Below, piece after piece: positions 1 through 44,188 of a DNA stretch of 44,188 nt; position 1 is the first letter of the stretch, and every line of letters starts with the position of its first letter. The notes under the pieces were generated by a model. The model was not told the origin of the DNA, searched no databases, and was given only the letters and a program-made list of their open reading frames with translations. The translations under genes were made by a program, and so were the position numbers. Origin of the DNA: Deltaproteobacteria bacterium tcs-42 (GTDB taxonomy: Bacteria > Desulfobacterota > Desulfuromonadia > Desulfuromonadales > Geopsychrobacteraceae); the NCBI GenBank assembly GCA_002049545.1, contig LLYT01000012.1:1-44188 (forward strand). The letters are read 5' to 3'.

Positions 1-53
1 GGCAGATAAAACTCTTCAAAGGCCAGTTGTTTGTCGGACGATGTTCGATACAT
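1..53 (-). mobile_element. N-terminus of a partial IS transposase (IS5/IS1182-like), truncated by window edge
   Basis: Reverse strand from the CAT at 51-53 reads MYRTSSDKQLAFEEFYL..., resembling the N-termini of IS5/IS1182-type transposases (MYRTS...QL.FE.FYLPFGG...). Too short to confirm. Confidence 0.45.
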
Positions 54-211
54 AAAGTGACCGTCAGGTGCAAGGGTTTGAAGGGTAACCACTCAATTTC
101 CTTGCGGATTTTACCACAAAAACGGGAACTTTTACAAATAGTTTCAGGGAGTTAGGCTTTTTTCAGGAAGCCCTACTTAACTTTCAATAATTCTATCACT
201 TCACGTTCAAT

Positions 212-238
212 GGGACAGGCACCTGCGGAGCCAGTCCC
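212..238. repeat. REP-like hairpin repeat, copy 1 (GGGACAGGCACCTGCGGAGCCAGTCCC)
   Basis: Imperfect palindrome GGGACaGGCaCC-tgc-GGaGCCaGTCCC; near-identical copies at 1274-1300 and 3058-3084, partial copy at 1958. Confidence 0.8.
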
Positions 239-412
239 TGCGGACAACGGTTCCAGTTCTGCATTTTGAATATTTCACGTTCAGTCATTGGTGTATCAAC
301 ACACTCTGTCCATGGTTGAAACAAACAGATCTTGAAACTTAAGCCTTCTGTTTTTCCCACCTTGAATCCTGATCAAGATCGACAAACCTCAACATATTAT
401 TAGCCGCGGTCA

Positions 413-495
413 CAATCTGTGAAAATCTGTAATACCAAGAACAAATATCCATGATTTTAAGCCTTTATACAACAGATCCTGACAGATTTTCACCC
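413..495. repeat. Inverted-repeat element (copy 1) with termini GTGAAAATCTGT / ACAGATTTTCAC
   Basis: Perfect 12-bp inverted repeat at 419-430 and 482-493; diverged second copy at 1991-2075 shares AATCTGTAATACCAA...AACAGATC.TGACAGATTTTCAC. Confidence 0.75.
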
Positions 496-499
496 CGGC

Positions 500-726
500 C
501 TACCTGCCTTTAAGAAAATCGTCCGGTTTTATGTCAGCCTGTTTCAAGATCGCTCGCAATGTTCCCTCAGGCATATCCCCCGGATGATTCGGGATCGTGG
601 TAAAGCGCTTCGTCTCAGGGTTGCACCAGATTTCATGACTCCCGGCAGCGTGCCGATCAAAAGAAAACCAAACCCTCGAAGTCGTTTGACGATGACCCTG
701 TACCTGAAGCCGGCCAGTCGTCCCAT
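500..726 (-). pseudogene. hicA: HicA-type mRNA interferase toxin, apparently frameshifted
   Basis: The frame from 726 reads MGRLAGFRYRVIVKRLRGFGF; after a 1-nt shift near 660-665 the other frame reads FDRHAAGSHEIWCNPETKRFTTIPNHPGDMPEGTLRAILKQADIKPDDFLKGR*, a canonical HicA C-terminus including the GSHEIW histidine motif. Confidence 0.8.
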
Positions 727-727
727 A

Positions 728-958
728 TTAGTCCCCTACAACCATCTGCATATCGAAACTCTTCTTCACAGGCTTCAATTTCGGCTTCTCTTTGCGTTCG
801 GCCTGTGCCTCGAGAAGCCTGCGAGCCACATCGCGTGCGATTTCGAGGGTTTCGTTAACAGTACGCCCCTGAGCTACCAAACCCTGGACATCCTCTGAAG
901 TAGCAAGGTACACACCTTCAGGTAATTTTTCGACATGGATCTGAATCATCCGTTCCAT
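728..958 (-). CDS. hicB: HicB-like antitoxin
   Basis: MERMIQIHVEKLPEGVYLATSEDVQGLVAQGRTVNETLEIARDVARRLLEAQ matches the HicB partial RNase H-like fold pattern; adjacent to hicA. Confidence 0.8.
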   Translation of the reverse strand: MERMIQIHVEKLPEGVYLATSEDVQGLVAQGRTVNETLEIARDVARRLLEAQAERKEKPKLKPVKKSFDMQMVVGD

Positions 959-1191
959 GTTTGCTCACCTTTCATAATGTAGGGGGGGGTAGAGTAGAGA
1001 ACTGGTTCTTTCGCCGCAGGTTCAGCATATCTGTTTCCGCCCCTTTCGTTTGACTGTGCCTTAAGTCTTTGATTCAGTATTTCTTCGCCACGAGCAACTG
1101 AACCAAAAATACCTAACCTGGTAACACCGTACCTTTTTGCCAAGTCGTCTCGATGTTGGGCTAATATCTCTAATACTTCAGCTCTATTCAT
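946..1191 (-). pseudogene. Truncated MntA-like nucleotidyltransferase remnant
   Basis: MNRAEVLEILAQHRDDLAKRYGVTRLGIFGSVARGE is typical of small nucleotidyltransferases (GS motif), but the downstream D-x-D part is missing and unrelated low-complexity-like sequence follows. Confidence 0.55.
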
Positions 1192-1201
1192 ACAAAACCT
1201 C

Positions 1202-1220
1202 TGAGGGGGAGCAGGTACCT
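1202..1220. repeat. Second REP-like motif, copy A (CTGAGGGGGAGCAGGTACC)
   Basis: Similar to 2990-3014 (CTGAGGGGGACCGGTACTATTCCCC) and 1914-1930 (GCAGGTACTATTCCCC). Confidence 0.5.
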
Positions 1221-1273
1221 TTTAGTGAGGGGATCCCTCTCTCAACCCACTTACAATCTCTTCATTTCTGAAA

Positions 1274-1300
1274 GGGACAGGCAACCTTGGAGCCAGTCCC
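1274..1300. repeat. REP-like hairpin repeat, copy 2
   Basis: GGGACAGGCAACCTTGGAGCCAGTCCC, same core as 212-238. Confidence 0.75.
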
Positions 1301-1325
1301 TCTACGGCCACATTGCAGCACTGAG

Positions 1326-1604
1326 CTATCGTTTCAAATCCCGGTACAAGTTTTCATGTGATCCGAGGAGTAATAACAAACGTGTATTGGGATCGTATTC
1401 ATAGGCCAGCAATGTCAGTTGACCTCTGCACTTGAACGTGTAGACGAAAACCCCGGCCAAATCCCCCCTTTTGGCTGCCCCCAAGGTTGGATCCCGGACA
1501 ATATCGGCAACGGCATCATCCACATCGGCTTTCTGGTTTGCATGCAAGCGCTTATAGGCACGTTTAAACATGGCACTTTGTTGCACCGATATATCGTTAC
1601 TCAT
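1326..1604 (-). CDS. RelE/ParE-superfamily toxin (YafQ/mRNA interferase-like)
   Basis: MSNDISVQQSAMFKRAYKRLHANQKADVDDAVADIVRDPTLGAAKRGDLAGVFVYTFKCRGQLTLLAYEYDPNTRLLLLLGSHENLYRDLKR; the GDLAG..VY.F and G.HE.LYRDLK features fit RelE-like toxins; the start overlaps the antitoxin stop. Confidence 0.75.
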   Translation of the reverse strand: MSNDISVQQSAMFKRAYKRLHANQKADVDDAVADIVRDPTLGAAKRGDLAGVFVYTFKCRGQLTLLAYEYDPNTRLLLLLGSHENLYRDLKR

Positions 1605-1830
1605 CAACCCTCTGGCCTTCAGCAACAAAAGGTGTGGCAAGCGACGCCCCCTCTGCACGTGCGATAAGAAGATCCCGAATAAAATCGACGGAAAGATCGG
1701 GATTATCTAAAGCGGTTCTGCCAACCAGGGCCCAGAACTCTATTTGCCCTGCAATGGTGCGACGTTCTGCGCGTGCTTGAAACCTTGCCTGATCATACAA
1801 TGCATCATCTATACGTACCGGCTTGCCCAT
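1597..1830 (-). CDS. ParD-like/TA-system antitoxin
   Basis: MGKPVRIDDALYDQARFQARAERRTIAGQIEFWALVGRTALDNPDLSVDFIRDLL: ParD-like antitoxin pattern; overlaps the downstream toxin (agggttgATGAgtaa). Confidence 0.75.
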   Translation of the reverse strand: MGKPVRIDDALYDQARFQARAERRTIAGQIEFWALVGRTALDNPDLSVDFIRDLLIARAEGASLATPFVAEGQRVDE

Positions 1831-1957
1831 ATTTTTCACCTCGAATCGATTTGCCACAAATGTAGTATCAGTATAAGACAAGTTAAGTTGCAGCGCAAGA
1901 AATCGCTGTGATGAGCAGGTACTATTCCCCGACTGTCAACTCGACTTTACGTGCAAA

Positions 1958-1990
1958 GGGACAGGCACCCTTGCCCCCCCCTTGGACCCC
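1958..1990. repeat. REP-like repeat, degenerate copy 3
   Basis: AAAGGGACAGGCACCCTTGCCCCCCCCTTGGACCCC retains the 5' half of the repeat. Confidence 0.5.
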
Positions 1991-2075
1991 AATCTGATAA
2001 AAAATCTGTAATACCAAAACGAACATCTACGGTTTTTAGCTTTTAAACAACAGATCTTGACAGATTTTCACTGCG
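1991..2075. repeat. Inverted-repeat element (copy 2)
   Basis: aatctgataaaaaatctgtaataccaaaacgaac...aacagatcttgacagattttcac aligns with 413-495. Confidence 0.7.
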
Positions 2076-2179
2076 GCAAATATTGTCTCTATATTTTAGC
2101 CTTAATCACAATCCAGATACAGGAGATAGGTGTTTAATATTTCTCTTCCAAACCAATCTATAGGTATTTATGTGCATCA

Positions 2180-2944
2180 TTATCTTAACCCTTCAGACTT
2201 TTCCTTAACTTTTAAATATATTTCTTTGATTATATCTTTATGATTCAAAATATTATTTATAGCCTGACACATTTCTTCGGGTTCATCATCATATTGGTGT
2301 GAAATTTCATTTCTTATTTCCCGTAGGTTCATCCACTCCTTAGCGCTACTTATAAAACCTAATTTTTCCAGTTTATTCAGCAAATCAATAAATGGTAACA
2401 CCTCGTCGGTTGGTTCATACGCTTTTAGTAGCAATCTGAAAACCTTGTCACCCAATGTATCTTGCAGCTTTGCAAACCTAAAAAGGTACTGATCAATATC
2501 CTGAACCTCGTCTTTAGTTAGATTTTTATATTTACTAACCGATATAGGAAGAATGGTAGAAATATCACCATAAGCCTCTTCCACTCGCTGCAGATGCTTG
2601 TCACATTCGTTGAAATATCGATTTATTTTAATCTTTGTCAAATCCAATTCTATCCCCTTCTTTGCTTCAAGGTCTATTACTCTGTCGGTAGCAGAAGAAA
2701 AGACAACATCTATTTTTTGCTCTCCAATAACATCTTGCAGTCTTGATAAAAAATCTATCTTTTTATCAAACTTGTCTGCTCCATCATATTCAATAAACAG
2801 ATCAATATCTCCACCTTTTTTGTTATCATCAACTCTGCTGCCAAAGAGGTAGATTTTCACGTCTGAGCCAAAAACACGGTGATTTAATTTTAAAATATTT
2901 TCTATCTCAAATTGCGATAATCTCATTTTTTGCCCTATAGACAC
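2180..2944 (-). CDS. Single-ORF fusion of a MntA-like nucleotidyltransferase and a HEPN (HepT-like) domain
   Basis: N-terminal LFGSRVDDNKKGGDIDLFIEYD (GS-x9-DxD nucleotidyltransferase motif); C-terminal REIRNEISHQYD (R-x4-H-x-Y HEPN RNase motif). Confidence 0.8.
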   Translation of the reverse strand: MSIGQKMRLSQFEIENILKLNHRVFGSDVKIYLFGSRVDDNKKGGDIDLFIEYDGADKFDKKIDFLSRLQDVIGEQKIDVVFSSATDRVIDLEAKKGIELDLTKIKINRYFNECDKHLQRVEEAYGDISTILPISVSKYKNLTKDEVQDIDQYLFRFAKLQDTLGDKVFRLLLKAYEPTDEVLPFIDLLNKLEKLGFISSAKEWMNLREIRNEISHQYDDEPEEMCQAINNILNHKDIIKEIYLKVKEKSEGLR

Positions 2945-2989
2945 CTAACAGGTCAGCAACTGCGGTTCCAACCAATAAAGTCACGAAAC

Positions 2990-3014
2990 CTGAGGGGGAC
3001 CGGTACTATTCCCC
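2990..3014. repeat. Second REP-like motif, copy C (CTGAGGGGGACCGGTACTATTCCCC)
   Basis: GGGGgA...TtCCCC palindromic character; related copies at 1202 and 1914. Confidence 0.55.
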
Positions 3015-3057
3015 GGCTTTAAACTCAAGTTTTAGCGACTTCAACTTCACAATCAAA

Positions 3058-3084
3058 GGGACAGGCACCTGCGGAGCCAGTCCC
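3058..3084. repeat. REP-like hairpin repeat, copy 4
   Basis: GGGACAGGCACCTGCGGAGCCAGTCCC, identical to copy 1. Confidence 0.8.
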
Positions 3085-3268
3085 TTTGGAATCCAGATGT
3101 GGTTATTCCTGCTTAAAAACAAAACCATGAATTTGGGTATAATACTTCTCAAAATCATCTAAATGGTGCTTGATAATTGATTTCACAATATCGCCATTAA
3201 CTTCTTGACATTCATTAATAAAAAAAACCAACAACCATCGGCCGCTGATCAAAGCAGGGGAAGCCCCC

Positions 3269-4483
3269 TTAACCTCGTTGCTGTTGCCGTACCTTGATCA
3301 TAAACTCGGCGATGAAAGCGAGCATAACTCCAGCCATGAGGCCCAACATTGCTGCCAGCGCCACGATAAGGGCCTTGCTTTGACCAACAGGCTTTAACGA
3401 GCGCACCGCTATACTTAAAGCCTTAGTATCCTGATATAGATTAATCTTATTTTCTGCGGCAGCAATTGCATTTCTCTGCTGTTCCTGTTTACTTAAACGC
3501 TGCGCCCGCAAATTGATCAGTTGGCTTTTCGCTTCATCTATTTTTGTTCCTTGTAGTTTAATTGCACGTTGAATTTCTGCAAACTGACCTTCCAACTGCT
3601 GTTCTTCATTCTCCATGGTTACATTTAACCGCTCTCTTAATGTTGCCGATCGTCTTTCATTTTGCTGAATATCGCTGTTCAGCATCAAAAAAAAAGTCAT
3701 AGCCTGCGTAGCGTCATCAACATCAGTAAGTGCGCTATTACGTTTAGAGTAAGACAATTTTAAATTTTTTCCGATAGAGGCAATCTGTTCAGTTAATAGT
3801 TTTTTTGTCTGATCCAGCCCTTTTTTTTGGGAAAGAAGAATTTTTTTCTTATCCTCAAATTCTGCCAATTTCATTTCCGCAGACTCAATTTTGCGTTGCA
3901 AAGATGTTTCTTGCATCCCAAATAATTTTGGATTCTCCAAGTCTTTAAGGATATTACGACTTCTTTCAACTAAAATTTCGTACTGCATTTTCGCTGCCGC
4001 TAAAGTTTCACTATGATTCGCAATAAGTGACATAATTATCGAGTGGTGGAAGTCATCAACATACTGATCATCATCTGCCCCCCCTTTTGATGTAATCATG
4101 ATAATGTTGCTATTTTTTTGTTCTTTAGCATCGACAGAAACTAACCGGCCATTGTGTTTGGTGCTTAACTGCCGATTGGCATCGGGAATATAAACTTTTT
4201 CTAGTTTCAATTTAACACTGCTGGTTCCTTCTATCTCTAACTTTTTAAACGTATTGTCATCTTCAACAAGAGATGTCCCAATTTGCAAAGTTGTTGTGTA
4301 TTCATAGGAGTCCTGTTTCAACAAAACGTATGCGCCACCAACGGACAAACAAAAAATGACAACACCGATGATCAAATATTTCCGTTTCAATAAAATTTGA
4401 AATAGCTGCACTAAGTCAATTTCATCATCAGCGATCTGGCGGGGAAACACTTCTTGCTCTTGTCCATTTAAATGCTTTTCCAT
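3269..4483 (-). CDS. Wzz/chain-length-determinant family protein
   Basis: N-terminal DEIDLVQLFQILLKRKYLIIGVVIFCLSVGGAYVLL TM, long coiled coil, C-terminal TM ALIVALAAMLGLMAGVMLAFIAEF; typical PCP/Wzz layout. Confidence 0.85.
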   Translation of the reverse strand: MEKHLNGQEQEVFPRQIADDEIDLVQLFQILLKRKYLIIGVVIFCLSVGGAYVLLKQDSYEYTTTLQIGTSLVEDDNTFKKLEIEGTSSVKLKLEKVYIPDANRQLSTKHNGRLVSVDAKEQKNSNIIMITSKGGADDDQYVDDFHHSIIMSLIANHSETLAAAKMQYEILVERSRNILKDLENPKLFGMQETSLQRKIESAEMKLAEFEDKKKILLSQKKGLDQTKKLLTEQIASIGKNLKLSYSKRNSALTDVDDATQAMTFFLMLNSDIQQNERRSATLRERLNVTMENEEQQLEGQFAEIQRAIKLQGTKIDEAKSQLINLRAQRLSKQEQQRNAIAAAENKINLYQDTKALSIAVRSLKPVGQSKALIVALAAMLGLMAGVMLAFIAEFMIKVRQQQRG

Positions 4484-4618
4484 AATTAAACCATTTCATA
4501 ATAACGTTTAGAAAACAGGGGGGGATTAACAGCAAAGGAAAAATCGTAACAGCAACCTCTGACAAATTTCTGACTTCACCGTTCCGAACACATATTATTT
4601 TACAAACCTCGTATCGCT

Positions 4619-5626
4619 TCAGGTTGGATAGAAGTCCCGATACCACTTAACAAACCGCTCCACTCCAACCTCAATCGAAGTTTCCGGTTTAAAGCCAACA
4701 TCGGCGACCAATGCTTCAACATTGGCATAGGTCGCAGGAACATCACCTGGTTGCAGCGGCAACATGTTCTTAGCCGCTGTCTTTCCCAGCGCCGTTTCCA
4801 TCACTTCGATCAGGTGCATCAACTCAACGGGATTGTTATTACCGATATTATATAGACGGTATGGTGCACCACTGGTGCCCGGGTCTGGTTCGACTCCCGA
4901 CCATTCTGTGTTGGCTGTTGCAGTGTGGTCAAGGGTGCGCACTACCCCTTCGACAATGTCATCAATATAGGTAAAATCGCGCTGCATTTTACCGTAATTA
5001 AATACATCAATCGGCTCACCAGCTAGGATTGCCCGGGCAAACAGGAACATGGCCATATCGGGGCGTCCCCAAGGCCCATAGACGGTAAAAAAGCGTAAAC
5101 CGGTGGTTGGTAATCGATACAGATGGCTATAGGTATGGGCCATCAGTTCATTCGATTTTTTACTCGCTGCATACAACGATAAAGGATGATCAACATTGTC
5201 GTGGACCGAAAACGGCATGGACGTATTGGCACCGTAAACCGAAGAGGATGAGGCGTAGACGAGATGCTTGATGTCGTTATGACGGCAACACTCGAGAATA
5301 TTGATAAAACCGTGGATATTGCTGTCGATATAGGCGTAAGGATTGGTCAAGGAGTAGCGGACACCCGCCTGGGCCGCCAGATTGACAACCTTGTCAAATT
5401 TCTCCTGCTTGAATAAATCTTCAATCCCCTGGCGATCAACCAGATCGAGCTTGATAAAACGGAAGTTGTCCTGCCCTTCCAACTGTTCCAGGCGAGCATG
5501 CTTCAGGTTGACATCATAATAGTCATTAAGATTGTCCAGCCCGACAACTTCATCCCCACGCGCAAGGAGATATTTTACCAAATGAAAGCCAATAAACCCT
5601 GCAGCACCTGTGACTAAAATTTTCAT
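4619..5626 (-). CDS. NAD-dependent epimerase/dehydratase (UDP-glucuronate 4-epimerase-like)
   Basis: [55 protein letters not shown] catalytic motif; [17 protein letters not shown]. Confidence 0.92.
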
Positions 5627-5676
5627 AGCGTTGTCCAAATCTCATTGTCGCGCAAGTACGCATCTGAAACATAAAA

Positions 5677-5702
5677 CCGGGAGGGAAATATTCCCCTCCC
5701 GG
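5677..5702 (-). terminator. Rho-independent terminator downstream of comEA
   Basis: Perfect 9-bp stem CCGGGAGGG/CCCTCCCGG followed on the minus strand by TTTTATGTTT. Confidence 0.7.
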
Positions 5703-5743
5703 CATTGTAACGACGAAAGCGACCAAAATACAGTAACTATTGA

Positions 5744-6025
5744 CTATTCCTGCTCTTCTACAGTTAATTGATCACGCAGCTTTACTAGAGTTTTATCACC
5801 GATGCCATTAATTTCAACGATTTGACCGACACTGGTGAATTTATGTTGATTACGATATTCAACTATTTTTTGTGATTTTACCTCACCGAGACCTTTTAAT
5901 TCGGCCAGTTGTTCAACAGTGGCAGTATTAAGGTTGACTTTACCCTGAGCTGATACAGGCAGTCCGACAAAACATAAAGCCAAAACCAACAGACCGGTCA
6001 CAAGTAAATTTTTCACTTTTCGCAT
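5744..6025 (-). CDS. comEA: ComEA-family helix-hairpin-helix protein
   Basis: Signal peptide followed by GKVNLNTATVEQLAELKGLGEVKSQKIVEYRNQHKFTSVGQIVEINGIGDKTLVKLRDQLTV. Confidence 0.9.
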   Translation of the reverse strand: MRKVKNLLVTGLLVLALCFVGLPVSAQGKVNLNTATVEQLAELKGLGEVKSQKIVEYRNQHKFTSVGQIVEINGIGDKTLVKLRDQLTVEEQE

Positions 6026-6171
6026 AATAAACCCCTCATATAGTTAGTGTTTTAGATTGAACGGTTGAACGGTAGAATTACTTTACAAAGAATGGCCCCC
6101 TTCGCATGTGTCCAGAATGAACACTGATGTGAGATTAACATCGAACAATGACAATGCAAAGAAAAAAATGA

Positions 6172-6768
6172 TTATTCTTCCGCTGCAACAATCATCTCAG
6201 CAACTGCCGGAAGATCATTCACTATTTCTGCCCGATAAGTTGCGACAGCCTCCTCAAAATCTCTACCATGACCAGTTTTAACCAGATAAGAACAACAACC
6301 TGCTGCATGCCCAGCCTGGATATCAGCAAGTTTGTCACCGACCATAAATGAGTTTACAAGGTCTATATTTAGTTCTTTCGCAGCTTCCAGTAACATTCCA
6401 GGCTTACCTTTGCGGCATTCACAATCACAGCGATACTCCCCCTGTCCACAGGTTGGATGATGAGGACAAACATAGATCCCAGCAAGAGAAACATTATACT
6501 GTTCCAGCAAGTTCGTCATATGGAGATGGAGTTTTTCGACTTGGTGCGGGTTAAAGTATCCGCGGGCAATCCCAGATTGGTTAGTCACAACGACCAGCAG
6601 GAAACCTGCCTGCTGAAGTTTTTTAAGAGCTCCTGGCACACCTGGGATAAATTCAAAATCATCGACATGAATCAGATAATCTTTTTCAACGTTGATGGTT
6701 CCATCACGATCTAAAAATACTGCTTTGTGGAGCCGTTTTTTCTTATCCTCCCCTGATACCTCATTCAT
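6172..6768 (-). CDS. gmhB: D-glycero-beta-D-manno-heptose-1,7-bisphosphate 7-phosphatase
   Basis: KAVFLDRDGTINVEKDYL HAD motif; CPHHPTCGQGEYRCDCECRKGKPGMLLEA zinc loop. Confidence 0.93.
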   Translation of the reverse strand: MNEVSGEDKKKRLHKAVFLDRDGTINVEKDYLIHVDDFEFIPGVPGALKKLQQAGFLLVVVTNQSGIARGYFNPHQVEKLHLHMTNLLEQYNVSLAGIYVCPHHPTCGQGEYRCDCECRKGKPGMLLEAAKELNIDLVNSFMVGDKLADIQAGHAAGCCSYLVKTGHGRDFEEAVATYRAEIVNDLPAVAEMIVAAEE

Positions 6769-8230
6769 CAGCGTATCGTTGAATAATTGTTTCAACAATA
6801 TTGGTCGTCGATTTGTCTTCAACAAATTGAATCAGCTCAACTCGACCCCCATAACTTTCAACAAGCTCTTTGCCGACAACCTCTTCCACTTGATAATCTC
6901 CGCCTTTTACCAGAACATCTGGGCGTATGCTCTGCAGCAATTCCAACGGGGTATCCTCTTCAAAAACAACCAGATAGTCAACACAGCCCAATGCAGCAAG
7001 AATCTGAGCTCGCTCTGACTCATCCAAAAGAGGACGTTTATCCCCTTTGAGCCTGCGGATCGAAGCATCAGAGTTGAGACCCAGTACCAATAGATCTCCA
7101 AGTTGACGAGCTTTTTGCAGATATTTCACGTGCCCAACGTGTAGCAAATCGAAGCAACCATTGGTAAAAATTATCTTCATCCCCTTAGCACGTTTATGTT
7201 CCAGTATCACTGCCATAGCTTTGGCAGTTTGAATTTTTTGCTCAATATCAGAATACTGCTGCTTTGCCGTTTCAAGAACTTCAGTGGAGGACACAGATGA
7301 AGTGCCAACCTTACCAACAACAACCCCGGCACCAATATTAGACAACCAACCAGCATCCATCATATTCAGTCCGGCAGCCAATCCAAGGCCAAGAAGTGCT
7401 AAAACGGTATCTCCCGCACCAGTGACATCAAAAACCTCGCGTGCCTGAGTCGGCAAGTGTTTCACCCCCTCCTGAGTAAATATTGACATCCCCTCTTCAC
7501 TTCGGGTAATCACCAGGGCACCGAGTTTCAGTTCCCCCATCAAACTGTTTCCCACCTCTAACAAGGAGGAATCATCCACGATCTTGACACCAGTCGCCAA
7601 TTCGACTTCTTTTCGATTCGGCGTTAATAAAGTTGCTCCGCAATATTTAGAGTAATTCTCCCCTTTAGGGTCGACAACAACTGGAATTCCTTTGAGTCGG
7701 CTAAAAGCAAAAATAGCCTTTAGAACTTTGTTGGTCAGCACCCCCTTGAGATAGTCGGAGACAAGAATCACCTGAAAATTTTCACGACACGTTTCAAGGT
7801 AAGCAATAATCGCATTTCCTGCCTCTTCATCAATATCTATCCGACATTCTCGATCGATGCGTAAAACCTGTTGATTACTCGACAGGACACGCGTCTTACG
7901 GGTTGTTTTGCGTCCTTGATTTAAAAATATTCCATCGTTTTTTATATTCAAATTGTTTGTAATATCTACCAACTTATGTCCATCTAAATCATCACCGATA
8001 ACACTGACAACTGAAACATGACAACCCAACTCAAGTAAGTTAACAGCGACATTGCCTGCCCCTCCAAGTCGCATATCTTCTTTAACAACATCGACAACTT
8101 GCACAGGCGCTTCCGGGGAAATTCGATCGGTACGACCCCAGACATATTCATCAAGCATCAGATCACCAATCACTAATGCATTTAAGTTTGACATTTTAGA
8201 AAAGAAATCTTCTATCTCAAAACTGTTCAT
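6761..8230 (-). CDS. hldE: Bifunctional heptose-7-phosphate kinase / heptose-1-phosphate adenylyltransferase
   Basis: PfkB-type domain (DVTGAGDTVLALLGLGLAAG) plus C-terminal cytidylyltransferase-like domain (IIFTNGCFDLLHVGHVKYLQKAR). Confidence 0.95.
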   Translation of the reverse strand: MNSFEIEDFFSKMSNLNALVIGDLMLDEYVWGRTDRISPEAPVQVVDVVKEDMRLGGAGNVAVNLLELGCHVSVVSVIGDDLDGHKLVDITNNLNIKNDGIFLNQGRKTTRKTRVLSSNQQVLRIDRECRIDIDEEAGNAIIAYLETCRENFQVILVSDYLKGVLTNKVLKAIFAFSRLKGIPVVVDPKGENYSKYCGATLLTPNRKEVELATGVKIVDDSSLLEVGNSLMGELKLGALVITRSEEGMSIFTQEGVKHLPTQAREVFDVTGAGDTVLALLGLGLAAGLNMMDAGWLSNIGAGVVVGKVGTSSVSSTEVLETAKQQYSDIEQKIQTAKAMAVILEHKRAKGMKIIFTNGCFDLLHVGHVKYLQKARQLGDLLVLGLNSDASIRRLKGDKRPLLDESERAQILAALGCVDYLVVFEEDTPLELLQSIRPDVLVKGGDYQVEEVVGKELVESYGGRVELIQFVEDKSTTNIVETIIQRYADE

Positions 8231-8250
8231 TCTTAACCATCTTTCAATTA

Positions 8251-8841
8251 TTATTTATCAGCATCAAAGGCTTCATCAACCAACAGACAAAGCAAGTGTA
8301 TCAGAACAATATGGCCCTCCTGAATATGGGAAGTAATGGCACTCGGAACCGTCAATGCGTGGTCCACAAATGGGGCAATTCGTCCCCCTGAACCACCAAG
8401 AAAACCAACTGTCGTACAGTGATGTTCTTTCGCAGTAAGGAGTCCTTTCAAAACATTTTCGGAGTTACCACTGGTAGAAAAGCCAAGAACCAAATCCCCT
8501 GGTTGAGCCAATGCTCGAATCTGACGACAAAAAATCTCGTTAAAGCCATAATCGTTACCAACTGCCGTTAATATTGAACTATCAGTTGTCAAGGCAATGG
8601 CTGGCAAGGCCTGACGTTCAGTAACAAAGCGACCGACAAGTTCTGCAGCCAAATGTTGCGCATCAGCTGCCGAACCACCATTTCCCATTACCAGAACCTT
8701 TTTCCCATTTTTAAGCTGTTGCACGAGAAAAGGTGCAACACGTTCCAGAGCAGGAGCTAATTCAACTTTCATCTGCTCTGTAACTCGATTATGTTCGTCA
8801 AAGTATTCACATACTTTTTTTTTCATTGTTTCAAACTCCAA
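8251..8841 (-). CDS. gmhA: Sedoheptulose-7-phosphate isomerase
   Basis: SIS domain, VLVMGNGGSAADAQHLAAELVGRF and FSTSGNSENVLKGLL. Confidence 0.95.
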   Translation of the reverse strand: MEFETMKKKVCEYFDEHNRVTEQMKVELAPALERVAPFLVQQLKNGKKVLVMGNGGSAADAQHLAAELVGRFVTERQALPAIALTTDSSILTAVGNDYGFNEIFCRQIRALAQPGDLVLGFSTSGNSENVLKGLLTAKEHHCTTVGFLGGSGGRIAPFVDHALTVPSAITSHIQEGHIVLIHLLCLLVDEAFDADK

Positions 8842-8851
8842 ACATGATGGA

Positions 8852-9562
8852 TCATTCTGCCGACAAATGATTATAGCCAGACATCAATGACTGCCAACAA
8901 TGATCACTAAAAGCAAAACTTCCATCCTGACCACCAAGTTTTCTCAGTGATCTTCGTAAGCGCTTCAAATTGAACACTTTCCAAGCTCCGTCTCGACGAA
9001 TTTTACCGCGATCAAAGTCTAACAAAAAAACTTCACCAGCTCTATTGAGAAGAATGTTATGCGCATTTAAATCGGCATGGTAGACGCCTCTATTATGAAA
9101 GCGTCTAATACACGCACCAACAGAAAACCAGCTAGCCATATCAAGTTCATCAACATTAAGTACAGAAGCCAATGTCTTCACTTCAGGAATCTGTATAGTG
9201 ATCAAATCTGCCCGATAAAATACAAATGATTTCTTTACCCCAGCAGCAACTGGCCGTGGCACAGGAAATCCTTCTGAGAACAATTTTTCGAGCAGATGCC
9301 ACTCTTGCCACGAACGGCTTTTTTTCAGCGACAGGCCAAAGTACTGATCATGGAGGATTTCACCAATGAGTCCCCCACGCCGATAATGACGTAATACACG
9401 ATCCTGCCCCTCAATTGAATGAAAATAGCATGATCCACGTCCACCGACAGGCTGGTCGACAATGCCTTTTTGTGTTAGATATTCGAGATCAAAAAGGCGC
9501 GCTGATGGAACGTGAATCAATTCAGCATCATAAAGAATCCAATAATCGCCATTCTTCTTCAT
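8852..9562 (-). CDS. kdkA: 3-deoxy-D-manno-octulosonic acid kinase-like LPS kinase
   Basis: GGRGSCYF...RHYRRGGLIGEILHDQYF, HADLNAHNILL, FLLDFDRGKIR; KdkA/InaA-type kinase motifs. Start uncertain (ORF opens at 9604; ATG at 9562 or TTG at about 9577). Confidence 0.85.
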   Translation of the reverse strand: MKKNGDYWILYDAELIHVPSARLFDLEYLTQKGIVDQPVGGRGSCYFHSIEGQDRVLRHYRRGGLIGEILHDQYFGLSLKKSRSWQEWHLLEKLFSEGFPVPRPVAAGVKKSFVFYRADLITIQIPEVKTLASVLNVDELDMASWFSVGACIRRFHNRGVYHADLNAHNILLNRAGEVFLLDFDRGKIRRDGAWKVFNLKRLRRSLRKLGGQDGSFAFSDHCWQSLMSGYNHLSAE

Positions 9563-9579
9563 TTGAGGTTTAATCAACA

Positions 9580-10632
9580 ATGAAACTTCCCCTGCCATCG
9601 GCACCTAAAAAACTTTGTATCCTCAGGTTTTCAGCGATAGGTGATATCAGCCATGTCCTGCCAACACTGAATATTCTTCGAGCAAATTGGCCTGAAACAA
9701 AGATCACCTGGATTATTGGGAAAGCCGAGTACGGACTTGTCAGGGATATTCCCAATGTAGAATTCATTATATTTGATAAATCAAGAGGTTGGAAAGCCTA
9801 TAATGACCTCATGAAAGACTTGCATGGACGAACATTTGATCTTCTCCTCCACATGCAGGTTTCATTACGTGCCAGCCTTGCCAGCCTTGCCATTAAAGCT
9901 CCGATACGCCTCGGATTTGATCGCAAACGGGCAAAAAACCTCCAATGGTTGTTCACAAATCACAAAATTGCAGCCATACCAAAGCAACATGTCTTGGACA
10001 GCTTTCTAGAGTTTCCAAAAGCCCTTGGACTGAATGCCAATTCCATAAATTGGGACATCCCGATTCCGACTGCAGAAACAAATAAAATGATGGAATTACT
10101 GCCACAGGGTCAGCCAATCCTCGTTATTAATCCCTGCTCCAGTATGCGCATCAGAAATTACCGTAACTGGAATATCGAATCATACGCAAAAATTATTGAA
10201 TATGCTTCTGAAAAATATGGAATGGTAACGGTACTAACAGGTGGCCCATCAGAGAAAGAGCTGGAATACTCCTCTGCAATTACCAAAATAGCACATACAA
10301 AAACATTAAATCTGGTTGGGAAAACTAACCTCAAGCAACTTCTGGTTATCCTCAAAGCCGCTACGGTTGTCATCGCACCAGATACTGGGCCAGCCCACTT
10401 AGCTAATGCAGTTGCAACACCTGTTATTGGTCTTTATGCGACCTCCAATCCGGACCGAACCGGCCCTTACCATAACCGCGATCTAACTGTTAATAAATAC
10501 CGGCAAGCAGTGCAAAAAGAGCTCAATAAAAATGTGGATGAAATCCCCTGGGGAAAAAGAGTGCGTAATCCAGAAGCAATGAATTTCATTCAGGAAACAG
10601 ACGTCATCAAAAAACTGGAGAAAGTCTGGTAA
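9580..10632 (+). CDS. Lipopolysaccharide heptosyltransferase (GT9 family)
   Basis: KLCILRFSAIGDISHVLPTLNILRANWPETKITWIIG; APDTGPAHLANAVATPVIGLYATSNPDRTGPY. Confidence 0.92.
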   Translation: MKLPLPSAPKKLCILRFSAIGDISHVLPTLNILRANWPETKITWIIGKAEYGLVRDIPNVEFIIFDKSRGWKAYNDLMKDLHGRTFDLLLHMQVSLRASLASLAIKAPIRLGFDRKRAKNLQWLFTNHKIAAIPKQHVLDSFLEFPKALGLNANSINWDIPIPTAETNKMMELLPQGQPILVINPCSSMRIRNYRNWNIESYAKIIEYASEKYGMVTVLTGGPSEKELEYSSAITKIAHTKTLNLVGKTNLKQLLVILKAATVVIAPDTGPAHLANAVATPVIGLYATSNPDRTGPYHNRDLTVNKYRQAVQKELNKNVDEIPWGKRVRNPEAMNFIQETDVIKKLEKVW

Positions 10633-11367
10633 TCAATTCAATAACGATTTCATTCGCCTGCGCATTCGCCTTATTCCAATTTTAAGTCCAAAAAGCGACG
10701 AGGCAATCTTGAATTTCACTGATCCTTCAATCTTTTCAGGAAGGTAGGGCTGTGCCTCTGGACACTTCCCAAGAAAGTCAGAAAGTTCCATATAAGCCTT
10801 AATTTTTGGAAGAAAAACAGACTTTTTAAGTTTAAAATCGATAAACTGAACGTTATCTCTATCAATAATAAAATTCACTAATTGTGGATCTCCACGCAGA
10901 TAGCCTTTTTTATGAAGTTCAATCAAAGAACTAAGAATTCGTTGAGCATCGACATCTTGTCCTGGCACCCCTTCAAGATATTGATAAATAACAAAACTCT
11001 CCACAACACATCCCAGCCATCGACGTTCAGCCGCCAATATTGGCGTAGGCCCAATCATGGATAACTCCATTAACTTGAGTTGGCTATTAAAAATACGACG
11101 ACTCTCAGAAGGGCGAAATAGGGTCAAAAAGCGTTCCCATATTCTGCCATTACGGGCACGAGGGATTTTTAGTATCAAGTTCTGATCGCCAAAACAGAAT
11201 TGGGCACTGAGTGTTCTTTTGTTGTCACGATATTTTTTCTGAAAGGTTAACGTTTGATCAATGACAGCAGAGACCAGCTGGATGGCCAGGTCGGAGGAAT
11301 ACGTGGTCACGATGGCATACTCTCGAAAAATCAATTTATCAAAGGAGTTACCTACAGAATCAATCAT
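10633..11367 (-). CDS. LPS core heptose kinase-like protein (RfaY/WaaY family)
   Basis: HKKGYLRGDPQLVNFIIDRDNVQFIDFKLKKSV kinase-like catalytic loop; position in the LPS core cluster. Confidence 0.65.
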   Translation of the reverse strand: MIDSVGNSFDKLIFREYAIVTTYSSDLAIQLVSAVIDQTLTFQKKYRDNKRTLSAQFCFGDQNLILKIPRARNGRIWERFLTLFRPSESRRIFNSQLKLMELSMIGPTPILAAERRWLGCVVESFVIYQYLEGVPGQDVDAQRILSSLIELHKKGYLRGDPQLVNFIIDRDNVQFIDFKLKKSVFLPKIKAYMELSDFLGKCPEAQPYLPEKIEGSVKFKIASSLFGLKIGIRRMRRRMKSLLN

Positions 11368-12203
11368 TTCAAAACAATACCAAAGTGATCACAAAGTGCA
11401 TTCCACTGAAGACGATTACCATCTTCGCGGACATTCGTCTTCAATAAAGAATTTTTCTGAGAGCCAATCAACGGAATCGGTTTCGGCAATGATGATGATG
11501 AATGTCTGACTGCTGTGCCTTGCAAAAAAGACATCGCCTTAAACCATAAATCATCTGCTTTAGGTGCTAATTTCAAGAACAGTTCAGAGTCAATCGCCTG
11601 AGGCACTAATGCTCCTGGAGGATAAAGGACCCCTCCGTACCCTATAGCCATAAATTCAGGATCTGAAATTCCACCTTCTTTGACCACCGGCCACTGCTTG
11701 TAAGGAAGCAAATCCCCGCTATGGCCATCATGCATGATACGCCGACATTCGTGGGCGATAATATCGTGGGGATAATCAATATGATCAGCATATAACCGCT
11801 CGAGCCAGGTTCGTTCATAGATCAGATCATCATCACAGGTCACCAAAATCTTGGTAGGAAATTCCTGCAACGAGTGAATCAGTTTTCGATGTGAACATGT
11901 CAGCTCGACATAACGTATCTCAAACAACTCTGACTGTAAGCTACTCAAGCTTAAAGGCAGTTGATTGTGCAGATCATGGTTGAGCCAGAGAACAATCTTT
12001 TCTGGTTTACGAGATTGATTCAATACGCTACGAATCGTCAAATGGAGCGTGCTTAAACGAGAAGGAATCGAAGTTAAAGTGACAACTATTGGAAGTGGAT
12101 TACTTGATGGGGCACACAAGGCATCACGATCAAGGAATTTCATGCAGGTCGCTGCCATAAAAGAAGGCCAGTATTCCTTTAGCTTCATGGAGAAATCTCC
12201 CAA
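11364..12203 (-). CDS. Putative glycosyltransferase (GT-A-like fold)
   Basis: PIVVTLTSIPSRLSTLHLTIRSVLNQSRKPEKIVLWL...KILVTCDDDLIYERTWLERL; DDD metal-binding-like motif. Confidence 0.7.
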   Translation of the reverse strand: MGDFSMKLKEYWPSFMAATCMKFLDRDALCAPSSNPLPIVVTLTSIPSRLSTLHLTIRSVLNQSRKPEKIVLWLNHDLHNQLPLSLSSLQSELFEIRYVELTCSHRKLIHSLQEFPTKILVTCDDDLIYERTWLERLYADHIDYPHDIIAHECRRIMHDGHSGDLLPYKQWPVVKEGGISDPEFMAIGYGGVLYPPGALVPQAIDSELFLKLAPKADDLWFKAMSFLQGTAVRHSSSSLPKPIPLIGSQKNSLLKTNVREDGNRLQWNALCDHFGIVLK

Positions 12204-13021
12204 TCCTGAAGGTGCTGGTCTATTCCCAGGGTGGCCTTGATTTTTTTAGTCCTTTTCGTTTCAGCGCGAACTTCATAGCTATTCTGGAGCATCTCTTTAG
12301 TTATATAGCCACGTTTATGGTCAAGGTGGACACAAATAGCCGAATATCGAATCCGCTTCGGCATTAAACCCAGATGGCACAAACGATCTCCGAACTCACA
12401 GTCCTGACCGCCATATTGCATCTGTTCTTCAAAACCATTGACAGCAAGGGCAAATTCTTTATAGCACGATGCACTGTGGCCATTCCATGTTGGCCTTGCA
12501 GGGCTGATCCTATTGAGAAATTCAGCCCACTTTCCACGTGCCGTCAGTTTCAAAGTCTTATGGGTCTTTTTCAAACCTTTACCAAGAAGCCAAGTTACAT
12601 CAAAAGCACGTTGCGTAATGATATCATCCCGAGTAATTGCCTGACTGACGTTCATCGGCAATTTAAAGTAACCTCCAGAAAGATAATTATTACGATCAGA
12701 ATATTGGAGATGTTGCTCAACAAAATCCTCACGCGGAATACAGTCTCCATCGGTAAAAATCAGATATTCACCCTGAGCAGCGATAATTGCCTTATTCATA
12801 ATCTGACACTTTTGAAAACCATCATCTTTATGCCAAACATGGTGAAGAGGCACTGATAACTCTTCCCGCATCCGATCAATAAGTTCTCGGGTCTCGTCAC
12901 CTGAACCATCATCGGCAATAACAATCTCAAATTCTTTAACTGTTTGCACAGAAAACCCCCATAAAACTTTTTCAAGCCACTTAGGGGAATTATAGGTCGT
13001 AAAAATAACACTTGTTTTCAT
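12185..13021 (-). CDS. Family 2 glycosyltransferase
   Basis: MKTSVIFTTYNSPKWLEKVLWGFSVQTVKEFEIVIADDGSGDETRELID; FTDGDCIPREDFVEQHL; NGFEEQMQYGGQDCEFGDRL. Confidence 0.92.
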   Translation of the reverse strand: MKTSVIFTTYNSPKWLEKVLWGFSVQTVKEFEIVIADDGSGDETRELIDRMREELSVPLHHVWHKDDGFQKCQIMNKAIIAAQGEYLIFTDGDCIPREDFVEQHLQYSDRNNYLSGGYFKLPMNVSQAITRDDIITQRAFDVTWLLGKGLKKTHKTLKLTARGKWAEFLNRISPARPTWNGHSASCYKEFALAVNGFEEQMQYGGQDCEFGDRLCHLGLMPKRIRYSAICVHLDHKRGYITKEMLQNSYEVRAETKRTKKIKATLGIDQHLQDWEISP

Positions 13022-13067
13022 GATTTAACCATGTCTGGTGTTCATTCAGGGTTTTCAAAGGAGGAAC

Positions 13068-13712
13068 TTAACACGATTTACAATATTGACGATATTCAGT
13101 GAGACGGTCAAGAGCATCCACATGAACACATCCAACCTGTGCAGGGAAACGCAAGTTCAATATTTTGGCAATGGCAAAACGATGATAACCGGAGCCCGCA
13201 AAGTACGGCTTACCATCAGGTCCGATGTGAATCAAAATCCCTCCACGTTCCCTATAGTTATCTTCGACCAAATCCCCTTGCGGCATAAGGGAGTTCGCCT
13301 CCTTGGTAAGATCAAAAACCCTGTCCAGGATATCAAATCTTTTTTCAACATCAGCCAAAGTACTCAAGCCATCGTACACCCGTGTTGACGATTCAGAAAT
13401 CTTTTGCAAAGTATAGTCAAAAGCACCCGCATCTTTCCAACTCAAACCATCTACCCAATGGCGATAACAATAATTGTATTTTGGTATTTCGCTCAGCAAT
13501 TGAATTGCTTTATCTGGCCATTGATCAACAACCATACCAGATGCCGATCGAACGCTGCGGCGATAGAAATTGGTGAAATCGCTACAATGTAAAAAAGAAC
13601 CACAACATTCAGAATCTACCCACAACAATTCAGCGTATCTGGGGGAATCAGAACCAAATCGAACACGGTTAAATGAATCTCTGACCAGAGACCTAAGATA
13701 GTGTTTAACCAT
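13068..13712 (-). CDS. ParB/sulfiredoxin-fold-like protein of unknown function in the LPS locus
   Basis: C-terminal DNYRERGGILIHIGPDGKPYFAGSGYHRFAIAKILNLRFPAQVGCVHVDAL resembles a ParB/Srx-like G-x-HR-A.A domain; ATG overlaps the stop of the upstream ligase gene. Confidence 0.5.
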   Translation of the reverse strand: MVKHYLRSLVRDSFNRVRFGSDSPRYAELLWVDSECCGSFLHCSDFTNFYRRSVRSASGMVVDQWPDKAIQLLSEIPKYNYCYRHWVDGLSWKDAGAFDYTLQKISESSTRVYDGLSTLADVEKRFDILDRVFDLTKEANSLMPQGDLVEDNYRERGGILIHIGPDGKPYFAGSGYHRFAIAKILNLRFPAQVGCVHVDALDRLTEYRQYCKSC

Positions 13713-15057
13713 ATTGATCTTTCCATATAAACGAAACAAGAACAGCTATAACAAGATTAAAAGTATAAACTCCGGTCCAGTAAAACATATATGATTCAAA
13801 AAAATTGACGATCAGCCAAAAAACAAAAAAGAGGATAAAAAAAAGATAAAAATCGGACGGCAATACTTTATTCTTCCATGCAAGATATGATCGCTTAATG
13901 AGCCAGAACAAAAGAACCAGATACAGGCCAGCTCCAAGAAAACCATAGCGCACCAACATCTCGAAATAACTGTTGTGCAAATGGCCAAAATGACCATTGG
14001 TATATGCTTGCAACCACTCCGTATGACGCATCACCAAGCTACCGCCATTACCTCCCCAACCAACGAGAGATCTTTGTGAAATCCACTCCAGAGCCGCACG
14101 CCATGACTGAACTCTGATTCCTATACTACCGGTAGACAAAGCATCAAGATCGCCGACAAGAAGATATTTTACCTCTACTAACTCACCCTTGTAACGCTGG
14201 ACAACACCATCAGAAAAGAATATAGCCGCAACAATCAAGGCCATCCATATTCCTAGAATCGTCACTCTCTTCAAGACAAGACGGAAACCAACGAGATCAT
14301 TATTGATAAATAACCGATACAAATAAGGGAGGCCAACTAAAAGCAACAGAAGCAAAAGAGAAATAAAAACGGAACGAGTCTGTGAAGACAGAGTGACAAA
14401 AAGAAAAAACAAAACTAAAATAGCCCATGAAATGCGTCGAAAAATAAAAAATCGGCCTTGAGCAAAAAAGCGCGTATAAAAAGAGACCAAACCTAAAAGT
14501 CCAGTACCAAATAAAACACCAGTGTGTTGCGCATTTTGGATATTAAAGTCGATCCTTGCTCCAGCTAAGCCTACAGCAATTTCCTTAAAACCATCTCCCA
14601 TGGCCCATGGTGACAGGCAAAGACCGACTAGAGCCAACCCCCAGAAAACAAAGATATTCCGTTTTGAAGCAAAAATCCAAAAAGCAAAAATAAAGAAAAT
14701 GAAGTGACGTGCAAGATGTTCTAACCGCGGGGAACTTTCAGCCCAATCAGGATATTCCAGAACTGAAAAAGACCAGGAAGCTAGCTGTACCAATACAGCT
14801 GCAAACAACAAATAAACTGGCAAAGACTTTCTAAGCGGCCCTCCATAACGAAAAAAACCATAGAGCCCTGTCAGAATCAGAAGAGGTTCTAAAGCCTTAT
14901 AGAGATCATAATATGAAATCTTCAGTAAAGCGTAAGCAAAGATTAGTAACAACCCAAGCAAATTAATCCAACGAGGCATTATGGTAGAATTCAGTTCTAA
15001 ACTATTCATGGAATCCGCATAAGCAAAGAAATCAAGACAAAATGATTCATAGATCAA
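13705..15057 (-). CDS. O-antigen ligase / polymerase-like (Wzy_C family) membrane protein
   Basis: Multiple TM segments; periplasmic loop SLVGWGGNGGSLVMRHTEWLQAYTNGHFGHLHNSYFEMLVRYGFLG (H-NS-ligase signature). Confidence 0.88.
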   Translation of the reverse strand: MIYESFCLDFFAYADSMNSLELNSTIMPRWINLLGLLLIFAYALLKISYYDLYKALEPLLILTGLYGFFRYGGPLRKSLPVYLLFAAVLVQLASWSFSVLEYPDWAESSPRLEHLARHFIFFIFAFWIFASKRNIFVFWGLALVGLCLSPWAMGDGFKEIAVGLAGARIDFNIQNAQHTGVLFGTGLLGLVSFYTRFFAQGRFFIFRRISWAILVLFFLFVTLSSQTRSVFISLLLLLLLVGLPYLYRLFINNDLVGFRLVLKRVTILGIWMALIVAAIFFSDGVVQRYKGELVEVKYLLVGDLDALSTGSIGIRVQSWRAALEWISQRSLVGWGGNGGSLVMRHTEWLQAYTNGHFGHLHNSYFEMLVRYGFLGAGLYLVLLFWLIKRSYLAWKNKVLPSDFYLFFILFFVFWLIVNFFESYMFYWTGVYTFNLVIAVLVSFIWKDQYG

Positions 15058-16128
15058 CTAATTACCAAAAAAGACTTTTTCTGTTTCGCGTAACATTTTA
15101 CCCAGGCTGAATTGAGTTACAATCCAATCTCTCAACAAAGATGAATCAAACGTTGATCGCCCAGAGATTATAGATTGAAGCCCCTCAGCCATTGACTCAG
15201 TGTCTTCAATCTCAGTAAGGATTCCGTATTTACCACCATTAAGAAGTTCATCGCTTCCCGGCACCTTAGTTGAAACAACAGGTTTACCATAGCTCAATGC
15301 TTCATTAAGAACATTGGCCATTCCTTCATTTCGCGAACACAATAAAAAAACATCAATACTACGAAAAAAAAGTGACATATCATCTTGATAACCAAGAAAG
15401 TGAATTCGTGAAGACTCTACCCTTGTCCCAATATCGTCTCTAATTTGTTGCTCAAATTCGCCCCGCCCAACATGGACAACGTGTGCTGTCTCTGGGAGGT
15501 GCGCTAAAATATCAGGCAACAAATCGAATCCTTTTTGTGGACTGAAACGACCGGCACAACCAATGATGTTGGCATTATCTGGCAAACCAAACAGAGTTTT
15601 TAGATCCAATCGCGCCCCATCAGGGTCAGACAAAACAAAACCGTTGTAAACACGAAACAAATTGTTATCGTCAAAAAAGGTCGTTTGTCCTAATAATTCC
15701 TTTTTTAACGAATCACTATTGACCAAAACCTTAGCTTTTAAAAATCCAAATATGAAGCGATATTTGATCGTATTGATATTTCTTGAAATCCCAAGATATA
15801 AAATAATTCTAGGCACTCCAGCAAGCCGACCAGCAAGTGACACTAACCACCAATCTTTTTTCAACGCAGCAAAAATAACATCAGGGCCAATTTTTCTAAG
15901 TAACCGTACATACCTGATCAGAACAGATAAATTAAGATCTCCACCACGCGATGGAACTTCAGCCACTGAAACATTCTTTAAACCTGCAAACCGATCGGCA
16001 AAATAATCGTTAAGTAAAATGACGTAAACTTCAAAGCCGCGCTCACCTAAAAAACGGGCTCGTAATAAAACATTTTTCTCTATCCCGCCCCAAACTTTTG
16101 ATGGGCAAAACAAAACTGTTTTTTTCAT
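15058..16128 (-). CDS. Family 4 glycosyltransferase (GT-B)
   Basis: KVWGGIEKNVLLRARFLGERGFEVYVI; GCAGRFSPQKGFDLLPDIL; CSRNEGMANVLNEALSYGKPVVSTKVPGSDELL. Confidence 0.92.
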   Translation of the reverse strand: MKKTVLFCPSKVWGGIEKNVLLRARFLGERGFEVYVILLNDYFADRFAGLKNVSVAEVPSRGGDLNLSVLIRYVRLLRKIGPDVIFAALKKDWWLVSLAGRLAGVPRIILYLGISRNINTIKYRFIFGFLKAKVLVNSDSLKKELLGQTTFFDDNNLFRVYNGFVLSDPDGARLDLKTLFGLPDNANIIGCAGRFSPQKGFDLLPDILAHLPETAHVVHVGRGEFEQQIRDDIGTRVESSRIHFLGYQDDMSLFFRSIDVFLLCSRNEGMANVLNEALSYGKPVVSTKVPGSDELLNGGKYGILTEIEDTESMAEGLQSIISGRSTFDSSLLRDWIVTQFSLGKMLRETEKVFFGN

Positions 16129-16167
16129 CGAACTGCCAAATCAAAAAAAAACGGGTTAGAGTACAAA

Positions 16168-16353
16168 TCAATTCCCTTCTGCGACGCGACTACATTCGGC
16201 TTCATCAATTAACATCACAGGAATCCCATCTCGCACAGGGAAACGTAGGTAACAATTCGAACAATGAATCGACTTTCTGTCTTCATCCAATTCGACAGAT
16301 TGTTTACATTTTGGGCAGGCCAGTATATCCAGTAATTCTGGTTTTAAGCTCAT
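16168..16353 (-). CDS. Trm112-family protein
   Basis: MSLKPELLDILACPKCKQSVELDEDRKSIHCSNCYLRFPVRDGIPVML, four-Cys Trm112/YcaR-like. Confidence 0.88.
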   Translation of the reverse strand: MSLKPELLDILACPKCKQSVELDEDRKSIHCSNCYLRFPVRDGIPVMLIDEAECSRVAEGN

Positions 16354-17423
16354 CATGATCTCCTCACGAAAGTTTGTACCATTTCTCTGAATGCATCTTC
16401 AGCATTAATATCTACTGCCATCGGCACCTGATAACAAGGAAGAGAAAACATCTCTTTCTTCAACTTAACAGCGTCCTTTTCAGTTGTTATCATTCCTTCA
16501 CATCCCGCTGCGGCAGACCTGATTTCAGCTTGTAAACTTTGATCATAATCGCAGTGATCACTCAACGAGAGGCTGTTTTCAATAACCAACCCATCATATT
16601 TCAGAGCTAAAAAAAAACTCTGAGGATCAGCAATTCCAGCAAAAGCAAGCAATTTTAGTTTTTTCAATTCATGAAAAGAAAGTTGTTGACCCGACAAATC
16701 AACAGCAAAGTTTTCCAACTGATGGCGACAATAAAATATCTGCTTGTTTTCTAAAGAAAAACGGGGGATCTCTTCAGCACGTGTCAAAAGAAGAACATCG
16801 GCTCTTCTTAGTGCATTTGGGAATTCACGCAACAATCCAGCCGGAAGCGGCCAGCCATTGGCACAAGGATTTGAGGCATCAAGCAGAACAAGATCCAGAT
16901 CCCGTTCCACCGCACGATGCTGAAATCCATCATCCAGAATTACTACATCAGCCCCATAGTGGTCGACAGCAACTTGAACACCTGCTGCCCTTTTACGAGC
17001 AATCAGAACTATAGCTTCCGGATTTTTATGAGCCAGCAAAAAAGGTTCATCACCGGACACTTCAGCCTCAAGTAATAGTCCTTCCCCATTTGAGACGACC
17101 CCGACTTTCCCGGAAAAGGTTCCACCATAGCCCCGACTGACAACGGCCGGTTTTTTTCCTAGGCTAAGAAACTCCTTGACCAGCCAATCAACTACCGGCG
17201 TTTTTCCTGTACCTCCAACAGCAAGGTTCCCAACCGATACCACTGGAACTTCTGCACAAAAACGGGAAAAGATTCCCCAATCGTAACATTTGTTACGTAA
17301 CCAACTTATTAGTCCATAAATAGCTGAAAACGGCAACAACAGCAAAAAGACAAGCCATTCTAATGGCTGTCTGGCACCTTTTAAAGCAGTTCGACGATGG
17401 AGTTGCTGTAACTTACTCATCAA
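16353..17423 (-). CDS. lpxK: Tetraacyldisaccharide 4'-kinase
   Basis: VPVVSVGNLAVGGTGKTPVVDWLV (P-loop) and VVILDDGFQHRAVERDLDLVLLD. Confidence 0.95.
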   Translation of the reverse strand: MMSKLQQLHRRTALKGARQPLEWLVFLLLLPFSAIYGLISWLRNKCYDWGIFSRFCAEVPVVSVGNLAVGGTGKTPVVDWLVKEFLSLGKKPAVVSRGYGGTFSGKVGVVSNGEGLLLEAEVSGDEPFLLAHKNPEAIVLIARKRAAGVQVAVDHYGADVVILDDGFQHRAVERDLDLVLLDASNPCANGWPLPAGLLREFPNALRRADVLLLTRAEEIPRFSLENKQIFYCRHQLENFAVDLSGQQLSFHELKKLKLLAFAGIADPQSFFLALKYDGLVIENSLSLSDHCDYDQSLQAEIRSAAAGCEGMITTEKDAVKLKKEMFSLPCYQVPMAVDINAEDAFREMVQTFVRRS

Positions 17424-18715
17424 CTGTTCATATACCTGGCAACATGACGCATTGTCCGTTCTGTCGCTCCAGCATTTTCAACAATTAAAGAACGACCGGC
17501 TTCTCCCATCGCCCGGCAACGGGCAGGATCGTTGAACATAATAGTCATTTTTCGAACAAGATCGTTTTGATTTGCAACCTTTATTCCGGCACCGGAGCGG
17601 ATCAATTTAGCGGAAATTTCTTTAAAATTTTGCACATAGGGGCCAAAAAGAACCGGTTTTGCCAACAATGCCGCCTCCAGCAAATTATGACCGCCAACTG
17701 GCACCAGACTGCCGCCCACAAAAACCAGGTCAGCAGTGCTATATAGATCAAGAACTTCACCCATAGTATCGACAAGGAGAACTTCACCGGGGGAAAGCAG
17801 CTCACCATCCACCTGCAATGAGCTACGCAGACGGTATCGTAATCCGGAATCCTTGAGCAACGCCTGCACGTCCCGTTTTCGTTCAGGGTGCCGTGGAATT
17901 AAAACCAACAGCAGAGCCCGGTCAACCTTTGAGGCAATTTGCCGGTATGCCTCAAGAAGTTGTTTTTCCTCCCCATCGTGGGTACTTCCTGCAACGAGTA
18001 TCGCGACATCTTCGGGCAAGCGATATTGCTTTTTTCTTCGCTTAACCTCTGCTTCAGTCACATCCTTTAACTGGAAATCAAATTTAAGATTCCCAGTATT
18101 TTCGATTTTCCCACCTGGAGCCCCCAAAACGGCAATTCTCTCGGTATCCTCTTGTGATTGCATACAAAATGCAGAAAAACTTTCCAGCATCGGCCTTAAC
18201 AAAAAACGTAAAAAACGATAGCGTGGGAATGAACGATCAGACAGCCGTCCATTGATCAGAATCAATGGGATATCACGGAGTGCTGCCTGCCGGATAAAAT
18301 TAGGCCAGATTTCGGTTTCAACAATAATGATCAGCTCTGGGCGGACTAAATTCAATAAACGTCTTATCGAAAAACTCAAATCGACCGGAAACAAAATGGA
18401 AAGATCAACAAATTCACTTTGCCGGGCAGTTGCCAAACCGGTTTTGGTCATGTTTGTAACCAGCAGAGCATAGTCAGGATAGTCCTCTTTTATCCTCCGT
18501 GCCAACAATAAGGCAACCCGGGTTTCACCTACTGATGCCGCATGAATCCAGACAATTTTTTTCTCACCCCATATTTCGATTTTTTTATTTTTATAATAAC
18601 CCAAGCGCTCACGAATACCGCCAGATTCCTGTCTGGTTACAATCCGTTGCAGAGAAAAAAAAGGGAGCAGAAAAAAAGCCGCCAAAATCAACAGAAAGTC
18701 ATATAGCAGATACAC
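17420..18715 (-). CDS. waaA: 3-deoxy-D-manno-octulosonic acid transferase
   Basis: IVWIHAASVGETRVALLLARRI; IIVETEIWPNFIRQAA; VFVGGSLVPVGGHNLLEAALLAKPVLFGPYVQNF. Confidence 0.95.
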   Translation of the reverse strand: MYLLYDFLLILAAFFLLPFFSLQRIVTRQESGGIRERLGYYKNKKIEIWGEKKIVWIHAASVGETRVALLLARRIKEDYPDYALLVTNMTKTGLATARQSEFVDLSILFPVDLSFSIRRLLNLVRPELIIIVETEIWPNFIRQAALRDIPLILINGRLSDRSFPRYRFLRFLLRPMLESFSAFCMQSQEDTERIAVLGAPGGKIENTGNLKFDFQLKDVTEAEVKRRKKQYRLPEDVAILVAGSTHDGEEKQLLEAYRQIASKVDRALLLVLIPRHPERKRDVQALLKDSGLRYRLRSSLQVDGELLSPGEVLLVDTMGEVLDLYSTADLVFVGGSLVPVGGHNLLEAALLAKPVLFGPYVQNFKEISAKLIRSGAGIKVANQNDLVRKMTIMFNDPARCRAMGEAGRSLIVENAGATERTMRHVARYMNS

Positions 18716-19394
18716 CGTAAGACTCCAATCGCTGTTCAGCCCGTTGTTGGTTCTCCTGCATAGCTTTATTTAACCGCTCGCGGAAACCAATCACCCCTTC
18801 CTGCTTATCAAAATACAACGGCTCCCCAAAAGAATAGACTCCACGGCTGAATGGATACGGAACCAGAAACCGATCCCAAGATTTAAACCGATGTCCACGG
18901 TTGCAAACAAACGTCATGGGGATAACCGGGCGACCACTCATCCGTGCCAACTGAATAACGCCATCCTTGAGTTCGTGTCTTGGCCCCTTGGGTCCATCAG
19001 GAGTTAAAACGATATCAGCTTTTTCTTTACATAAATCGAGCATTTCTTTAAAGGCAGCCCTGCCGCCACGAGAAGATGATCCTCTGACCGCATCCTGATC
19101 AAAATACTTCATTGTCCGGGCGAGGAGTTCACCATCCTTTGAAGAACTGATTAATAGCTTTGCACGTTTACCCGGATAGCCAAAAACCAATAATAACAAC
19201 TGATCATGCCAGAATGGAATAATGGCCGATTCATCACACTGCCAGGTGCTACGTAGATGATCCTCCCCCAGAGTCTCATTTTTCAAGAGTAAATGAAGTA
19301 GATGCATCACCCGCGAGGCAACGAAGGGAACAAATCTTAACAGGAGTCGATCACCAATCTTCATCCACTCTGCTCCCCGAACTGTGTATCGCAA
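18699..19394 (-). CDS. Lysophospholipid acyltransferase family protein (DUF374-like)
   Basis: IIPFWHDQLLLLVFGYPGKRAKLLISSSKDGELLARTMKYFDQDAVRGSSSRGGRAAFKEML...TPDGPKGPRHELKDGVIQLARMSGRPVIP. Confidence 0.88.
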   Translation of the reverse strand: MRYTVRGAEWMKIGDRLLLRFVPFVASRVMHLLHLLLKNETLGEDHLRSTWQCDESAIIPFWHDQLLLLVFGYPGKRAKLLISSSKDGELLARTMKYFDQDAVRGSSSRGGRAAFKEMLDLCKEKADIVLTPDGPKGPRHELKDGVIQLARMSGRPVIPMTFVCNRGHRFKSWDRFLVPYPFSRGVYSFGEPLYFDKQEGVIGFRERLNKAMQENQQRAEQRLESYGVSAI

Positions 19395-21115
19395 AGCCGC
19401 TTATATAGACCATCATGTTCAAGAAGTTCCTGATGGCACCCGGATTCAACCACCTCACCTTTATCCAGAACCAGAATCCGATCTGCGTGCATAATAGTAG
19501 AAAGTCGATGGGCAATAATAAGTGTCGTCCGGTTTTGCATCAAATTACCGAGGGCTTGCTGAACCATCGCTTCACTTTCTGTATCCAAGGCGCTGGTTGC
19601 TTCATCCAACAGGAGGATCGGTGCATTCTTCAAAATAGCCCTGGCAATACAGATTCTCTGTCGCTGACCACCGGACAGGCGGACACCACGATCACCGATC
19701 TGTGTCTGATAACCTTCGGGCAGTTGTTGAATAAATGTATCGGCATAAGCCTGAGTGGCGGCTGTCTCTACCAGCGAGAAATCGGCACCAGGTTGTCCAT
19801 AGCGGATATTGTTGGCAATACTATCATTGAACAGAAATGTTTCTTGATCTACCAACGCCAGATTAGCATGTAAACTCTCTTGAGTTAATTCACGGATATC
19901 GTAGCCATCAATCAGGATCTGTCCCTGTTGTGGATCATAAAAGCGATTCAACAAGCCAATCAGAGTACTTTTCCCGGCTCCGCTTGATCCTACCAGAGCG
20001 ACAACTTCGCCGGGCTTGACCTCGACAGAAAAATCAACCAAAACAGGATCATCGTCATAAGCAAATTTGACATGCTTAAAACTGACATAACCTTGGCTGC
20101 GAGACAAATCAACGGCGTTGGGAGCATCGACAATTTCAGGCCGATTATCCAGCACCTCAAAAACTCGTTGAGCGGCACCCAGAGCGTTCTGAATAGTGTT
20201 GTTAACCTTGGTTAGCCGTTTAAGGGGGGTATACATCAATAGAATCGCGGCCAGAATAGAAAACAATTCTCCCTTGGTCATTGCTTCCAGCGCAACCCGA
20301 TTCAAGCCGTACCAGAGAACAGCTGCAACCCCGAAAGAGGTCATTATTTCCATAACCGGTGATGAAGCCGCTGAATATTTGAATGTTTTACGGATAAAAT
20401 TGAGAAAGCCGGCATTATTTTGAATAAACTTCTGTTCCTCACGCTCTTCGGTCGCAAATGCCTTGATGACCTTGATACCGGAAAAGCTCTGTTCCAGGAC
20501 ACTGGTCACTCCTCCCATAGCATCCTGACCGCGGCGGGAATATTTTTTAATCCTCTTACCAAGCACTGCCGCAGGCCAGACAGACAGAGGGATAACTACA
20601 AAAGCCATTAATGCCATCTTCCAATCGGCATAAAAGGCATAACCGGTCAGAGCTAACAAGGTCAGAGTCTCACGCAATAAAGTCACCAGTACCGTTGCAA
20701 GTGCAGCTTGCATCACATTGACATCATTAAGGATTCTTGACATCAACGAACCTGACGAGCTGCTGGTGTAAAAACGCATCGATAATTTTAGCGCATGACC
20801 AAAGGTTTGGTTACGAATATCCTGGATTGCATATTGACCAGCCGTACGGATATTGTATTCCTGAACATAGCGTGATAACCCCTTAAAAGTTGCCAGACCA
20901 ACAACCAGAAAAGGGACCAGCTTTGCCAATCCCAGATTCCCGGCAATAATCAAGTCATCAACAAAGGGCTTGACCAGATATGCCAGAACGGCATCTGAAG
21001 CAGCGACTCCCATGGAAGCCACCATCGATAGCGCAATAATCCATTTATACGGCGCGGCATATCCGACAAGGCGGAGATAAATATTTTTTTGTTTCCCTGT
21101 TAGCAAGCTAAACAA
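19361..21115 (-). CDS. msbA: Lipid A export ABC transporter permease/ATP-binding protein
   Basis: Six-TM ABC exporter with Walker A GSSGAGKSTL, signature LSGGQRQRICIARA, Walker B ILLLDEATSALD; genomic context. Confidence 0.93.
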   Translation of the reverse strand: MFSLLTGKQKNIYLRLVGYAAPYKWIIALSMVASMGVAASDAVLAYLVKPFVDDLIIAGNLGLAKLVPFLVVGLATFKGLSRYVQEYNIRTAGQYAIQDIRNQTFGHALKLSMRFYTSSSSGSLMSRILNDVNVMQAALATVLVTLLRETLTLLALTGYAFYADWKMALMAFVVIPLSVWPAAVLGKRIKKYSRRGQDAMGGVTSVLEQSFSGIKVIKAFATEEREEQKFIQNNAGFLNFIRKTFKYSAASSPVMEIMTSFGVAAVLWYGLNRVALEAMTKGELFSILAAILLMYTPLKRLTKVNNTIQNALGAAQRVFEVLDNRPEIVDAPNAVDLSRSQGYVSFKHVKFAYDDDPVLVDFSVEVKPGEVVALVGSSGAGKSTLIGLLNRFYDPQQGQILIDGYDIRELTQESLHANLALVDQETFLFNDSIANNIRYGQPGADFSLVETAATQAYADTFIQQLPEGYQTQIGDRGVRLSGGQRQRICIARAILKNAPILLLDEATSALDTESEAMVQQALGNLMQNRTTLIIAHRLSTIMHADRILVLDKGEVVESGCHQELLEHDGLYKRLCDTQFGEQSG

Positions 21116-21121
21116 CCCTAC

Positions 21122-22288
21122 CTAGGAAATTGAAGCACACATCTCTGCAGCGATAGCAGCAACCCGTACGGAACAACCTGGCTCACCGAGCAACCGCCGC
21201 ACCTCTTCCAGATCTTGACCCATTGTTTCGATATAATCTTGATCTTCGAGCAAACGTAAAACTTCACGAGACATTGCAGCAGGTTCTGCCGCATCTTGAA
21301 TAAATTCACGGACAACGCCACGACCGGCAACAATATTTGTCAATCCAGCGTATTCAATTTTAATTAACCGCCTGCCGATGGCGTAACTTAAAGGTGCTAC
21401 TTTATACAAAATAGCCATCGGCGTTCCCACCAGAGCTATCTGCAAGGTAACAGTCCCCGATACAGTCAAAACTGCATTACAGGCAGCGGCGACTTCATAA
21501 ATATTTTCTTCAACAATAAAAACTGGCAACCCTGCGGCTGACAACTTTTGTTCGAAAAGGTCGCGCGCTAATGAGGGGGCAACTGGCAGTAAAAATTTAG
21601 CGTCTGGCTTTTGTTGGTGGACAAGCTGAGCCGTATCAATCAAACTTTCCAGAATATGCTCTATTTCACTATTGCGGCTCCCGGGGAAAATCCCGACAAT
21701 CTGCTCATTGACCCCGATTCCAAGGTCGTTTCGTAACGAACCTTGTGGTTGGTTAGCTACAAACTCATCCAGCAAGGGATTGCCAACATATTCTGCTTTG
21801 ACCCCCAGAGATTGATAAATTTTTGTTTCAAAAGGAAAAATCAGTGCCAGTCGATCAACCCGTTCAGCAATAACCCTTGCCCGCCCACTCCGCCAGGCCC
21901 AGACCTTGGGGCTGATATAGTAAAGGACTGGTATGCCGGCGGCTTTCGCAACCTTGGCAAGGCGCAGGTTAAAGTCAGGGAAATCGATTAAAACCAATAA
22001 ATCGGGGCGTTCGGTTTGACGAATAACCCGCTTCAGCTGTTTAAAACGCCGCAAGATCTTCGGTAACTGGCGGACAACTTCAACCACCCCCATAACCGAC
22101 AATTCATCGGAAGGAAAAAGAATTCGGCACCCTGCAGCCTGCATCTTATCACCACCGACACCATAAAAACTTAAGTGAGGATGATGTTCAGCGGCAGCCT
22201 TGATCACATTGCTGCCATGCAGATCCCCGGAGGCTTCTCCGGCAACGATCATCACTCTTCGGGACGGTTTAATCTTCGCTTGTACCAT
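21122..22288 (-). CDS. lpxB: Lipid-A-disaccharide synthase
   Basis: RVMIVAGEASGDLHGSNVIKA; YYISPKVWAWRSGRARVIAE; VGNPLLDEF; LTVSGTVTLQIALVGTPM. Alternative upstream start at 22339. Confidence 0.95.
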   Translation of the reverse strand: MVQAKIKPSRRVMIVAGEASGDLHGSNVIKAAAEHHPHLSFYGVGGDKMQAAGCRILFPSDELSVMGVVEVVRQLPKILRRFKQLKRVIRQTERPDLLVLIDFPDFNLRLAKVAKAAGIPVLYYISPKVWAWRSGRARVIAERVDRLALIFPFETKIYQSLGVKAEYVGNPLLDEFVANQPQGSLRNDLGIGVNEQIVGIFPGSRNSEIEHILESLIDTAQLVHQQKPDAKFLLPVAPSLARDLFEQKLSAAGLPVFIVEENIYEVAAACNAVLTVSGTVTLQIALVGTPMAILYKVAPLSYAIGRRLIKIEYAGLTNIVAGRGVVREFIQDAAEPAAMSREVLRLLEDQDYIETMGQDLEEVRRLLGEPGCSVRVAAIAAEMCASIS

Positions 22289-22372
22289 AGAATCTACAGA
22301 CCTAAAAAACAAAAGGCGAGAGCCATTCGGATCTCGCAACCTTTGTTCCCCAATAGAGCTGTCTTGACATCG

Positions 22373-23146
22373 CTAACGTGCCAGTCCACGCTCACTTTTT
22401 TTCAAAAAATCGAGATAGGTTGCAACTTCTGACACAGAGACATCAAATTGCTCCTCAATTTTGACAACAGCGTCTTCAAGCTTGAGATTCGAACGAAAAA
22501 CCAGTTTGTAGATATTCTTGATATTGGCCAATGCTTCACGACTGAAACCGCGACGCTTCAAACCGGTCAGATTTAAACCGACCACTTTAGCTCGATCCCC
22601 CTGAACAATGGCATAGGGAACCACATCCTGACCGATCATCGAACCACCACTGGCCATCACATGGCATCCGACCCGGACAAATTGATGCACTGCACTCAAA
22701 CCACCAAGGATCGCATAGTCATCTACTTCGACATGTCCGGCCAGAGTCGCTGCATTTGCAAGAATCACATGATCTTTAACGATGCAGTCATGGGCCACAT
22801 GGGCATAAGCCATCAGGAGATTGTCATTGCCAATTGTTGTTATCCCGCAGCCATCCTCGGTTCCCAGATGGATGGTTACAAATTCACGGATCCGGTTACG
22901 ATCGCCAATTTTCAAGTAAGAGACCTCTCCGGCAAATTTCAGATCCTGAGGAATCGCACCAATCGACGCAAACTGGAAAATCTGGTTATCACAACCAATT
23001 TCGGTATACCCCTCAATGACCGCATGGGGTCCAACCGTTGTCCCAGCACCAATTTTCACATGCTCCCCGATAACGGCATAAGGACCAACAGTGACTGAGG
23101 GATCGAGTTCTGCCCCGGAGGCAATAATTGCCGTTGAGTGGATCAT
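22373..23146 (-). CDS. lpxA: UDP-N-acetylglucosamine acyltransferase
   Basis: Left-handed beta-helix hexapeptides; MIHSTAIIASGAELDPSVTVGPYAVIGEHVKIGAGTTVGPHAVIEG; C-terminal GLNLTGLKRRGFS. Confidence 0.96.
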   Translation of the reverse strand: MIHSTAIIASGAELDPSVTVGPYAVIGEHVKIGAGTTVGPHAVIEGYTEIGCDNQIFQFASIGAIPQDLKFAGEVSYLKIGDRNRIREFVTIHLGTEDGCGITTIGNDNLLMAYAHVAHDCIVKDHVILANAATLAGHVEVDDYAILGGLSAVHQFVRVGCHVMASGGSMIGQDVVPYAIVQGDRAKVVGLNLTGLKRRGFSREALANIKNIYKLVFRSNLKLEDAVVKIEEQFDVSVSEVATYLDFLKKSERGLAR

Positions 23147-23158
23147 AATTACTCCAGT

Positions 23159-23596
23159 TTACTTGTCTGCAAAAGTAGCTTTCAATTCAGCGTCAGCGAC
23201 TTTGGTATCACCAACATAAGCGGTCCCCTTGAACTGGTATATTCCCCGCCGCCTGGACAGCAATTCCAGTTCCATCCGCAAAACATCACCGGGAAGAACC
23301 GGTTTACGGAAACGAGCCTTATCGATACCGACAAAATAGGTAACTTTGTCATCGGCAATATCATCGAGAACTGTCACGTAAGCCCCTCCTACCTGCGCCA
23401 TCGCTTCTACAATCAAAACCCCCGGCATAATAGGATGGTCAGGAAAGTGTCCCTGGAAAAAGGGTTCGTTGACCGTCACATTTTTATAGCCATTAACTCT
23501 CGCCCCTTCTTCAACTTCCTCGATTCGATCAACCAGGAGAAAAGGGTAACGATGCGGCAAAATTTTCATAATCTGTTGAATATTCATGACAAGCAT
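23159..23596 (-). CDS. fabZ: 3-hydroxyacyl-ACP dehydratase
   Basis: [49 protein letters not shown]. Confidence 0.97.
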
Positions 23597-23597
23597 A

Positions 23598-24632
23598 TCA
23601 GGTCTCCTGCAATAGCGCCTCGAGTTCCTCGAGACGCTTCTTCATTTGTTTCATTTCCTTACGCATTTCGGGAAGCTTGGGCAATGCCATTGTCGCTCGA
23701 AGCCATTGTTTGTGTGGCATCAAAGGCAAGCCGGACAAGACCTGATTCGAAGCAACATCATTTGTCGCCCCTCCCCGTCCACCAATCATGACATTGTCAC
23801 CAACCGTTAAATGACCAGCAGCCGCTGCCTGGCCGCCAAAGGTACAATGTTTACCAATTTTGGTACTCCCGGCAATGCCACTTTGTGAAACCAGGATACA
23901 GTCTTCACCAATCTCCACGTTGTGGGCAATCTGGACCAGATTATCGATTTTAGTCCCGCGGTGGATTCGTGTCTCACCTAAGGCAGCACGATCAACACAA
24001 CTGTTCGATCCTATCTCAACATCATCTTCCAGCACAACAATCCCCACCTGTGGGATTTTGTAGTAACCGTCCCCATCTGGCGCAAAACCAAAACCATCAG
24101 AACCAATCACCACCGCTGGCTGCAGAATGACCCGATCCCCCAGACGACAACCTTCACGCACAACTGACTTGGCATGCAGAAGACAACCCTCTCCAATTTT
24201 GACATCGTCATAGATAACGACCCCGGGATAAAGGGTTGTTCCGGCACCGATTGTGACCCTCTCACCAACCACACAACCGGGATAAACAGTCGCGGATTCA
24301 TCAACATCTGCAGACTCAGCAATCCAGGCACCCGACATAATCCCTTTAACGGGTCGCTGTGGAACCTGCAACAAAGTCAGTATTTTGGCAAATGCCAGAT
24401 AGGGATTTTTACAGACGATCAGGTCCATCCCCGGGGCTTCAACTCCGGGGACAACAATCACTGCCGAGGCCCTGCAATCTTTCAATTGTGCAAGATATTT
24501 CGGATTTGCAACGAAGGTAATATCACCCTCTTGCGCCTGATCAATAGGTGCAACCCGGTCAATATCGAGCTCAGGATTTCCACTGACTTCACCCTCAACC
24601 AGATCTGCTAATCGTTGTAATTTAGCCATCAC
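23598..24632 (-). CDS. lpxD: UDP-3-O-acylglucosamine N-acyltransferase
   Basis: Hexapeptide repeats; [45 protein letters not shown]. Confidence 0.96.
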
Positions 24633-24647
24633 GAAATTCCTTAAGAA

Positions 24648-25166
24648 TTATTCTGATTTATAACTCTTATCGTAAGCCTTGATGAGTTCATCGGTTAAAT
24701 CGTTCATATGATCGGCGATATAGACAAGTCCTCCTTCACTTTTCTCGAGAACCATCGCATAACCACCATCCTTGCCCATTTTTTTCAGGATGACCGAAAG
24801 ATCTTTCAAGATCGATTGGGTCAGTTTTCCATCTTCTTGTTGCAGCTTCCGTTGCGCATCTTGCTTGAACTTTTGCAATTCCGCGACACGTTGCTGGTAT
24901 TCCCGAACCTTCTCCTGCTTGGCACTGTCGGAAAGAAGGGCAGCCTGTTGTTCAAGCTCCCCCTTTAACTCCAGGAACGCACCCTCTTTAATTTTAAACT
25001 CTGTTTCGTACTCTTTGGCCTTTGCTGCAATTTCACTTTTTGCTTCAGCACCGGCTTTGGACAGATTCAATGCTTTCTGCAAATCAACATAGGCAATTTT
25101 CATTTCAGCAAAGGCTGGGGTAACAAACAAAAGCAGTGCAACTAAAGCGAATAAAATTTTCTTCAT
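24648..25166 (-). CDS. skp: OmpH/Skp family periplasmic chaperone
   Basis: Signal peptide plus MKIAYVDLQKALNLSKAGAEAKSEI and a coiled-coil; located between bamA and lpxD. Confidence 0.93.
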   Translation of the reverse strand: MKKILFALVALLLFVTPAFAEMKIAYVDLQKALNLSKAGAEAKSEIAAKAKEYETEFKIKEGAFLELKGELEQQAALLSDSAKQEKVREYQQRVAELQKFKQDAQRKLQQEDGKLTQSILKDLSVILKKMGKDGGYAMVLEKSEGGLVYIADHMNDLTDELIKAYDKSYKSE

Positions 25167-25190
25167 GACTTTCTCCTGTAATCAAACCTG

Positions 25191-27425
25191 TTAGAAGGCT
25201 CTTCCAATAGTAAATTCAAATATCGATTGTTTTTCATCATTTCGGGGCGACAGGTTATAACCCCACTCAAAGCGTAACGGCCCCATCGGACTCTGCCAGC
25301 GAATGCCAGCTCCGACACTGCTACGCATATCAGAGAAGTACTCCTCATCATCGGTCCAAGCATTGCCAGTATCGAAAAATAAAACTCCTTTCAAACCAAG
25401 ATCTTTGGCCAGCGGGAAAAGATATTCAAAGTTGAAATATCCCATTTTTTCCCCACCAACAAAACTGCCACTTTCATCTGTCGGGCCAACCTCCCGATTT
25501 TCAAATCCCCTGAGAGTTCGAATCCCCCCGAGGAAAAATCTTTCGGTGATTGAGACATCATCGCTGTTTGTAGAGACAACGTAACCAACCTCACCATGAA
25601 TTGAAAAAACGGTCCCCCAGAACAGTGGGAAAAAATGTCGGTGCTCAGCAATTGATTTAACAAATTCTTCGGTTCCCCCAAGCCCTGCATACTCCAAACT
25701 CAGCTTGGTAATTCCACCACGGCTGGGATCCTGGTAATAATCGGTACTATTACGAATCCACTCGGTTGTAATTGATGAGAGGGTCGAATCACCTGCCTGC
25801 TCCTGAACCCAGAGACTGGCAAACGGGGAAACATTGAGGATCTCCTGCTGCTCATAACGATAGGTCAAGTAAGCCTTTGAGTTTCTGGTCACGGGATGAC
25901 CCGCCCGGATCGATCCACCGGTACGGAAGTCGTCGTAATCATCGTATTCCCGCTCAGACTTATAAACTTCGCCGCCCAGCGTCCAATTGGTATCGAGAAA
26001 GTGCGGATCACTGATCCCGACTGAATACGTCGTACTGGTTGAACCAAAAGAGCCACTGAGGCTAAGACGCACCCCATAACCCATAAAGTTATCCTGAGAA
26101 AGGGACCCCTGAGCCATGAGCTTGTCGACCGAAGAATAACCAAGACCTATTGAAAATGTCCCCGTGGGTTTTTCCTGGACCTCAACATCAAGAACCGCTT
26201 GACTCTCATCAGAACCAGGCTTCTGCGTGACATTGACCTCATCAAAGAAACCAAGATTCCGGACCCGGCGTTTCGCATCCTTCACCCTGCTGGCACTAAA
26301 ACGGGACCCCTCAAGCAGAGGGATTTCACGGCGGATAACCTTGTCGCGGGTCTTTGTATTACCGCTGACCTCAATCCGCTCAACAAAAATCTGGATCCCC
26401 TGCTCGACCTCCAGATTTAAATCTATCAGCAAGAGCTTCTGGTCTTTATTGGTCAATGGTGCCACATTTGCGTAAGCATAACCACTATCTGCGTATAAAT
26501 CTGTCAACGCAAGAATACTATCGTGCAACACTGACCGGCTGAAGATGTCTCCGGGTTGCAGTTTTACCAGACGCAGGAGCTTTTCCTCTGGATACATCAA
26601 ATCACCAGAGACATTGACCTTGCCAACTTTATACTGCGCCCCTTCATCAATCTCAATCAGGATATCCAGATGTTTGTCATCGATCAGAGAAACCTGTGCC
26701 GGCTTGACCTTGACATCCTGATAACCTTCATCGTGGTAAGCAGCCTTGATTCTTTGAATATCCAGATCCATAGTGTCTTCGAGGTACGCCCCCCGGCCAG
26801 TGATCCAGGACAGAAACCAGCGCTCGCGAGTTTCGATCTTTTTGATCAGATCCCCTTTATCAAAAACCGTGTTGCCGACAAATTTAATATCACGGATCAG
26901 AACTTTCTCTCCCTCATCAATTCCGAAAGTGAGCGTCGCTTCATTTTTTAAATCGGTTTGCAATTCCGGTTCGATTTTTGCTGCGTGAAAGCCATCTTCA
27001 ATATAGGCGTTCTTGATCTCCTGGATGCTCTGTTCAACTTTTGCACGGCGATATATCGAAGGTGTTCTGATTTTCACGAGAGGACGCAACTTTTTCCTGG
27101 AAAGCTCTTCATTTCCGCTGAATTCAATTTTGCGGACCAAAGGATATTCGTGGACCACAAAAGTGAGAATCTTTGCTCCCTGCACCTCGGTCAGTTCAGC
27201 AGAGATATCGGCAAAACGTTTCAAGGTAAAGATACTATGGATGGCCTGATCAATCTCCTCAAGAGAAACCATATCACCGGGCTCGATTGAGATAACTGCC
27301 AGAATCGAGGATGACTCAATCCGCTTGTTTCCCTCGATCTGGACATCGGACACTTTAAAATCCTCAGCAGCGGCAAACACTGCAGCGCTTAGCAGACAAA
27401 GTGTCAATAGTACTTTCTTCAACAT
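25191..27425 (-). CDS. bamA: Outer membrane protein assembly factor BamA
   Basis: Signal peptide, POTRA repeats, C-terminal barrel (GLGYSSVDKLMAQGSLSQDNFMGYG; FLGGIRTLRGFENREVGP), ends ...FEFTIGRAF. Confidence 0.96.
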   Translation of the reverse strand: MLKKVLLTLCLLSAAVFAAAEDFKVSDVQIEGNKRIESSSILAVISIEPGDMVSLEEIDQAIHSIFTLKRFADISAELTEVQGAKILTFVVHEYPLVRKIEFSGNEELSRKKLRPLVKIRTPSIYRRAKVEQSIQEIKNAYIEDGFHAAKIEPELQTDLKNEATLTFGIDEGEKVLIRDIKFVGNTVFDKGDLIKKIETRERWFLSWITGRGAYLEDTMDLDIQRIKAAYHDEGYQDVKVKPAQVSLIDDKHLDILIEIDEGAQYKVGKVNVSGDLMYPEEKLLRLVKLQPGDIFSRSVLHDSILALTDLYADSGYAYANVAPLTNKDQKLLLIDLNLEVEQGIQIFVERIEVSGNTKTRDKVIRREIPLLEGSRFSASRVKDAKRRVRNLGFFDEVNVTQKPGSDESQAVLDVEVQEKPTGTFSIGLGYSSVDKLMAQGSLSQDNFMGYGVRLSLSGSFGSTSTTYSVGISDPHFLDTNWTLGGEVYKSEREYDDYDDFRTGGSIRAGHPVTRNSKAYLTYRYEQQEILNVSPFASLWVQEQAGDSTLSSITTEWIRNSTDYYQDPSRGGITKLSLEYAGLGGTEEFVKSIAEHRHFFPLFWGTVFSIHGEVGYVVSTNSDDVSITERFFLGGIRTLRGFENREVGPTDESGSFVGGEKMGYFNFEYLFPLAKDLGLKGVLFFDTGNAWTDDEEYFSDMRSSVGAGIRWQSPMGPLRFEWGYNLSPRNDEKQSIFEFTIGRAF

Positions 27426-27533
27426 ATGTGGCCTTCAGTATAAAATGACAAAAAAAAAAGATTCTTGCGCAAAAACTTCATGGAATGGTTACACAATCAA
27501 AAAACGCGATTATAGGGAATCACACCAAGAACT

Positions 27534-28226
27534 TCAATTCAAATTATCCCCGGCAAGCACCCCATCTTCAATGCGTAATGTCCGATCAAGGCTATTTGCC
27601 AGAGAGGTATTATGGGTAACAATGATCATCGTCAGGCCACGAGCCTGATGCATCCGATTGAGCAACTGCATAATTTCATCGGAAATCCGGCTATCCAGAT
27701 TTCCGGTCGGTTCGTCCGCCAATATCAATCGGGGCTCACGAATCAAAGCCCGCGCAATGGCAACCCGCTGTTGCTCCCCACCCGACAAAGTGCCGGGTTT
27801 GTGGGTCAGGCGATGCTCTAAACCAACTTCTGCTAAAATCGCAGAGGCCCTCTGTGCTGCTTCTGCTCGTCTTGAGCCACCAATCAAGAGGGGCATCATG
27901 ACATTTTCCATCGCGGTAAATTCGGGTAACAACTGATGAAACTGGAAGACAAAACCAACGGTACGATTACGGAAAGCATCCAATTCTGCCCCACGCAACG
28001 CAAACAAGCTATCACCTTCAAACAACACCTCACCGGAAGTGGGGTGATCCAATCCCCCCAGAATATGCATCAGGGTTGTTTTCCCGGCACCGGAGGTACC
28101 AACAACAGCAACCCGCTCGCCAGCGCAGATTTTGAGATTGACACCACGCAGAACATCAATCACCCCGCCCGGTGTTGTGAAACTCTTGCCAAGGTCGGCA
28201 ACTTCAATCATCGCCCGCTCATTCAT
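27534..28226 (-). CDS. lolD: Lipoprotein-releasing system ATP-binding protein
   Basis: Walker [47 protein letters not shown]. Confidence 0.94.
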
Positions 28227-29469
28227 AGCGCAATGCCTCGGTTGGATCCATGCGCGAGGCTCGCCAGGCAGGATATATGGTTGCCAGCAAACAAATACTC
28301 ATAGCCATCACCATGACGACAACAACATCGCTGACAATAATTTCGGAAGGGAAATGCTCCATCCCGTAGACAGCTTGATCAAATATTCTGATGCCAAAAA
28401 TTTGTTCGAGAAATTTGATAGCCGCATCGGCATAATTTGCCAGAAAAACTCCCAATGCAGTTCCAAGCCCGGTCCCCACAGTACCGATGATAAAGCCCTC
28501 CATTATAAATATCTTCATGATACTGCGTGCATTGGCACCCATAGCCCGCAGAATGGCGATATCACGATTCTTCTCCATCACCACCATAATCAGGGTGGTC
28601 GCAATGTTAAAAGCGGCTACCAGGACAATGATGCCCAGGATAATAAACAGACCCAATTTTTCCAATTTAAGGGCCGACAAAAAGGAACCATAAATACTTT
28701 GCCAGGGGCGAATTACCGTGGGAAATTCAAATTGCTCAGCCAAAGAATCGGCAACCTGAGGAGCCCGATCATACCGATCAACCTCAAGTTCAACACCACT
28801 GACGAGCCCCTTTGAATCAAAAAATTCCTGCGCAACCAGTAAGGGAATATAGGCATAAAAACTATCGACCAGGCTGCTCTGCTTTTCAAAAATAGCGACC
28901 ACCTGAAACGGCTTCATTTTGGGAATCATGCCGAAGGGAGTCATGGTGAATAGCGGGGGAATGACATTGATAGAGTCACCGACAGCAACCCCCAGGCCAC
29001 TCGCCGTGTCAAGCCCGATAATGATTCCGGGTCGATCCCCTGTCGCAGAATAGAAAATTTCGTGAACCGCTTCCCCATCCAGAGTCAGGAGCGGTTGGGT
29101 AAAAATCTTGTGTGCCGCACCAACCCCCTTGACACTGACCGCCGAGACGTTCCCCCGGGATAACAACATCGCTTCTTGCGCAACAAATGGAGTCGCAGAA
29201 AGGACATGTGGTGTTTGACTTGCAGCCTCAACCAGCTCCTGCGGGTTTTCAATCCCATCACCGAAGCTCTGCATCAAGACATGTGGAACATTACCAAGGA
29301 TCTGTTGACGCACGCCGTCGGTAAAACCGGTCATCACCGCCAGAACCAGAATCAGCGCCGCAACACCAAGAGTCACCCCGGCAATCGAGATAAAGGAAAT
29401 AACCGAAATAAAGGTCTGCTTCCGCTTGGCACGCAGATAGCGGAGGCTGATAAACCATTCGTAGGACAT
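28219..29469 (-). CDS. Lipoprotein-releasing ABC transporter permease (LolC/E family)
   Basis: [49 protein letters not shown]; MacB/FtsX topology; overlaps lolD. Confidence 0.93.
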
Positions 29470-29508
29470 TAATATCCTTTTAAGCAAAATTTTGCGACGC
29501 CAGCAAGA

Positions 29509-30993
29509 TTAGCTGATTTCAGGGCGGAGCTGCGGAAACAAAATCACATCGCGAATCGAAGCCGAATTGGTCAACAGCATAACCAGCCGATCAATACCAA
29601 TTCCCTCACCTGCGGTTGGTGGCAACCCATATTCAAGCGCCCGAATATAATCCTCATCCATCTCATGCGCTTCTTCATCCCCGGCTGCCTTCTCCTCAAG
29701 TTGATGGAGAAACCGTTCTTGCTGATCCAGCGGATTATTCAACTCGGAAAAAGCGTTGGCAAGTTCACGACCGACAATAAACAGTTCAAACCGATCCACC
29801 ACTTCGGGGTTTTGATCATTTTTGCGTGATAATGGAGAAATTTCGGTTGGGTATTCGGTAATGAATGTCGGTTGCCAGAGGTTCGGTTCAACCACTTCAT
29901 CAAAGATCTCAGCCAAAAGTTTACCATGGCCGATTCTGCTCTCTAATTCCAGGCCAAGTGATTGTGCGTAGGCAAGTGACTTTTCTCGATCATCAAGGAC
30001 TGTCATATCAGCAGAGCCGTATTTAACGATCGACTCCTTCAAAGTCAAACGATCCCATGGCGGAGTCAGATCAACATCTTTATCGCCATAAGGGATAACC
30101 ATGCTGCCACACACCTTATTTGCCACATGCGAGATCAACTCTTCGGTAAAATCCATCAAATCATCATAGGTTGCATAAGCCCGATAAAATTCCATCATGG
30201 TGAATTCCGGGTTGTGCTGAATCGAAATCCCCTCATTCCGGAAGTTCCGGTTAATTTCAAAAACCCGATCAAAACCACCAACGACCAAACGTTTCAGATA
30301 GAGTTCTGGGGCAATTCGCAAAAACAGATCCATATCCAGAGTATTATGGTGGGTCACAAACGGCTTGGCTGTTGCCCCGCCTGCAACTTGTTGCATCATC
30401 GGCGTTTCAACTTCAAGATAATCGCTATCCAACATATATTCGCGGATCAGATTGACAATTTGGCTGCGCTTACGAAAGACCTCACGGACTTCGGGGTTGG
30501 CAATCAAATCGAGATAACGCTGCCGGTAGCGGGTTTCGACATCGGTCAACCCATGCCATTTTTCGGGTAATGGCAAGAGCGATTTCGTCAACAAACGGAT
30601 TTCTGCAGCTCGTAACGACAGCTCGTCAGTTTTGGTACGAAACGGAGCACCGACAACGCCAACGATATCGCCGATATCAAATTTCTTGAAATGGTCGAAA
30701 AACTCTTCACCGACCTGATTACGCGCAACGTAAATCTGCATGATGCCACTACCATCCTGCAGTTGCAGAAAGGCCGCCTTGCCAAAATCGCGACGGGCGA
30801 TAATCCGCCCGCCGATTCGATATTCAACCTCGGTCTCTTCCAGTTTTTGCTTGTCATCTGCGCCATGTGCAGCATGGATCTGCCTGGCCGTATGGTTGAC
30901 ACTAAAATCGTTGGCAAAAGGGTTGATACCAGCAGCCTGAAAAGTATCGATTTTATCTCGCCGCTGCTGCAATAATTCGTTCAATTCTTCCAT
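29509..30993 (-). CDS. lysS: Lysyl-tRNA synthetase, class II
   Basis: [87 protein letters not shown]. Confidence 0.97.
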
Positions 30994-31075
30994 AAATTTA
31001 TTCCTTAACTGTTCAATTTGGTGCAGCAAGATAACCTCAGCACCCCGGTTTCGTCAAGGTAGAAAGGCGGGTCAG

Positions 31076-31486
31076 CTATAATCCCTCAAATGCTGTCAAA
31101 GCAGTCCGAAACTCAGTTGGCATCCGGCACGGCTTACGGGTTTGATAGTTGAAACAAATCAACGGTGTTTCTCCCTCTGCAGTCAATTCATCAGCACGTT
31201 CAACCCGATACTCCATCAGCCAACTGGAACGCTTCAATTGCTTCGATTTAACACCTATATTCAACTGATCGCCGAGAAACATCTCTTGACGAAAGAAGAC
31301 GTGCGCTTCGGGCATAATGATTCCGCAACTGCCAAGGTCAATCTCAGAATAAGGTCCCAGTTCCGCCAAATAGGCAATTCGAGCATCTTGAAAGAAATTC
31401 AATACCGCTGAATTGGCTACGTGACCTCCATAGTTGATATCAGCGACACCCACGCGATAAGAAAATTGAAATCGAAACCCGTCCAT
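31076..31486 (-). CDS. Acyl-CoA thioesterase-like (hotdog fold)
   Basis: YRVGVADINYGGHVANSAVLNFFQDARIAYLAELG; 4HBT family pattern. Confidence 0.88.
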   Translation of the reverse strand: MDGFRFQFSYRVGVADINYGGHVANSAVLNFFQDARIAYLAELGPYSEIDLGSCGIIMPEAHVFFRQEMFLGDQLNIGVKSKQLKRSSWLMEYRVERADELTAEGETPLICFNYQTRKPCRMPTEFRTALTAFEGL

Positions 31487-31497
31487 TTAATACTCCA

Positions 31498-32313
31498 TCA
31501 ACGTTGGCACGTCGGGCAAAAGAAGGTTGATCGCTGGCCCAGACGCTGGTTATGAATCGGTTGGCCACAGATGGGACATGCTCCACCACCACGACCGTAA
31601 ACCTGCAGTTGCTGAGTAAAATACCCCGGTTTCCCGTCGGCCTGATTGAAATCACTGATCGTCGTCCCACCAGCATCAATTGCTTGGTGCAAAATCTCCT
31701 TGATTGCATCCGCTAATTTTTCATACCGGTTGAGTCCAACCCGTCCGGCGGCTCGATCAGGCCGAATTCCGGCACAAAACAGGGCTTCACTGGCGTAGAT
31801 ATTCCCCACCCCGACAACTCTCTTCTGATCCATGATAAATTGCTTGACGGTCAATTTTCTCCCTTGGGCAACAGTCCAGAGATAGTGACCGGAAAAAGAA
31901 TCGCTCAATGGTTCAGGGCCAAGATTCCAGAGTAATGGATGGCGAAATGGATCGCTATCGGTGTAGATGAAAGCACCAAATTTACGCGGATCGGTCAAGC
32001 GGAGAGATTGCCCATCGGTAAAAATCAGATCGACATGGTCATGCTTCTGTTCTGTGGACCCCGCCTCAACAATCCGCAAACTTCCCGACATCCCCAAATG
32101 CAAAATCAACGTTCCATGATCACAGAACAAGAGAAGATATTTGGCTCGTCGTTCAACTCTGTGGATTTTCTGTCCGGGAAGTTGATGGCAGAGAGCCCGG
32201 TCGAGTGGCCAGCGTAATTTAGCGGTTCGCAGGACACATTCAAGAATCGTGCGATCCGTCACATGGGGGGTGATTCCACGCCGGGTTGTTTCTACTTCAG
32301 GCAATTCGGGCAT
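31498..32313 (-). CDS. mutM: Formamidopyrimidine-DNA glycosylase
   Basis: PELPEVETTRRGI N-terminus; C-terminal zinc finger VYGRGGGACPICGQPIHNQRLGQRSTFFCPTCQR. Confidence 0.97.
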   Translation of the reverse strand: MPELPEVETTRRGITPHVTDRTILECVLRTAKLRWPLDRALCHQLPGQKIHRVERRAKYLLLFCDHGTLILHLGMSGSLRIVEAGSTEQKHDHVDLIFTDGQSLRLTDPRKFGAFIYTDSDPFRHPLLWNLGPEPLSDSFSGHYLWTVAQGRKLTVKQFIMDQKRVVGVGNIYASEALFCAGIRPDRAAGRVGLNRYEKLADAIKEILHQAIDAGGTTISDFNQADGKPGYFTQQLQVYGRGGGACPICGQPIHNQRLGQRSTFFCPTCQR

Positions 32314-32374
32314 AGTTTAAGTTCAGGTGATTTGAGGCTTCAGGCTGAAGGTTCAAGCCTACAACCTGCTGTTC

Positions 32375-32782
32375 TCAAAAGCGGATCTTTTGCGTTGCAT
32401 TATCAAAGTGGTGAAAATCGATTTGATCCGGCACACCAGAGTAATCATCTTCTCCCAGTTTCTGTGCCGAATGGTAAAACCAGCGCTCGTCAGATTCAAT
32501 CAACAAAGCGAGCTCGAAAAAAAACTGTGGTCCCGTTTCGGTGGCCAATTCCATCAACAGGAGCACCTCGACTTGCCCCTTATCAACAACCCGCTGTCGC
32601 AGGCATCGCCAGCTTTTTATCGCAACAGAGCGCAACTGTTGCTGGGCAAAATGGAGATAGGTATCACAATCACCAAACTGTTGCAAAAATGGTGCATCAT
32701 TATGATAGCTGTCATAAACAGCCACATAGTCACCACTCTTTAAAGCAGAAAAGCGATTGTCCAAAAACTGTTGAACTGTCAT
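32375..32782 (-). CDS. Small protein, possibly NTF2-like (YchJ/SnoaL-type)
   Basis: MTVQQFLDNRFSALKSGDYVAVYDSYHNDAPFLQQFGD...; stop overlaps the neighbour; fold call is by general resemblance only. Confidence 0.5.
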   Translation of the reverse strand: MTVQQFLDNRFSALKSGDYVAVYDSYHNDAPFLQQFGDCDTYLHFAQQQLRSVAIKSWRCLRQRVVDKGQVEVLLLMELATETGPQFFFELALLIESDERWFYHSAQKLGEDDYSGVPDQIDFHHFDNATQKIRF

Positions 32783-33633
32783 TCTTTGAGCCTGGGATCG
32801 AGAGCATCACGAATCCCCTCGCCGAGAAGGTTGTAGCCCAGAACTGTGATCAAGATTGCCAGGCCGGGGAAAACCGATAGCCACCAGGCACTGCCAAGGG
32901 TCTGTTTCCCGATAATCAACATGTTCCCCCAGGAAGGGGTCGGCGGTTGAACCCCGATACCGAGAAACGACAGGGCACTTTCGGTCAAAATAGCCCCAGC
33001 GACACCAAGGGTCGCAGAGACAAGAACCGGTGATATGGCATTGGGGAGAATATGACGAAAGATCAGGCGCAGATCGGAAGCTCCCAGTGCCTGTGCAGCA
33101 AGGACAAAATCACGCTGTCGCAAACTGAGGAACTCGGCGCGGATCAATCGAGCCACCCCCATCCAGCTGGTCAATCCAATCACAATCATAATATTCCAGA
33201 TCGATGGATCAAGAAACGCAATCACCGCCAGAATGAGAAAAAACGTCGGGAAACAAAGCATAATGTCAACAAAACGCATCACCAGTGCATCAATCCAACC
33301 ACCGTAATATCCAGCCAGAGAACCGAGGATGATACCGAGTAAGGTTGAAATTCCGACCGCAACAAATCCAACCAGCAATGAAATTCGTGCACCATAGAGC
33401 ATCCGGACAAACACCTCACGCCCCAGATCATCAGTACCAAAGGGGTGCGCTATACTTGGTGGCAAAAGACTTTGACTGATATCAATAGCAGCGGGGTCTG
33501 AATGAGTTAACGAAGCAACTGCAGCCATCAGGAACATAAGGGCAACAATCCCGGCACCGACCAGAGCCATACGGTTCTGACGTAACTGTCGCCAGACCAC
33601 ATCAAAAAGAAAAGTACCCCGAGATCGTGACAT
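32779..33633 (-). CDS. Oligopeptide/dipeptide ABC transporter permease (DppC/OppC-like)
   Basis: HPFGTDDLGREVFVRMLYGARISLLVGF; QALGASDLRLIFRHILPNAISPVLV; SFLGIGVQPPTPSWG. Confidence 0.95.
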   Translation of the reverse strand: MSRSRGTFLFDVVWRQLRQNRMALVGAGIVALMFLMAAVASLTHSDPAAIDISQSLLPPSIAHPFGTDDLGREVFVRMLYGARISLLVGFVAVGISTLLGIILGSLAGYYGGWIDALVMRFVDIMLCFPTFFLILAVIAFLDPSIWNIMIVIGLTSWMGVARLIRAEFLSLRQRDFVLAAQALGASDLRLIFRHILPNAISPVLVSATLGVAGAILTESALSFLGIGVQPPTPSWGNMLIIGKQTLGSAWWLSVFPGLAILITVLGYNLLGEGIRDALDPRLKE

Positions 33634-33635
33634 AA

Positions 33636-34259
33636 TCAGTTAAACTTTACCCTTTCAATATCAAGGACACTCAATACACCCTTTTCTTTTAAAAGATCGA
33701 GCAAGCGGTCGAGACGGGGATCGTGGGGAGAGATATCGGCAAGATCAACCATTCCATGCTCAACAATACTTTTTTTAACTTCATCTTCGGCCGGTTCAGG
33801 TGGCTTTGGCATCTCTTTGGGGACATTATTCTTAATGGCCTGACAGATTTCATCTTCAACCGCCAGCACCGGAATGATCTTACACCCGGTTGCAAACTGC
33901 AGATCATCGATTAACTTGAGGTTGGTCGGATCGGTCATCGCGACACGCAAGATTTTTTCGTGACCGGTTTTACGTAATTCAATCGGAATCACCGCCAATT
34001 CCAACATCCGTTCAGCAGATAACAACGCCATGAGTTGCTCAGAAACCTCAAGCTCCTGTAAAGAAACCCGGGAGTACTTGACCTGCGTTTCTAAAAACTC
34101 GAGAATCGTCTCCTCAGGGAGATAACCCAGCTTAACCAGAGCTTTGCCAATCTGCCCCCCCAGGTTCCGTTGCATAGAGAGGGCTGATTCAAGTTGGAAC
34201 TGATCAATCAATCCGGCTTCCAACAACATTTCCCCTAAACGGTTTGTATTAATTTGCAT
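33636..34259 (-). CDS. Stand-alone MshEN-like (GspE/PilB N-terminal-like) domain protein
   Basis: NRLGEMLLEAGLIDQFQLESALSMQRNLGGQIGKALVKLGYLPEETILEFLETQ matches the tandem RLGxxLxxxGxIxxxxL MshEN pattern; no ATPase domain follows. Confidence 0.75.
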   Translation of the reverse strand: MQINTNRLGEMLLEAGLIDQFQLESALSMQRNLGGQIGKALVKLGYLPEETILEFLETQVKYSRVSLQELEVSEQLMALLSAERMLELAVIPIELRKTGHEKILRVAMTDPTNLKLIDDLQFATGCKIIPVLAVEDEICQAIKNNVPKEMPKPPEPAEDEVKKSIVEHGMVDLADISPHDPRLDRLLDLLKEKGVLSVLDIERVKFN

Positions 34260-34289
34260 AGTTCCCCCTGTCATTCATAGTTTTTTTCA

Positions 34290-35285
34290 TCATGATGAAC
34301 CTCCCCCCTGTTGACTGTGCCGGATACGCGGATCGGCCAGGGCATAACAGATATCTGCCAACAGGTTTCCGAGCAGAGTCAACACCGCACCCATCACCAG
34401 AATCCCCATAATCAGGGGATAGTCCCGCATCATAACACCATCGTAAAAAAGTTTCCCCATCCCGGGAATGGCAAAAATTGTTTCAAAGATCACACTACCG
34501 CCAATGAGACCCGGGACCGAAAGCCCGAGAATAGTGATCACCGGCAACAATGCATTGCGTAGAGCGTGATGATAAATAACCGTTCGCTCCGACAGCCCCT
34601 TAGCTCGAGCTGTCAGGATATAATCCTGGCGGATAACTTCGAGCATATTGGAACGCATATAGCGTGAAAACCCTGCCAGCCCGCCAATTGCAGACACAAA
34701 TACCGGCAAAACCAGATGGCTGATCCGGTCAAGCAGTTGCCCCCCCCAGCTCAAATATTCATAGCCGAGGGACTTTAAGCCAGACACCGGTAGTAGCCCC
34801 AGGCGAACACCAAACCAATCCATCAACAGCAGTGCCAACCAGAACGAAGGCATAGCAAAACCGGTAAAAACCAGCACCGTGGTGGTTCGATCAAAACCCG
34901 AGTTGCGGTGAATGGCTGAAAGAATCCCCAGTGGCACCGATACAGCAAGAATCAGGAGAATCGAAAGTAGATTGAGTAAAATTGTCACCGGCAAACGTTC
35001 CAGAACCTTGTCCAGAACGGGTCGGCGATCGGTGGCAAAGGACTCCCCAAAATCGAGCCGCACCAGGCGTGACAACCATTGTCCATATTGAACATAGAGC
35101 GGCTGATCAAGCCCATACTGAGAACGCAATCGTCCCTGCAGCTCAGAACTGGCCTGCGGATTAAGCTGAGTTTGCATATCGGTCGGCTCTCCCGGTGCTA
35201 AATGGATCACGACGAACGAAATCAATGTGATCCCCAGAAGCAGGGGGACAAGCAACAACAGACGTTTAGCAATATAACTCAACAC
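34290..35285 (-). CDS. Oligopeptide/dipeptide ABC transporter permease (DppB/OppB-like)
   Basis: [63 protein letters not shown] start inferred near 35285. Confidence 0.94.
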
Positions 35286-35290
35286 AAAAA

Positions 35291-36925
35291 CTACCTGGAA
35301 TATTTCTGTTCCACCTGCGGCACAAACCACTGGTTGAAATTATAGCGGATTCCGGCAGGAGCCGCCTCTACATTACGAAAACGCTTGGAAACAGCCGGTA
35401 AGGCCTCGCCAACATAGAGGAATGTATACGGCTGCTCCTCAGCCAGTATTTCCTGAAAACGATCATAATAGATCTTACGCTGTGGCAGATCAAAAACCCG
35501 CCGCCCCTCTTCCAGCAAACGGTCAACCTCAGCATTTTTAAACCCGATAAAATTAAGCTCACGAGGCCCGGTCTTGCTGGAATGCCAGATATTATACTGA
35601 TCCGGTTCCGGTCCACCCGTCCAACCGAGGATCGTTGCATCGAAATTTCCCGGATTTATAAACTCCTTGAGAAATGTCGCCCACTCAATAATCCGCAGTT
35701 TCACCGCGACCCCAACCTCCTTGAAACGGCGCTGGATAATTTCACCCGTCTTGGCACGCAGATCGTTCCCCTGGTTGGTGACGATCGTGAAAGCCAGCTC
35801 TTTGCCATCTTTATCCAGAATGCCATTCCCATCGGTATCCTGCCAGCCGGCCTGCGCAAAAAGCTCGCGCGCCTTCGCAGGATCGTACGAATACTTTGGC
35901 ACGGCACCATTATAGACCCAGGTATCGGGTTTGTACGGACCCGTTGCGACACTACCATAGCCCAACAGAACTCCATCAATAAGTTCCTGCTTGTTGATGG
36001 CATAGGAAAGTGCCTGCCTGATCCGTTTATCCTGGAAGAGGGGGCGATTCAAATTATAGCCAAGGTAAGTATAACCAAAGTTCAGATAACGGTACTTATT
36101 ATACAACCGCTTAAACGCGGGCGTATCGGTTTGCCGATCAAACTGCAATGGCGAAAGTCCCATAAAGTCAAGACTTCCGGTCTGCAACTCAAGAAACTGT
36201 GTAGAAATATCGGGAATAATCCGATACACAACCCGCTTGATGTAAGGCTGCCCTTCAAAATAGTCGGGATTCGACTCAAGGACAATTTTTTCACCCCCAA
36301 CCCATTCAATAAACCGGTATGGACCTGTTCCCACCGGTTTGCGCGCCAGTTGGCTTTTGGTGATATCGGTCCCCTGCAAAAGGTGTTTCGGATGAATCGG
36401 TGTTGCCCAGCTGATTAAAGCCGGGGCATATGGCTGATCATAGTGGACAACAAAAGTATGTGGGTCGGGTGCTTCAACACCGGTGACCTGTTTGAACGAT
36501 TCAGCATAAGCTGTCGGAGTTTGCGGATCGATATAGAGCTGATAGTTAAACTCGACATCTGCCGAAGTCAACGGTGTACCATCGTGCCACGTGACCCCTT
36601 CGCGCAGGTGAAAAGTGAGGGTCAGGTTATCCTCAGAAATCTCCCAACTTTCAGCCAGTTCACCTTCAATCTGCAGATTTTTGTCGTAACGGACCAGACC
36701 ACTATAGATCAGGCCATTGATCGAACTGGACGCAGAATCCGACGCCAATACTGGCAACAGAGTGCTGGCATCGCCAATCGACGCCTCAATAAAAGTATCG
36801 CCAAATTCAGGGACCAGCGCCTCGGCAACTCCCGGATGATTCACCTCATCAGAGTCAGTGCAGGCACCAAGAAACAATAACATCACGCCGACAAACAGGA
36901 GATCAAATAGATATTTTTTTCTCAT
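35291..36925 (-). CDS. Peptide ABC transporter substrate-binding lipoprotein (SBP_bac_5)
   Basis: Lipobox LFLGAC; family 5 SBP features ([53 protein letters not shown]). Confidence 0.95.
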
Positions 36926-36945
36926 CAGAAGCCCCGATATTTTCT

Positions 36946-37701
36946 TCATGGCAATGTCTCAAGGGGGATATTTACCGGCTTTTCCAGAGAGAATTGTGCT
37001 ATATCAATCCCTCCGTTGACCCTCAATTCAGAGAATTTCATTTTGACCCGGGTCTGCTCAAGAGGCATGGCAATTTCAATCGTATAGGGAAATTGATCCT
37101 TTTCTGAAAACTTCTGGTAATCGACCGAGAGATACTTTTTTCCGCCACTATAGTAGCGACAACCGATCAACTGTAATTGCCGGTCAAACAATAATTCCTG
37201 ACGCTGATCACTTCCCGACAGAACCAACATCAAAGCATCAGCTGACATCTCAACGCTGCTGTGTTGATAAGCGGTCACTGGCGGATCATAGAGTAACAGT
37301 TTCAATAAATCTTCAACCTTCAGGGGGACCCGGGAAAAGCGGACAATATTTTCATAACTGGCGGGGCCACGCAGAAACCGACCAGGGACGCTGGTATTGA
37401 GAAGGACCGATAATACATCACCATCCGAGGTCATTTGTAAAACCAGCTGACCGAATCCGGTTAACACATCGGCCCGTAACCGATTTGGTTTTTCTAACAA
37501 GAGAAACTGTTGAGTGGAATAATACTTATCCCCGCTCTGCAGCGAAACTCCGGCAGCCCCATCCAATGATAAATATTGACCCGAGTCAGAGGCCATCCTG
37601 GTTAATAATTGGTCGGCCGTTGGCAGCGTCGTCCAAACCGGATCGGCAGGGCGGATGCAACCCGTCAGAAGGATCAGCAGAAACAGAAATAGCCAGCGCA
37701 T
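36946..37701 (-). CDS. Outer-membrane lipoprotein, LolB/DUF4292-like
   Basis: Lipobox LLTGC; beta-rich RLRADVLTGFGQLVLQMTSDGDVLSVLL; order TPR lipoprotein - LolB-like. Confidence 0.7.
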   Translation of the reverse strand: MRWLFLFLLILLTGCIRPADPVWTTLPTADQLLTRMASDSGQYLSLDGAAGVSLQSGDKYYSTQQFLLLEKPNRLRADVLTGFGQLVLQMTSDGDVLSVLLNTSVPGRFLRGPASYENIVRFSRVPLKVEDLLKLLLYDPPVTAYQHSSVEMSADALMLVLSGSDQRQELLFDRQLQLIGCRYYSGGKKYLSVDYQKFSEKDQFPYTIEIAMPLEQTRVKMKFSELRVNGGIDIAQFSLEKPVNIPLETLP

Positions 37702-39440
37702 CAGTCCTCCACTGCTAACGTTGCTTTCAGTTTGTCTTCAATCTGTTGCGCCTGTGGATCTAACTCCAGCGCACGTCGATACGCAGCAGCTGCTGCGTCC
37801 CAAAGGTTCATGGCACGATAGAGGTCCCCTAAATGTTCATAAATGACAGCATCGTCAGGATGTAATTCAGTCGCCTTTTCAAGCTGTTCACGGCTCTCAG
37901 AATAACGTCCCATTTTAAAATAAACCCACCCCAGGGTATCATGAACATAGCCACTGGGACTTATCGCTAAAGCTTTTTGTGCCCTGGACAAAGCTAATGG
38001 CAGATCAATTTCTTTTTCTGCCTGGTGATAAGCGAGAAAATTCAGTGCATTCGAATGAGCATCATCGAGCAGTAGAATTTTTTCCATTGTTGCTACCGCC
38101 GCCTGACGATTTGCGAGTTTTTCATATAACACGCCGAGCTGGTAAAGCAGCTGGACGGCCTCAGGATTCTTTTCAACACCGGCCAAAGCAACCGCGATCG
38201 CCGCTTGGTGATCTTCCCGATCTCCGAGAAAAGCGACCAGATAATAATAAACCTCGGTTTGGTGGATATCGTCCTGAATCATCCGCCGCAATATAGCTAT
38301 CGCTTGATCATCCCGATCTGACTCCTTGTACAAGTAAGCCAATTGCAACCTGGCTTGCGGATCAATTGGAGATTCACTGCTGATCAGCTCCAAAGCAGAA
38401 ATCGCTTCTGTCACCTTCCCCTGACCCGACAAAGCCATGGCCAGATAATAACCAATGCTGTCGTGATTATTATCCGCTTCAAGCAGTAAACGGAAGGTGT
38501 TCTCAGCGTCGATCCAGTTTTCCAGCTCCAGTTGAATCAATCCAATCCGGTTAAGGATCTGTAGATTCTCAGGATACTGTTGCCATACCGCCTGAAACTG
38601 GACGAGAGCAGCGTCTAATTGGTGCCGGGCAAGGAAATATTGCGCCAAATGCTGCCGAACCGCCGCCGCTCTCGGGTTACGGGCAACGATGGTCTGATAC
38701 AGCTCAATGGCACCATCCGGATCGCGCTGCTCCAATATTTTTCCATATTCAAGAGCCGCCTGCAGATGGTCCGGTTGCCGTTTCAATAACTGCTGATAAA
38801 CTGCAGCGGCCTTGTCTAGCTGCTGGTTTTCCAGATAAAGGCGTGCCAGGGCCAGCTGTGCCAAACCGGCTTCCGGGTGCTGCTTTTGCAGTGCCTCCAA
38901 TACAGAGGTTGCCTCGTCTTTCCGGTCCAGCCGGGTCAGAGCCATTGCCAAGCGTAGCTGTAATGCCCCATTCTCAGGCTCCAACTGTAACGCATGACGA
39001 AAATGATCGATTGCAAGCACATAATTCTGTTGCTGGCTGAGAACGTCTCCCAGCAGCTCATGTCCGGCCACACTCTCTGAATCTCGCGCCAGAAGAACTT
39101 CCAAAGCAGCAACCGCCTGCTCCGGTTGCTGCAGATGCAAATAGGTCCTGGCTAGAAGCAACTGCAGGTAATCGGATTGAGGATCAAAGCTGATCGCCCG
39201 ATTAAGGGCAGCAATGGCCTCTTCCCAGCGATTTTCTGCACCTGCCATTCTGAATTGGCTGAAAGCGAATAACGCTTTTGCCTCGGGATCATCCAGTTCT
39301 GACCGATACTCAACCGCAGCACGATAATTTTGATCCGGTCGTTGCGATACATGGGCAGCACTGCAGCCGGAAATCAGAAGCAGGAGAGGAAGCAACCTGA
39401 ATACTATTTTTTCAACCCGCTTAAGGTATTGAATCTTCAA
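37701..39440 (-). CDS. Tetratricopeptide-repeat lipoprotein
   Basis: Lipobox LLISGC; many TPR units (e.g. HDTLGWVYFKMGRYSESREQLEKATELHPDDAVIYEHLGDLYRAMNLWDAAAAAYRRALELDP). Confidence 0.93.
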   Translation of the reverse strand: MKIQYLKRVEKIVFRLLPLLLLISGCSAAHVSQRPDQNYRAAVEYRSELDDPEAKALFAFSQFRMAGAENRWEEAIAALNRAISFDPQSDYLQLLLARTYLHLQQPEQAVAALEVLLARDSESVAGHELLGDVLSQQQNYVLAIDHFRHALQLEPENGALQLRLAMALTRLDRKDEATSVLEALQKQHPEAGLAQLALARLYLENQQLDKAAAVYQQLLKRQPDHLQAALEYGKILEQRDPDGAIELYQTIVARNPRAAAVRQHLAQYFLARHQLDAALVQFQAVWQQYPENLQILNRIGLIQLELENWIDAENTFRLLLEADNNHDSIGYYLAMALSGQGKVTEAISALELISSESPIDPQARLQLAYLYKESDRDDQAIAILRRMIQDDIHQTEVYYYLVAFLGDREDHQAAIAVALAGVEKNPEAVQLLYQLGVLYEKLANRQAAVATMEKILLLDDAHSNALNFLAYHQAEKEIDLPLALSRAQKALAISPSGYVHDTLGWVYFKMGRYSESREQLEKATELHPDDAVIYEHLGDLYRAMNLWDAAAAAYRRALELDPQAQQIEDKLKATLAVED

Positions 39441-39647
39441 AAAAATATTCCCCGATACAAGAGTATAATGATAAACATTAAGTGTCGATAAGTAGCATAC
39501 TCATTTCGCGAGGGTCAAACCCTTTAGAGTTCAGCTGCACATCTTTACAGAGCTGAAATTTCTGGTAAAATCCAACCATGTGTAATCTGTAACGCTTTGG
39601 CAAAAACACATGGGATGGCTCGACAAAAATTCAGCTCTGCAAGTCCT

Positions 39648-39850
39648 GGTGGTTTTCTCAGGGTCGAAGGCCTGAGAAAACCACCGTAATTCCGTAGCAG
39701 GCTGTTGAAAAACAGCCTGTGGAGCCCATGGACGGGCGACCAAAATCGAGAGCTGGTTTCTAAGTCCTTGATTTTGTGAGCAAGACGGAAATCGCTTTTT
39801 CGGCTTGCGGAGTTGAAAAGGCCCAGGATGGGACTTTTTCAACATCCTGG
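39648..39850. repeat. Hairpin-rich intergenic element
   Basis: Successive inverted repeats: 39648-39662/39671-39685 (15-bp perfect), 39698-39719 (9-bp stem, GAAA loop), 39741-39747/39770-39776 (CAAAATC/GATTTTG), 39780-39784/39804-39808 (GCAAG/CTTGC), 39823-39830/39843-39850 (CCAGGATG/CATCCTGG). Confidence 0.75.
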
Positions 39851-39994
39851 TAGAGGAGACTTTTTGTAACGCCATCAACCTGTAATTATTGTTGTATTTC
39901 TACTCTTTCACGATTAGTCTGTAAACTATGACTTCGACACAAAAAACATCCATGTCAATTTTCTGGAATCAGTGGACATAAAAGAGGTCCGGCG

Positions 39995-40246
39995 ATGAAA
40001 GAGCCTCAAGGAAATTACATCAGAGAAGCCTGGATCCTTTGTCTGATTCTGGGCTTGATCATGATCAACTTTCCCTTCATCCATATATTCAATACTAAAC
40101 AGTTGCTGTTCGGTATGCCGAAACTTGTTCTCTACTTCTTTATCGGCTGGCCGGTATCGATAGCCGTTATCTGGCTTTTTGTCCGGTACATCGAAAGGGA
40201 CTCGCAAGATGGCTCTACATCACTGCAAGACAAGGGCGACCCATGA
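39995..40246 (+). CDS. Small two-TM membrane protein coupled to the downstream symporter-phosphatase
   Basis: EAWILCLILGLIMINFPFIHIF...PKLVLYFFIGWPVSIAVIWLFVRYIERD; stop overlaps the next start (ATGA at 40243-40246). Confidence 0.8.
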   Translation: MKEPQGNYIREAWILCLILGLIMINFPFIHIFNTKQLLFGMPKLVLYFFIGWPVSIAVIWLFVRYIERDSQDGSTSLQDKGDP

Positions 40247-43200
40247 TTTCAGCAAAATCGGTCCTGTTCATGTCGGTGATCTCCCCTACAACGGTTCTGC
40301 TTGTCTCACTTGGCTATTTGGCGCTGTTGTTTCTGATCGCCTCCTATGCGGAAAAGTGTCGCAAAACCGACAATTGCCTTCTGAAAAACGCAAATGTTTA
40401 TGCATTGTCGCTAGCAGTCTATTGCACCAGCTGGACATTTTACGGCAGCGTTGGCAAAGCCGCCTCCAACGGCCTGGAATTTCTCCCGATCTATTTAGGA
40501 CCAACCCTGATTGCTTTTGCCTGGTGGTTTCTGCTGCGCAAGATGGTCCTCATCAGTAAGCAGCAAAATATTACCAGCATTGCCGATTTTCTTTCCAGTC
40601 GCTACGATCGCTCCACGCTTCTTGGTGCTATTGTCACACTGTTTGCCGTCTTCGGCATTACCCCCTATATCGCCCTACAGTTGAAAGCCATTGCCCAGAC
40701 ATTGGCTATTCTGTCGATGCCGGTAACAGCTCCCGATACAGGTTTATACGATTTCACAGCCAAACTTCCGGGAAGCATTGATATCGCATTTTTTGTTGCC
40801 ATGCTGTTGGCTCTGTTTGGCGTGCTATTTGGTGCCAGAAGCCTGGACGCATCAGAAAAACATGAGGGACTGGTCGTCGCAGTTGCCTTTGAATCTCTGG
40901 TTAAATTGATCGCTTTTCTTGCCGTCGGTATTTTTGTTACCTATGGTCTGTTTGATGGTTTTATCGATGTTTTCCAGCGCTTTTATGAACAATTTCCAGA
41001 ACGTCGCGACCTGCTCCTGCTTGGCACTGAACGGACCCCCTACACCAAATGGTTTACACTTATTATTCTGTCGATGACGGCTGTCATGTTTCTGCCCCGA
41101 CAGTTCCACATCATGATCACAGAAAATATCGATGAACAGCATATCAAATCTGCCATGTGGAAATTTCCAGCTTACCTTTTCCTGATCAATCTGTTTGTTC
41201 TGCCAATCGCCCTTGGAGGTTTGATCATCAATGGTGGTGACACGACACAGGCCGATTATTTTGTCCTGACTCTGCCAATGTCTGCGGGACAGCCATGGTT
41301 AGCTCTGCTGGTCTTCATTGGTGGGCTGTCTGCCTCTGCCGGAATGGTCATGGTGTCTGCAGTCACGATAGCAACCATGATCCTGAACCAGTTGGTTATG
41401 CCGATCATTCTGAAACTGAATGTCAAAGCGCAAAATATCTCCGGGCTGCTGATCAGCATTAAACGCCTTGGTATTCTTGGTGTCATCTTTATTGGTTACT
41501 TCTATTTCAAAATCATTGGCAGTTCCTACGCTCTGGTCAACATGGGGCTGATATCTTTTGCTGCGGTGACTCAGTTTGCGCCAGCCGTAATTGGTGGGCT
41601 TTTCTGGAAAAGGGCGAATCGCAAAGCCGCCATATCGGGAATCAGCCTGGGTTTTGTCCTGTGGTTTTATACCCTCCTCATTCCATCATTTGTCCGCTCC
41701 GGCTGGCTCAGCTCAGAGATTCTACAAAATGGCCTCTATGGTATCAACCTGTTGAAACCCCTGGAGCTATTCGGCTTGCGTGGGTTTGATATGTACACCC
41801 ACTCTCTGTTCTGGAGTATGCTTTTCAATCTGGCAGCCTACCTGACGTTATCATTCTTTGCCAGACAGACAGAGTCGGAAGAGATGCAAGCCGAAAGATT
41901 TGTTGATATTTTTGTCGAGCAGCCGACACAACCAGCAAAGCTCAAGCGCATCAGCAAAGCACCAACCGTTATGGAATTTGTCGAATTAATGTCCAAATTC
42001 ATTGGTAAAAAACCGGCCCAAGCTGCTATAGCCGATTTTTTAGACAATCAGGAAATTGATGCCAAGGGTAATCTTTCCGATCATGAAATACCCAACCTGA
42101 AAAGCTTCACACAACGCACCCTGGCCGGTCACGTCGGTGCCGCTCCTGCGAAAATCATTCTCGAAAACTATCTGTCCGCTCGCGGTAGTCAGATGGAAGA
42201 TATCTTCGATATATTTGGCACAGTCACTATCAGTCATGCCTCCAGCCGCGAGCAATTGAGTGTCCTGTATGACACTGCACAAATTGTTTCCAGCGGAGGA
42301 GATTTTCAGAAAATCAGCGACAATATACTGGAACTGCTTGCGCAACAATTTAAATTTGACCTTTGTGTGATCCGCTTTCTCGAACCTGAATCGATGACAT
42401 TGATGGTCAAGAGTCTGGTTGGTTCAGCAACGGAACATCTAGGCCAGTTTGAGCGAAATCTCAATATGGATACCTACATCGGGCAGGCGTTCCTGTCTAA
42501 TGCCACTACAGTTGTCAATGATGTCGACTATATCGACAAGCCTCTTTCAGCACAACACATGAAGCGTGATGGGATCACCTGTCTGGCTCACACTCCAATC
42601 GTTTTTGAAGGGGACCCCATTGGAATTCTGTCGGCTTTTTCCAAAACCACAAAAGGGATCTTTACCAGGGAATTCATTGCCCTGTTTGAAAATTTGGCCG
42701 GGCAGGTCGGAATTGCGTGGCGCAACGATCAACAACTACAAAAACTTTTACGCGGTCGTGAACAGGAACGGGAGATGCAGATTGCCAGAGAGATTCAAAA
42801 AACTTTCCTCCCTGCAAACCTCCCCGATCAAGAAAATATCGCTATTGCCGGACTCTGTGTCTCTGCCCATCAAGTTGGCGGAGACTATTACGACATCATT
42901 GAACGCGATAATTCATCATACGACTTGATCATAGCCGATGTGTCAGGGCACAGTATTGGTTCAGCGCTGATCATGGCTGAAACACGCACTTTCATCCATG
43001 CCCGTATGGAAAGCATCAAACATCCGTCTGAAATGTTGCATGCTCTCAACGGCTATTTCCTTAAAGATCTGGATCGCTCCGATCAGTTTGTCACCATGTT
43101 TTACCTCCATTATAATTCACTCACTCATCGGCTGATTTATAGCAATGCCGGTCACAACACGCCGCTTCTCTGGAAAAGTCGGGAACGGAAAATCGTAACT

Positions 43201-43494
43201 CTGGATACCGAAGGGATGATTTTCGGGATCAAAAGCGATATTTCTTTTGAGCAGAAAGCGACAGACCTCGAACCAGGAGATATTCTCCTTCTGTACACAG
43301 ATGGAATTATCGAAGCTGAAAACAAAGACAAGGTCTTCTTTGGAATCGAAAGATTGGGAAAGCTGCTTGAAGAATGCGATGATTTGCACCCTCAAGAACT
43401 GATCGATCAGATTATGACCCAGGGACGAATGTTCACCGGAATGCGACATTTCAATGACGACATTACTCTCGTTGCCATGAAGGTTTTAAAATGA
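40243..43494 (+). CDS. SLC5/SSS-type transporter domain fused to STAC-like linker, GAF and SpoIIE/PP2C phosphatase domains
   Basis: N-terminal multi-TM SSS region (SLAVYCTSWTFYGSVGKAASNGLEFLPIYLGPTL; ITSIADFLSSRYDRS); GAF region (LYDTAQIVSSGGDFQKISDNILELLAQQF...); C-terminal PP2C_SIG motifs AREIQKTFLPANLP, VGGDYYDII, IADVSGHSIGSALIMA, YSNAGHN, LLLYTDGIIEA, FNDDITLVAMK. Confidence 0.92.
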   Translation: MISAKSVLFMSVISPTTVLLVSLGYLALLFLIASYAEKCRKTDNCLLKNANVYALSLAVYCTSWTFYGSVGKAASNGLEFLPIYLGPTLIAFAWWFLLRKMVLISKQQNITSIADFLSSRYDRSTLLGAIVTLFAVFGITPYIALQLKAIAQTLAILSMPVTAPDTGLYDFTAKLPGSIDIAFFVAMLLALFGVLFGARSLDASEKHEGLVVAVAFESLVKLIAFLAVGIFVTYGLFDGFIDVFQRFYEQFPERRDLLLLGTERTPYTKWFTLIILSMTAVMFLPRQFHIMITENIDEQHIKSAMWKFPAYLFLINLFVLPIALGGLIINGGDTTQADYFVLTLPMSAGQPWLALLVFIGGLSASAGMVMVSAVTIATMILNQLVMPIILKLNVKAQNISGLLISIKRLGILGVIFIGYFYFKIIGSSYALVNMGLISFAAVTQFAPAVIGGLFWKRANRKAAISGISLGFVLWFYTLLIPSFVRSGWLSSEILQNGLYGINLLKPLELFGLRGFDMYTHSLFWSMLFNLAAYLTLSFFARQTESEEMQAERFVDIFVEQPTQPAKLKRISKAPTVMEFVELMSKFIGKKPAQAAIADFLDNQEIDAKGNLSDHEIPNLKSFTQRTLAGHVGAAPAKIILENYLSARGSQMEDIFDIFGTVTISHASSREQLSVLYDTAQIVSSGGDFQKISDNILELLAQQFKFDLCVIRFLEPESMTLMVKSLVGSATEHLGQFERNLNMDTYIGQAFLSNATTVVNDVDYIDKPLSAQHMKRDGITCLAHTPIVFEGDPIGILSAFSKTTKGIFTREFIALFENLAGQVGIAWRNDQQLQKLLRGREQEREMQIAREIQKTFLPANLPDQENIAIAGLCVSAHQVGGDYYDIIERDNSSYDLIIADVSGHSIGSALIMAETRTFIHARMESIKHPSEMLHALNGYFLKDLDRSDQFVTMFYLHYNSLTHRLIYSNAGHNTPLLWKSRERKIVTLDTEGMIFGIKSDISFEQKATDLEPGDILLLYTDGIIEAENKDKVFFGIERLGKLLEECDDLHPQELIDQIMTQGRMFTGMRHFNDDITLVAMKVLK

Positions 43495-43677
43495 TCATTG
43501 ATGGAAGTCCACCTCACGGCGTTACGGCGTTTTGTTCAGGACCTCGACACACCTCTTCTCCGCTGAAAAACCCCCAGGCCGTCCAGGGGAGAATTTTTAC
43601 TTAGTTATCGACCGAAAATAGGGTACAATCAACAGCGTAACGTAAAAACCACTAAATTCGAATAAGGGAGATCTTGC

Positions 43678-44013
43678 ATGCAGTTAAACATGACCGAACA
43701 GGACGATATTGTCATAATAAGCGTCGAAGAAGAGCGAATGGATGCCCATAACAGTGGAGACCTTAAAGAACAGATGCTGCAACTGTTTGACGAGGGGAAA
43801 TGTAGCCTGATCATTGATTTGAATGCGGTCCGCTTCATCGATTCGTCGGGTCTTGGTGCTTTGGTTTCCGGCTTCAAAAATGCCAGTGCCCGTGAAGGAA
43901 GTCTCAAGCTCTGCTGCTTGCAACCGCAAGTCCGTTCGATGTTTGAACTCACACGTTTACATCGGGTTTTTGAAATTCACACAAATCAGAATGAAGCATT
44001 GGGTAGCTTCTAA
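43678..44013 (+). CDS. STAS-domain anti-sigma factor antagonist
   Basis: CSLIIDLNAVRFIDSSGLGALVSGFKNA (phosphorylatable DSSGLG serine motif). Confidence 0.94.
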   Translation: MQLNMTEQDDIVIISVEEERMDAHNSGDLKEQMLQLFDEGKCSLIIDLNAVRFIDSSGLGALVSGFKNASAREGSLKLCCLQPQVRSMFELTRLHRVFEIHTNQNEALGSF

Positions 44014-44079
44014 CTGTTGAGTGCCACGACATCGTAGACACTTTTTAGTGCCAGGACATCGTGAACTCAACCGAATATT

Positions 44080-44188
44080 TTAGCGAATTTTGTAATCAAA
44101 TTCTTCAATCTGAACTTTGTCCAGATAGAGTTTCAACCTTTGTTCTTTGACATCGATAGTAGCCACCACGTATTCGAGCTTTGCTTCC
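44080..44188 (-). mobile_element. Possible C-terminal end of a transposase/integrase-core protein, truncated by window edge
   Basis: Minus strand reads EAKLEYVVATIDVKEQRLKLYLDKVQIEEFDYKIR*; adjacent repeated motif GTGCCAcGACATCGTagAC / GTGCCAgGACATCGTgaAC at 44021-44068 resembles an IS terminus. Confidence 0.35.

Follow-up and report, generated by a model that had tools for sequence, protein, structure and literature searches.

A CbrA-like sensor fused to a SpoIIE-type phosphatase in a probable partner-switching cassette of Desulfuromonadia

A locus on contig LLYT01000012.1 of Deltaproteobacteria bacterium tcs-42 raises the question whether a transporter-like membrane sensor may drive a partner switch. 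The whole stretch of DNA analysed, 44,188 nucleotides, is referred to as the window. The original prediction described a 1083-aa ORF in which a solute:sodium symporter-like domain is joined to a SpoIIE-type phosphatase, followed by a STAS gene. Both genes are present (40243..43494 and 43678..44013) and separated by 183 bp; all genes and domains given below with coordinates are encoded on the plus strand. The sequence comparisons suggest, with a probability of about 0.72, a partner-switching system in which a CbrA-type transceptor would serve as input of the sensor phosphatase and for which RpoS is the best target candidate.

Phosphatase, STAS protein, kinase and their target

The complete-looking PP2C/SpoIIE domain that had been predicted (residues 891-1081 according to Pfam, 42913..43485) was confirmed with a Pfam E-value of 1e-48. 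The metal motif GGDYYD starts at residue 879, just ahead of the Pfam SpoIIE boundary at 891, and the metal-binding residues D881, D884, D899, D1020, D1072, and D1073 are invariant in every copy covering them, so that no degeneration of these aspartates was found. HisKA or HATPase domains were not detected by Pfam in the 1083-aa protein. CbrA-type sensors are otherwise known to drive histidine kinases; with its SpoIIE output, the sensor falls outside the SLC5/STAC histidine kinases but shares their input module.

The STAS protein of 111 aa resembles anti-sigma factor antagonists (Pfam E 1e-22; TIGR00377 above cut-off) and is the sole PF01740 match in the genome. The predicted DSSGLG phosphosite is located at residues 55-60 and is conserved in 60 of 60 STAS homologues. 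It had also been stated that no RsbW/SpoIIAB-like kinase is visible before the window ends. This is true for the window, but only because the contig breaks off within an IS element; a search for the cognate kinase revealed elsewhere in the genome a stand-alone HATPase_c_2 kinase of 140 aa (G000 contig C52:182-604). Its best family models are RsbW (TIGR01924, E 4e-13) and SpoIIAB, its best PDB match is RsbW 6m36, and residues E52, N56, D87, G89, G91, G109, and G111 are invariant. The IS element splits the STAS gene from the kinase gene; its end in the window (44015..44188) contains a 36-codon minus-strand reading frame looking like a transposase end. Inverted IS ends match between the window contig and C52, and the element is flanked by a 6-bp target duplication, TCTAAC, at 44009..44014 and again before the kinase gene on C52. 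The joining of the two contigs rests on the IS ends, the target duplication, and gene order, while synteny downstream of the kinase gave no support, that side being unconserved even in the nearest relative. In the whole genome, the signalling set amounts to one STAS protein, one RsbW-like kinase, and two SpoIIE phosphatases.

Since the CbrA-like sensor is fused to a phosphatase and encoded beside a likely STAS substrate and an opposing kinase, it probably works a partner switch and not a two-component system. Partner switching with dephosphorylation of the STAS protein as output, as proposed in the original prediction, is the likely mechanism. The kinase would phosphorylate the STAS protein at a serine of DSSGLG, S56 or S57, and would meanwhile hold its target protein. 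Binding of an SLC5 substrate, a GAF ligand, or both could set a conformational change by which the linker helix is re-registered, and the re-registered helix would dimerise and activate the phosphatase. The dephosphorylated STAS protein would then capture the kinase, and the target would be freed.

A sigma factor is the most likely target of the kinase. The best candidate is RpoS, for which there is precedent as a partner-switch target in CrsR-CrsA and HsbR-HsbA (PMC6482189). The sigma70 genes of the genome are of the RpoD, RpoS, and FliA types only, a SigB type being absent, and no sigma gene was found in the conserved flanks of the cassette. Neither RpoS nor FliA appears to be an obligate target. 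RpoS occurs in several genomes that lack the cassette, and it was not detected in one draft genome carrying the cassette; FliA was not found in G016 and G259, two single-contig genomes with the cassette. This loose co-occurrence, the lack of a conserved adjoining sigma gene, and the absence of a SigB type are also what would be expected if the freed partner were not a sigma factor. The STAS protein, dephosphorylated or phosphorylated, or the kinase could instead control another protein, for example a FlgM-like anti-sigma factor or a diguanylate cyclase; HsbA offers a parallel through its binding of FlgM and of the diguanylate cyclase HsbD (PMC6482189). Such a target is quite possible, if short of even odds, as the kinase fits best to models of two anti-sigma factors, RsbW and SpoIIAB, and RpoS is bound directly by related Gram-negative partner switches (PMC6482189).

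The input module and its coupling to the phosphatase

For the N-terminal part of the sensor, the outcome of the HMM searches was divided. Pfam detected GAF and SpoIIE, but Pfam SSF (PF00474) gave no match for the 1083-aa protein by itself, and TIGR03648 was the sole SSF-type family model matching it, weakly. The SLC5 and STAC regions were recognized by profile comparison: the family profile matches the CbrA cryo-EM chain (10ed_A) over SLC5 and STAC with an E-value of 1.6e-101 (profile positions 5-635). Accordingly, an SLC5/SSF domain was assigned to residues 1-545 (40243..41877) and a STAC-like helical domain with linker to residues 546-668 (41878..42246). Homologues 52-57% identical to the sensor pass the PF00474 cut-off, 13 hydrophobic segments are predicted as membrane segments in the SLC5 domain, and the AlphaFold model matches the folds of NIS and SGLT (TM-score by target 0.62-0.71). 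Together with the CbrA match, these results make the SSF assignment secure, and the SLC5/SSS-like N-terminus claimed originally could be upheld.

Its designation as a sodium symporter, on the other hand, is doubtful. The lysine occupying the Na2 site of CbrA (K196) corresponds to K221 in the sensor and is invariant in 65 of 65 distinct members, so that an open Na2 site was not found; transport by CbrA is reported to be proton-dependent, without stimulation by Na+ (PMC7096432). The pocket positions of CbrA map to Y60, T62, W64, T65, F80, Y84, S277, and F439, and among these W64, T65, and F439 are also invariant in the 65 distinct members. CbrA F248 is replaced by Ser in most members, and CbrA S53 and A56 by Thr. 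From these pocket changes, the substrate is probably different from that of CbrA, or differently bound.

Upstream of the sensor gene lies a gene for a two-helix membrane peptide of 83 aa (39995..40246), overlapping the sensor ORF by 4 nt (ATGA). This gene and the STAC domain were absent from the first reading of the sequence. The peptide has two hydrophobic segments, and a homologue is encoded directly upstream of the sensor in 61 of 65 distinct loci, mostly with the identical overlap; homologous small genes precede relatives of the histidine kinase type, too. It is a candidate CbrX-like partner, resembling CbrX in size, place, and topology; a comparison with CbrX by way of PDB sequences yielded no match.

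The GAF domain (residues 687-826, 42301..42720; Pfam GAF_2 1e-12) matches 2QYB, the GAF domain of a putative membrane protein from Geobacter sulfurreducens PCA solved in 2007 (profile E 8e-41; fold match at 42% identity). In the AlphaFold2 model, the last GAF helix continues without a break into the phosphatase (residues 809-855, 42667..42807; mean pLDDT 80), and control of PPM phosphatases by coiled-coil linkers has precedent (PMC12143880).

Given this continuous helix between GAF and phosphatase, the GAF domain could read a cytoplasmic metabolite and alone control dephosphorylation, with SLC5 acting as a transporter or membrane anchor that does not gate the phosphatase. In CbrA, signalling is reported not to need the SLC5 domain, it still works after SLC5 has been removed or exchanged, and no effect of histidine was observed (PMC7096432), from which it follows that GAF could be the real sensor. 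Moreover, one genome (G288) keeps just a 267-aa SpoIIE-domain protein in place of the sensor beside STAS and kinase. The strong conservation of the pocket and of the Na2-site lysine, with K221, W64, T65, and F439 invariant, argues against control by GAF alone, as do the retention of the small partner peptide and the packing of STAC into the base of SLC5 in the CbrA structure (PMC13022988). Such control is regarded as a possible but less likely alternative to a transceptor input.

Distribution and significance

The order small gene, sensor, STAS, kinase was found in 54 of 58 distinct loci, and the linkage to STAS genes is thus conserved. Of 146 Desulfuromonadia genomes of good quality, at least 125 carry the fusion, whereas no full-length match was obtained in 191 other genomes of the phylum. 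The four-gene cassette is carried by almost all sequenced Desulfuromonadia, the class of Geobacter. The short length of the window contig and its end in an IS element might hint at an artefact of assembly or gene calling, yet this is already refuted by the identical full-length architecture in the 125 genomes, single-contig assemblies included. Sensor and kinase are both missing in four genomes. In one family (f4), the kinase is retained without the sensor in all nine genomes, and in the five of them examined the small gene and the sensor gene are gone from the very locus, indicating that STAS and kinase are able to work without the sensor.

The cassette appears to unite in one system two kinds of signalling that are commonly considered separately, nutrient transceptors and partner switching, and it is nearly universal in the class harboring the metal- and electrode-respiring Geobacter. 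Sensor domains have been proposed to be exchangeable between phosphatases and histidine kinases via a shared helical linker (PMC12143880), and the sister SLC5-STAC-GAF proteins with histidine kinase output offer a natural test of this proposal. On the tree, the sensor fusion forms one clade adjoining these histidine kinases, which suggests that the output module was swapped. A wider and more speculative scheme would apply to Geobacter and relatives: a nutrient would be sensed in the membrane by a CbrA-type transceptor coupled to protons, which would signal through STAC and GAF to SpoIIE and on to RpoS or another target. The conformation of a transporter would then act directly on partner switching, with histidine kinase and phosphatase outputs exchanged on one SLC5-STAC-GAF input.

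Comparison with known systems

No published study of the Desulfuromonadia cassette was found; searches for the architecture led only to a remark in a 2021 review (PMC7918813) and to PMC11109136, in which SpoIIE is fused to a sensor of another kind with five helices. The architecture is not wholly unreported, since SSS proteins of Actinobacteria that combine GAF, PP2C_SIG, and HATPase domains are noted in the review. An example from Streptomyces sp. F63 (L105) shares SSF input, GAF, and SpoIIE output with the sensor, but its kinase domain is part of the same chain, while a separate kinase gene is present here. A STAS gene was not found next to L105. In a quick tree its SLC5 part groups among CbrA-like proteins outside the sensor clade, and the Actinobacterial and Desulfuromonadia fusions therefore look to have arisen separately.

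A SpoIIE-type phosphatase, a STAS protein with phosphosite, and a HATPase kinase are also found in RsbU/RsbV/RsbW and SpoIIE/SpoIIAA/SpoIIAB. Those systems depend on RsbT-binding, PAS, or other inputs in place of a transporter-like membrane sensor, and their SigB/SigF type of sigma factor was not found in the genome. CrsR-CrsA of Shewanella and HsbR-HsbA of Pseudomonas are likewise Gram-negative partner switches with PP2C, kinase, and STAS components and act on RpoS, but they have a receiver-domain input and a kinase-phosphatase fusion, in contrast to the separate genes and the membrane sensor described here.

The nearest branches to the sensor on the tree are SLC5-STAC-GAF histidine kinases of other Desulfobacterota (L090, L092, L093, L096, L097, and L100), with the same input and a small upstream gene. 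Their output consists of HisKA and HATPase (checked for L090 and L100), and no STAS/kinase cassette was seen there. With CbrA/CbrX of Pseudomonas, the sensor has in common an SLC5 domain with 13 membrane helices, STAC, the Na2-site lysine, most pocket residues, and, judged by size, place, and topology, a small two-helix peptide from an overlapping upstream gene. CbrA, whose signal goes to CbrB, carries PAS and histidine kinase domains where the sensor described here has GAF and a SpoIIE phosphatase.

Composition of the cassette

The sensor phosphatase is encoded at 40243-43494 by one reading frame of 1083 aa, and the GAF and SpoIIE domains of the original prediction were recovered by Pfam (residues 687-826 and 891-1081, respectively). 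Its symporter-like N-terminal half was confirmed through relatives: the window protein itself gave no match to the Pfam SSF model and merely touched TIGR03648, but homologues of 52-57% identity passed the PF00474 (SSF) cut-off, and a family profile of 24 members matched the SLC5 and STAC domains of CbrA, the Pseudomonas SLC5/STAC histidine kinase (10ed_A, positions 5-635, E 1.6e-101). Structural matches of the AlphaFold2 model (mean pLDDT 80) were NIS/SGLT folds, the GAF domain 2QYB, and PPM phosphatases, SiaA and RssB among them. Residues 809-855 are modeled as a single unbroken helix from the GAF domain to the phosphatase, while the pTM of 0.54 leaves the arrangement between domains uncertain. 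2QYB, the structure of a GAF domain from a putative Geobacter sulfurreducens PCA membrane protein, is 42% identical to the window GAF (42301-42720). Its source protein is likely a member of the sensor family, and G. sulfurreducens may therefore carry the cassette.

Missing from the original prediction was a small gene for 83 aa with two hydrophobic segments (39995-40246), which overlaps the sensor gene by ATGA. Of 65 distinct loci, 61 have a homologue directly upstream of the sensor, and in 33 the 4-nt overlap is identical; homologues also precede relatives of the histidine kinase type. In place, size, and topology the gene resembles that of CbrX, a peptide seen bound to CbrA by cryo-EM (PMC13022988).

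The STAS gene (Pfam STAS) follows the sensor after 183 bp, close downstream as proposed. That no RsbW/SpoIIAB-like kinase is visible holds for the window, which is the entire contig C24, but not for the genome: contig C52 starts, after an IS end, with the gene for a 140-aa HATPase_c_2 protein that matches RsbW and SpoIIAB best, although it does not reach the equivalog cut-offs. The STAS and kinase genes were probably separated by insertion of an IS element with a 6-bp target duplication (window 44009-44188 and G000:C52:1-181), since C24 ends in repeat sequence, C52 opens with a matching inverted end, TCTAAC is found on both sides, and removing the element in silico gives a spacer similar to the one between STAS and kinase in the nearest relative; the join of both contigs is inferred, not read through. 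Among the loci seen, only this genome has the kinase split from the usual operon by an IS.

Conservation, distribution, and losses

Linkage to STAS genes, anticipated for relatives, proved to be conserved. Where 1.2 kb or more of sequence follows a distinct sensor locus, STAS and kinase genes come next in 54 of 58 cases; those that deviate are two extra copies in G046 (locus L055), one in G084 (L142), whose genome has a normal cassette elsewhere (L143), and L067. The two additional copies in G046 are near each other (L055:6086-17188), without STAS or kinase, and the genome has another full-length copy. The phosphatase is not degenerate in its metal-binding residues, D881, D884, D899, D1020, D1072, and D1073 being kept in all copies covering these positions. 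DSSGLG is present in 60/60 STAS proteins, and E52, N56, D87, G89, G91, G109, and G111 in 60/60 kinases.

Among 146 Desulfuromonadia genomes at least 90% complete, 125 contain a full-length sensor (51 of 58 genera), and in four more it is split over contigs or frames. Named relatives are from Desulfuromusa, Malonomonas, Geopsychrobacter, Geothermobacter, Citrifermentans, Geomonas, and Geobacter (Desulfuromonadales and Geobacter-type). Sampling across the phylum found the sensor in all seven class members; among the matches listed for the 191 other genomes there was no full-length sensor, and the SLC5-STAC(-GAF) part was found without this SpoIIE end.

In one family of the order (f4), loss of the small gene and the sensor gene has left STAS and kinase at the same locus. 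The sensor is missing and the kinase kept in 9/9 genomes, and in the five inspected (L149, L150, L151, L152, L154) STAS and kinase genes lie at the unchanged syntenic place, between a divergent TPR gene and HAD/Lgt genes, the small and sensor genes being absent. In G288, the place of the full sensor next to STAS and kinase is taken by a protein of 267 aa with SpoIIE alone (L153:3388-4191), apparently through loss of the sensory part. Four genomes (G268, G271, G331, G345) have neither sensor nor kinase.

Ligand site, gating, and possible targets

The histidine pocket of CbrA maps to Y60, T62, W64, T65, F80, Y84, S277, and F439. Sodium symport, as originally read, is disfavored by K221, which occupies the position of CbrA K196, the lysine filling the Na2 site; judged from these residues, a proton-coupled or uncoupled small-molecule site is more likely. 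The SLC5 part may gate the phosphatase, but CbrA signaling reportedly does not require the SLC5 domain (PMC7096432). By analogy to RsbU and related phosphatases (PMC12143880), the GAF-phosphatase helix would activate the phosphatase via dimerization.

Genome searches with PF01740 and PF13581 revealed one STAS protein and one kinase above cut-off. SpoIIE phosphatases number two according to the sensor search; besides the sensor itself there is a dCache-HAMP-SpoIIE protein on contig C84 (L045:6974-9100), which has no STAS or kinase of its own. By this count, both phosphatases probably act on the one STAS protein, the dCache-HAMP-SpoIIE protein providing a second input. Three sigma70-type genes, named from sequence reading, are present: RpoD, an RpoS type adjoining an NlpD-like gene, and FliA adjoining a FleN-like gene. 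None of them is found in the conserved flanks of the cassette in relatives. RpoS would be the best sigma candidate for the kinase target, because there is a precedent for it in partner switching (PMC6482189) and two single-contig genomes carrying the cassette yielded no FliA; co-occurrence of RpoS and cassette among genomes is not decisive.

Relation to known systems

In a quick tree of SLC5-STAC sequences, the phosphatase type forms one clade (SH-aLRT 97; three rows labeled 'other' within it are contigs ending before the output domain). Its neighbors are SLC5-STAC-GAF proteins with histidine kinase output, whereas the output here is SpoIIE. A Streptomyces protein (L105:5983-9591) combines SSF, GAF, SpoIIE, and HATPase within one chain, an architecture already mentioned in print (PMC7918813); it is placed among CbrA-like proteins in this tree, and its fusion therefore looks independent of the Desulfuromonadia sensor. 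A small CbrX-like reading frame lies upstream of the Streptomyces gene. The cassette is a real, class-wide four-gene system, well supported in its anatomy and likely in its mechanism: a variant combining known kinds, in which a CbrA-type transceptor input is placed on a partner-switching output.
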